From the NCBI GenBank assembly GCA_029246995.1, contig JAQWMB010000017.1, forward strand, positions 1 through 44,354: a DNA stretch of 44,354 nt, given 5' to 3'. The stretch is from Dehalococcoidia bacterium. Lineage in GTDB: Bacteria > Chloroflexota > Dehalococcoidia > UBA2979. Shown piece by piece: positions 1 to 44,354 of the stretch. Numbering within the stretch: the stretch's first letter is position 1; each line of letters starts with the position of its first letter. Both the position numbers and the translations under genes were made by a program. The notes below the pieces were generated by a model that was given only the letters and a program-made list of their open reading frames with translations, was not told where the DNA came from and made no database searches.

Positions 1-1465
1 CCATTTTATCCAATAGAATTATTGATTTCACTTTTTTGTTTAATTTATATATATCAGAGATATTTCTGATTATTTCATAATTAATAAGTTTTTCAATTAT
101 CTGATTTCCTAGTCCTTTAATATTCATACAGTCTTTTGAAACAAAGTAGATGATTTTTTTTATAAGTCTGTCATGACAATTAGTATTTGTACAAAATGCT
201 TCAGAAGTTTTAAGATTTTTGTGTATTTTTTTATTACATGAAGGACAATAATTGGGAATTGTATATTTTCTAAAAACTTTAAGATTTTCTTTAGATCCAA
301 TTATTTTAGGAATTACATCTCCCGATCGTTCTACTAACACTTTATTACCAATTGCAATTTTATTTTCATTAATATAATTTTCATTATGTAAGGTTGCATG
401 GGTTACTGTCACTCCACCTAACTTGACTGGTTCCAAGGTTGCAACAGGTGTTAATGAACCAGTCCTACCAACAGTTACATGGATATTTTTTAAAATTGTT
501 ATTTTTTTTTCTGATTTAAATTTGTAGGCTGTTGCCCATTTTGGATTTCTTGTTCGTTCACCAAGTTTTTTTTGTATTTTCAATGAATCAATTTTAATGA
601 CTGCTCCATCTATTTCGTAATCAAGATCATCTCTGATTGATTCTAATTTTTTACAATATTCAATAATATCTTTTATAGTATGAACTCTTTTAATTAAGGA
701 ATTTACAGGAAACCCTAAATCTGTTAATCGATTTAAATTATCCATATGAGTGGTTTGTGAATGAGTTTTTGAATCATTATTAATCATTTGATATGTAAAT
801 AATTTTAATTTTCTTTGAGCAGCTATGCGCGGATCTAGTTGTCTTACAGTCCCTGCGGCAAGATTGCGAGGATTCATGTAAATCTCAAGATTTAAATTGG
901 TTCGTTCTGCATTGATTCGTATTAATTCATTTTTTTGAATGTATATTTCCCCCCTAACTGTTATTGACTCTTTAGTAGAAATACTTAAAGGTAATTCTCG
1001 AATTGTACGAATGTTTGATGTTACATCTTCTCCAATCTGACCATCACCTCTTGTTGCAGCTTGTATGAATTGTCCATTCTGATAAAGCAGGTTGACTGCT
1101 AGACCATCAATCTTTGGTTCACATATTACATTAGCTTGTTTAACTGCCGAATCAGTATGAATTTTTCGCATCCAATCAGTCATTTCATTTTCATTAAAAA
1201 CATTTGATAATGATAGCATTTTGTTGTTATGTTGAACTTTTTTAAATGATGATAGGGGCTTCCCTCCAACTCTTTGAGTTGGTGAGGCATCATTAATAAA
1301 TTCAGGGTATTCATTTTCAATTTTTATTAATTGTTGAAATAATAAATCATATTCTTTATCAGAAATCACAGGCTTATCTAATACATAATAATGATGATCA
1401 AAATGATTAATTTTTTCTCTTAAAGCATAGATTTTATTCTTAGTAGTTATCTTATTATTTTTCAT
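1..1465 (-). CDS. ligA: NAD-dependent DNA ligase LigA, N-terminal part (cut by window edge)
   Basis: Seals nicks in DNA using NAD+ during replication and repair. I translated the minus strand from the ATG at 1465; the frame stays open for about 488 codons to base 1. The N-terminal NAD-binding region ends in a YPEF...SPTQRVGG stretch. The adenylation motif CEPKIDG puts the nucleophile Lys near residue 118. RGE, NPRNLAAGT and NPKWATAYKF motifs follow, then the OB fold (VGRTGSLTPVA), a four-Cys zinc site (CPSC ... CTNTNC) and the start of the helix-hairpin-helix region. The family is usually about 670 residues, so the last HhH repeats and BRCT domain lie outside. It diverges from hisH. No frameshift is seen. 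Identity is very secure. Confidence 0.96.
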   Translation of the reverse strand, partial: MKNNKITTKNKIYALREKINHFDHHYYVLDKPVISDKEYDLLFQQLIKIENEYPEFINDASPTQRVGGKPLSSFKKVQHNNKMLSLSNVFNENEMTDWMRKIHTDSAVKQANVICEPKIDGLAVNLLYQNGQFIQAATRGDGQIGEDVTSNIRTIRELPLSISTKESITVRGEIYIQKNELIRINAERTNLNLEIYMNPRNLAAGTVRQLDPRIAAQRKLKLFTYQMINNDSKTHSQTTHMDNLNRLTDLGFPVNSLIKRVHTIKDIIEYCKKLESIRDDLDYEIDGAVIKIDSLKIQKKLGERTRNPKWATAYKFKSEKKITILKNIHVTVGRTGSLTPVATLEPVKLGGVTVTHATLHNENYINENKIAIGNKVLVERSGDVIPKIIGSKENLKVFRKYTIPNYCPSCNKKIHKNLKTSEAFCTNTNCHDRLIKKIIYFVSKDCMNIKGLGNQIIEKLINYEIIRNISDIYKLNKKVKSIILLDKM

Positions 1466-1486
1466 AATATTCTCTTTAGCCTGTCT

Positions 1487-1522
1487 GTATCATTGTAATG
1501 CAAAAGTGCATTACAATGATAC
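1487..1522. promoter_or_regulatory. Perfect 16-bp inverted repeat between ligA and hisH
   Basis: The arm GTATCATTGTAATGCA at 1487-1502 and its exact complement at 1507-1522 flank the 4-base spacer AAAG. The repeat lies between two divergent genes, 21 bases upstream of ligA and 32 upstream of hisH, so a terminator makes little sense there. It fits an operator for a dimeric regulator overlapping the ligA promoter, or a strong hairpin in the ligA 5' UTR. I cannot name the regulator. Confidence 0.6.
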
Positions 1523-1554
1523 TCAAGTAATCATTTCTAAATAGAATAAACAAC

Positions 1555-2184
1555 ATGCTAAAAATTACAATTATCGATTATGGAGCTGGTAACGTTAGGA
1601 ATGTGTATAGAGCTTTATCTGCAATAGGAATAGAGGCATTAATTTCTCAAAATCAAGATGATATTTTAAATAGTGATGGAGTTATTTTACCAGGAGTCGG
1701 TGCTGCGCAAGACACAATGCAACATCTTGCTGAAAAGGGGCTTGTTAATGCAATAAAGGATTTTGTTAATGATGGCAAGCCTTTTTTAGGTATTTGTATG
1801 GGATTACAAGCACTTTTTGATTATTCGCTTGAAGGTGGAAAGCAAGAATGTCTAGGCCTTATTCCTGGTAAAATTGTTAAATTTTCTGGTGATCTTACTG
1901 TGCCTCATATGGGATGGAATCAAATTAAAATTATTAAAAATCACTCACTTTTAAAAGGCATAGACAATAATTCTTATTTCTATTTTGTACATTCTTTTTA
2001 TCCGGAACCAATAGACAATGATGTTGTATTGACTACCACAGAGTATGGCTCAGATTTTGCATCTATTGTTGCTAAGAATAATATTTATGCAACACAATTT
2101 CATCCAGAAAAATCAGGAGAAATTGGTTTATTAATTTATAAAAATTTTATAGATATTGTTAAGAATAGTACAAGGAGTGACTAG
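1555..2184 (+). CDS. hisH: Imidazole glycerol phosphate synthase, glutaminase subunit HisH
   Basis: Class I glutamine amidotransferase that supplies ammonia to HisF in histidine biosynthesis. The 209-residue length is typical. The nucleophile Cys81 sits in LGICMGLQ and the catalytic His183-Pro-Glu185 in FHPEKS; an LPGVGA oxyanion-strand motif is near residue 45. First gene of a hisH-hisA-hisF-hisI run with gaps of 1 to 21 bases. The ATG at 1555 has no obvious Shine-Dalgarno, but a TAGAAT hexamer lies just upstream at 1542-1547, so a very short leader is possible. The other his genes are not in this window. Confidence 0.96.
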   Translation: MLKITIIDYGAGNVRNVYRALSAIGIEALISQNQDDILNSDGVILPGVGAAQDTMQHLAEKGLVNAIKDFVNDGKPFLGICMGLQALFDYSLEGGKQECLGLIPGKIVKFSGDLTVPHMGWNQIKIIKNHSLLKGIDNNSYFYFVHSFYPEPIDNDVVLTTTEYGSDFASIVAKNNIYATQFHPEKSGEIGLLIYKNFIDIVKNSTRSD

Positions 2185-2185
2185 T

Positions 2186-2899
2186 ATGAATTTAATTCCT
2201 GCCATTGATATATTAGATGGAAAGTGTGTTCGCTTAATACAGGGCGACTATGACCAGGAAACTGTATTTTCAGATGATCCTGTTGAGTTCGCTGTAAGGT
2301 GGTCATCTTATGGCGCTAAATGGATGCATATTATTGACCTTGATGGTGCTAGGGCAGGTAAATTAGTTAATGAAAAAGTTGTTGAAAAAATTATTAATGT
2401 ATCTGATTGTTCTATTCAGATAGGCGGAGGAATTCGGAATTATAATGATTTTAGTAATGCATTAAATAACGGTGTGAATAGAGTCATTGTTGGAACCATA
2501 GCTATTAAAGATAAAAATCTTTTACAATCATTGATTACTGATTTTTCTGACGAATTAATAGTGTCAATTGATTCAAGAGATGGCTTGGTGCAAGTAGAAG
2601 GATGGACAGAGTCTACACAACTCGAATCTTTTGCATTAATTCAAGAATTAGCACAGCAAGGTGTAAAAAGAATAATTTATACTGATGTTGAAAGAGATGG
2701 CACTAACGAGGGGATAAACTTTAAGAATATTGAAAAAATAGTTAGCAGCTCACATATTCCAATTATTGCTGCGGGAGGCATCAGTAGCTTGGATGACCTA
2801 AAGAGCTTAAAGTCATGTGGAGTTGAAGGAGCAATTTTAGGAAGAGCTTTATTTGATGGTAAAATTGATCTTGAAGAAGCTATTAATTTAATTAGTTAA
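2186..2899 (+). CDS. hisA: ProFAR isomerase HisA
   Basis: Isomerises ProFAR to PRFAR in histidine biosynthesis. It is a (beta-alpha)8 barrel of 237 residues with the catalytic Asp8 in IPAIDILDGKCVRL and phosphate-binding motifs IQIGGGIR and IIAAGGIS. The frame is open further upstream, but I start at the ATG at 2186: AAGGAG lies 8 bases before it, and the protein then begins with the family-typical MNLIPAIDI. It follows the hisH stop by one base, so the two are probably translationally coupled. Confidence 0.96.
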   Translation: MNLIPAIDILDGKCVRLIQGDYDQETVFSDDPVEFAVRWSSYGAKWMHIIDLDGARAGKLVNEKVVEKIINVSDCSIQIGGGIRNYNDFSNALNNGVNRVIVGTIAIKDKNLLQSLITDFSDELIVSIDSRDGLVQVEGWTESTQLESFALIQELAQQGVKRIIYTDVERDGTNEGINFKNIEKIVSSSHIPIIAAGGISSLDDLKSLKSCGVEGAILGRALFDGKIDLEEAINLIS

Positions 2900-2908
2900 G
2901 GAACAAAG

Positions 2909-3664
2909 TTGTTAACAAAAAGAATTATTCCATGCTTTGATGTTAAAGATGGCCGAGTTGTTAAGGGTATTTCATTTAAAAATTTAGTAGATGCTGGTGA
3001 TCCTGTTGAACTTGCATCTTATTATTGTAAAGAAGGCGCAGATGAGATTGTTTTTTTGGATATTACTGCTTCAACTGAAGAAAGAGATAGTGCATATAGC
3101 TTGATATCGACAACTGCAGACCATATCAATATTCCTTTGACTGTTGGTGGTGGTGTTAGAAAAGAAAAAGATATATATATGATGTTAAGATCTGGTGCAG
3201 ATAAAGTTTCAATGAACACGGCAGCCATTCAAAATCCAGATCTAATTTCAGTCAGTGCTAAACGTTTTGGTTCCCAGTGTACTGTCGTAGCTATTGATGC
3301 TAAGCGCATAAATGATGATTGGGAGATTTTTTCACATGGGGGCAGTAATGCTACTGGTAAAAAAGTTACTGAGTGGGCTAAAGAAAGTGTCGAAAGAGGA
3401 GCTGGGGAATTGCTAGTAACTTCTATGGATGCAGATGGCCAACAAAATGGTTATGATATTGCTTTACTTTCAGAAATAAAAAAAATTGTTAAAGTGCCGG
3501 TTATTGCATCGGGTGGTGGAGGTAAGCCAGAACATCTCTTGGATGCAATTCAAGCTGCTGATGTTGATGCTTTATTGCTCGCTTCAATATTACATTTTGG
3601 TAGCTATAGCATTCATGAAATTAAAAATTATTTAATTAATAATGATGTAGAAATTAGAGTCTAG
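2909..3664 (+). CDS. hisF: Imidazole glycerol phosphate synthase, cyclase subunit HisF
   Basis: Uses ammonia from HisH to make imidazole glycerol phosphate and AICAR. The (beta-alpha)8 barrel has 251 residues. Asp11 (IIPCFDVKDGRVVKG) and Asp130 (VVAIDAKR) are the catalytic pair, with phosphate-site motifs LTVGGGVR and VIASGGGG. The start is a TTG at 2909 preceded by AAGGA; no in-frame ATG would give a complete first strand. Nine bases separate it from hisA. HisH and HisF form one complex, matching their place in the same operon. Confidence 0.96.
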   Translation: MLTKRIIPCFDVKDGRVVKGISFKNLVDAGDPVELASYYCKEGADEIVFLDITASTEERDSAYSLISTTADHINIPLTVGGGVRKEKDIYMMLRSGADKVSMNTAAIQNPDLISVSAKRFGSQCTVVAIDAKRINDDWEIFSHGGSNATGKKVTEWAKESVERGAGELLVTSMDADGQQNGYDIALLSEIKKIVKVPVIASGGGGKPEHLLDAIQAADVDALLLASILHFGSYSIHEIKNYLINNDVEIRV

Positions 3665-3685
3665 GATTAACTGTTAGGAATAAAA

Positions 3686-4033
3686 ATGAAGATTGATTTA
3701 GAACAAATAAAGTTTAATGAAAATGGCTTGATTCCAGCTATTGTTCAAGATCATGAAACTAAAGAAGTTTTAATATTGGCTTATATGAACGAAGAAAGTA
3801 TTAAAATGACAATTAAATTAAGACAAGCTGTTTTTTGGTCACGAAGTCGATCAGAGATATGGCATAAAGGAGCCACATCAGGAGATTATTTAAATATAAA
3901 AAGTATAGCTTTAGACTGCGATCTAGACGCTATTCTTTTATTGGTTGAAATGGTGGGAGATGCTGCCTGTCATAATGGTACTTCTTCTTGTTTTATTGAT
4001 GAGAATAATAACGAACTCAGAGCAATCATTTAA
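3686..4033 (+). CDS. hisI: Phosphoribosyl-AMP cyclohydrolase HisI
   Basis: Opens the adenine ring of PR-AMP in the third step of histidine synthesis. The 115 residues match a stand-alone HisI without the HisE pyrophosphohydrolase domain. Family motifs seen are [18 protein letters not shown], the acidic metal-binding DCDLDA, and Cys residues in [13 protein letters not shown] that bind zinc. It is the last gene of the his run. Its final 8 bases overlap the convergent DUF1385 gene. Confidence 0.95.
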
Positions 4034-4940
4034 TTTTTTTTAGTTCAGAAAAATTATTTAATATGTAATGTTTTTCTATAGTCTTTAATTGATGTATATG
4101 AATTGCAGTAATTGCTACTTGTAAATGATGATCGTCTGGATAACGTAATGTCTTTTTTTGCATTATCATAAAAAAACTTAAAATCTTTATATTAATATTT
4201 TCTTTATATCGATCTATTATATTAATAACTTCATGGGTTATTCCGCTGCAAATGGGTAAAGCAGCTAATCTTAAAAAAATATTGTAAGATAAGGATGAAT
4301 CAATGAAATATATTAAGACAAAGAAAATTGCATAAATAATTGCGAGTATATAAAAATACGTACTGCCGCATCTAATATTTTTTTGAAAACCACGACGTAT
4401 TGCTGGTACTGTAAGTTGCTTATTTTTTGCATAGGCATTTATCGCCATATGTTCAGCTGCATGATACTTTAACAGATAGATAATGTTATTTAATTTGGAT
4501 ACTAATTCTAATAGCAGTAAATAGATCATTATTCTTGTGGCACCCTCGAATAATATAAATAGAAGTTTTTGATTTTCAAACCATGGTATAAATTGAATAA
4601 AAGTGGGGATGAAGATAAATATTAAGAAGAATGTAATGATAGCAGAAGAATCATAAATGAATTTGAATGATCTTTTTATTTTTGATGATAATTGTTTTTT
4701 TGTCGGATTAATATCTTGAATACCATGACTGTTTAATTGCGTAAACATGGTATTAATAAACTGAACAAAGCCACGAATTAAGAATATTTTTTTTAGTAAA
4801 TAGAGTCGATCTTTTGATTGGATTTTAACTTTAATGAGTAAGGAACCATCATTATTACGTAAAACAGTCACATGTTTTTTATTGTCATATATAGTTATGC
4901 TATTAAAATCTGCTTGACCACCTAATTGATTTTTATTCAT
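4026..4940 (-). CDS. DUF1385 (YqhQ-type) membrane protein
   Basis: 304 residues. The diagnostic part is [15 protein letters not shown] followed by [18 protein letters not shown], matching the conserved His/Glu and RCGT region of DUF1385. At least four hydrophobic segments lie near residues 95-115, 125-145, 198-215 and 220-235. The family is a probable metal-binding membrane protein of unknown role. Its position next to rpmE is common in several phyla and supports the call. The ATG at 4940 has AAGGAT upstream. It is 77 bases downstream of rpmE, so probably co-transcribed with the ribosomal genes. Confidence 0.85.
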
Positions 4941-5017
4941 ATTTATCCTTAAAGTTACTCGAATAAATAATTATGAAGGTTAAAGTGAATTTAAGGAACA
5001 TTGCGTAGGAACTGTAA

Positions 5018-5452
5018 TTACTCGGCCTTTTCTTCTTGATCCTCAGGTGTTACTTCAGCCTCAGGTGTTACTTCAGCCTCAGGTGTTACTTCAGCCTCAG
5101 GTGTTACCTCAGCCTCAGGTGTTACCTCAGCCTCAGGTGTTACCTCAGCCTCAGGTGATACTTCAGCCTCAGGTGATACTTCAGCCTCAGGTGTTACTTC
5201 AGCCTCAGGTGTTACTTCAGCCTCAGGTGATACTTCAGCCTCAGGTGTATCTTTTTTATCATATCTTTTTCTGAATCTCTCAACTCGCCCTGCTGTATCT
5301 ATTAATTTTTGTTCTCCAGTATAAAATGGATGACAATTAGAGCATATTTCTAATTTAACATCTTTAGTTGTAGAACCAGTTTCCCATTCTGATCCGCAAC
5401 CACTACAATTTACTTTTGTAATAAAATACTCTGGATGAATTTCTTTTTTCAT
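5018..5452 (-). CDS. rpmE: Ribosomal protein bL31 with a repetitive acidic C-terminal tail
   Basis: Residues 1-69 are a standard zinc-binding bL31: MKKEIHPEY, zinc ligands Cys16, Cys19, Cys37 and Cys40, then [20 protein letters not shown]. The family normally ends near residue 70. Here eleven copies of the hexapeptide PEAEV(S/T) follow (residues 70-135), then PEDQEEKAE. The tail is strongly acidic and probably disordered, exposed at the 50S surface near the 30S contact. It is encoded by near-identical 18-bp units and could vary in copy number. The start has GAGG upstream. Third gene in an L21-L27-L31 run. Confidence 0.95.
5048..5245 (-). repeat. Eleven tandem 18-bp repeats inside rpmE
   Basis: The plus strand repeats TCAGCCTCAGGTGTTACT-like units eleven times, with few single-base differences (T/A and C/T at fixed positions). 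The unit length is a multiple of three, so gain or loss of copies keeps the frame. The repeat encodes the PEAEV(S/T) tail of bL31. Confidence 0.95.
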
Positions 5453-5471
5453 TGATATCCTCTATATGCAA

Positions 5472-5726
5472 TTAAGCAATAATTGAAACTTTTTTCTTAC
5501 GATTTTTAGAGTAAATTGAAAACTTAACTTTACCTGGAATTTTTGCCCATAACGTATGATCTCTGCCTATTCCAACATTGTCACCAGCATGTATCCTTTG
5601 ACCACGTTGCCTTACGATAATAGAACCAGCAGTGACTACTTCACCATCAAATTTTTTAACTCCCAATCGTTTTGAGTTAGAGTCTCTTCCATTTCTGCTT
5701 GAACCACCTGATTTTTTATGAGCCAT
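5472..5726 (-). CDS. rpmA: Ribosomal protein bL27
   Basis: 84 residues, full length. It begins [19 protein letters not shown], the universally conserved N-terminus that reaches the peptidyl-transferase centre, followed by RLGVKKFDG and [13 protein letters not shown]. There is no cleavable Firmicutes-type N-terminal extension. AAGGA precedes the ATG. It lies 17 bases downstream of rplU and 19 upstream of rpmE, in the usual L21-L27 order. Confidence 0.97.
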
Positions 5727-5743
5727 TTTATTTCCTTATTTTC

Positions 5744-6082
5744 CTATTTTTTGGAAGCAGTTTTCTTTGCTGATACAACAATTTTATTAATTGTAATTTG
5801 TGTTTTATCTTGCTTATGACCTCTTTTAGTACCACTACGTGTTTTATTTTTATACCTATAAGCAATAACCTTTTTATCTTTAATATGCGAGTCAACAGTT
5901 GCTTTTATTTGAGCACCTTTAATGCTTGGATCGCCCAGTGTAATTTTATTATCTGAATCGATAAGTAGAACATTTTCAAATATTATTTTTTCACCTGGGT
6001 TTTTATCGATTTTATCGATATTAATTGATGCGCCTTCTGATGCTACATATTGTCTTGTACCAATTTGTATGACTGCGTACAT
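5744..6082 (-). CDS. rplU: Ribosomal protein bL21
   Basis: 112 residues, close to the family's usual length of about 103. The N-terminus MYAVIQIGTRQYVASEGASI and the RNA-binding stretch KVIAYRYKNKTRSGTKRGHKQ are typical of bL21. The C-terminus ends in a basic tail. AAGG lies about 8 bases before the ATG. First gene of the minus-strand ribosomal run; 117 bases separate it from ftsH, enough for its own promoter. Confidence 0.96.
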   Translation of the reverse strand: MYAVIQIGTRQYVASEGASINIDKIDKNPGEKIIFENVLLIDSDNKITLGDPSIKGAQIKATVDSHIKDKKVIAYRYKNKTRSGTKRGHKQDKTQITINKIVVSAKKTASKK

Positions 6083-6199
6083 TTAATTAACCTTACTAAA
6101 ATATTTATCAATTTTAAACACTGAATATATATCTTCTAATATTTCATTTCTTGTGACAAGTACATTAATTGAGAACTATTTAAATTCATAGAAAACATT

Positions 6200-8128
6200 C
6201 TAATCAATGGTTGGTCCAGAAGGGTTTAATTCAATTTTTCCTTGTGGCTTGTCTTTTAAATCATTATTATCAACAATTTCATTGTCTACTAAATCTTTGC
6301 TATCTGTTGTTTCTTCAATGTTAGTGCTTATTTCACCAAGTAGCTCCGTTAAACTTTCTGATTCAATTGTTTCGACTTCAATTAGTTTTTCAGCTAAGAG
6401 TATTAGTTTATCTTTATTTTTTAAAATTACTTTTTCGCATCTTTCTTTTGCTTCATCTACTAACAATCTTACCTCTTCATCTATCTCTTCAGCAGTTTTT
6501 TCTGAATAGTCTCTTTGTTCAGCAATATCTCTTCCAAGGAAAACCATAGACTCTCTTTTGCCAAACGTTCTTGTTCCTAATTTCTCACTCATGCCCCATT
6601 TCGTAACCATTTCTTTTGCTATTTGAGTGACTTTACCTATATCATCATGTGACCCTGTTGTTGGTATACCAAAAAAAACTTGCTCTGAAACATATCCGCC
6701 TAGTGCTTGAGCCATCATTGCCTGGTAATACGCCTTGTCATGCAATCTCCTATCATCTTTTGGCAATGATCTTGTATATCCACCTGCCATTCCTCTCGGC
6801 ACAATCGTTACTTTAAAAACTGGATCAGCATCTTTTTGGAAGTGTCCAACGACTGCATGTCCAGCTTCGTGATAAGCAACGACTTTCTTTTCTTCATCGG
6901 TCATGACTCTTGATTTCTTCTCTGGACCTGCAATCAATCTATCGACAGATTCGTTTAATTCATCCATTGATATTTTTTTCTTTGTTCTACGTGCAGTCAA
7001 AATTGCTGCCTCATTTAATAAATTAGCTAAGTCAGCACCTGAAAATCCTGGAGTTTGTTTTGCGACAGTATCTAAAGAAACCTCTTTTTCAAATGGTTTT
7101 CCTTTAGCATGTACTTCCAATACCGCTTTTCTGCCTGTTAAATCTGGAAGGTCTAGCGTAACTTGTCTATCAAATCTACCGGGACGTAATAATGCAGGGT
7201 CTAATACATCAGGTCTATTTGTAGCTGCAATGACAATTACATTTGCTGTAGAATCAAATCCATCCATTTCAACAAGAATTTGATTAAGAGTTTGTTCTCG
7301 TTCATCATGTGAGCCACCTAAACCTGCGCCTCTTTGTCTTCCAACGGCATCTATTTCATCAACAAAAACAATTGCAGGTGCATTTCTTTTAGCTTGATCG
7401 AATAAGTCTCTGACTCGACTTGCTCCTACTCCAACAAACATTTCAACAAATTCAGAACCCGATATAGAGAAAAAAGGTACTTCTGCTTCTCCAGAAACTG
7501 CTTTTGCTAGTAAGGTCTTACCTGTACCTGGGGAACCAATCAATAATACACCTCTGGGAATTTTTGCACCTATGGCAACAAACTTTTGAGGATGTTTTAG
7601 AAAGTCTACAACTTCTTCAAGTTCAACTTTTGCTTCGTCTTGTCCGGCTACATCATTAAATTTGACAGTTGGCTTTTCGCTAACCATTTTTGCTTTACTT
7701 TTTCCAAATGACATGGCTTGAGAGTTAGATCCTTGTGCTTGACGCATCATGAACAATAAGATTCCTCCAAAAATGAGAAGAGGGAGGAAGTTAATCATTA
7801 ATCCAAAAAAACTTCCAAAAGAACTTGGACCCTTGACTATCACTTCTACTGCATTAGCAGAAGTCCCTACAGCAATTTGGTTATCTCTAAGTATTTCTTC
7901 TACAGACGAAGATGATTCTTTTCTGGATCTTACTACGCCTGTTTCGCCATTAATTTTTACTAGCAGTATATTATCTTCTACTTGAATACTTTGGACTTCA
8001 CCAGCTTTTGCTTTTTCAATAACTTCAGATAGAGATATTTCTCTAGAACCTGAATCTGGTTGAAATATTGCCCCAATAGACAATATTATGGCTACTAAAA
8101 TAATTCCATATATTAGAAAATTACGCAT
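6200..8128 (-). CDS. ftsH: ATP-dependent zinc metalloprotease FtsH
   Basis: Membrane-anchored AAA+ protease that degrades misassembled membrane proteins and regulatory proteins. Two transmembrane segments (about 5-23 and 108-128) flank the periplasmic domain. The AAA domain follows: Walker A GSPGTGKT at 198-205, Walker B IVFVDEID near 253-260, and the second region of homology ending [10 protein letters not shown]. The aromatic pore loop reads FVG. The zinc site HEAGH is at 420-424. The C-terminal extension is acidic and Asp/Asn-rich. At 642 residues it is full length. GAGGGT precedes the ATG. It diverges from rnhB across 101 bases. Confidence 0.97.
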
Positions 8129-8229
8129 AATACCCTCAAAATCTTATATGATTTAATCATGAAATAGTCTAACAGTTCATCAACTTAATGTATAGTTTTA
8201 GAAAGTATGTTAAGCAAAATTAATCAATA

Positions 8230-8850
8230 ATGGCATTAAATAAAATAATTAAATTTGAATTAGAAGATCTTTTATCAATACCAACCAATTTAATTGCTGG
8301 TATCGATGAAGTTGGTAGAGGTGCATTAGCCGGCCCTGTTGTTGCTGGAGCTGTTATTTTTAAAGATAGAGATTACGAATGGATCGACAGGATTAATGAT
8401 TCAAAATTACTAAAGCCTGATTGCAGAAAAGAGCTTGCATCACTCATCAAAGACCATTGTTATTGGGGCATTGGTTCTGTATCTAATCATGTAATCGATC
8501 AGATCGGTATTGAACTTTCCATTCACCTTGCTATGACTCAAGCATTAACAATGATTTTTAAATTGCCAGATTTAATTTTAGTTGATGGAAATGTTAAATT
8601 AGTCTTTGATGATATTTTGGTTAAAAATATTATTAAAGGTGATCAAAAATCAGTTTCTATTGCTGCAGCTAGCATTATTGCAAAAGTTCACAGAGATCAA
8701 TATTTAGAAAAATTAAGTAAAGATATGCCTCAGTATAATTTGGAGTCTAATGTCGGCTATGGTACTAAATATCATATTGAGTCAATAAAAGAATTTGGGC
8801 CATCAACAATTCATAGAAATAGCTTTAAGCCTGTCAAAGACTTGGTGTGA
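8230..8850 (+). CDS. rnhB: Ribonuclease HII
   Basis: Removes RNA from RNA-DNA hybrids and single ribonucleotides from DNA. The diagnostic motif AGIDEVGRGALAGPVVAGAV carries catalytic Asp26 and Glu27; Asp119 (LVDGN) and the KGDQKSVSIAAASIIAKVHRD block follow, then the YG.GYGT-type segment NVGYGTKYH. 206 residues is full length. The start ATG at 8230 lacks a clear Shine-Dalgarno; a leader of about 20 residues precedes the conserved core. Divergent from ftsH. Confidence 0.95.
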   Translation: MALNKIIKFELEDLLSIPTNLIAGIDEVGRGALAGPVVAGAVIFKDRDYEWIDRINDSKLLKPDCRKELASLIKDHCYWGIGSVSNHVIDQIGIELSIHLAMTQALTMIFKLPDLILVDGNVKLVFDDILVKNIIKGDQKSVSIAAASIIAKVHRDQYLEKLSKDMPQYNLESNVGYGTKYHIESIKEFGPSTIHRNSFKPVKDLV

Positions 8851-8950
8851 TGTGTTTTATAGTTATAAAAAAATTAATTCTTATTATTAGAAGTTTTTAA
8901 TTAAGCATTTGTATGTAGTATAGTTACAAGTATTAATTAGGAGACAGATT

Positions 8951-9199
8951 ATGCCTTTACAAAAGTATCAGTGCGCAGTTTGTAAAAAAGTATTTGAAAA
9001 ATTAATTCGTATGAATACGGTAAAGATAGAATGTCCAAAATGCTCTGGTATTCAAGTAAAAAAATTAATGCCTTCAAATTCTTCTCCATTTTCTGAAATG
9101 GAAAAGAGGTCGGCTTTAAACAAAATCGCTAAGACTAAAGGCATTGGTAGAGATGTTGAGAGGACGTGGGATCCTAAAAAACATCAAGACCACTCTTGA
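8951..9199 (+). CDS. FmdB-type putative regulatory zinc-ribbon protein
   Basis: 82 residues. An N-terminal single zinc ribbon has Cys8-X2-Cys11 and Cys28-X2-Cys31 (YQCAVCKKVFEKL ... IECPKCSG), the FmdB/CxxC pattern. The remaining 45 residues are polar and charged, rich in Lys and Asp, with no recognised domain. TAGGAG sits before the ATG. The family is widespread and its function is not settled. It stands alone between rnhB and hppA on the same strand. Confidence 0.85.
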   Translation: MPLQKYQCAVCKKVFEKLIRMNTVKIECPKCSGIQVKKLMPSNSSPFSEMEKRSALNKIAKTKGIGRDVERTWDPKKHQDHS

Positions 9200-9324
9200 T
9201 TATAAAAACGTTTTGTCAAATTATTAAAAATATGAAAAAATTATAAATTAAACATTGAAAAAGATTTATCAAAAATGAGGAAGAGCTTTTTATTTAATAG
9301 TTTATTTAATTAAGGAGAATAAAC

Positions 9325-11376
9325 ATGGGATGGGAGTTGTACTTTGTTGCTACCACTGCAGTAGTAGCATTAATATTTGCTAGTTTTTTAGCAAGAAAAA
9401 TTACTGCAGCAGATGCAGGAGATGAAAAGATGCAAGATATTGCACTTTCTATACAAGAAGGTGCTAGTTCATTTCTTAAGCGAGAATACACAGTACTAGC
9501 TGTTTTTGTAGCTTTAGTTTCTGCAATTTTATTTATTTTCGTTGACTTGGATGTTGCAAATAAATATGAAGGAAGCTATGAGCTTGCAAGGCTCGATGCA
9601 TTACCTGCATTTACTTTTAGCTATATTTTAGGCGCTTTCTGTTCTGCTTTAACCGGCTACATTGGAATGACGATAGCAGTGCGTGCAAATGTTCGGACTG
9701 CAGCAGAAGCAAGGCATGGTTTAAATAAAGCTTTAAACTTAGCTTTTTCATCTGGTACTGTCATGGGTATGTCTGTGGTAGGAATTTCCCTTTTAGGAAT
9801 TATCTTAATGTACGGAACGTTTCGGTCAGTTGAAGTTCTTGCAGCTTTTGCTTTTGGTGCTTCATCAATAGCTTTATTTGCAAGAGTTGGTGGAGGAATA
9901 TTTACAAAAGCTGCAGATGTTGGTGCGGATCTCGTTGGTAAGGTAGAAGCTGGAATTCCAGAAGATGACCCAAGGAATCCTGCAACTATTGCAGATAATG
10001 TAGGAGACAATGTTGGAGATGTAGCTGGCATGGGAGCTGATCTTTTTGAATCTTATTCTGGTTCAATCATTGCAGCAATGTCGCTGGTTATTGTCTCAAC
10101 ATTAAGTTGGGAAGGTAGAGCAGATTATCGAATTATAGGCTATTATCCTATACTAATAATGGGCATAGGAGTCATTTCTTCAATCATTGGAACATTTCTT
10201 GTTCGTACAAAAGAAGATGCTGATATGGGTACATTATTATGGGCATTAAGAAAAGGAATATTTGGTTCAGGCTTACTTGTAGTTATAGGTGCTTGGTTTC
10301 TAACGCACCAATTAAATTTAGACATGAATTTGTTATGGGTGGTGGTAGTTGGTTTAGTGGCTGGTAATATTATTGGACTTGCGACAGAATATTATACTGC
10401 ATATGAATACAAGCCTACACAAGCCTTGTCTGCACAAGCAGAAGCAGGTGCTGGTCCTATAATCATAGGAGGATTGTCTGTAGGTATGTTATCTACTGTC
10501 GTACCTGTATTAACCCTTTGTGCTGCTATTGCAATTACTTTTAATCTAGCGGGATTATATGGTATCGCGCTTGCAGCAGTCGGCATGCTTTCAACTTTAG
10601 GTATTACGTTAGCATCAGATGCTTACGGACCAGTTGCTGATAATGCTGGAGGTATTGCTGAACAAGCGGGGCTTCCTGAGGAAGTTAGAGAACGAACTGA
10701 TGCACTTGATTCATTAGGAAATACTACTGCTGCAACAGGAAAAGGATTTGCTATTGGTTCTGCTGTTTTAACAGCTCTAGCTCTAATGGCAACTTATACT
10801 CAAACAACAGGTATCAGTTCTGTGGATTTATTAAACTACAAAGTTTTAATTGGTTTATTAATTGGTTCTTTAATGCCATTTGTCTTTAGTGCTTTAACTA
10901 TGGGAGCAGTTGGTAAAGCAGCTATGGAAATGGTTGAAGAAGTAAGAAGACAATTTAGAGAAATGCCAGGGATCATGAAAGGGACTGAAAAACCTGATTC
11001 TAATAGAGCAGTTGATATTGCCACTCAAGGTGCAATCAAGGAAATGATGATACCAGGCATTATTGCGATTGCGACTCCAATTATAGTTGGTATTGTGTTA
11101 AAGGCAGAAGCTTTAGGTGGCTTGCTGATAGGTTCAATTGGTTCAGGAGCATTATTAGCGCTTATGATGGCAAATGCTGGTGGTGCTTGGGATAATGCCA
11201 AAAAATATATTGAAATGGGTAATAGTGGGGGTAAAGGCTCAGATGCGCATAAAGCAGCAGTAGTTGGTGATACAGTAGGCGATCCTTTTAAGGACACATC
11301 TGGACCTTCAATCAATATATTACTTAAACTGATGGCAATTGTTGCAGTTGTCTTTGGTCCTTTGTTTCTCAGCTAA
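9325..11376 (+). CDS. hppA: Membrane-bound ion-translocating pyrophosphatase
   Basis: Hydrolyses PPi and pumps H+ (or Na+) across the membrane. 683 residues and about 16 hydrophobic segments match the family. Catalytic motifs are ADVGADLVGKVE near 197-208, DDPRNPA at 214-220, DNVGDNVGD at 224-232, and the C-terminal GGAWDNAKK and GDTVGDPFKDTSGPS. In the segment LGNTTAATGKG, residues Ala469 and Gly472 sit where K+-independent enzymes carry Lys and Thr, so a K+-dependent subtype is predicted. The ion pumped cannot be settled by eye. AAGGAG is 8 bases before the ATG. Confidence 0.96.
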   Translation: MGWELYFVATTAVVALIFASFLARKITAADAGDEKMQDIALSIQEGASSFLKREYTVLAVFVALVSAILFIFVDLDVANKYEGSYELARLDALPAFTFSYILGAFCSALTGYIGMTIAVRANVRTAAEARHGLNKALNLAFSSGTVMGMSVVGISLLGIILMYGTFRSVEVLAAFAFGASSIALFARVGGGIFTKAADVGADLVGKVEAGIPEDDPRNPATIADNVGDNVGDVAGMGADLFESYSGSIIAAMSLVIVSTLSWEGRADYRIIGYYPILIMGIGVISSIIGTFLVRTKEDADMGTLLWALRKGIFGSGLLVVIGAWFLTHQLNLDMNLLWVVVVGLVAGNIIGLATEYYTAYEYKPTQALSAQAEAGAGPIIIGGLSVGMLSTVVPVLTLCAAIAITFNLAGLYGIALAAVGMLSTLGITLASDAYGPVADNAGGIAEQAGLPEEVRERTDALDSLGNTTAATGKGFAIGSAVLTALALMATYTQTTGISSVDLLNYKVLIGLLIGSLMPFVFSALTMGAVGKAAMEMVEEVRRQFREMPGIMKGTEKPDSNRAVDIATQGAIKEMMIPGIIAIATPIIVGIVLKAEALGGLLIGSIGSGALLALMMANAGGAWDNAKKYIEMGNSGGKGSDAHKAAVVGDTVGDPFKDTSGPSINILLKLMAIVAVVFGPLFLS

Positions 11377-11402
11377 ATAATTTATAAATAAGGGTTGTAA
11401 CC

Positions 11403-12722
11403 TTGAATGATAAACAAGCAAAATTCGATGATTTAGTATCATTATCAAAAAGAAGAGGGATAGCTTTTCCCTCTTCTGATATCTATGGTGGATTTCAATC
11501 GACATGGGATTATGGTTATCTAGGTACAGAGATGAAAAGAAACATTAGGGATCTCTGGTGGAAAAATGTTGTTCAACAAAGAGAAAATGTTTTTGGAATT
11601 GAAGCAGCTATTATCACTAATCCAAAAGTTTGGGAGTCATCTGGCCATGTTTCTAATTTCACTGATCCATTAGTTGATTGCCTTAATTGTAATGGGAGAT
11701 TTAGAGCTGATCATATTGTTGATAACGTATGTCCTCAATGTGATAGTAAGTCAAATTTTACAGATGAAAGAAATTTCAATTTACTTTTTAAGACTTTTGT
11801 GGGTCCAGTAGAAGACAATGCAAGTGTTGCTTATTTAAGGCCTGAAACTGCTCAAGGTATGTTTGTTAATTTTCTTAATTATCAAAATACTATTAGGCAC
11901 AAACTGCCATTTGGCATTGCTCAAATTGGTAAATCTTTTAGGAATGAAATTACGCCAGGTCAATTTATATTTCGTACTAGGGAATTTGAGCAAATGGAGA
12001 TGGAATTTTTCTGTCGTCCTGAAGAATCAGTAGAATTTCATGAGTATTGGAAAAATGAACGTTATAATTGGTATATTGAAACGTTAAAAATCCCAAAAGA
12101 AAAACTTCGTATTCGAGATCATGAAAAAGATGAATTAGCACATTATTCGGATGCAACTTCAGACATTGAGTTTGATTTTCCATGGGGTTGGGGAGAGCTT
12201 GAAGGGATTGCACATAGAGGAGACTTTGATCTCTCTGCTCATTCAAAAGGTTCAGGTAAAAAGTTAAATACTTTGGATGTAGAGAGTAATGCTCATTTTG
12301 TACCTCATGTTATTGAGCCAGCTGTAGGAGTAGATAGGATTTTATTCGCAATTTTATGTTCAGCATATGATGTCGAAGATATTGCTAATGATGAAACAAG
12401 AGCTTTATTACGGTTACCGGCTGCCATATCACCTGTTCATATTGCAGTTTTGCCTCTATCAAAAAAAGAGAATCTTATTTCTTTAGCTCAATCAATAGCA
12501 ACAGATCTAAGGAAATTTTTTAGAGTAGAATATGATGAAACTCAATCGATTGGGAAACGATACAGAAGACAAGATGAAATAGGTACACCTTTTTGTATTA
12601 CTGTTGACTTTGATTCTATGGATGATCATTCAGTTACTATTCGTGATAGAGATTCCATGAAGCAAGATCGCATTCAGGTGTCTGAGCTAGTTACCTATTT
12701 TAATAATCATCTGGAGTTATAA
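11403..12722 (+). CDS. glyS: Glycyl-tRNA synthetase, alpha2 (eukaryote/archaeal-like) type
   Basis: Charges tRNA-Gly. It is a class II synthetase of 439 residues, the single-chain dimer form rather than the alpha2-beta2 GlyQ/GlyS form. Seen: SLSKRRGIAFPSSDIYGG near the N-terminus, a zinc-site-like CLNC ... CPQC pair, LRPETAQGMFVNF, motif 2 (FRNEITPGQFIFRTREFEQMEMEFF in part), the glycine-site acidic cluster, motif 3 GVDRILFAIL and a C-terminal anticodon-binding domain (IAVLPLSKKE). The start is TTG at 11403; no better in-frame start is seen. It is followed 4 bases later by the phosphoesterase gene. Confidence 0.94.
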   Translation: MNDKQAKFDDLVSLSKRRGIAFPSSDIYGGFQSTWDYGYLGTEMKRNIRDLWWKNVVQQRENVFGIEAAIITNPKVWESSGHVSNFTDPLVDCLNCNGRFRADHIVDNVCPQCDSKSNFTDERNFNLLFKTFVGPVEDNASVAYLRPETAQGMFVNFLNYQNTIRHKLPFGIAQIGKSFRNEITPGQFIFRTREFEQMEMEFFCRPEESVEFHEYWKNERYNWYIETLKIPKEKLRIRDHEKDELAHYSDATSDIEFDFPWGWGELEGIAHRGDFDLSAHSKGSGKKLNTLDVESNAHFVPHVIEPAVGVDRILFAILCSAYDVEDIANDETRALLRLPAAISPVHIAVLPLSKKENLISLAQSIATDLRKFFRVEYDETQSIGKRYRRQDEIGTPFCITVDFDSMDDHSVTIRDRDSMKQDRIQVSELVTYFNNHLEL

Positions 12723-12726
12723 ATTA

Positions 12727-13554
12727 ATGAGTATTATAAAAAAACCACTTAAAATTCTTCATACTTCTGATATCCATCTTGGGGCTTACGATAAACGTAG
12801 TGGAAGATTTTCTGATGAAAACAAAATTAAACAAGAACGACATTTTATCAAGATCATAGAATTAGGAATAAAGCACCAAGTAGATGCTTTTTTAATTCCT
12901 GGCGACTTATTTGATAACGCAAGAGTGGATGATGAGACGTTAGTATTATTTGCTAATGAAATTAAGCGACTTGGAATTCCAACCATTGTAGCACCAGGGA
13001 ATCACGATCATGTTGGGCCTAATTCCTTATATGATAGAATTGACCTTAATAAGATAGCTAGTAACTTGTTTATTTTGCGTAATGAGTCTGGAAGTTCAAT
13101 TACTTTTGATGAATTGAATTTAAAAATTTGGGCAAAAGCACATACGGAAGAAATTCCTGACTTTCGTCCATTTTCCGAACCCCCAGCGCGTAATTATGAT
13201 GGTTGGTATATTTGTATGGGGCATGGCCATTACATACATCCAAAAGCTGTACAAAGGCATTCTTTTCATATATCTTGTCAGGAAATTAATCATTTAGATT
13301 GTGACTATGTAGCTTTAGGTCACTGGGAACAGTACACAATTGTTGAAGCAGGTATTAATACACTAGCTGCTTATTCAGGAGCACCTGAAAGCCTAGCTCA
13401 TGAATCTGGACTAGGAGGCAGGGTATTATTAGTAGAGCTTAATTCAAAAGATGATAAAAAAATTACTGCTTTATCCTTAAATGGAGAAGAAAAAATTGAG
13501 CATGAAGATATGCCATATCTGGAAGCTGACAAAGACTACAATCCATTCAATTAA
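12727..13554 (+). CDS. Metallophosphoesterase, SbcD/Mre11-like
   Basis: 275 residues of calcineurin-like phosphoesterase fold. The five metal-binding motifs are present in order: SDIHLG near residue 15, GDLFDNARVD, GNHDHVG, MGHGHY and ALGHWEQY. The layout is that of the DNA-repair exonuclease subgroup (SbcD, YhaO, Mre11). It is shorter than SbcD (about 400), lacks the capping domain, and no SbcC/Rad50-like ATPase is adjacent. Nuclease activity is therefore inferred from fold only. The ATG is 4 bases after glyS, indicating co-transcription. Confidence 0.82.
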   Translation: MSIIKKPLKILHTSDIHLGAYDKRSGRFSDENKIKQERHFIKIIELGIKHQVDAFLIPGDLFDNARVDDETLVLFANEIKRLGIPTIVAPGNHDHVGPNSLYDRIDLNKIASNLFILRNESGSSITFDELNLKIWAKAHTEEIPDFRPFSEPPARNYDGWYICMGHGHYIHPKAVQRHSFHISCQEINHLDCDYVALGHWEQYTIVEAGINTLAAYSGAPESLAHESGLGGRVLLVELNSKDDKKITALSLNGEEKIEHEDMPYLEADKDYNPFN

Positions 13555-13568
13555 TTTAAATCAATATT

Positions 13569-13844
13569 CTAGCTTGGCATTTTAGCTCGAGCAGCTTCTT
13601 TATCTTGAAACCACAGTGCATCTATTTCTGTAAAGATAGCTTGATCGTCCGGAACTTCTTCCTCTGCAAATACAGCACTGACTGGGCATGCTGGTTCACA
13701 AGCACCACAATCGATGCATTCATCTGGATCTATAAACAACTTAGTGTCTACATCTTCATCAAAGTGAATGCAATCTACTGGGCAAACATCTACGCATGAT
13801 TTATCCAAAACGGTTATACACGGCGAGGTGATGACGTATGTCAT
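13569..13844 (-). CDS. 7Fe ferredoxin (3Fe-4S / 4Fe-4S), FdxA type
   Basis: 91-residue electron carrier. Cys9-X7-Cys17-X3-Cys21-Pro plus a second CIDCGACEPACP motif reproduce the 7Fe arrangement of actinobacterial FdxA/FdxC and Azotobacter FdI. The PDECIDCGACEP and EEEVPDDQ stretches are family signatures. The N-terminus MTYVITSPC is complete. Convergent with the phosphoesterase, 14 bases away. No redox partner lies next to it. Confidence 0.92.
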   Translation of the reverse strand: MTYVITSPCITVLDKSCVDVCPVDCIHFDEDVDTKLFIDPDECIDCGACEPACPVSAVFAEEEVPDDQAIFTEIDALWFQDKEAARAKMPS

Positions 13845-13914
13845 AAAATATCCTTAATCAATATAATCTTTATTTTAATAATACCTCAATTTAGATGCCA
13901 TACTTAGCAATACC

Positions 13915-13950
13915 AATCTTTTTTTTTAGTAAATCCTAAGAAAAAAGATT
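13915..13950 (-). terminator. 15-bp hairpin just after the 166-residue gene
   Basis: AATC plus nine T and AG at 13915-13929 can pair with 13936-13950 over 15 bp (one G.U), around a 6-base loop. On the minus strand it starts 5 bases after the stop codon at 13956. No U-tract follows, so a classic intrinsic terminator is doubtful; RNA 3'-end stabilisation is an alternative. Confidence 0.4.
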
Positions 13951-13955
13951 AGTAA

Positions 13956-14456
13956 TTACTTATTTCTAAAAATTTTTCTTATTTTACTTAAAATCGTACC
14001 TTCTTTTTGGGAGCTTTTTTCTTCTTGACTCAAATGACTTTCTTGATTTTGATGAAAATAAATGGTACTAATTTTGTCAATAAACTTGCGAACATCAGGG
14101 AGTATGTCGAGAGATGAACTGTGTTGTTGTAAGACTTCAGGAAAATACTTTTCGAGACCATTTTGAAACTCTTTGATCATCGACCTTCCACTTAATGAAT
14201 AAGATTTAAATTCATTTGTAATTCCTTTACTGTAATGCAAAATATCTTCTAGGCTTTTTATTGATATTTCAATATTATAGATTTGATCCTTTTCTGCTGC
14301 TTCAACATTATTTAATATTATTTGAAGATCTGCAAGTTTTTTATTTATACTACTTGTTGGTTTGATTGCAGGAAAGGATAGGCAGTAGTTTAAAATTAAG
14401 CTTAAAATTTGACCTTCTTTTTGATTCAATGGAATATTAATAGATGTATTATTCAT
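13956..14456 (-). CDS. Small protein of unknown function, coupled to uvrA
   Basis: 166 residues that I do not recognise. It is mostly helical and polar with no signal peptide or membrane segment; heptad-like Leu/Ile spacing appears in residues 40-80 (LQIILNNVEAAEKDQIYNIE). The C-terminus is Ser/Glu-rich, then basic (SKIRKIFRNK). Its ATG overlaps the last 8 bases of uvrA, so translation is probably coupled. A role with nucleotide-excision repair would rest on position only. Confidence 0.65.
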   Translation of the reverse strand: MNNTSINIPLNQKEGQILSLILNYCLSFPAIKPTSSINKKLADLQIILNNVEAAEKDQIYNIEISIKSLEDILHYSKGITNEFKSYSLSGRSMIKEFQNGLEKYFPEVLQQHSSSLDILPDVRKFIDKISTIYFHQNQESHLSQEEKSSQKEGTILSKIRKIFRNK

Positions 14457-17334
14457 TTATGTTTTTCGCCTTTTTTTTAGTTAGTAAATTTTTTAGATGC
14501 TTTCCTGTGAGTGATTTTTTAGATTGCACGATTGATTCGGGGCTACCAGTTGCTACAATATAACCACCCTTATCACCTCCAACAGGCCCTAAGTCAATTA
14601 TCCAATCAGCATTTTTAATAACATCTAGGTGGTGTTCAATAATTAAAACTGTATTTCCTTGATTAACTAATTTTTGTAAAACAGCAAGTAGGGCATTGAT
14701 GTCTTCTAGAGCTAATCCAGTTGTTGGTTCATCGAGTAGATAAAGCGTATGTCCTTTTGTTCTTTTAGACAATTCAGTCGCAAGTTTAATCCTTTGTGCT
14801 TCTCCGCCAGATACTGTAGTTGCTGGTTGTCCAAGCCTGATATAACCCAGCCCAACATCATGTAATGTTTGCAATTTTCTCTTTGGTCCAGGATATACAT
14901 CGAAAAACTCTAATGCTTGATCGACAGTCATAGATAGCACATCTGCGATGTTTTTACCTTGAAGCATTATTTCTAATGCTTCATTATTATATCTTTTACC
15001 ATTACATACTTCGCATGTAATTGAAATATCAGGTAAAAATTGCATTTCAATTAATACATACCCATCACCAGAACATGGTTCGCATCTACCTCCCTTTACA
15101 TTAAAAGAAAATCTCCCTGGTTTGTATCCTCTCGCATTAGATTCAGGTAAGTTAGAAAACATTTCACGAATTGAAGTAAAGAGTGCCGTGTATGTTGCTG
15201 GATTTGATCTAGGAGTCCTGCCGATTGGCGATTGGTCGATGCGGATTACTTTATTTATATGCTCAGCACCTTTAATTGTTTTATGACGACCAACAAGATC
15301 GTTAGTTTTATAAAATTTTTGCCATAACGCTTTAGCTAATATTTCGTTAATCAGTGTTGATTTTCCAGAACCAGATACCCCAGTAACACATACTAAATTT
15401 CCAAGAGGAATGTCTATATCAATATTTTTTAAATTATTTTCTATTGCGCCTTTAATAGTTATTTTTTTCCCATTGCCCTTGCGTCTCTCTTCCGGAATAG
15501 GAATTTGGCGTTTACCTGATAAATATTGACCAGTTATTGAATTATTTTTCTTCTCAATTTGTGCAGGTGTTCCATATGCTACAATATTGCCACCTTGCTC
15601 ACCAGCCTTGGGGCCTAGATCAACAATATAATCTGCGGTACGTATCATCGCTTCGTCATGTTCGACTACGACAACAGTATTGCCTATGTCACGTAATTTT
15701 TTTAGAGTAGCTATTAATTTTTCGCTATCTTCTGAATGGAGCCCAATTGATGGTTCGTCGCAGACATAAAGTACTCCAGTCAATGCTGACCCAATTTGTG
15801 TTGCTAGTCGAATTCTTTGACTTTCACCACCAGCTAATGTGGAAGATTCCCTATTTAAAGTTAAATAATCTAAGCCAACATTTGATAAAAAAGATAGCCT
15901 GTGGTTAAGCTCAAGTAAAATTTGTTTAGCTATTTCTTGCTCAGTTGCTGAGAGTATATTAGTGTTTTTTAAATCACTGATCCACTTTAAGCTTTCTTCA
16001 ACTGACATTTTTACTATAGTTCCAATAGTATTATTATCAATTTTAATACTTAGTGCTTCTTTTTTTAGTCTTTCACCCTTACACAACTCACATTCTCTGG
16101 AGATCATGAATTTTTCAAGTAATTCTCTATCACCGTCAGCTTCTTTATACCGTTTTTGGAGATGATCAATTATGCCTTCCCAAATAAATGAGTAACTTCT
16201 TGTTCCGCCTCGTCTACGTTTGTAGTTAATCTCAACTCGCGTATTTGTTTCTCCATTCATTAAAATGTCTAAGTTGATTTTTGAGATTGTTTTTAGTGGC
16301 TGCTCGACTGTAAATCCGAATGTGTTCCCAACAGCTGTGATACGTTGTTGCATATATCCTCTTGACATTTTGATACCTCGAATACCTTTAATGCCTCCAT
16401 CTGCAATAGATATACTATCGTCTGGAATCAGCAGGGATGACTCTAATATCATTTGTTTTCCTAAGCCAGTGCATGCCGGGCATGCACCATGCGGGCTATT
16501 GAATGAAAAATTTCTAGGTTCAATTTGTGGAACTGAATATAATGATTTTAAACATTTACTACAAGCATAATTTTCACTATAAAAATATTCTTCATTACTT
16601 TCTAGTAAATAAATAATTGTGCCTTCACCTAGTTTCAATGCTTGTTCTACAGAATCTGAAATACGCAAACGCGCATCTTTAGTAAATTCTTTTTTATTAG
16701 GGATTTGTATCCGATCAACCACGATTTCTATGTCGTGCCATTTGTATCTATCTAGTTCAATATCTTCGTCGATTTCTCTTATAACATTATTGACTCTTAC
16801 TCTAATAAATCCTGATTTTTTTATATTTTCAAGTAATTGTTTGTGCTCTCCTCGTTTATGAGTAATTATTGGAGCTAATATACTACCTTTTGAATCTTGA
16901 TGTTTGCTAAAAATTTGATCTATGATTTGCTCTTTTGTTAATTTTTCAATGACAACGTTACAATTTGGACAGTATGCTTGACCTATTCGTGCAAATAATA
17001 ATCTAAGGTAATCATATATTTCTGTAACTGTTGCCACTGTTGATCGAGGATTCTTTGATACGCCTTTTTGATCAATGGATATAGCTGGAGACAATCCTTC
17101 TATACTTTCAACATCAGGCTTTTCCATTAATCCTAAAAATTGCCGAGCATATGCAGATAAGGATTCAACGTATCTTCTTTGACCTTCAGCATAAATTGTA
17201 TCAAAGGCTAAAGATGACTTACCAGAACCAGACAAACCAGTAATTACTGATAATTTATTGTGAGGAATAGAAATATCTATATTTTTTAAATTATGCTCTT
17301 TAGCACCCTTGATGACAATTTTTTTTTGAGACAT
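14449..17334 (-). CDS. uvrA: Excinuclease ABC subunit A
   Basis: Damage-recognition ATPase of nucleotide-excision repair. At 961 residues it is full length. The first Walker A is GLSGSGKSS at 33-41, followed by FDTIYAEGQRRYVESLSAYARQFLG. The zinc modules CSKC ... CPACTGLG and CEPCSGDGY ... CEVC are present, with ABC signatures LAGGESQR and VSGGEAQR, the second Walker A GVSGSGKST and Walker B CDEPSIGLH / LLDEPTTGL. No internal disruption. UvrB and UvrC are not in the window. Confidence 0.97.
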   Translation of the reverse strand: MSQKKIVIKGAKEHNLKNIDISIPHNKLSVITGLSGSGKSSLAFDTIYAEGQRRYVESLSAYARQFLGLMEKPDVESIEGLSPAISIDQKGVSKNPRSTVATVTEIYDYLRLLFARIGQAYCPNCNVVIEKLTKEQIIDQIFSKHQDSKGSILAPIITHKRGEHKQLLENIKKSGFIRVRVNNVIREIDEDIELDRYKWHDIEIVVDRIQIPNKKEFTKDARLRISDSVEQALKLGEGTIIYLLESNEEYFYSENYACSKCLKSLYSVPQIEPRNFSFNSPHGACPACTGLGKQMILESSLLIPDDSISIADGGIKGIRGIKMSRGYMQQRITAVGNTFGFTVEQPLKTISKINLDILMNGETNTRVEINYKRRRGGTRSYSFIWEGIIDHLQKRYKEADGDRELLEKFMISRECELCKGERLKKEALSIKIDNNTIGTIVKMSVEESLKWISDLKNTNILSATEQEIAKQILLELNHRLSFLSNVGLDYLTLNRESSTLAGGESQRIRLATQIGSALTGVLYVCDEPSIGLHSEDSEKLIATLKKLRDIGNTVVVVEHDEAMIRTADYIVDLGPKAGEQGGNIVAYGTPAQIEKKNNSITGQYLSGKRQIPIPEERRKGNGKKITIKGAIENNLKNIDIDIPLGNLVCVTGVSGSGKSTLINEILAKALWQKFYKTNDLVGRHKTIKGAEHINKVIRIDQSPIGRTPRSNPATYTALFTSIREMFSNLPESNARGYKPGRFSFNVKGGRCEPCSGDGYVLIEMQFLPDISITCEVCNGKRYNNEALEIMLQGKNIADVLSMTVDQALEFFDVYPGPKRKLQTLHDVGLGYIRLGQPATTVSGGEAQRIKLATELSKRTKGHTLYLLDEPTTGLALEDINALLAVLQKLVNQGNTVLIIEHHLDVIKNADWIIDLGPVGGDKGGYIVATGSPESIVQSKKSLTGKHLKNLLTKKKAKNINE

Positions 17335-17439
17335 GCTATTAATTTGTTCTCCAGCAGAATAATATAATTCATGTTGAGTCCCCGCAATGGCGGAACCAAG
17401 AAGTTTCTATACTATATTAAATAAGGTTATGAGGATCAC

Positions 17440-18627
17440 TTGAAAGCATTACAAGGAATGAGGGTTATTGAAATTTCTCAGTATGAAGCAGGACCAACTT
17501 GCTGTCAGTTATTAGCATGGCTTGGCGCAGAGGTTATAAAAATTGAGCAACCTGGTGGTGAGCCTGGTAGACATGTTTTGGGAGATGGTTCTTACAATGA
17601 ACAGTATTACTATAATTACAATAGTAATAAGAAAAATATCGTAATTGACTATAAACATCCTCAGGGCATTACTACAATTAACAAACTCATTGCTAATTCA
17701 GATATACTTGTTGAAAACTTTGGACCAGGAGTTATAGATAGTTATGGCCTGAGCTATAACGATGCTCTTAAGCATAATGATAAAATTATTTATGCAAGCA
17801 TTAAAGGTTTTGGTTTATCAGGTCCATTATCTGAATATAAATCGTTTGATCCTTTAGCTCAGTCAGCTGCTGCACTTTTTTCTCTTACAGGAGAGAAGGA
17901 AGGCAAGCCTATGCGCACAGGTGGTACTTTTGCAGATACTTCAGCGGGGATGATTGCAGCATTAGCAGTCACTGCTGCCTATGTACAAAAGTTAAAAAAT
18001 AATATAGGCCAGCATGTTGAAATATCTATGCAAGAGACTGCTTTGCAATTTATTAAAACAGTAGGTGTTTTAGATGGTAAGTGGGGAACTGGTGTTACTG
18101 ATAGAAGAGGTTATGGCGCAGGCGCACCCAGTGATATGTTTAAGTGTTCTCCAGGAGGAGCTAATGATTATATTTATATGTTAATTGGCACATCTAAAAT
18201 GTGGGACCTATTGTGTGCAGCAATTGATAGACTAGATTTAATAAATGATGAACGATTTTTAACAAGTGAACTTCGAAAAAATAATTCAGAGTTGCTGCAT
18301 ATTGAAATAGAGCAATGGACATCTAGGCGGGATAAATTCGATGCAATGTATATTTTAGGGTCAGCGGGTATTCCATGTTGTGCAATTTATGACACATTGG
18401 ATGTATTTAATGATAACCATTTAAAAGAGCGTGATTTTATTCATCAGTTTAATCAAGATGATAAGGACTATAAGATTTTGGGCCAACCATTTAAATTATC
18501 TGAATCTAAAGTAGACATTGAACTTGCATCTTCACTTGGTGAACAATCGAAAGAGATTCTTCGTGATATACTAAACCTTGATGATGGCGCTATTGAGAAG
18601 TTATTTGATTCAAAGGCTATACAGTAA
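17440..18627 (+). CDS. CaiB/BaiF family CoA-transferase (class III)
   Basis: Moves CoA between carboxylic acids. 395 residues, typical length. Family features: GMRVIEISQYEAGPTCCQLLAWLGAEVIKIE in part, the PGGEPGR loop, and the catalytic Asp166 in GGTFADTSAG. The start is a TTG at 17440 after GAGGAT. It precedes a 2-hydroxyacyl-CoA lyase-like gene by 21 bases, so a likely job is making a 2-hydroxyacyl-CoA. Formyl-CoA:oxalate CoA-transferase is the obvious alternative but does not fit the neighbour's residues well. The true acid substrate is unknown. Confidence 0.88.
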   Translation: MKALQGMRVIEISQYEAGPTCCQLLAWLGAEVIKIEQPGGEPGRHVLGDGSYNEQYYYNYNSNKKNIVIDYKHPQGITTINKLIANSDILVENFGPGVIDSYGLSYNDALKHNDKIIYASIKGFGLSGPLSEYKSFDPLAQSAAALFSLTGEKEGKPMRTGGTFADTSAGMIAALAVTAAYVQKLKNNIGQHVEISMQETALQFIKTVGVLDGKWGTGVTDRRGYGAGAPSDMFKCSPGGANDYIYMLIGTSKMWDLLCAAIDRLDLINDERFLTSELRKNNSELLHIEIEQWTSRRDKFDAMYILGSAGIPCCAIYDTLDVFNDNHLKERDFIHQFNQDDKDYKILGQPFKLSESKVDIELASSLGEQSKEILRDILNLDDGAIEKLFDSKAIQ

Positions 18628-18648
18628 TTTTATGTTAGGAGTTTAAAA

Positions 18649-20319
18649 ATGGGTATGATTTCTGGTGCTAAAGCAATTGCTATATGTTTAAAAAAACAAA
18701 AGGTAAAGTATGTATTTGGAATTGTTGGAGTACCTGTAACTCCTATTGCAGAGGAATTACAAAAAGCAGGAGTACGATTTATTGCGATGAGAAATGAACA
18801 AGCTGCCTCATATGCAGCACAAGCTGCATCATACCTACTGGGAACACCTCAGGGATGCTTAGTGGTTTCTGGACCAGGTGTAACAAATGCAATATCTGGG
18901 CTTGCTAATGCAAAAATTAACAAATGGCCTATGTTTCTTATAGGAGGAGCATCTCCCTCATATCAAAGTAAAATGGGTGCTTTTCAAGAAGAAAAACAAT
19001 TAGAATCAGTTGCACCTTTTGTTAAGTTTTATGCAAGCATTGATAGCACCGAAAGAATTCCTTTTTTCATTGAAAAAGCTATTAGAAATTCTTTATTTGG
19101 TGAACCTGGTGCAACATATTTAGATGCACCATCAGACATAATTGATGGGGAAGTGGATGAAGAAATTATTGATGCAATGCCAGAATTAGCAGAACCTCCG
19201 AAATCTCAAGCATCTGATGAAATGATTGACAAGACTATCAAGTTACTTCAGGAATCAAAAAGACCTTTGATTATTATTGGTAAAGGCATGGCTTGGGCAC
19301 GAGCAGAGAAGGAATTACGATCTTTGGTTGACTTATTGCAAATGCCATTTTTACCGACGCCAATGGGCAAGGGAGTTGTAGATGATTCACATGAACTTAA
19401 TGTGAGTCCTGCAAGGACCCTTGCACTTCGTGAAGCAGACGTCATTTTGTTATTAGGTGCACGATTAAACTGGATGCTACATTTTGGTAAGCCTCCAAGG
19501 TTTAAGGATGATGTTAAAATTATACAGTTGGATATTTCTGCAGAAGATATTGGTGACAATATACCTACTGAAATTACCCTCTTAGGTGATGGAGTTAATA
19601 TTATTAGGCAACTTACAACTAAACTAGAGAAAGAAAAGATATCTTTTAAAAAGCAAGATGCTTGGTTTAGTCAACTTGAAGAAAAGATTGCATCAAATAA
19701 AGAACAGATTGATAGCATGCTCTCAGATAATTCTGAAAAAATGAATTACTATCATGCTTTTTCAGTTATTAAAGATTTATTGCCAACTGATGCAATTGTA
19801 GTTAGTGAGGGTGCCAATACAATGGACATTGGTAGAACTCAAATGTTGCACTCAACTCCTCGTAAAAGACTAGATGCTGGTACGCATGGCACAATGGGCG
19901 TTGGTCTTGGATTTGCAATTGCGGCCGCTTTGGCTGAACCAGACAAACGAGTTATTGCTGTTGAAGGTGATTCAGCATTTGGGTTTTCAGGAATGGAAGT
20001 AGATACTGCTTGTAGATACGATCTTCCGATTATATTTATTATTTTTAATAATGGAGGCATTGGTAGTGGATTTGACAACAAGAGAGATAAAAAAGGTGAA
20101 GAAAATGTAAGCGCGCTTTCTCACACTGCTCATTATGAAACAATGGCTGAGGCATTTGGCGGTGATGGTTACTTTGCGCAAAATATGGATGAATTTCGAG
20201 ATGCTCTATCAACAGCACTATCAAAGAGCAACACTTCTGTCATCAATGTTATAATTGACCCAATGGCAGATAGGAAGAAGCAAGAGTTTGCCTGGAATAG
20301 AAGAGATAAGATGGACTAG
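18649..20319 (+). CDS. ThDP enzyme, 2-hydroxyacyl-CoA lyase-like
   Basis: 556-residue thiamine-diphosphate enzyme. Glu50 in MRNEQAASYAAQ is the ThDP-activating Glu; the Mg-ThDP motif runs from VEGDSAFGFSGME to IIFNN. It resembles 2-hydroxyacyl-CoA lyase (HACL1) more than oxalyl-CoA decarboxylase in LNWMLHFGKPPRF, MNYYHAF, VVSEGANTMDIGRT, RLDAGTHGTMGVGLGFAIAAA (in part) and the C-terminal RKKQEFAW. HACL cleaves a 2-hydroxyacyl-CoA to an aldehyde plus formyl-CoA. A Shine-Dalgarno (TTAGGAG) precedes the ATG. Oxalyl-CoA decarboxylase remains the alternative. It is in one operon with the CaiB/BaiF gene. Confidence 0.82.
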   Translation: MGMISGAKAIAICLKKQKVKYVFGIVGVPVTPIAEELQKAGVRFIAMRNEQAASYAAQAASYLLGTPQGCLVVSGPGVTNAISGLANAKINKWPMFLIGGASPSYQSKMGAFQEEKQLESVAPFVKFYASIDSTERIPFFIEKAIRNSLFGEPGATYLDAPSDIIDGEVDEEIIDAMPELAEPPKSQASDEMIDKTIKLLQESKRPLIIIGKGMAWARAEKELRSLVDLLQMPFLPTPMGKGVVDDSHELNVSPARTLALREADVILLLGARLNWMLHFGKPPRFKDDVKIIQLDISAEDIGDNIPTEITLLGDGVNIIRQLTTKLEKEKISFKKQDAWFSQLEEKIASNKEQIDSMLSDNSEKMNYYHAFSVIKDLLPTDAIVVSEGANTMDIGRTQMLHSTPRKRLDAGTHGTMGVGLGFAIAAALAEPDKRVIAVEGDSAFGFSGMEVDTACRYDLPIIFIIFNNGGIGSGFDNKRDKKGEENVSALSHTAHYETMAEAFGGDGYFAQNMDEFRDALSTALSKSNTSVINVIIDPMADRKKQEFAWNRRDKMD

Positions 20320-20338
20320 CTGTAATTTAGGGGATTTC

Positions 20339-21214
20339 ATGAATATTAAAAATGCACAAACTGTAAAGCAGAAATTATTAAATAAAGAGCTTCTATCTAT
20401 GCCTGGTATATTTGATATGATTTCTGCAAAGATTGCAGATCAGTTTGATTTTGATTGCCTATATATGACTGGTTATGGAGCTGTTTCCTCTTTACTTGGA
20501 CTCCCTGATGCTGGATTGGCAACTTATACTGATATGGTAGGCAGAGTGAAACAGATTACAACTATTACAAACACACCATTAATAGCTGATGCAGATACTG
20601 GATATGGTGGGTTACTAAATGTAGAGCATACCGTGAGAGGATATGAGGATGCTGGTGCAATTGGATTACAATTAGAAGATCAAGAATTTCCTAAAAAATG
20701 CGGTCATGTCGATGCAAAAAGACCAATTATTGATTTAGATGATGCAGTAAATAAAATTAAGGTTGCTGCTGCTAGTAGATCAACTGATGACTTTTTAATT
20801 GTTGCAAGAACTGATGCATATTCTGATTATGGATTTAAAGAAGCATTACGTAGAGCTTCTGCATATGATAAAGCAGGTGCTGACATATTATTTATTGAAG
20901 GCCCAGAATCGATAGATGAAATGAAAGAGATTACTAGGAGCTTCGATAAACCAATTTTAGTTAATATGGCTGATGGTGGGAGAACTCCAATTTTGTCTGC
21001 AAGTGAGTTACAAGAAATTGGATTTGCAGCAGCTATTTTCCCAGCTACCGGATTTTTAGCGGCTGGTGAGGCTTTACGTCAATCATATCAATATTTATTT
21101 GAAAATAAAACGAGCAAAGGTATTGATGTACCAATGCATGATTTTAAAGAATTTAGCAATTTAATGGGATTCGATCATGTTGCAGAATTTGAAAAGAAAT
21201 GGGCAAGTGATTAG
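20339..21214 (+). CDS. Isocitrate lyase / PEP mutase superfamily carbon-carbon lyase
   Basis: 291 residues of PEP-mutase/ICL fold. Seen: the metal-site IADADTGYGG, QLEDQE and the catalytic loop KKCGH (2-methylisocitrate-lyase-type KRCGH), then VARTDA and LFIEGPES. It could be a 2-methylisocitrate lyase, dimethylmalate lyase or oxaloacetate decarboxylase-like enzyme; the sequence alone does not decide. The frame is open upstream inside the previous gene, but TAGGGGAT about 8 bases before the ATG at 20339 and the family-like start decide for that ATG. Likely third gene of the 17440 operon. Its stop overlaps the convergent gene by 4 bases. Confidence 0.85.
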   Translation: MNIKNAQTVKQKLLNKELLSMPGIFDMISAKIADQFDFDCLYMTGYGAVSSLLGLPDAGLATYTDMVGRVKQITTITNTPLIADADTGYGGLLNVEHTVRGYEDAGAIGLQLEDQEFPKKCGHVDAKRPIIDLDDAVNKIKVAAASRSTDDFLIVARTDAYSDYGFKEALRRASAYDKAGADILFIEGPESIDEMKEITRSFDKPILVNMADGGRTPILSASELQEIGFAAAIFPATGFLAAGEALRQSYQYLFENKTSKGIDVPMHDFKEFSNLMGFDHVAEFEKKWASD

Positions 21215-21984
21215 TACTCTTCGAAAAGTAGTCCTATCCCGTCGATGCGATCGTTAATTCCTAATCCACGTAATGTGTACCATGCATTAGCTACGTTAAT
21301 CGGAATGACTGGTATGCCAATTTGTTTTTCAAACGTTGGAAAAATATCTGCAGTCGAAAGATTTGTTCCAACTTGAACAACAGCATCAGTCTTTGTCAGG
21401 TCTATAGTTTCTAAAGCTTGGAAAATATCTGCTCTTGGTGTGTGAGCAATAGAGGTTGCTGTATCACATCGTAGCCCTATGATATCAACAATATTATATC
21501 CAACATCTTTAAAGAACATGTCTACATTTTCATCACCTACAGGTTGATAGGGTGTAATAACTGTAATATTTTTTGCATTAAGTTTTTGTAATGCAGCATC
21601 ACATGCCTCTGCACCAGTGAATAACGGTAAGTCTCCAATTTGTGCTTTTGTATTTTTAATGAATTCTTCATTACCTTCAATCCCACCCCAGAATGTTTCA
21701 GCGCTCATGCCCATCATGATTGCTGTTGGCTCACAAGTAAGTATGTCTCGAACTGATACAGGTATTTCCTGACGAATCAATTCTAGGAAGTTAATGAATG
21801 CATCATCAGATTGTAAGTTTGGTGCCTCAACAAAAAATCTACCAGGGTGCCATGTTACTCCAGGAATATTGATTTTTTGTAGATCGTATTCTACTGCTGT
21901 ATTTGTGGAAGGAATAATTACGCCAATACGCGCACGACTACCAATGTAATCTTCCATCTCTACTCCTGAATAAGGACTAACCAT
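21211..21984 (-). CDS. Asp/Glu racemase-superfamily protein, maleate isomerase/arylmalonate decarboxylase-like, without the catalytic cysteines
   Basis: 257 residues. RIGVIIPSTNTAVEYD near residue 19 is the N-terminal signature of maleate cis-trans isomerases and arylmalonate decarboxylases. In that group the first active-site Cys lies after beta-strand 3; here the segment reads IMMGMSAETFWGG (about 90-101), with no Cys. The second Cys site reads VQVGTNLSTAD, Gly206 replacing Cys. The two-thiol mechanism is therefore unavailable. AAGGAG precedes the ATG. Last gene of the three-gene minus arm of the divergent cluster. The reaction is unknown. Confidence 0.78.
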   Translation of the reverse strand: MVSPYSGVEMEDYIGSRARIGVIIPSTNTAVEYDLQKINIPGVTWHPGRFFVEAPNLQSDDAFINFLELIRQEIPVSVRDILTCEPTAIMMGMSAETFWGGIEGNEEFIKNTKAQIGDLPLFTGAEACDAALQKLNAKNITVITPYQPVGDENVDMFFKDVGYNIVDIIGLRCDTATSIAHTPRADIFQALETIDLTKTDAVVQVGTNLSTADIFPTFEKQIGIPVIPINVANAWYTLRGLGINDRIDGIGLLFEEY

Positions 21985-22029
21985 AATAAACTCCTTAATA
22001 ATAACTGATTACATTATATCATTTTTGCT

Positions 22030-22647
22030 CTATAAATTTTGTAGATATTCTATTGTATCTTTTTTCAAAACTACATCTGCGTATTTGCTATTCATCTCAA
22101 ATAGACTTAATTCATGTGATTCAAGGCTTCTATCGCCAACGCAATCAGCAACTATGATGGGTCGTAAATTAAGACTAATGCAATCTACAGCACTTGCTCG
22201 AACACAGCCTGAAGTAGTGCAACCTGTCATGATGACGGTATCGATATTATCTTGGATTAATAGCTCGTGTAAGTTTGTTTGAAAAAATGCTGAGGCTTGT
22301 TTTTTTTCAATAATTGTTTCATTCTGTAGAGGCTGCAAGCTATCAACAATATCACTCAAATATGAATCAGACGTACTATCTAAAAGTGCAGGTGCTTTTT
22401 TTGCAAAAAGGAGGTTTTGGTCTGCTGTAGGGTCTAAAACCACTTTTGTAAAAATAATAGGTAATAATTTTTTTCTAGAAATTTTAAGTAGGTCTTTAGT
22501 ATTTTCTATTGCATTCAGAATATTACCACCACCCAGTATGTCTGGATCCGCAAAACTGATAGTAAAATCAATGACTAGTAAGCAAGGAGATTTTCCAAAA
22601 CCTAATTGGTTACCAAAGTTTTGTTTTTCAAAAATTTCTCTATTCAT
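22030..22647 (-). CDS. Isochorismatase-family cysteine hydrolase (amidohydrolase)
   Basis: 205 residues. The catalytic triad is visible: Asp27 in LLVIDFTISF, Lys115 or Lys116 in IIEKKQASAFFQT, and Cys148 in TGCTTSGCVRASAVD. This TSGCVRA pattern is typical of N-carbamoylsarcosine amidohydrolase, maleamate amidohydrolase and nicotinamidase relatives, which release ammonia from amides. It lies 10 bases after the flavin hydroxylase and 45 before the racemase-fold gene. Beside those two it recalls the late steps of nicotinate breakdown (NicF-like), though the ring-opening dioxygenase NicX is not seen here. Confidence 0.85.
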   Translation of the reverse strand: MNREIFEKQNFGNQLGFGKSPCLLVIDFTISFADPDILGGGNILNAIENTKDLLKISRKKLLPIIFTKVVLDPTADQNLLFAKKAPALLDSTSDSYLSDIVDSLQPLQNETIIEKKQASAFFQTNLHELLIQDNIDTVIMTGCTTSGCVRASAVDCISLNLRPIIVADCVGDRSLESHELSLFEMNSKYADVVLKKDTIEYLQNL

Positions 22648-22657
22648 AACACCCTGA

Positions 22658-23851
22658 TTATTTTATTTCTGCAGCCCTTTTAAGTGCATTAAACATCGAA
22701 GACTCTAATAAGTAAGCTTTTGTTTTTTCTGGATCATTAATAATATTTAGCCATTCTGCATTTCGGTCTTCTTGATCAGATGATTTTGATGCCATGAGCA
22801 TCTTTCTGTTACGTTCGGTACTTTTTTGTACATATTCAATTGCAATTGTTTTACGTTGTCTTTCATATAGATCAAAAAGATCTTCTTGGTTATTTTTTGT
22901 ACTATCCAGAATTTTGTCAACCAAGTTCCATGCATCATGAATGCCACCATTCATTCCCATGCCTCCTAAAGGATTATTAATATGAGCTGCATCACCCGCA
23001 AGAAATATATTACCTACTCGATATCGAGCAGCAACTCTTTGATGTACGCGATATATAGACTTATGTAATATTTCATATTCTTTATCATGCGAAAGTAATT
23101 TTTGTAGTTGTTGGTTTGCGGCAACATCTGACATTAACTCATCATCAGATCGATCCTCATACATAGGAAATAGTACTCTCCAATATGCTTTGTTACGTAA
23201 TAACACTAACCATTCTGATGGATCGCTTACATAGTTAATTTCACTGAGATTTTCGAGATGATCCTCGAAATGAAAAGGAGTTGTAATAACCCAAAATTTT
23301 TCAGGAATTGTAAATCCTTCAAATTCAATAGCTAATGATTTACGTATTGCACTATCAGCTCCATCTGAAGCGATGAGAAAATTGCCTTCTAGGGTTTGTT
23401 CACCATCTGGGCCCCAGGTCAGCACTTTAATGGAATCTCCATCTTGACGCGCTCCAATGACTTGATGTTCAAATAAAACTTCTACATTAGCAAAATTGAT
23501 GAGCTTTGCATATATTTTTTCAACAAGTTGCCATTGTTCAATTTGTACACGAAATGGGAACGGGGTGATATCACTAAGTATTGATAAATCAAAGATAGCT
23601 ATAGGTCCTTTTGCTCTATCTCGGAATTGCCAATATGGTGCTACGAGTCCGTCTTGAATTAATTCTTTAGCCATACCTAGTTCATCAAGCATTTCAAGCG
23701 TTGGGGGATGAAACGTGGAAGCACGTAGATCTTTTGGAAAAACCTTACCAGCTTCTAAAACTGTAACTTGTACTCCACTTTTAGCAAGTTTTAAGGCAGC
23801 AACCATTCCAACTGGGCCAGCTCCTGCAATGATGACATTTTTATTTTTCAT
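22658..23851 (-). CDS. FAD-dependent aromatic-ring hydroxylase family monooxygenase
   Basis: 397 residues of group A flavoprotein monooxygenase. The dinucleotide-binding GAGPVG is at 10-15 and LEAG closes the beta-alpha-beta unit. The family motif SDGADSAIRKSL (about 163-174) and the second FAD motif GNIFLAGDAAHINNPLGGMG are intact. There is no C-terminal thioredoxin-like domain, so it is of the short PHBH/NicC class rather than the phenol hydroxylase class. First gene of the minus arm; it diverges from the deacetylase-like gene across 106 bases. The substrate is probably aromatic or heteroaromatic. Confidence 0.87.
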   Translation of the reverse strand: MKNKNVIIAGAGPVGMVAALKLAKSGVQVTVLEAGKVFPKDLRASTFHPPTLEMLDELGMAKELIQDGLVAPYWQFRDRAKGPIAIFDLSILSDITPFPFRVQIEQWQLVEKIYAKLINFANVEVLFEHQVIGARQDGDSIKVLTWGPDGEQTLEGNFLIASDGADSAIRKSLAIEFEGFTIPEKFWVITTPFHFEDHLENLSEINYVSDPSEWLVLLRNKAYWRVLFPMYEDRSDDELMSDVAANQQLQKLLSHDKEYEILHKSIYRVHQRVAARYRVGNIFLAGDAAHINNPLGGMGMNGGIHDAWNLVDKILDSTKNNQEDLFDLYERQRKTIAIEYVQKSTERNRKMLMASKSSDQEDRNAEWLNIINDPEKTKAYLLESSMFNALKRAAEIK

Positions 23852-23930
23852 ATAAAGCTACTTTTGCATATTTATAATTTGCTTATTTTATAATAGTTTA
23901 ATTATAGGCTATTATTTTATCTATAGTATG

Positions 23931-23936
23931 TATAAT
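23931..23936 (+). promoter_or_regulatory. Consensus -10 box upstream of the deacetylase operon
   Basis: TATAAT lies 21 bases before the start codon, in the divergent region between the two catabolic arms. No good -35 hexamer is visible at 16-18 bases, which suggests an activator-dependent promoter. AAAGG at 23946-23950 is the ribosome-binding site. Confidence 0.45.
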
Positions 23937-23957
23937 TGTTTAACGAAAGGATGATAA

Positions 23958-24863
23958 ATGAGTTATATTTATTCACCTATTGCAGACAGAAAACCGCTAG
24001 TACTACCTGAGAATAATTCACTTGCATTAATTATTACTTTTAATTTAGAGCATTGGGATATGACAAAAGATACAGATGAACCATATTATGCTGGAGGTCC
24101 ACCTGTTATTCCTGATTCTTTGCCTGGACGTGTATTTGATGTTCCTAACTTTAGCTGGAGAGAGTATGGGCAACGTGTGGGAATTTGGCGGATGATTGAT
24201 GTTATGGATGAACTAGGTGCACCTGCTAGTTGCACAATGAATGCTAAAACAGGCCTTGTAAGGCGACAAATGATTGACGCTGCCAATGATCGTAATTGGG
24301 AATTAGTTGCTCATAATTACGAACAGGGAGATTTATTACCAAATTATTATAATGACATTGAAGCAGAGCGTAAATTAATTCAAGAAACTCTTAGGGTTTA
24401 CAATGATGTTGTGGGCAGGCCTGCAAAAGGCTGGCTTTCATCTTCATTACGTAGTACTGAGAACACTCCAGATATTCTTGCAGAAGAAGGCCTCTTGTTT
24501 TTAACTGATTACATGAATGACGATCAGCCTTACTTAATGCAAACTAATACAAATCCACTTGTTAGCATCCCATACTCTGTAGAGATGAATGATTTTACTT
24601 TATTTCATAGAAGAGGCATGACGACATCTCAAGTACTGGAGTCTTATATAGAGCAGTTTGATGTTTTACTTGCAGAAGGTGCGCAATCAGGCCGGATAAT
24701 GAATCTAGGCTTGCATCCACATATTTCCGGTCATCCATACAGAATCCGTGCACTCCGTGAATTTATTCGATATGTACAACAAGCTAAAGGAGTATGGTGG
24801 GCTACTAGAGAAGAAATTGCTGAATGGTATATTGATATAGCCCAAGATCATTTTGAACAATAA
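23958..24863 (+). CDS. Polysaccharide deacetylase-family protein, PuuE-like
   Basis: 301 residues of the NodB fold. The usual metal-site motif TFDDG is replaced by TFNLEHWD (about 29-36), as in PuuE-type allantoinases, which act on cyclic amides without the classic metal dyad. Other family features: ELVAHNYEQGD, GWLSSSLRST, and the C-terminal LHPHISGHPYRIRAL. It is soluble with no signal peptide, so a cytoplasmic amide hydrolase is more likely than a cell-wall deacetylase. It leads a five-gene operon with CoA-transferase, thiolase and MmgE/PrpD. The exact substrate is unknown. Confidence 0.82.
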   Translation: MSYIYSPIADRKPLVLPENNSLALIITFNLEHWDMTKDTDEPYYAGGPPVIPDSLPGRVFDVPNFSWREYGQRVGIWRMIDVMDELGAPASCTMNAKTGLVRRQMIDAANDRNWELVAHNYEQGDLLPNYYNDIEAERKLIQETLRVYNDVVGRPAKGWLSSSLRSTENTPDILAEEGLLFLTDYMNDDQPYLMQTNTNPLVSIPYSVEMNDFTLFHRRGMTTSQVLESYIEQFDVLLAEGAQSGRIMNLGLHPHISGHPYRIRALREFIRYVQQAKGVWWATREEIAEWYIDIAQDHFEQ

Positions 24864-24880
24864 TATGATTGTAATAAAAC

Positions 24881-25570
24881 ATGGCAGTTGAAATATTCTC
24901 AGATCCAGCACGTGCAGTTTCAATTGTACAAAACGATTCATCAATTATGTTTGGTGGATTCGTATCAGCTGGTTCACCAAGTAATTTAATTATGGCTTTA
25001 CATAATAGCGGACAAAGCAACTTAACTCTTATGGCAAATAATATTGGATTAGGTGACAAGCTTGACTTGCTTTGTGAAAGCAGGCAAGTTTCTAAAGTCA
25101 TTGCAACTTTTGCTATACGTGCTTCTGGTGGTAGGCAGAGTAACTTTGAGCAACAGTATCATAAAGGGGAAGTGGGACTAGAACTTGTACCTCAAGGTAC
25201 TTTTGCAGAGCGTATTCGTGCTGGCGGAGCGGGCATCGGTGGGTTTTTAACACCTACGGGAGTAGGGACAATGGTAGCAGAAGGTAAAGAGATAATGCAC
25301 GTAAAAGGAAAAGAATACCTCCTAGAGCTTCCACTGCGTGCTGATTATGCATTTATTAAAGCTTACAAGGCTGACACGCAAGGTAACTTAGTTTATCGAG
25401 GTGCTAGTAAAAATTTCAATGAATTGATGGCGACTGCAGCTGATTGCGTTATAGCAGAAGTTGAACAGATTGTTGAAGTAGGTTCATTACGACCATCACA
25501 AATTCATACCCCAGGTATTTTTGTTGATAGAGTTGTTCAATGTGACCCAGTTGAAATAAGGTGGGAATAA
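24881..25570 (+). CDS. 3-oxoacid CoA-transferase, subunit A
   Basis: 229 residues of class I CoA-transferase alpha subunit. It has the N-terminal MFGGFVSAGSPSNLI glycine loop, NNIGLGDKL, and the conserved GGAGIGGFLTPTGVGT stretch with LELPLRADYAFIKA. It pairs with the B subunit, whose start overlaps this stop codon (TAATG). Probably transfers CoA from succinyl-CoA or acetyl-CoA to a 3-oxoacid such as 3-oxoadipate or acetoacetate; the adjacent thiolase supports that. The acid is not determined by sequence. Confidence 0.9.
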   Translation: MAVEIFSDPARAVSIVQNDSSIMFGGFVSAGSPSNLIMALHNSGQSNLTLMANNIGLGDKLDLLCESRQVSKVIATFAIRASGGRQSNFEQQYHKGEVGLELVPQGTFAERIRAGGAGIGGFLTPTGVGTMVAEGKEIMHVKGKEYLLELPLRADYAFIKAYKADTQGNLVYRGASKNFNELMATAADCVIAEVEQIVEVGSLRPSQIHTPGIFVDRVVQCDPVEIRWE

Positions 25571-26226
25571 TGGCAGATGGACTTTCAAGAGAATTAATTG
25601 CCTTACGTGCTTCGAGAGAATTAAGTGACGGCATGATTGTTAATTTAGGTATTGGATTGCCTACGTTAGTGTCTAATTTTATTGATGGTCTTGATATAAC
25701 ACTACAATCAGAAAATGGCATTTTAGGTTATGGCAATATCCTAGAAGATGATTTCGAACCTGATTTTATTAATGCTGGCGGACAACCTGTTGAAATATTG
25801 CCAGGTGCTTCATTTTTTAATAGTGCTGAATCTTTTGGAATGATACGAGGAGGGCATATTGATGTTGCAATTCTAGGAGGATTGCAGGTATCATCAATTG
25901 GTGATTTAGCTAATTGGTATGTTCCAGAGCGAGGAGGAGGTAGTATTGGAGGCGCAATGGATTTAGCAGTAGGTGCTAAAAAATTAATTATTACAATGGC
26001 GCATATTACAAAAGATGGTGCTCCAAGAATTATGAATGAATGTTCTTATCCACTGACAGCAGAAAAATGTGTAGACTTAATAGTGACTGATCTTGCAGTT
26101 ATTCAGTGTCAAGACCAGCAGTTAACTTTAGTGGAAACAGCGCCAGGCATTTCAGTCGATGAAATTATTAATCTAACTGCTGCAGAATTAATTATTGATA
26201 GCAATGTTAAAGAAATGAGTTTATAA
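25570..26226 (+). CDS. 3-oxoacid CoA-transferase, subunit B
   Basis: 218 residues carrying the catalytic Glu48 in LQSENGILGYG, which forms the glutamyl-CoA intermediate. Also present are NLGIGLPTLVSNF, FFNSAESFGMIRGGHIDVAILGG (in part) and PGAKKL-like VGAKKLIITM. A GTG at 25561 is in frame, but I choose the ATG at 25570: AGGTGG sits 5 bases upstream and the ATG overlaps the subunit A stop, the usual coupling of this subunit pair. Two bases separate it from the thiolase. Confidence 0.92.
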   Translation: MADGLSRELIALRASRELSDGMIVNLGIGLPTLVSNFIDGLDITLQSENGILGYGNILEDDFEPDFINAGGQPVEILPGASFFNSAESFGMIRGGHIDVAILGGLQVSSIGDLANWYVPERGGGSIGGAMDLAVGAKKLIITMAHITKDGAPRIMNECSYPLTAEKCVDLIVTDLAVIQCQDQQLTLVETAPGISVDEIINLTAAELIIDSNVKEMSL

Positions 26227-26228
26227 CT

Positions 26229-27419
26229 ATGAGTGATGAACGACAACAGCCAGTTTTATTAGAAAGTGTTCGAACACCAATTGGAACATTTGGTGGTTCA
26301 TTAAGTACCGTTCCTGCAGCTGATTTAGCTGCTCTTGTTTTACGTGAAGCAGCACATCGTTCAAAGATTGAGATGGATAGTATTGATCAGGTTATCTTAG
26401 GGTGCGTTGGTCAAGTAGCAGAAGATGGGTATATTGCTAGACATGCAGCTATTAAAGCGGGAGCTAATATCAATTCTACTGCATATGCTGTCAACAGAAT
26501 ATGTGGTTCAGGCTTGGAAGCAATTAATACTGCAGCACGATGGATTGAGCTTGGTGAAGCACAGTATATTTTGGCTGGTGGTGTTGAAAATATGAGCCTC
26601 ATGCCTTACTACATTAGAAAAGGGCGATATGGATATAAGTATGGTGATGGCGCACTCGAAGACGGTACATTAGATTTATTAACAGACCCATTTGAAGGGT
26701 ATCCAATGGGAATAACTGCTGAAAATGTGGTTGATAGGTATAATATTTCTCGAGAACAACAAGATGAATTTGCTTTTTACTCACATGAAAGAGCACTTAG
26801 TGCACAAAAAAATCATTATTTTGATTCACAAATTGTTCAGGTTGATGTTGGAGGTAGAGATAATAAAATTTTTACAACTGATGAACATGTACGAGAAACA
26901 AGCATTGAAAAATTAAATCAATTACGACCGGCATTTAAGTCTGATGGCTCTGTAACTGCTGGAAATGCATCAGGAATTAATGATGGGGCAGCAGCAGTTG
27001 TCGTCACAACAGAGCAGAATGCAATTTCGCTACACGCAGAGACATATTTTAAATTAACTAGTAGGGCAGTTTGCGGTGTCGATCACTCAGTTATGGGGAC
27101 AGGACCTATTCCTGCTGTGCGGCAGGTTTTAAGTCAAGCTGGACTTACAATAGATGACATTGATGTCATAGAATTAAATGAAGCTTTTGCTGCAATAGCA
27201 TTAGCATGTGCATCCGATTTAAAAATTGATCTAAAAAAAATGAATCCAAATGGTGGAGCAATTGCGTTAGGTCATCCTATAGGGGCGACAGGTGTTATTT
27301 TAACTACAAAGATGATGCATGAACTGAATCGAATTAAAGGTAGGTTTGGTTTAGTTTCTTTATGTATTGGTGGAGGTCAAGGGATCGCTACTATTTTTGA
27401 ACGCATATCTAAGGAGTAA
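26229..27419 (+). CDS. Thiolase (acetyl-CoA C-acyltransferase)
   Basis: 396 residues of the degradative thiolase family. Nucleophile Cys92 in VNRICGSGLEAI, His349 in GGAIALGHPIGATG, and the second active Cys379 in SLCIGGGQGIA are all present, with the NEAFAA motif. With the upstream CoA-transferase it can split a 3-oxoacyl-CoA into acetyl-CoA and a shorter acyl-CoA, as in acetoacetate or beta-ketoadipate routes. Gaps are 2 bases on both sides, so it is firmly in the operon. The chain length used is unknown. Confidence 0.93.
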   Translation: MSDERQQPVLLESVRTPIGTFGGSLSTVPAADLAALVLREAAHRSKIEMDSIDQVILGCVGQVAEDGYIARHAAIKAGANINSTAYAVNRICGSGLEAINTAARWIELGEAQYILAGGVENMSLMPYYIRKGRYGYKYGDGALEDGTLDLLTDPFEGYPMGITAENVVDRYNISREQQDEFAFYSHERALSAQKNHYFDSQIVQVDVGGRDNKIFTTDEHVRETSIEKLNQLRPAFKSDGSVTAGNASGINDGAAAVVVTTEQNAISLHAETYFKLTSRAVCGVDHSVMGTGPIPAVRQVLSQAGLTIDDIDVIELNEAFAAIALACASDLKIDLKKMNPNGGAIALGHPIGATGVILTTKMMHELNRIKGRFGLVSLCIGGGQGIATIFERISKE

Positions 27420-27421
27420 TT

Positions 27422-28822
27422 ATGACTATTAGTCAATCACTTGCAGGGTTTGTTTATCAAATTGAATTCGCTAAGCTACCGCTAGAAGTAGTGGATAAAG
27501 TAAAAGCACTTCTGCTTCACGGAGTATTTATTGGACTTTCGAGTTTCAGTGAAGATGATGCTGTCTTAGCTGGAGAGTTATCTATAGCGATGGGTGAAAC
27601 AAATGTAGGGAATGCTCATATCTTAGCAAATGGTGCTACAACTAATCGATTGAGTGCTGCCTATGCAAATTCTGTGCTCATTCATTTACGCGGGCAAGAT
27701 GATTCATATCGTATGTTAACGCACCCTGGTTGTTGTATTTTACCAGCACTTTTTGCAGAATCTGAAAATCGTTCTATTTCAGGCATACGTTTTATTGAAG
27801 CACTTGTGGGGTCTTATGAAGTACACTGTCGTTTAAGTAAAGATACTGTTCCTTCAGCGCAGAATCAAGGATTTCGTTCCTCAGCTCTCTTTGGTATTTT
27901 TGGACCTGCTGTTGGTAGCGCTATGATTCACAGCTTAAATGACAGTCAAATTGCTAATACATTAGCGCTAGCAGTAAGCTTTGCTTCTGGTAATTTACAA
28001 ACTAGCCACGAAGGCACTAAAGAGATGACTTTTCAAGAAGCAATTGCCACGCAAAATGGCATGATGGCAGCACGCATTGCTCAACTGGATGTTAATGGAG
28101 CAACAGAATGTTTTGAAGGTCCAGCAGGATTTTTTCGAATATTTGCTGGAATTGAAAATAATACATTAAATGGTAGTTTTACTGACGCAAATTCTTTTCA
28201 AAATAATGATGTTATTAATGCACTTGGTAATGAATGGCAATTATATGATGTAACAATGAAAATATATTCTGGAGCAGGATTTGTGCAGCCTGTTATTGAG
28301 GGATGCGCACAACTTGCAAAAGATTACGATATTTCACCAGACTCAATTAAGGCCATCAATATTCAAATGAATGAATGGGAAACGGTTTATCCTTCACCTA
28401 AATTCCCAAGACCTGACTGGGGTGGTACTGATGAATGGAAAAATGCTCATTTTGCTGCATCTGCTATCGTCAATAAAGGATATGCTTCAACGGGCAGACG
28501 CCTGTCCTATGGTGGAAGGTCTGCTTTTGAAGAACCAGCTGATGTTCAGAGATTAACAAAACTCGTACGTGTTACTAAAGCCAATAGACCACAGTATGGA
28601 CCGATGATTGAAATTGTTCTTAACGATGATACCAAGCATTTCGTGGAGATGACTGGTGATGAATTTAAATGGGATTTTCAGACTGAAAAAAATAGGATTC
28701 AATCTGTTTATTCAGCGTTACCATTTGATTCAAACAATGCTGATCTAATTATTGATATGATTGAAAATTTAGAAAAGCTTGACGACATAGATAATTTAAT
28801 ATCACTTTTAATTCGTCGTTAA
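27422..28822 (+). CDS. MmgE/PrpD family protein
   Basis: 466 residues of the 2-methylcitrate dehydratase-like family. Seen are the helical N-terminal domain with HILANGATTNRLSAAYANS, then RSSALFGIFGPAVGSA, the FEGPAGFF segment, and MKIYSGAGFVQPVIEGC, corresponding to the MK.YP.C..... region of PrpD. The family includes 2-methylcitrate dehydratase and cis-aconitate decarboxylase; subfamily function cannot be fixed here. AAGGAG lies within the end of the thiolase gene. Its stop touches the convergent CaiB/BaiF stop with no base between. Confidence 0.82.
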   Translation: MTISQSLAGFVYQIEFAKLPLEVVDKVKALLLHGVFIGLSSFSEDDAVLAGELSIAMGETNVGNAHILANGATTNRLSAAYANSVLIHLRGQDDSYRMLTHPGCCILPALFAESENRSISGIRFIEALVGSYEVHCRLSKDTVPSAQNQGFRSSALFGIFGPAVGSAMIHSLNDSQIANTLALAVSFASGNLQTSHEGTKEMTFQEAIATQNGMMAARIAQLDVNGATECFEGPAGFFRIFAGIENNTLNGSFTDANSFQNNDVINALGNEWQLYDVTMKIYSGAGFVQPVIEGCAQLAKDYDISPDSIKAINIQMNEWETVYPSPKFPRPDWGGTDEWKNAHFAASAIVNKGYASTGRRLSYGGRSAFEEPADVQRLTKLVRVTKANRPQYGPMIEIVLNDDTKHFVEMTGDEFKWDFQTEKNRIQSVYSALPFDSNNADLIIDMIENLEKLDDIDNLISLLIRR

Positions 28823-30019
28823 TTAAGCAATAACGCCATCTTCTTTCATTTGATTAATTTCATCCCATGAGTAGCCTGCTTGCTCAAGATATAGTTCCGT
28901 GAAATTTCCTAATTCTGGCGGAGGTCCTGCGAGCTCAGTTGGTTTGCCACCAAATTGAATTGGACATCCAACAGTTGTAATTTCACCATAAAATGGATGA
29001 TCAAGCGTGGTAATATATCCATTATCTTTTGCATGATCGTCATTTAATATGTCATCGTAATCTTGTACGCGAGCATAAATAATATCCTGCTCATCAAAGA
29101 TATTACTAATGTCTTTATATGCATATTTTGCAAATTCAATTTCTAGTTGTGCGTTAATTTCATCTAATCCTGCTCGTCTTGTTTCATCATCAGGGAATTT
29201 ATCTGAGACCTCTGGGATACCAAGGGCATGGCATAGTCGCTTAAATCTGAACATATCTACTGATCCAATGACAAAATAGTCATCTTGACATTCAAAGACT
29301 CGCCAAATACCATTTTTACTCGCTACAGGGTGTCCGGTTCCACCTCGACCACTTTTAATACCTGTCATTGCATAAGTTGTTAATTCCCATGTTTGTAAAG
29401 CAAGTTGACCTGCATATAGTGATACATCTACTTGTTCGCCTTCACCTGTTTTTTCTTTTTTTACTAATGCTGCTAAAATTCCTGAGCACAATAATATCGC
29501 TCCTGTTTGATCTGCTATTGATGCAGCAGCTGGAGTAGGTGGATGGCCTTCAAATCCAGTCTTGCCCATAATGCCTCCCATTGCTTGCCCCATAATATCC
29601 ACGCCTGGTTTGCCTGCATATTTGCCTAGAGGGCCAAAACCTGTTGCATTTGCATATACGATGCTTGGATTAATCCTTTTTATAGATGCATAATCAAGGT
29701 CAAATTTATCCATGACGCCAGATCGAAAGTTATTTACTACTACATCAACTGTTTTAACTAATCTATGAATGATTTCTTTGCCACCAGGTTTTTTTAAATC
29801 AATCACAACACTACGTTTGCCTCTATTATGAGCAACAAAATAACCTAGAGGATATGCGCCAGGTTCACCTGGAGGAAAAATATGCCTACCACGTTCACCG
29901 CCAGGTGCTTCTATTTTAATAATCTCAGCACCCATGTCTGCTAATAACGTAGTACCGTATGGACCTTGTTGTGCCCAGGTAAAATCTAGAACCCTTACAC
30001 CTTCTAATGGTTTTGACAT
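28823..30019 (-). CDS. CaiB/BaiF family CoA-transferase with an attenuator-like leader
   Basis: 398 residues of class III CoA-transferase. Seen: GVRVLDFTWAQQGPYGT, MGAEIIKIEAPGGERGR, NRGKRSVVIDLK, VVNNFRSGVMDKFDLDY and catalytic Asp170 in AASIADQTGAIL. It shares the fold with the 17440 gene but is clearly different in sequence. The start is the ATG at 30019 with AAGGAG upstream; a second ATG four bases before is out of frame. The 5' region holds a promoter, an upstream ORF and two hairpins, so expression is probably controlled after initiation. The substrate is unknown. Confidence 0.88.
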   Translation of the reverse strand: MSKPLEGVRVLDFTWAQQGPYGTTLLADMGAEIIKIEAPGGERGRHIFPPGEPGAYPLGYFVAHNRGKRSVVIDLKKPGGKEIIHRLVKTVDVVVNNFRSGVMDKFDLDYASIKRINPSIVYANATGFGPLGKYAGKPGVDIMGQAMGGIMGKTGFEGHPPTPAAASIADQTGAILLCSGILAALVKKEKTGEGEQVDVSLYAGQLALQTWELTTYAMTGIKSGRGGTGHPVASKNGIWRVFECQDDYFVIGSVDMFRFKRLCHALGIPEVSDKFPDDETRRAGLDEINAQLEIEFAKYAYKDISNIFDEQDIIYARVQDYDDILNDDHAKDNGYITTLDHPFYGEITTVGCPIQFGGKPTELAGPPPELGNFTELYLEQAGYSWDEINQMKEDGVIA

Positions 30020-30051
30020 TCATTGCTCCTTAATTTTTGCTTGATAAAAGT

Positions 30052-30080
30052 CCTGGTCCAAGAAAAAATCTTGGACCAGG
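30052..30080 (-). promoter_or_regulatory. Leader hairpin B: perfect 11-bp stem
   Basis: CCTGGTCCAAG at 30052-30062 and its complement at 30070-30080 enclose the 7-base loop. On the transcript it ends 32 bases before the CaiB/BaiF start codon and is followed by ACUUUUAUC, a weak U-rich tract. It could act as an intrinsic terminator of an attenuator or as a stabilising hairpin. It is the strongest stem in the leader. Confidence 0.6.
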
Positions 30081-30097
30081 GTAACAAATATGTTAAA

Positions 30098-30135
30098 GCC
30101 TCTATCAAAGATTATTTATAAACCTAGATAGAGGC
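30098..30135 (-). promoter_or_regulatory. Leader hairpin A: 9-bp stem overlapping the upstream ORF
   Basis: GCCTCTATC (plus 30098-30106) pairs with GATAGAGGC (30127-30135) around a 20-base loop. On the minus-strand transcript the 5' arm is part of codons 8-11 of the 13-codon upstream ORF. A ribosome held on those codons would open this hairpin, the geometry expected for translation-dependent control. Confidence 0.55.
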
Positions 30136-30157
30136 GACACATTACACTAGATAACAT
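30116..30157 (-). CDS. 13-codon upstream ORF (putative leader peptide MLSSVMCRLYLGL)
   Basis: The minus strand reads ATG at 30157 to TAA at 30116, encoding MLSSVMCRLYLGL. It is preceded by AAAGGGAGGTGATCC, which matches the complement of the 16S rRNA 3' end far better than any other start in the window, with 6 bases between GGAGG and the ATG. The ORF ends 96 bases before the CaiB/BaiF gene and its codons overlap hairpin A. Such a strong initiation site for a tiny ORF points to a regulatory leader peptide. I do not recognise the peptide; the Cys-Arg-Leu-Tyr run is a candidate sensing or stalling site. Confidence 0.65.
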   Translation of the reverse strand: MLSSVMCRLYLGL

Positions 30158-30196
30158 GGATCACCTCCCTTTGTTGAATAATTTTTTGATATTTCT

Positions 30197-30225
30197 ACAA
30201 TAGCAATACATAAGATTTTTTGCAA
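30197..30225 (-). promoter_or_regulatory. Probable promoter of the leader-CaiB/BaiF unit
   Basis: Read on the minus strand: TTGCAA (30225-30220), 17-base spacer, TATTGT (30202-30197). Transcription would begin near 30190, about 20 bases before the strong Shine-Dalgarno of the upstream ORF. Both hexamers are imperfect, but the spacing is ideal. Confidence 0.45.
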
Positions 30226-30265
30226 CTAGACTTTTTTGATAACATGAATGAGGTAGAATCTATTT

Positions 30266-30571
30266 ATGACAAATCAATTAAAAATAATTCTTGGATTTGT
30301 TTTAACTGCGATTGGAACCTTGCTTGTTGCTAGGTTCTTGCTGAATTTTTTCTTTTCCAACAATACTATAAATACTAATGGAGGATTCATAAGCATGAAT
30401 CCGTTTCTAGATGAACAGCCAGAGTTTCAAGCCTGTCTTGCTGAGGAAATTAACGCAAAAAGACTTGCAGAACTTAAGGATAATCAAAAGCCTACAAATG
30501 ATGAATACGATGTTATTGATGATCCAAAGCGTGGTTATAAATTATATTTTATTGAATTAACTATTAAATGA
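30266..30571 (+). CDS. Small single-pass membrane protein of unknown function
   Basis: 101 residues. One hydrophobic segment at about 6-31 (ILGFVLTAIGTLLVARFLLNFFF) is followed by a polar, charged cytoplasmic or external part with no recognised domain. GAGGTAG lies upstream. Its last 4 bases overlap the start of the metallopeptidase gene (ATGA), so the two are translationally coupled and probably act together. I do not recognise it. Confidence 0.65.
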   Translation: MTNQLKIILGFVLTAIGTLLVARFLLNFFFSNNTINTNGGFISMNPFLDEQPEFQACLAEEINAKRLAELKDNQKPTNDEYDVIDDPKRGYKLYFIELTIK

Positions 30572-32448
30572 AATTAATTATTACTGTGCTGCTCATGTGC
30601 AATATGTTGATCCTTAGTTGCAGTTCATCACAAGTAGCAACAAACATGTCTGACGTCGTATATTTACCTACTCATTATTCTCAAGAGATGGATCGTTGTG
30701 ACCCTACTCATGTCGATCCAAAAATTGGGATGTGGTCAAGAAGCGGTGCACAACAGATTGTTGATGAAAATTTGACAGTATTTGATCCTGAAGTGATCTT
30801 TGGTGATGAAACAACTACGATGTATAGGACATTTTCTGCTGGAAGTTTAGAAATTACTAAATCACTAGCAGTTTTAAAAACATCAAAATTTAATACTATT
30901 GCATTGATTGCATTAATTACTGTTTCGTTAGTCTTTGTGTGTTTGCTTGCATTTGTAGGCTACAGTGCAATGATTTCATTAATCTTTGCAGTATTTATTG
31001 CTTCTTTAAGCTGCTTAATGCTTATTTCTTTTGGTCATGATGCTTCAGTTATGGAAGGTTATTTAGAGCCTGGGCTTGTTTCAAACTCATCTGAGAATCC
31101 TTTATTTTATACAAATAAGGTGAAATTTTATGATAATGGAAAGAATGGAGATGCTGTTAAAGGTGATGGCGTATATACAAAAACATGTATTAAATCAATT
31201 TATGACTTTGATTCTTATAATGAAAGCCTAACTGTGTATAGTGAATTACCATTGCGAATATTACATCCTAAATTACGCAATACATTATCTGTCCACCACC
31301 TAACTGAATCTGTGGCAATGACTGAGTATGGTTTTTTTATTGCGCTAGGTCCTGATTATATGGATGTATATCAAGATTCATCATACTTATCTTTTCCGGA
31401 ATACTGTATGGCATGCCATACAGCCTTTGAGATAGCAGGTGATAAGTTTGATTTTTTTGTTGTTACTCCACGCAGTGGTGCGCCAGATTATGCATACTAT
31501 ATTCGTGTTCATGATGGTATAGGGGGTATTGGCTTGCCAGAAGAATGGCGTAGTCATGATTATCGATTTCCAGATGGAGATGCTCATGAAAAATTACAAG
31601 GTATTATTTATATGAATGATGTGATGAATTGGGCTCCTTTAAATCATGAATTGGGTCATTGGATAGGGCTTGGCTCACAAGATTACAATTTTCCTAGTAA
31701 AGAACTAGCTTGGAATTTTCCAGATGGCATACACCTACATAGCAATACTACTGCTGAATCATTACTCTCAACCCCTGTCTGGGATATGCAAGAATACTCA
31801 TACTCATCGGGTATAGGCATGCAGCAACCAATATTATTAGATAATGGTAATGGAGAGACATTTTTTGCACGTCTAGCTGGTAACCCACAATCAGGTTTTT
31901 ATTTAGAGCCTCGTCTGCCCAAATCTATTGTGTACGATGATATATTTTTGTATATGATGGGACTCCTTCCTGCAGAGCAAATTGACGATGAGTATTGGCA
32001 GGTTTCAGGCATGCAGCTTACTGATGATGTTGAATGCTTCTTTAATGATCGAGAATTTTTTCAAGATGTTTGTCAGGGGCCTTTTTTGCCAATAACTTAT
32101 ACTGAAGCAGTTAAATTCGATACGCAATTATTAATTAATCAATTCGGTAAAAGAGTTACGAGAGGCTCATCTGCGAGTGACACTTTTAACGTTGGATTTT
32201 TACACACTTCCCATAGACCATTTACTGAAGCAGAAATTATTTTTCGTAGTTTAGCTATTAAAGATTGGATTCGTACTGATAGCGTCTCTGAAACAGAGGT
32301 TATTGAAAATTACACTTGGCATCATGTAACTCAGGGGAAAGGGAAAATAGCTACAAATTTTATTGGCGATTTGCATAAAGATACTGCAGAATATGAAAAA
32401 TGGTTAAATTATACTTATACAAATGGTAAGTTAATTAGAAAAGAGTAA
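30568..32448 (+). CDS. Putative lipoprotein/membrane zinc metallopeptidase (HExxH)
   Basis: 626 residues. The N-terminus looks like a lipoprotein signal with Cys18 (MLILSC). Two adjacent hydrophobic segments lie at about 109-131 and 133-156. Then comes DNGKNGDAVKGDGVY at 189-203, an Asp/Gly loop found in secreted choice-of-anchor or calcium-binding domains. CMACH at 280-284 fits CxxCH. The zinc motif HELGHWIG starts at 360, and a C-terminal domain of about 230 residues follows. Surface-located proteolysis is inferred. The family cannot be named with confidence. It is coupled to a small membrane protein and followed 3 bases later by carbonic anhydrase. Confidence 0.7.
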   Translation: MKLIITVLLMCNMLILSCSSSQVATNMSDVVYLPTHYSQEMDRCDPTHVDPKIGMWSRSGAQQIVDENLTVFDPEVIFGDETTTMYRTFSAGSLEITKSLAVLKTSKFNTIALIALITVSLVFVCLLAFVGYSAMISLIFAVFIASLSCLMLISFGHDASVMEGYLEPGLVSNSSENPLFYTNKVKFYDNGKNGDAVKGDGVYTKTCIKSIYDFDSYNESLTVYSELPLRILHPKLRNTLSVHHLTESVAMTEYGFFIALGPDYMDVYQDSSYLSFPEYCMACHTAFEIAGDKFDFFVVTPRSGAPDYAYYIRVHDGIGGIGLPEEWRSHDYRFPDGDAHEKLQGIIYMNDVMNWAPLNHELGHWIGLGSQDYNFPSKELAWNFPDGIHLHSNTTAESLLSTPVWDMQEYSYSSGIGMQQPILLDNGNGETFFARLAGNPQSGFYLEPRLPKSIVYDDIFLYMMGLLPAEQIDDEYWQVSGMQLTDDVECFFNDREFFQDVCQGPFLPITYTEAVKFDTQLLINQFGKRVTRGSSASDTFNVGFLHTSHRPFTEAEIIFRSLAIKDWIRTDSVSETEVIENYTWHHVTQGKGKIATNFIGDLHKDTAEYEKWLNYTYTNGKLIRKE

Positions 32449-32451
32449 GAT

Positions 32452-33036
32452 ATGCCACTTGAAGAATTATTAAAAAAATTAATGAATGGAAATGAGCGTT
32501 TTGTAAAACAGCATCCGCAAGATAGAAATATTGCTGAAGAAATTGCATCGACTGTTGATGATGTTAATGGATATGCCGTAGTGATCAGTTGCATGGATGC
32601 AAGAGTAACGCCTGAACTAATTTTTGATACTAAGATAGGAGATATCTTTGTTCTACGAGTCGGCGGTGGTGTGATCAATCAAGATATTGTTGATAGTATT
32701 GAAATCGCTCTCAATATGACCCAAGTGAAAGTAGTGATCATGCTAGGTCATACAAAATGCGGGGCTATTGTGAATGCGACAAAAAACAAAGGCAAAGAAG
32801 TCTCACAACTTATTGCTAAGGTTTTACCTGCTATTGATGCTGTGCCATCATCATTAGGTGAACCTTCATTGTCAAATATATCCTATCTTCGCAAAGCAGA
32901 AGAAATGCAAGTTAATTTGTCAGTACAGCAATTACGTGCATCTAGTAAAAAAATTGATAATTTAGTCAATGAGAACTCATTGATAATTGTAGGTGCTATG
33001 TACGATGTTGAAACTGGCAATGTTAAGGTTATATAA
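32452..33036 (+). CDS. Beta-class carbonic anhydrase
   Basis: Interconverts CO2 and bicarbonate. 194 residues with zinc ligands Cys47, His100 and Cys103 (ISCMDARV ... MLGHTKCGA) and the Asp49-Arg51 dyad; GDIFVLRVGGGV follows the family pattern. There is no signal peptide, so it is cytoplasmic. At the 3' end, LIIVGAMYDVETGNV is the typical C-terminal strand. It lies 3 bases after the metallopeptidase and appears to be the last gene of that operon. Confidence 0.92.
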   Translation: MPLEELLKKLMNGNERFVKQHPQDRNIAEEIASTVDDVNGYAVVISCMDARVTPELIFDTKIGDIFVLRVGGGVINQDIVDSIEIALNMTQVKVVIMLGHTKCGAIVNATKNKGKEVSQLIAKVLPAIDAVPSSLGEPSLSNISYLRKAEEMQVNLSVQQLRASSKKIDNLVNENSLIIVGAMYDVETGNVKVI

Positions 33037-33076
33037 AATTACCAACTCAATTAATTATATAAAATAAGCAAAAAAA

Positions 33077-33102
33077 TATCGCACTTGTGGAAAAATGCGA
33101 TA
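33077..33102 (-). terminator. Intrinsic terminator for the 33155 gene
   Basis: A 7-bp stem, TATCGCA at 33077-33083 with TGCGATA at 33096-33102, is followed on the minus strand by an uninterrupted run of T (complement of the A-run ending at 33076). That is the layout of an intrinsic terminator reading leftward, about 53 bases after the gene's stop. Confidence 0.65.
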
Positions 33103-33154
33103 GATAATAATATCACTTTTTTTTATTAAATTGCAACAGTTTGATGTGTATTTT

Positions 33155-33940
33155 TTATACTTTTTTATTAATTCTATAGTAAGCAAAGATGCTTATTCCA
33201 ATAAGCAGAGTTGTTAAGATAGGAATTAAAAAAACAATATTATTCGTGTTTTTATTTATTTCTACTATTTCTTCATTTTTCTCATTTTGATTATGATATT
33301 CGAGAAGTTCAGTTGAGTTTTTTGCTTCCTTTTCTTTTGCTGGCTGTATGTTATTTATTGTTTGTTTATCTTCGAGTATCACATTGTTGATATTTGGTGC
33401 AATAAGGCAGTTTTTTCCATTTTTTTGTTGTACATCTCCGCCAATAACTATATTCCTATTTTCTTCTTTGTATCCTAGAGATAAAACAAAATAACCTGAC
33501 GAACGAGCATGAACCTGTATACCTATCGTTTTCGTTTCTTCCAATTGGTTTGAATTGTATCTGAGAAAGCGAATATAATCTGTTTGAGAATAGGGCTCAT
33601 AAAAACTTGTTCTAATAGTTGGCTCTAACATTTCTCCTAGCGAAGGAATTGTAATATATGGCAACTGTTCTTGAGGCATTGTATTTTCTGGAGCTTGATT
33701 TAATATCAACATACTGATATTCAATCTTTCGTTTGCAGGCAATCTCATATCTAGTGCAAACCTTTGATCAGAATTAGTGAAAGAAAAATATAAAGCGTGT
33801 GATACAGAACCATCACTAATAAAAACTGTTGGAGCAGAAGAATTATCTTCAATACATAAAGTAAAAGGCTGATGCGCAGATACAGTTTTTGGCATTGTAG
33901 CTACGAATACGACTATAAATGTGAAGAGAAATTTTCTAAT
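33155..33940 (-). CDS. Secreted, C-terminally membrane-anchored protein with probable ATT start
   Basis: An in-frame ATG exists at 33895, but starting there removes the signal sequence. Reading upstream to the stop at 33944-33946 adds IRKFLFTFIVVFVAT, giving a textbook signal peptide (basic n-region, hydrophobic core, VSA cleavage site before HQPF). AAGGGG sits 7 bases before the ATT at 33940, so ATT is the likely start (261 residues). The middle is a beta-rich extracytoplasmic region; then a charged linker and a C-terminal membrane segment (VFLIPILTTLLIGISIFAYY) with a basic tail. I do not recognise the family. Confidence 0.65.
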   Translation of the reverse strand: MRKFLFTFIVVFVATMPKTVSAHQPFTLCIEDNSSAPTVFISDGSVSHALYFSFTNSDQRFALDMRLPANERLNISMLILNQAPENTMPQEQLPYITIPSLGEMLEPTIRTSFYEPYSQTDYIRFLRYNSNQLEETKTIGIQVHARSSGYFVLSLGYKEENRNIVIGGDVQQKNGKNCLIAPNINNVILEDKQTINNIQPAKEKEAKNSTELLEYHNQNEKNEEIVEINKNTNNIVFLIPILTTLLIGISIFAYYRINKKV

Positions 33941-33994
33941 AACTTACCCCTTGATGATTAAAATTATCATAAAGTAACTTACAAGCAATATGCA

Positions 33995-34792
33995 TTATTT
34001 TTCTTTATAGTAGAGATGTTCTGAAAAGACAGGATCGGTCCTGTTGATCATGCTTTCCATTTTTACTTGCACTCGTTTTGCAAGACCTTTTGGATGTGTG
34101 AAAATATAAAATCGCTGGTTTTCAATACCTTCAAGCATAATATCTACTACATCATTTGCTTGTAGGACATCATCTTCATTTGGAAGATCTCCCTTAACAG
34201 TGAGATAATCTCTTGTTTGTACAAAGGTGGGGACGAGGACTGACACCTGTATTGCTGACTCATCCTTTTTTAATTCATGAAATAATAATTCTGATAAGCT
34301 CAGTACGGCAGATTTTGATGAAACATATGGGCTTTGTCCCCATTGAGTTCCCAGTGCAACTCCAGAACAGGTATTAATGATATAGCGTTTTTTATTTTCA
34401 TTGAGCATCATTGGGACAAATGCTCGAATCATATTTGTAATACCCCAAAAATTTACATTGAATACCTGATGCCAGTTTTCACTGGAAATATCCCAGATAC
34501 GACCTTTATGCGCTCCTATACCAGCATTATTACAAAGCATGTCGACAACACCAAATTGTATTTTTACTTCATTAGCAAATTGATTTACTGCATCTTCATT
34601 GGCTATATCTACTGTAAAAGGATGAAAATTATCAGGATGCTTGCTTGCTTGCTTAGTAGCTTGTAGAGCATCTTGATTAATATCAACTCCTATAACTTGC
34701 ATGCCTTGAGTAATAAAACGATGTGCCATAGCCTGACCAATTCCGCTGGCAGCCCCTGTAATGCATGCAATTTTATTTTTTGTGTCTTTCAT
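33995..34792 (-). CDS. Short-chain dehydrogenase/reductase
   Basis: 265 residues, classical SDR. The cofactor motif TGAASGIG is at 12-19, NNAG at 88-91, and the catalytic Ser143, Tyr156 and Lys160 (YVSSK) are all present. Asp37 after the second beta strand (VIGVDIN) favours NAD+ over NADP+. The C-terminal region after residue 190 is substrate-specific and gives no hint of the alcohol or ketone used. It is monocistronic, divergent from the DoxX-like gene. Confidence 0.9.
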   Translation of the reverse strand: MKDTKNKIACITGAASGIGQAMAHRFITQGMQVIGVDINQDALQATKQASKHPDNFHPFTVDIANEDAVNQFANEVKIQFGVVDMLCNNAGIGAHKGRIWDISSENWHQVFNVNFWGITNMIRAFVPMMLNENKKRYIINTCSGVALGTQWGQSPYVSSKSAVLSLSELLFHELKKDESAIQVSVLVPTFVQTRDYLTVKGDLPNEDDVLQANDVVDIMLEGIENQRFYIFTHPKGLAKRVQVKMESMINRTDPVFSEHLYYKEK

Positions 34793-34853
34793 TGTATAAA
34801 TTAGTATATCAATTTATTTAACGAGCTAGCCAATTTTGTGTATGATAGTTGTC

Positions 34854-35267
34854 ATGGATACAATATTTAACATTCAAATTATACATGTCATCCAATTGCT
34901 TGTTGCTATTTTCTTGGCAACATGTTTGTTGCAATCAGGATTAGATAAGATAATTGATTTTCAAGGTAACAAAGAATATTTTTCAGAACATTTTTCAAAC
35001 TCCCCACTACAAAAATTTGATTCATTATTATTAATTTCATTAACAATCTTGGAATTATCTGGAGGCCTATTAGCAATTTTAGGTATTATCCAATTTATTG
35101 TATCGGATAGTACTAATTTATTACGATACGCTTTTGCTTTACAAGCCTGCGTTTTTATTTGTTTATTTGCAGGACAACGACTTGCCAAAGATTATAATGG
35201 GGCGGCAATTCTTGTAAACTATTTTCTCTTAACGGTTCTTGCTTTGTTCACTTATTCGATTGGCTAG
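34854..35267 (+). CDS. DoxX-like membrane protein
   Basis: About 137 residues with four hydrophobic segments; QSGLDKIIDFQGNKEYFSEHF after the first helix is the DoxX/MauE-type loop, and ELSGGLLAILGI the next helix. The frame opens at a TTG (34836) and an ATG (34842), but neither has a ribosome-binding site. The ATG at 34854 gives the most family-like N-terminus. A TATGAT hexamer at 34841-34846 lies so close that the mRNA may be leaderless if it is the -10 box. The function of the family is poorly defined (quinone-related). Confidence 0.75.
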   Translation: MDTIFNIQIIHVIQLLVAIFLATCLLQSGLDKIIDFQGNKEYFSEHFSNSPLQKFDSLLLISLTILELSGGLLAILGIIQFIVSDSTNLLRYAFALQACVFICLFAGQRLAKDYNGAAILVNYFLLTVLALFTYSIG

Positions 35268-35270
35268 GCT

Positions 35271-35405
35271 GTGAAAAAATTTAAATGGCATGGCATCCCT
35301 GTTAACATACCTGACTCCCCTAAAGAGTGGATTTTTTTTGGAGTGATTGCGCTTATCGATCTCTTTTTAGTGCTTTACCTAATTGTATTTAAAGCTATAA
35401 TGTAA
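35271..35405 (+). CDS. 44-residue membrane protein
   Basis: GTG at 35271 to TAA at 35403-35405 encodes 44 residues: a basic start (MKKFKWHGIPVNIPDSPKEW), then one hydrophobic segment (IFFGVIALIDLFLVLYLIVF) ending KAIM. It begins 3 bases after the DoxX-like stop, so it can be translated by the same ribosomes. The positive n-region and clean helix make it a credible small membrane protein, perhaps a partner of the DoxX-like protein. No homologue is recognised. Confidence 0.55.
   Translation: MKKFKWHGIPVNIPDSPKEWIFFGVIALIDLFLVLYLIVFKAIM
35374..35401 (+). promoter_or_regulatory. Probable sigma70-type promoter
   Basis: TTTACC (35374-35379), a 16-base spacer and a perfect TATAAT (35396-35401). 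It lies inside the 3' end of the 44-residue gene and would start transcripts near 35408, just upstream of the GGAG that serves the 8-codon upstream ORF. Confidence 0.5.
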
Positions 35406-35423
35406 TCAAATTTGGAGAACCAT

Positions 35424-35450
35424 ATGTCCCAGAGGCAGATTAGAATATGA
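35424..35450 (+). CDS. 8-codon upstream ORF (MSQRQIRI) coupled to the next gene
   Basis: ATG at 35424 has TTTGGAGAAC upstream, a better ribosome site than that of the following gene. It encodes MSQRQIRI, and its TGA overlaps the ATG of the 61-residue gene (ATGA). This looks like termination-reinitiation coupling. It could also be chance. Confidence 0.35.
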   Translation: MSQRQIRI

Positions 35451-35632
35451 TTCATTTTATTACTAGTAATCCGATTATATATTATCTATCTGCTACTATT
35501 ATTGGCATGCTTATAGGCGTGCTTGTTGGTAAAATTTTTCTGGTTACAATATTGGTACTTTGCGCTGCTGTATTTTATGTACGACGTATTAGAAAACCAA
35601 AATTATGCCCTCAATGTAAAGAATTGCATTAA
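35447..35632 (+). CDS. 61-residue membrane protein with C-terminal CxxC
   Basis: One long hydrophobic stretch (about 9-43, probably two short helices or a hairpin around GMLIGVLVGK), then a basic cytoplasmic tail VRRIRKPK and a terminal CPQCKELH, half of a zinc ribbon or a redox pair. It follows an 8-codon upstream ORF whose stop overlaps its start. No homologue is recognised. Confidence 0.6.
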   Translation: MIHFITSNPIIYYLSATIIGMLIGVLVGKIFLVTILVLCAAVFYVRRIRKPKLCPQCKELH

Positions 35633-35644
35633 TTATCATATTTC

Positions 35645-35706
35645 TATACAAATTCATTAAATTATTATATGATTGTCTTTAAATAAAATTCTTTATGGAG
35701 GTTTTA
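35645..35706 (+). promoter_or_regulatory. Upstream region, copy 1 of a duplicated element
   Basis: TATACAAATTCAT, AAATTATTATATGATTGT and ATGGAGGTTTT occur in the same order and at the same distance before this gene and before its paralogue (second copy 36454-36516). TATGAT is the likely -10 box and GGAGG the ribosome site. Conservation outside the coding part suggests the duplication included the promoter. Confidence 0.55.
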
Positions 35707-36315
35707 ATGAATACTAAGATAACAGGATGGGTTCTGACGGTTGCGCCCATTGCTACTTTAGCTATGTGGTTTTTAACACCATTAGGTACAGAAACAGATA
35801 GAATGGCAAATTTAATGGCAGCAGCTGCTGATCCAGATGGAATGAAGATATTTGGGTTGCTATCCTTGGTCTTTTCAATCGCATATGTTTCTGCATTCTT
35901 GCATTGGGCAAATGATCTAAAGGCAGGTGCTTTAGGTGTTTTAGCCGTTGTAGGTTCTTTGCATCTTGTAGTAGGTCTTTCTGGTGCTTTAGCAGAAATA
36001 GCATTATTTGGTGCTGGTGCTAAGGCTGCATCTGCAGGAGCAGCTGGCATGGCGACTGGTATGACTTATTGGGCAGGTGGAATTGCATTTGGCTCAGCAG
36101 GTATAGGCTTGATGATGCTCGGTGTTGCAGTTATTGGTGTGGCCGCTTATTTACAAAAAGCTACTAATCCAATTGTCGCTATTGCATTAACTGTATCTGG
36201 CCTTTTAGGTGTATACGGTGCTGCATATGCATACGAGGAAGCGTTTATGACTATTCCTTATATAGCTGTTACTCTTTCGCATGTTGCGCTTGGTGTTACT
36301 TTGCTTCGAAAGTAG
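35707..36315 (+). CDS. Five-to-six-helix membrane protein, paralogue 1
   Basis: 202 residues, strongly hydrophobic and Ala/Gly-rich, with about six membrane segments. Shared with the next gene: a first helix ending W[FM].TP, then AAA.DPDGMKI, a helix, AKAASAGA, FGSAG.G and GVYG...Y. I do not recognise a named domain. The frame opens at an ATG at 35695, but GGAGG lies between it and the ATG at 35707, so the latter is the start. The tandem copy and identical upstream element point to a recent duplication with divergence. Confidence 0.7.
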   Translation: MNTKITGWVLTVAPIATLAMWFLTPLGTETDRMANLMAAAADPDGMKIFGLLSLVFSIAYVSAFLHWANDLKAGALGVLAVVGSLHLVVGLSGALAEIALFGAGAKAASAGAAGMATGMTYWAGGIAFGSAGIGLMMLGVAVIGVAAYLQKATNPIVAIALTVSGLLGVYGAAYAYEEAFMTIPYIAVTLSHVALGVTLLRK

Positions 36316-36332
36316 TAAAAACTTTTTAATTA

Positions 36333-36370
36333 TTAATGGTTGCATTATTTATACATTTTGCAACCATTAA
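36333..36370 (+). terminator. 12-bp perfect hairpin between the paralogues
   Basis: TTAATGGTTGCA at 36333-36344 pairs exactly with 36359-36370 around a 14-base loop. It starts 17 bases after the first paralogue's stop. There is no U-tract after the stem, so it is terminator-like by position only. Confidence 0.45.
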
Positions 36371-36453
36371 ATTGCACCCATTAAATTAATTTTTCTAATT
36401 TTTATTTTATCTGCAGGATGATTTCTCTCTATTCTCTTCAATTAGCACATTTA

Positions 36454-36516
36454 TATACAAATTCATAAAATTATTATATGATTGTTCTCTAAGTAAATTT
36501 CTTGATGGAGGTTTTT
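36454..36516 (+). promoter_or_regulatory. Upstream region, copy 2 of the duplicated element
   Basis: Matches the region before the first paralogue: TATACAAATTCAT, AAATTATTATATGATTGT, then GATGGAGGTTTTT before the ATG. TATGAT is the likely -10 box. The matching spacing supports shared regulation of the two genes. Confidence 0.55.
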
Positions 36517-37134
36517 ATGACAAATAGAAAAATTATAGGTTTAATTCTTTTGATTACAGCTCCTTTGTCCGTATTATGCTGGTTTATGACTCCGGTCACT
36601 AGTGCAGATCAGGCAGATACAATGGCAATGGTTATGGCTGCTGCAACAGATCCAGATGGCATGAAGATATGGGCATTAATTGCGATGGTCCTCACTATTT
36701 TTTATGTCACAGCATTCACACGATGGGCAAAGCATTTAGAATCAGAGTTTTTAGGTCCTTTAGCTTCAGTTGGCCGCTTGCATATGAAAGTCGGTGTTGC
36801 AGTTGCAATTGGTGAAGCTGTATTTATGGGTGTATCAGCGAAAGCTGCTTCAGCTGGCGCACCAATGATGGCTACAGCAGCAGAATACTGGGGTGCATCA
36901 ATTGGTTTTGGTTCAGCAGGATTTGGAATTCTATTCCTTGGAGCTGCTGTGATCAGCATTGTTGCGTTAATACAAAAAGTCGGTAACAAAATTATTTTGG
37001 GTGGCTTAGCAATTGTTTCCTTGGTTGGAGTATATGGCTGTGCATTTGATTATTCAGGCGATATTATGATTGTTCCATACCTTGGTAGCGCGCTACTTTT
37101 AGCAGCGCATGGTGCTACATTATTTCGAGATTAA
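36517..37134 (+). CDS. Five-to-six-helix membrane protein, paralogue 2
   Basis: 205 residues, the divergent twin of the preceding gene: WFMTP, AAATDPDGMKIWAL, AKAASAGAPMMA, GFGSAGFGIL and GVYGCAFDYSGD. There are about six membrane segments. I take the ATG at 36517, which follows GGAGG, rather than the in-frame TTG at 36502. Unknown function; an ion or small-molecule membrane role would be speculation. A terminator-like hairpin follows. Confidence 0.7.
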   Translation: MTNRKIIGLILLITAPLSVLCWFMTPVTSADQADTMAMVMAAATDPDGMKIWALIAMVLTIFYVTAFTRWAKHLESEFLGPLASVGRLHMKVGVAVAIGEAVFMGVSAKAASAGAPMMATAAEYWGASIGFGSAGFGILFLGAAVISIVALIQKVGNKIILGGLAIVSLVGVYGCAFDYSGDIMIVPYLGSALLLAAHGATLFRD

Positions 37135-37154
37135 TTTTATTATTTTAAAATTAA

Positions 37155-37190
37155 AAATGACTGCATGGATGAATATTTATGCAGTCATTT
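37155..37190 (+). terminator. 12-bp perfect hairpin after paralogue 2
   Basis: AAATGACTGCAT (37155-37166) pairs exactly with 37179-37190 around a 12-base loop, 20 bases after the stop codon. A short A-run precedes and ATTTATG follows, so a weak bidirectional terminator is plausible. Confidence 0.5.
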
Positions 37191-37206
37191 ATGTTTGATA
37201 ACTACC

Positions 37207-37234
37207 TTGTTTATTGATGAAACTGATGTACAAT
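37207..37234 (+). promoter_or_regulatory. Probable promoter of tRNA-Gly
   Basis: TTGTTT (37207-37212), 16-base spacer, TACAAT (37229-37234). Transcription would start near 37241, nine bases before the mature tRNA. Confidence 0.5.
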
Positions 37235-37249
37235 AAAAAAGCTATTCAA

Positions 37250-37324
37250 GCGGGAGTAGCTCAGTGGTAGAGCATCTGTTTTCCAAACAGATGGCCGTGG
37301 GTTCGATCCCCATCTCCCGCTCCA
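37250..37324 (+). tRNA. tRNA-Gly (anticodon TCC), CCA encoded
   Basis: A full cloverleaf is visible. The acceptor GCGGGAG pairs with CTCCCGC, the D-arm is GCTC..GAGC, the anticodon stem TCTGT/ACAGA holds the loop TTTCCAA with anticodon TCC, and the T-arm GTGGG/CCCAT holds TTCGATC. Discriminator T is followed by a genomically encoded CCA. No intron. It serves GGA and GGG codons. Confidence 0.97.
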
Positions 37325-37366
37325 AAAAGTAACATAATGCAGTCTAATTAAACTGAGGAGTACAAA

Positions 37367-37657
37367 ATGTACGGAACAATTTTTACATTAAAAGTTAAAA
37401 GTGGCCATGAAGAACCATTGTTGGATTTGTTTAAATCTTACGATCAAGATCGACCTATAGGTGGCCTAGCATGGTTTGTCTTAAATGCTGATTCAAAAGA
37501 AGAGTGGGTAGGCGTAGCAGTTTTTGCAAGCAAGGAAGAATACGTTGCAAATGCAGAGCGACCAGAACAACATGAGAATTTTGTGCAGATGATGGAACAT
37601 CTTGAGTCTGAACCAGATTGGACAGATGGTGAATTTTTAATAGGGCAGACCTATTAA
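37367..37657 (+). CDS. Antibiotic biosynthesis monooxygenase (ABM)-like small protein
   Basis: 96 residues with the dimeric alpha-beta barrel pattern: MYGTIFTLKVKSGHEEPLLDLF as strand-helix, then a strand with WFVLNAD, EWVGVAVFASKEEYVANAERPEQHENF and a last helix-strand. The family covers monooxygenases and non-enzymatic relatives; no catalytic residues can be named. GAGGAG lies before the ATG. It is downstream of tRNA-Gly, possibly with its own promoter, and overlaps the frameshifted lipoprotein gene by 5 bases. Confidence 0.72.
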   Translation: MYGTIFTLKVKSGHEEPLLDLFKSYDQDRPIGGLAWFVLNADSKEEWVGVAVFASKEEYVANAERPEQHENFVQMMEHLESEPDWTDGEFLIGQTY

Positions 37658-37830
37658 AAAATTTGGTTTCATATGTCTAGTTTCACTCTTTGTGGCTTGT
37701 TCTTCTAGTGAGCCACAAGTCTCGAAAACTAGCATGTGGTCCCACAGATAGTTTTTGGGTGAACTTTGCAGCAGAAACAGAGCAGGAATGGCTTGCAACA
37801 CATGTCCTTGCAGAGAGCAAATTACGGTAA
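37653..37830 (+). pseudogene. Small lipoprotein gene broken by one frameshift (or a sequencing indel)
   Basis: Frame 1 from ATT at 37653 reads a basic start, a hydrophobic core and a lipobox-like LFVAC followed by SSSEPQVSK: a lipoprotein signal. It stops early at 37749-37751. Removing one A from the run at 37725-37728 joins it to a second frame reading LACGPTDSFWVNFAAETEQ and on to a TAA at 37828-37830, 58 residues in all. AGGG lies 7 bases before the ATT. The joined gene ends one base from the YaaA gene. So it is either a recent pseudogene or an error in this sequence. Confidence 0.5.
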
Positions 37831-37831
37831 G

Positions 37832-38623
37832 CTATACTTTCAATTTTGCAGCAGCTTCAGTTCTCGTAAATAGAAGATCGTTCTCAGAAGACGAAGCTGC
37901 ATCGAACTGATAGCCTGCTAGATTAAATTCACGAATATCCGAAATAGATGTAATTTTGTTTTTTATAATAAATTGACTCATAAGACCACGAGCTTTTTTG
38001 GCGTAAAAACTAATAATTTTTTTCTTTCCATTTTTTGTGTCTTTAAAAATTGGATTTATTATATGTCCTGAAAATTCAGAAGGATTAATAGCTTTAAAAT
38101 ATTCCATTGATGCTAAATTAATAATAATATTACTCTTTAATGCTTCTAAATCTTTTTCAATTATATTAAGAATGGAATTATCCCAATAATCATATAAATT
38201 ACTACATTGTTCATGCTTCAGTCGTGTACCCATCTCAAGTCTGTATGGTTGCATCAAATCTAAAGGACGCAATAATCCATATAATCCAGATAGTATCCGT
38301 AAATGTTTTTGTGCAAAGTCGATATCTTTATTTTTGAAGCTTAATGCATCTAATCCTTCATATACATCACCTTGAAAGGCAAAAATAGCTTGCTTCGCAT
38401 TGTTTAATGTAAAAGGTGTTTTCCACGATTGAAATCTCTCTGAATTCAAGGATGCAATTTTTGGGCTGACGCTCATTAAATTGGCTATATCACTAGAGCT
38501 TTTGTTTTGTAATGTTTTAATAAGTGCAGTAGATTTTTTTAACATTCTTGGAGTAGTAAATTCATCAGACATAGGTTTGTCCGTGAAGCTTAAAGTCTTT
38601 GAAGGGGAAAGCAATACAAGCAT
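37832..38623 (-). CDS. yaaA: Peroxide stress protein YaaA (DUF328/UPF0246)
   Basis: 263 residues, the family's usual length. The N-terminus MLVLLSPSKTLSFTDKP and the motifs LYGLLRPLD...PYRLEMGTRL, NLASMEYFKAI and KKARGLMSQFI are diagnostic. In E. coli YaaA limits DNA damage by lowering free iron during peroxide stress. AAAGG precedes the ATG. It lies 20 bases downstream of the transporter gene on the same strand, so they are probably co-transcribed. Confidence 0.92.
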   Translation of the reverse strand: MLVLLSPSKTLSFTDKPMSDEFTTPRMLKKSTALIKTLQNKSSSDIANLMSVSPKIASLNSERFQSWKTPFTLNNAKQAIFAFQGDVYEGLDALSFKNKDIDFAQKHLRILSGLYGLLRPLDLMQPYRLEMGTRLKHEQCSNLYDYWDNSILNIIEKDLEALKSNIIINLASMEYFKAINPSEFSGHIINPIFKDTKNGKKKIISFYAKKARGLMSQFIIKNKITSISDIREFNLAGYQFDAASSSENDLLFTRTEAAAKLKV

Positions 38624-38643
38624 TATTAACCTTTGTTTTTACT

Positions 38644-39423
38644 TTAATACCAAATAAATGATGTGTCTAGTAGTAGGTCTGAACCAAGTGCAAAGCCGAA
38701 GCATATGCTAAGAGAACCAGCAGCTATTGAAATGACATTATTTGCAATCATTGATGAACGCCCATTTGCAGTAGTAAACGGTACAGCAATAATAATTGTC
38801 ATAATAGCCATTGAAATCATAGTGCCAATAGAAAATATAACTAGAAATAATAAACCAGTCAAAAATGAGGGAGAGGATGGGAGCATTGCTATGATGACCG
38901 CTGCGCTTCCAGCTAATCCATGAACGATACCTATGGCAAATGATTTAACACGAAAAAAAGATTGAAAAAAGCCAAGCCTGGGGTGATTTACACTATAATG
39001 CGGATCCGATTTGTCTATAGATTTATGAGAATGTGAACCATGAATATGAGTATGCGATTGGCCATCATGTTGGTGGATATGGTTATGAAAATCATTTTTA
39101 TATAGATTCCAAAAAACCTGTACACCTAATAGTATTAACATTAAGGCAACGCCGATTTCAAAATAACTGGCAATATCTTCATAAAAATCAATAAAAGATT
39201 CTTTGAGTAATAAGACGATAATACCCACTATTATTAGTGGAGTTGAGTGACCTATGCCCCAAGAAACTCCAACCCATAAACCTTGAACAACACTTTTATA
39301 ATTTCTAGCAATTGTGGAAACTGCTACGACATGGTCGGCATCTGTTGAATGTCGTAATCCTAAAATTAATCCAATAATTAATGCTGAAAAAGGGCCTGAT
39401 ATCTCTAAGCTACTATGATCCAT
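38644..39423 (-). CDS. Nickel/cobalt or urease-accessory (UreH/HupE-like) transporter
   Basis: 259 residues, about six membrane segments. LGLRHSTDADHVVAVST near residue 20 matches the metal-site signature (HxxxxDH) of the NicO/UreH/NiCoT group. A His-rich cytoplasmic loop (NHIHQHDGQSHTHIHGSHSH) at about 112-131 supports divalent metal binding. No urease or Ni-hydrogenase genes are in the window, so the metal is unproven. AAGGAT precedes the ATG. Its neighbour yaaA, an iron-stress gene, gives a weak metal-homeostasis link. Confidence 0.82.
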   Translation of the reverse strand: MDHSSLEISGPFSALIIGLILGLRHSTDADHVVAVSTIARNYKSVVQGLWVGVSWGIGHSTPLIIVGIIVLLLKESFIDFYEDIASYFEIGVALMLILLGVQVFWNLYKNDFHNHIHQHDGQSHTHIHGSHSHKSIDKSDPHYSVNHPRLGFFQSFFRVKSFAIGIVHGLAGSAAVIIAMLPSSPSFLTGLLFLVIFSIGTMISMAIMTIIIAVPFTTANGRSSMIANNVISIAAGSLSICFGFALGSDLLLDTSFIWY

Positions 39424-39603
39424 TACTGTATCCTTTTTAATAACTTAGTACTTAATTTGCTCTAAACTATATGAGAACGATTCCGAAATTATCATTTAAT
39501 TAATATAACGTTAACTGTTAAAAATAATATACATTATTTAGATAAAACACATTGATAATTTGTTAGCTCTTTTGTATGTTTTTTATACAAGGAGAGGTGA
39601 GAA

Positions 39604-40260
39604 ATGTCAATCATCACACTTACTGGCCATTTAGGTTCTATAGGTAATATACCTGCTATACTGGCTTCTCGACTGAATTATAGATTAATTGATCGCGAGT
39701 TGCTAATCCAGTCTGCTCAAATGATGGGTATGAGCGATCAAGACTTAGAGAAATTTGATGAGAGAACAAATGGATTAGGTGGTCCATTATCGAGATTTTT
39801 GAAAACTTTTATCGAAAAAAGTTCGATGGCAGGCATTGATCCAAGTGGGCTTGAAGCAACTTTTGCAAGTAGCTATGCTGATACTGCCCATGGATTTCAA
39901 TCAGAAGATTTGCTATATATTGAAACTATGACAAAGGTTATGCAGGGATATGTTGATGAGGATAACGTTATTATTGTAGGTAGAGGTGGTCAGGCTATAT
40001 TTAAAGATTCGCTTGATGCTTTTCACTTTAGAATTGTTTGCGATCCCGAGGAACGAATTAAAAGATTTGCTCAATCGGCATCAATTGATGAAAATGAAGC
40101 AAGAAAAAGAGTCTTGGAATCTGATAATCAACGAGAAATTTGGCATAAAAAATATTTTGGAATTGACTACAGAAGTCCGTATTTATATAACTTAGTAATT
40201 AATTCAGAATTTAGTACCGATGATAAAGTGGTATCAGTTATAGACAGTTTTATTAATTAG
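39604..40260 (+). CDS. Cytidylate kinase-like family protein with degenerate P-loop
   Basis: 218 residues. The frame resembles the AAA-type cytidylate-kinase-like family: MSIITLTGHLGSIGN, LNYRLIDRELLIQSAQ, IIVGRGGQAIFKD, FRIVCDPEERIKRFA, and a Tyr-Asp/YNLVINSE tail. The usual GxxGxGK(S/T) is GHLGSIGN here (residues 8-15), without the P-loop Lys. A strong AAGGAGAGGTGAG lies before the ATG. Nucleotide phosphorylation is therefore doubtful; a ligand-binding or regulatory role is possible. Its 3' end overlaps the convergent gene by 8 bases. Confidence 0.78.
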   Translation: MSIITLTGHLGSIGNIPAILASRLNYRLIDRELLIQSAQMMGMSDQDLEKFDERTNGLGGPLSRFLKTFIEKSSMAGIDPSGLEATFASSYADTAHGFQSEDLLYIETMTKVMQGYVDEDNVIIVGRGGQAIFKDSLDAFHFRIVCDPEERIKRFAQSASIDENEARKRVLESDNQREIWHKKYFGIDYRSPYLYNLVINSEFSTDDKVVSVIDSFIN

Positions 40261-41341
40261 AATCTTGGTAAATAAATTCATTTGACAATTCCTTAATGTT
40301 TTTACATCCAACCAATTGCATTGATTGTTTGAATTCTTCTTGTAAAAAATTAATAACTTTTATACTGCCATCTATGCCTTCATCAGCTAACCCCCACACT
40401 ATCGGTCTTCCTATCAAAACAGCATTTGCTCCAAGCGCAATAGCTTTTAGTATATCTGTTCCTCGCCTAATTCCTCCGTCTAGTATTATTGGCATTTTTT
40501 CTTTAACTATTGCTGCAATGGCTGGCAGAGCATCAATTGATGTAATTTCAGTATCTAATTGTCGACCACCATGGTTCGAAATAACAATGCCAGCGATTTT
40601 TGATTGTAAAGCTAGCTTAGCATCTTCAGGATGCAGGATGCCTTTTAAAATAATTGGTAGGTTGGTCTGTGAGGTTAACCAATGTATATCATCCCAACTA
40701 AGCTCGTTATTTAATTGTTCTTGAAAAAAAATCTCTAGAGAGGATGCAGATTTGTGTTCATCAAGCTGGGCAGCATCCATGTGCATTGCAAGATTTGCAA
40801 TTGATAGGTGGCTAGGAAGATGAAACTGGTTTCTTATGTCTCTTTCTCGTTTACCTAAAATTGGAGCATCGACAGTAATTACTAATGCTTTATAGCCATG
40901 CTCTTCAGCTTTTCTTACAAGTTCTAAAGTGATTTCACGATTATTAAAAATATATAATTGGAACCACATGTTTGCTCCAGCAACACTTGCATCTTCAATG
41001 GTAGTATTACTTAATGTGCTCAGTATCATTGTTGTATTAGTTTTCTTTGCAGCATGGGCAGTCCCAAGCTCAGCATCTTTATGAGAAAGACCATGAAATG
41101 CGGTGGGTGCAATTAAGATAGGATAATCCATTTTTTGACCAAGTAATTCAATCGCAGTGTTTGGTTGTTTATTGCTAGCAAGCCTTCTTGGTACAAGTTG
41201 AATTTTTTTGTAAGATTCAACATTATTTCTCAGAGTAATTTCATCATTAGCTCCACTTGCAATATAATCAAATGCAGTTGCCTCTACTTTATGTTTGGCA
41301 ATTGCTTCTAATTCATATAGGTTTAACCAACTCATATCCAA
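40253..41341 (-). CDS. FMN-dependent alpha-hydroxy acid dehydrogenase
   Basis: 362 residues of (beta-alpha)8 fold. The N-terminal YIASGANDEITLRNN is the family's tyrosine/glycine segment. FMN-site motifs PILIAPTAFHGL and LVITVDAPILGKRERD follow, then Lys in PIILKGI and the catalytic His-Gly-Gly-Arg in ISNHGGRQLD (about 249-258), with ILDGGIRRGTDILKAIALGA at the C-terminus. It oxidises an L-2-hydroxy acid (lactate, glycolate or mandelate type). The start overlaps the stop of the upstream VOC gene by 10 bases, so they form one unit. Confidence 0.9.
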   Translation of the reverse strand: MDMSWLNLYELEAIAKHKVEATAFDYIASGANDEITLRNNVESYKKIQLVPRRLASNKQPNTAIELLGQKMDYPILIAPTAFHGLSHKDAELGTAHAAKKTNTTMILSTLSNTTIEDASVAGANMWFQLYIFNNREITLELVRKAEEHGYKALVITVDAPILGKRERDIRNQFHLPSHLSIANLAMHMDAAQLDEHKSASSLEIFFQEQLNNELSWDDIHWLTSQTNLPIILKGILHPEDAKLALQSKIAGIVISNHGGRQLDTEITSIDALPAIAAIVKEKMPIILDGGIRRGTDILKAIALGANAVLIGRPIVWGLADEGIDGSIKVINFLQEEFKQSMQLVGCKNIKELSNEFIYQDSN

Positions 41342-42225
41342 CTACCTTCTTTTTCTTCCCATACTAACTGTACTAACATGCCTGCTGTATCTCTAGGATG
41401 CAAGAAGCACTCGAGATATTTTGCGCCATCTATCTTATTTTCATAAAATCCAAAAGGTTCTATATTATATGCCGCACATGCATCCATAGCTTGTTGCCAA
41501 TTTTTAATGATAAACGTTATATGATGAGCGCCTTCACCTTTAGAGTTTATAAATTCTTTGATAAAAGATTTCTTGCCAATTGGGTTAAGTAACTCCCAAT
41601 GTATTTCTTTAGTTTGGGTTTCTAAAACATTAGTCTGAAACTCATCGCTTGGTTTTCTAGGTCCTTGCATTATTGAATGATAACCAAATAATGATTGATA
41701 TTTATCTAAAACCATTTTGCTGTCATTTATTGCCTGGGCAATATGATGTATTCTTTTAATGCCTAAATTTGGTTCATTAGATTGAAATATTGGCTCATCC
41801 AGGGCTGGATCATTCCATGCGTCTCCTTCAAACAGTTGAAACAAAATACCTGAACCGCCTCTTTTTGGATGTAGGTACACATTGTGATGGATACCATCAT
41901 TAGTAACAATTGGTTCGATGTCATGATTATTGAGTTCATCGATTGCATGTTTTGCATCTGCAATTTGCATAGAAACGTGATGAATTCCAGGTCCATTATT
42001 TGCATTCAGAAAAGTAGTAAGGAATGAATTGTCGTTGTCTGGCACTAATAGCTCCCATCCAATCCTATCAGGGCCTGGAACATCAAAACCAACACCATAA
42101 TAGCCTTCTTCACTATGCCATTCTGTTCGTATTTGAAATCCAAATAATCCTGTAAAGAGATCCGTTTCTCTTACTTTATTATTTGATGCTGTTGAAATAT
42201 GGTCGAAATGAACAATTTTAATCAT
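41332..42225 (-). CDS. Two-domain VOC (glyoxalase/dioxygenase) family protein
   Basis: 297 residues with two vicinal-oxygen-chelate modules: FDHISTASNN ... GPGIHHVSMQIAD (residues 8-90) and IKRIHHIAQAIND ... GEGAHHITFIIKN (about 143-245). His and Glu residues at the usual metal positions are present in both halves. The layout recalls ring-cleaving extradiol dioxygenases and HPPD-like enzymes, but substrate-specific residues cannot be read by eye. It precedes and overlaps the FMN dehydrogenase gene, suggesting linked steps. There is no clear Shine-Dalgarno before the ATG. Confidence 0.82.
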   Translation of the reverse strand: MIKIVHFDHISTASNNKVRETDLFTGLFGFQIRTEWHSEEGYYGVGFDVPGPDRIGWELLVPDNDNSFLTTFLNANNGPGIHHVSMQIADAKHAIDELNNHDIEPIVTNDGIHHNVYLHPKRGGSGILFQLFEGDAWNDPALDEPIFQSNEPNLGIKRIHHIAQAINDSKMVLDKYQSLFGYHSIMQGPRKPSDEFQTNVLETQTKEIHWELLNPIGKKSFIKEFINSKGEGAHHITFIIKNWQQAMDACAAYNIEPFGFYENKIDGAKYLECFLHPRDTAGMLVQLVWEEKEGSWI

Positions 42226-42300
42226 AATGAATAGTCAACTTTCTTCTTCAAGACTATAATATATGGTGTTAAACATAAATAGATATATTAGGAGATAATT

Positions 42301-43134
42301 ATGGTAGCAAGGATAGATGGTGAAAAACGAGGTTTTGCTAACACTTCATTTGGCAATATTGAATATAGAGAACGAGGCGACGGTGCTCCATTGGTGATGC
42401 TACACCAAACACCTACTTCATCAATTAGATATTCTCCATGGATGCCAATGCTTTCAGATGATTTGCGATGTATTGCAATGACAACAATTGGATATGGTGA
42501 ATCAGATAGACCTGAACAACCCTTTGATAATATCGGACAGTACGCAGATGCAGTTATTGCTTTTTTTGATGAATTAAATTTAGACAAGCCTAATTTATAT
42601 GGTGGATGGACTGGTTCTCAAACAGCAATGGCAGTTGCAGCAAAATATCCTGAGAGAGTAAATAAGTTAATTTTGGAAGAACCATTTAATTGGGGGACAC
42701 CAAAGAGAAGAGCAGTGCATCTTAAGCTCCATCATTTTTGGGAGCCTAAGGCTGACGGAAGTCATTTAATTGAACTATGGAAAAAATATGGTGGCGATGC
42801 TCCAGGTAAGGATCTGAAACAATTTTCTAGACTATTCCTTGATTATTTAAAAGTAAATGATAACGATGGTGCTGAAACAATTTATGAAGATATGGGATGG
42901 GAAGGTGCTGGACCAAATGCCATGACTTTGTATGACACTTGGGAAGATGTAACTAATATTCAGTCTGATACTTTAGTGATTCATGGTACTACCAGTGAAC
43001 TTGGCCGATCACATGAAAAGTTTTTAGAGCTGATACCAAATTCAACGGGAGTGAAGCTACCTTCTGATGGTAACTTTGATATTGGAATGGCACCTGAACT
43101 ATGGGCAAAAGAAGTATTAGCTTTTTTAAAATGA
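42301..43134 (+). CDS. Alpha/beta hydrolase-fold protein without a recognisable catalytic triad
   Basis: 277 residues. The fold is clear: FGNIEYRERGDGAPLVMLHQTP, then GYGESDRP, and the nucleophile-elbow region LYGGWTGSQTAMAVAAKYPERV. The elbow reads GGWTG at 101-105, so Trp103 stands where GxSxG has Ser. The usual final Gly-His reads DGNFDIG (Asn258 for His). This rules out a classic Ser-His-Asp triad; Thr104 or Ser106 could be shifted nucleophiles. AGGAG precedes the ATG. Confidence 0.8.
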   Translation: MVARIDGEKRGFANTSFGNIEYRERGDGAPLVMLHQTPTSSIRYSPWMPMLSDDLRCIAMTTIGYGESDRPEQPFDNIGQYADAVIAFFDELNLDKPNLYGGWTGSQTAMAVAAKYPERVNKLILEEPFNWGTPKRRAVHLKLHHFWEPKADGSHLIELWKKYGGDAPGKDLKQFSRLFLDYLKVNDNDGAETIYEDMGWEGAGPNAMTLYDTWEDVTNIQSDTLVIHGTTSELGRSHEKFLELIPNSTGVKLPSDGNFDIGMAPELWAKEVLAFLK

Positions 43135-43135
43135 T

Positions 43136-43477
43136 TTAAACTTCTTCTGGTAGGCAAATAGTGAGCACTTGACCGTATTTTTTTGATTTTTGTATGATGT
43201 TAATCAGTATTAATGTTTTTTTATTCATTGAATAACTGAACGTACCCCAGTTCGTTACACCACCTTCCATGCCAATAATTGCGCTGTAGGCAAGCTGGTA
43301 AAGCCTGTTATCAAGTTCCTCTAGGTCGCTAGTTGCAATATGTTTATTAAATAATTCATTTGTGATAAATAGACGATAATTAATATTCCTTTCAAATAAC
43401 AAATCTCCAGCAATAGAATTTTGTAAATCAATATAGAGTTGTTTTTCTAATGCTAGATCAAAGGAGTGCTGATACAC
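43136..43477 (-). CDS. Small protein of unknown function
   Basis: 113 residues that I do not recognise. It is soluble, with alternating polar and hydrophobic stretches (SFDLALEKQLYIDLQNSIAGDLLF) and a C-terminal strand QVLTICLPEEV. It reads from a GTG at 43477; the frame continues upstream without ATG, so the start is uncertain. It is 23 bases downstream of the crotonase gene and convergent with the alpha/beta hydrolase. Confidence 0.5.
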   Translation of the reverse strand: MYQHSFDLALEKQLYIDLQNSIAGDLLFERNINYRLFITNELFNKHIATSDLEELDNRLYQLAYSAIIGMEGGVTNWGTFSYSMNKKTLILINIIQKSKKYGQVLTICLPEEV

Positions 43478-43500
43478 TCCATTACTGTCATGATTGCCTA

Positions 43501-44337
43501 CTATGAGAAATCTCCAGCATTAAATGAATCAAATGCTTCTTGCATACCTTTCTCTCTCATATATTTCGTCATTTTTAGAACTGGATTAGAAAAATGTAAC
43601 ATTGCATCAAATTCTGCACCTGCTCGAATTGCATGCCTAAATCCTTGAGCATCCATTGTTCTATTATTTGCAAGTTTTTTTATTTTTAAAATTTTGCTTG
43701 GCACTTTAGCTATGTTAGTTGCCATTGTTTTAACAGTTTCTTCAAGTTGATCTGCTGGTACAGAACGATTGGCATAGCCCCATTCTGCAGCAGTTTCTCC
43801 CGATATCTTACTTCCTACAGTAAAAGACAGTTCTTTTGCTCTCTTTGGACCAATAAGCCAGCTCCACATAGGGCTGATGTATCCACCACCAACTGGTATA
43901 GAGGGAAAACCAATTTTTGCATCATCTGCAACTACGGTCATGTCACACATAACAGCCATTTGAGTTGCAATACCAAGACAATAGCCATGTATTTGAGCAA
44001 TTATCGGCTTTGGAAAATCAAATATTCGTAAATATCTATCAATAGAATCTGTCAATTTTTGATGGTCATCAAGTACATCTTCATTTTCCCATCCTTCTTC
44101 TTTTGGCTGCTGAAAATCATTACCGGCTGAAAATGCCCTACCATTTCCTCGAAGGATTATTACTCTTGTTTCTTTATCGTTTTTAGCTGCGACCATTGCA
44201 TCATCAAGCTCTTGCAAAGATTGCCTACTAAATGAATTTAATACTTCAGGGCGATTTAATGTAATATAACCAATGCGTCCTTCAGGTTCATAAATGACTA
44301 CATCAGTTTCATTTTCTGGTACAGGATAAGAATCCAT
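43501..44337 (-). CDS. Enoyl-CoA hydratase/isomerase (crotonase) family protein
   Basis: 278 residues of crotonase fold. The CoA/oxyanion parts are clear: RIGYITLNRPEVLNSFS, GRAFSAGNDF and AQIHGYCLGIATQMAVMCDM. The two catalytic Glu of enoyl-CoA hydratase (rat Glu144 and Glu164) align with Gln126 and Ser146, so a simple hydratase is unlikely; another crotonase chemistry is expected. GGAG lies 7 bases before the ATG at 44337. It belongs with the catabolic genes of the right half by theme, not by proven operon. Confidence 0.82.
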   Translation of the reverse strand: MDSYPVPENETDVVIYEPEGRIGYITLNRPEVLNSFSRQSLQELDDAMVAAKNDKETRVIILRGNGRAFSAGNDFQQPKEEGWENEDVLDDHQKLTDSIDRYLRIFDFPKPIIAQIHGYCLGIATQMAVMCDMTVVADDAKIGFPSIPVGGGYISPMWSWLIGPKRAKELSFTVGSKISGETAAEWGYANRSVPADQLEETVKTMATNIAKVPSKILKIKKLANNRTMDAQGFRHAIRAGAEFDAMLHFSNPVLKMTKYMREKGMQEAFDSFNAGDFS

Positions 44338-44354
44338 ATTTTACTCCATTACTC

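Follow-up and report, generated by a model that had tools for sequence, protein, structure and literature searches.

A 13-codon open reading frame (ORF) with an extended Shine-Dalgarno sequence lies upstream of a class III CoA-transferase gene (CaiB/BaiF) in a 44,354-nt stretch of DNA from a Dehalococcoidia bacterium (contig JAQWMB010000017.1; hereafter the window), and this raises the question of whether the short frame belongs to a leader that controls the gene and, if so, whether that control is of the classical attenuator kind. Judging from the sequences compared here, a translated cis-acting leader (an upstream ORF, or uORF) likely precedes the CaiB/BaiF gene, and the control that it exerts is likely attenuation-like, although not of the classical kind. 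The ordered series of elements given in a preliminary description, from promoter to CaiB/BaiF start codon, was found in full at its minus-strand positions (Table 1); the second hairpin has a perfect stem, as had been described, but its length is 12 bp rather than 11 bp.

Table 1. Elements of the leader region in the window, with their identity to the corresponding sequence in G001, a genome of the same genus.
Element	Position	Strand	Identity, window vs G001	Basis or remark
Promoter-like element, TTGCAA + 17-nt spacer + TATTGT	30197..30225	-	79% (23/29)	sequence
-35-like TTGCAA	30225-30220	-		sequence
-10-like TATTGT, TGC immediately 5' (extended -10)	30202-30197	-		sequence
Stretch from promoter to Shine-Dalgarno			81%	
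Extended Shine-Dalgarno of leader ORF, GGGAGGTGATCC	30158..30169	-	92% (11/12)	11-nt match to 16S 3' end complement
13-codon leader ORF, peptide MLSSVMCRLYLGL	30116..30157	-		G001 version is MLSSVICSLYRRL
Leader codons 1-5			100%	
Leader codons 6-8			67%	
Codons 9-10 (hairpin 1 arm) and hairpin 1 3' arm			100%	
Leader ORF stop TAA	30118-30116	-		
Hairpin 1	30098..30135	-		leader ORF stop codon in loop; predicted in all three sequences
Hairpin 1 5' arm, GCCTCTATC	30135-30127	-		inside leader ORF, codons 8-11
Hairpin 1 loop			82%	
Hairpin 1 3' arm, GATAGAGGC	30106-30098	-		
Hairpin 1 U-rich tail, TTTAACATATTTGTTA	30082..30097	-	88% (14/16)	
Hairpin 2, 12-bp stem, 5-nt loop, weak U tail ACTTTTATC	30052..30080	-	53%	
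Shine-Dalgarno AAGGAG of CaiB/BaiF gene	30026..30031	-		sequence
Class III CoA-transferase (CaiB/BaiF), 398 aa	28823..30019	-		PF02515; ATG at 30019; presumed leader target

The comparison set consists of three sequences, two of them close: the window, G001 (the sole other member of the genus among the genomes compared) and contig NZJM01000032.1 (L032). The last of these is filed under a Legionellales MAG, yet it shares the gene order of the Chloroflexi window, with closely similar genes, and because of this shared neighbourhood it is probably misbinned. The CaiB protein of the window is 90% identical to that of G001, with 42% of fourfold sites identical, and 94% identical to that of L032, with 69% of fourfold sites identical; upstream of the -35 element, the window and G001 are 44% identical. 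From the end of the -10 to the end of the hairpin 1 tail, the leader is identical to that of G001 at 101 of 116 columns (87%) and to that of L032 at about 99%, the L032 version being unchanged from the -10 through hairpin 1 and differing at one base in the tail. The leader, far more identical than either the fourfold sites or the upstream region, is thus subject to strong purifying selection. Conservation is strongest in the part made up of the Shine-Dalgarno sequence, the ORF and hairpin 1, and the alignment to relatives that had been suggested at the outset shows the Shine-Dalgarno sequence, the ORF and the stems to be kept in both G001 and L032.

The promoter-like element falls under the scanner threshold (8 of 12), and its consensus score alone is not above chance; despite this low score it is conserved in G001 and L032. 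The leader Shine-Dalgarno sequence had been called the best in the window, and this holds: scored against the standard 16S 3' end, which may not be the host's own, the longest complement match in the window is GGAGGTGATCC (11 nt) at this site, and the runner-up is a 9-nt match at 14580 that has no ATG after it. No 16S gene was found in either assembly (the window genome and G001). The leader ATG lies five bases 3' of GGAGGT, and the pattern GGAGGTGAT-NN-ATG occurs in G001 at the leader only and in G000 at two sites, one of which is the leader.

Is it the peptide or the RNA that selection maintains? The start, the 13-codon length, Cys-7, Leu-9, Tyr-10, Leu-13 and the position of the stop in the hairpin loop are all kept in G001. 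Codons 1–5 are the same at all 15 bases in the three sequences, and because this invariance extends to the wobble positions, part of the constraint may be on RNA structure and not on the peptide. Elsewhere in the ORF the changes are synonymous at two codon pairs (TGT/TGC for Cys, and TTA/TTG) and nonsynonymous at four positions (Met-6/Ile, Arg-8/Ser, Leu-11/Arg and Gly-12/Arg). The reading frame is kept and constraint at the nucleotide level is also apparent, while these codon comparisons speak weakly, for and against, on selection for the peptide itself. The Cys-Arg-Leu-Tyr run singled out in the preliminary description did not survive the comparison, as it reads CSLY in G001 and its Leu-Tyr doubles as a hairpin arm; with a single Cys, a single Tyr and scattered Leu, neither MLSSVMCRLYLGL nor MLSSVICSLYRRL contains a run of regulatory codons.

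The same invariance of codons 1–5 would suit a structured RNA, in which the Shine-Dalgarno sequence, the start of the ORF and hairpin 1 would together bind a protein or a ligand, or act as a switch that sequesters the Shine-Dalgarno sequence, and in which the peptide is irrelevant. The sole change in the Shine-Dalgarno/start block sits in the loop of a possible stem of this kind, and the absence of any match at gathering score to an Rfam family, whether riboswitch, T-box or known leader (a permissive search gave chance-level matches only), leaves room for an undescribed element. The stem in question, AGGUGAU/GUUAUCU, is weak; it would sequester the leader Shine-Dalgarno sequence, has a high predicted probability in G001 only, and shows no variation inside the stem among the three sequences. 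We consider this reading unlikely, as a well-spaced Shine-Dalgarno–ATG pair and a 13-codon frame are kept; the synonymous TGT/TGC and TTA/TTG changes also count against it, although the residue changes at other codons leave that argument weak both ways.

The leader as a whole (30182-30040) folds with z = -5.9 relative to shuffles, and the segment containing hairpin 2 (30100-30040) with z = -6.7. Hairpin 1, with a stem of 9 perfect bp plus an inner stem, is predicted in the window, G001 and L032 (P 0.80–0.999); both of its arms are invariant in all three, so that covariation provides no test of it. The expectation that a conserved peptide would be accompanied by compensatory stem changes was borne out in part, by double changes in hairpin 2; hairpin 1 is invariant, as just noted, and Arg-8 is not conserved. 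Between the window and G001, 6 of the 12 pairs of hairpin 2 carry a substitution in each arm, yet every pair is intact and both stems are perfect; when as many changes were placed at random, all pairs survived in one of 200,000 trials. Because palindrome-correcting mutation can also rebuild the arms, these changes show that the stem is kept and do not speak to its function. The A/T-rich loop of hairpin 2 reads ATTTTTT in the window (30063-30069) and AAAAATT in L032 (near 5857-5863), which suggests that a hairpin-mediated event has inverted it; loop inversion is a typical hairpin event. Another perfect inverted repeat, of 16 bp with a 4-nt loop and without a U tail, lies at positions 1487-1522 of the window, in a stretch lacking a long ORF.

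As a terminator, hairpin 2 is not unusual by its score alone (1 such site found versus 1.1 expected in 1.9 kb). Its stem is strong and its tails are weak (ACTTTTATC in the window, ATCTTATTT in G001); the U-rich tail of hairpin 1 is conserved and that of hairpin 2 is not, and neither hairpin has the U tail of a strong intrinsic terminator. Across the window, terminator-like sites occur at chance number, with one canonical-looking site at 33102-33077. The role of hairpin 2 is possibly that of a terminator, an RNA polymerase pause site or an mRNA-stabilising hairpin. That it is kept as structure and not as sequence is what would be expected of a stabiliser or a simple terminator, and its weak tail and its distance from the leader stop, too great for ribosome control, likewise fit a region in which nothing is sensed, be it a constitutive expression or stability module or a separate gene for a small RNA or micro-protein ended by hairpin 2. 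We think this quite unlikely, given that no second conserved promoter was seen between hairpin 2 and the CaiB gene and that conservation is strongest in the Shine-Dalgarno sequence, ORF and hairpin 1, none of which a plain stabiliser would need.

A short ORF with a strong Shine-Dalgarno sequence, two tandem hairpins and a conserved Cys codon are also the ingredients of a classical trp/his attenuator, in which stalling at the Cys (or Leu/Tyr) codons would choose between an antiterminator and hairpin 2 as the terminator. Such a mechanism is very unlikely here. Duplexes between the 3' arm of hairpin 1 and the 5' arm of hairpin 2 have energies of -5.9 to -9.4 kcal/mol, which 12–38% of shuffles match, and the antiterminator was rejected because in the three sequences these energies are no better than those of shuffles. 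Moreover, the sequence of hairpin 2 changes while its would-be partner, region 2, does not; a regulatory-codon run is lacking; and CaiB is not an amino-acid biosynthesis gene. By geometry, ribosomes at the Cys codon or at the stop would mask the same arm. Pairing between the 3' arm of hairpin 1 and the tail of hairpin 2 (GAUAGAGG with ACUUUUAUC) was dropped, being present in the window and L032 and absent from G001. Sequestration of the CaiB Shine-Dalgarno sequence was likewise rejected as a conserved feature, since AAGGAG is mostly free of pairing in the folds of the window and of L032; in G001 it is partly paired.

We tentatively favour a translation-dependent leader, and think it quite possible that ribosomes on the ORF block hairpin 1 and that translation of the ORF thereby promotes CaiB/BaiF expression. 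Transcription and translation of the leader, the termination step and the direction of control are what we infer for this model, which would run as follows. Transcription would begin near 30190, and the extended Shine-Dalgarno sequence would recruit a ribosome early; on codons from about 6 to the stop, this ribosome would cover the 5' arm of hairpin 1, which would thus be blocked, and RNA polymerase would continue into the CaiB gene. Were the ORF untranslated or slowly initiated, hairpin 1 and its U-rich tail would form and transcription would pause or terminate; alternatively, the untranslated leader RNA would be exposed to Rho, a version made possible by the presence of a Rho gene in both genomes. 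A ribosome usually covers about 12 nt downstream of the codon that it is translating (PMC4833913). Whether it stood at Cys-7 or at the stop, it would therefore mask the 5' arm, and hairpin 1 would register translation of the ORF as such and not the position of a stalled ribosome.

In E. coli, for a terminator to be repressed by a ribosome on the stop codon, the terminator stem must start within about 27 nt (PMC4824070). Hairpin 2 starts 35 nt past the leader stop, beyond the E. coli reach, and should therefore escape a terminating ribosome; in the favoured model it would be a secondary element (a weak terminator, a pause or a 5' stabiliser). Hairpin 1, overlapped by the ORF and followed by a conserved U-rich tail, is a putative terminator-like structure that the leader ribosome could reach. 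With both U tails weak and terminator-like sites at chance number, termination is the weak point of this model. Of what was first proposed, the translated cis leader is well supported, by conservation and by the double changes in hairpin 2; the likeness to the geometry of known leader-peptide attenuators is loose, as no antiterminator was found in the three sequences, the Cys-Arg-Leu-Tyr run is not conserved as such and hairpin 2 lies beyond the E. coli reach. The signal could possibly be the level of Cys-tRNA, a suggestion that comes from the one conserved Cys codon; nothing links the CaiB gene to cysteine, and we therefore place it no higher. More specifically, and in our view doubtfully, the leader might be a lineage-specific RNA in which a 13-codon ORF with a strong ribosome-binding site senses translation capacity or Cys-tRNA and switches a catabolic CoA-transferase through a ribosome-blocked hairpin, without an antiterminator.

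By analogy, the nearest counterparts would be the antiterminator-less leaders pyrBI and tlrB. The pyrBI leader of E. coli encodes a longer peptide, has a strong terminator with a U run and serves pyrimidine biosynthesis via UTP-dependent pausing. The two are alike in that the leader ORF overlaps a hairpin whose folding a close ribosome prevents, or would prevent, making an antiterminator unnecessary, and unlike in that our leader has a 13-codon ORF and weak U tails (the pyrBI leader is discussed in PMC4824070). In the tlrB (yxjB) leader of B. subtilis, no overlapping antiterminator has been identified and ribosome position sets read-through (PMC6851288); that leader shares with ours a very short ORF and a hairpin without an identified overlapping antiterminator. 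It responds, however, to tylosin, which stalls ribosomes at an RYR motif, and has a further hairpin that hides the Shine-Dalgarno sequence of the target, whereas no conserved R/K-X-R/K motif and no consistent Shine-Dalgarno sequestration were seen here.

Other leaders resemble this one in fewer respects. Those of the trp/his/ilv type, such as Corynebacterium ilvB-II (PMC10272879), also place a short ORF and hairpins before a metabolic gene, but our leader lacks both an antiterminator and a run of codons for a product amino acid. A conserved Cys codon in a short uORF is shared with the cysteine leader peptides of Actinobacteria (PMC1262725) and the cysS motif uORFC-8-2 (PMC8632094), in which tandem or clustered Cys codons precede cysteine genes, whereas here a single Cys codon precedes a CoA-transferase gene. 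The odc1 element (uORF-25-1) of alphaproteobacteria has a conserved 11-residue uORF and, as here, can have a PF02515 CoA-transferase downstream, among the first three genes (PMC8632094). It differs in structure and phylum from the Chloroflexi leader, having a pseudoknot, UUG starts 2 nt apart and its Shine-Dalgarno sequence in a stem, and its commonest associated gene is that for ornithine decarboxylase (PMC8632094). Set beside these systems, the leader is a new example of an ordinary kind.

A covariance model built on the Shine-Dalgarno sequence, the ORF and hairpin 1 recovered the leader in 2 of 44 genomes of the family and 2 of 393 of the class, both being the genus members, in a search whose stricter filters over >40 genomes can lose weak matches. 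The same model found one copy in the window genome, so that looking for the leader elsewhere in this genome, as had been advised, turned up no further copy. When the GTDB genome collection (about 85,000 species) was scanned with an exact pattern, only the G001 contig and L032 matched; viral contigs held no leader copy and no confirmed relative of the CaiB gene. In G014, about 90 nt separate the homologue (61% identical) from the long same-strand ORF that precedes it, which leaves little room for such a leader. As far as these genome sequences go, the leader appears to be restricted to one genus of marine-type Chloroflexi.

The presumed target is a clear member of PF02515 (E 1.2e-106); in NCBIfam no function reaches cut-off for it, the best matches being succinyl-CoA:mesaconate and formyl-CoA transferases. 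In the 1.19 Mb of the window genome, this protein has 26 matches. A plus-strand cluster (23958-28822), conserved in G001, converges on the CaiB gene; it encodes a 301-aa protein, a type I CoA-transferase pair, a thiolase and an MmgE/PrpD protein, and likely serves to degrade carboxylates. A 101-aa plus-strand ORF (30266-30571), divergent from the leader, joins the N-terminus of a subtilisin-like protein directly to its final residues. L032 retains the intact 712-aa version (3523-5661, minus strand); on this comparison, the subtilisin-like gene of the window genome carries a large in-frame deletion.

SAR202-type Chloroflexi, to which the window genome would belong, have many CaiB/BaiF genes (PMC5395668), thought to feed carboxylates into CoA-linked degradation. 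Our limited literature search turned up no account of control of this kind either in Chloroflexi or on CaiB/BaiF genes, nothing on CaiB/BaiF regulation in SAR202-type Chloroflexi, and no described leader peptide of the antiterminator-less type in Chloroflexi. A conserved translated leader on a CaiB/BaiF gene would be a concrete, testable regulatory element, and would add an antiterminator-less, attenuation-like case in the Chloroflexi.
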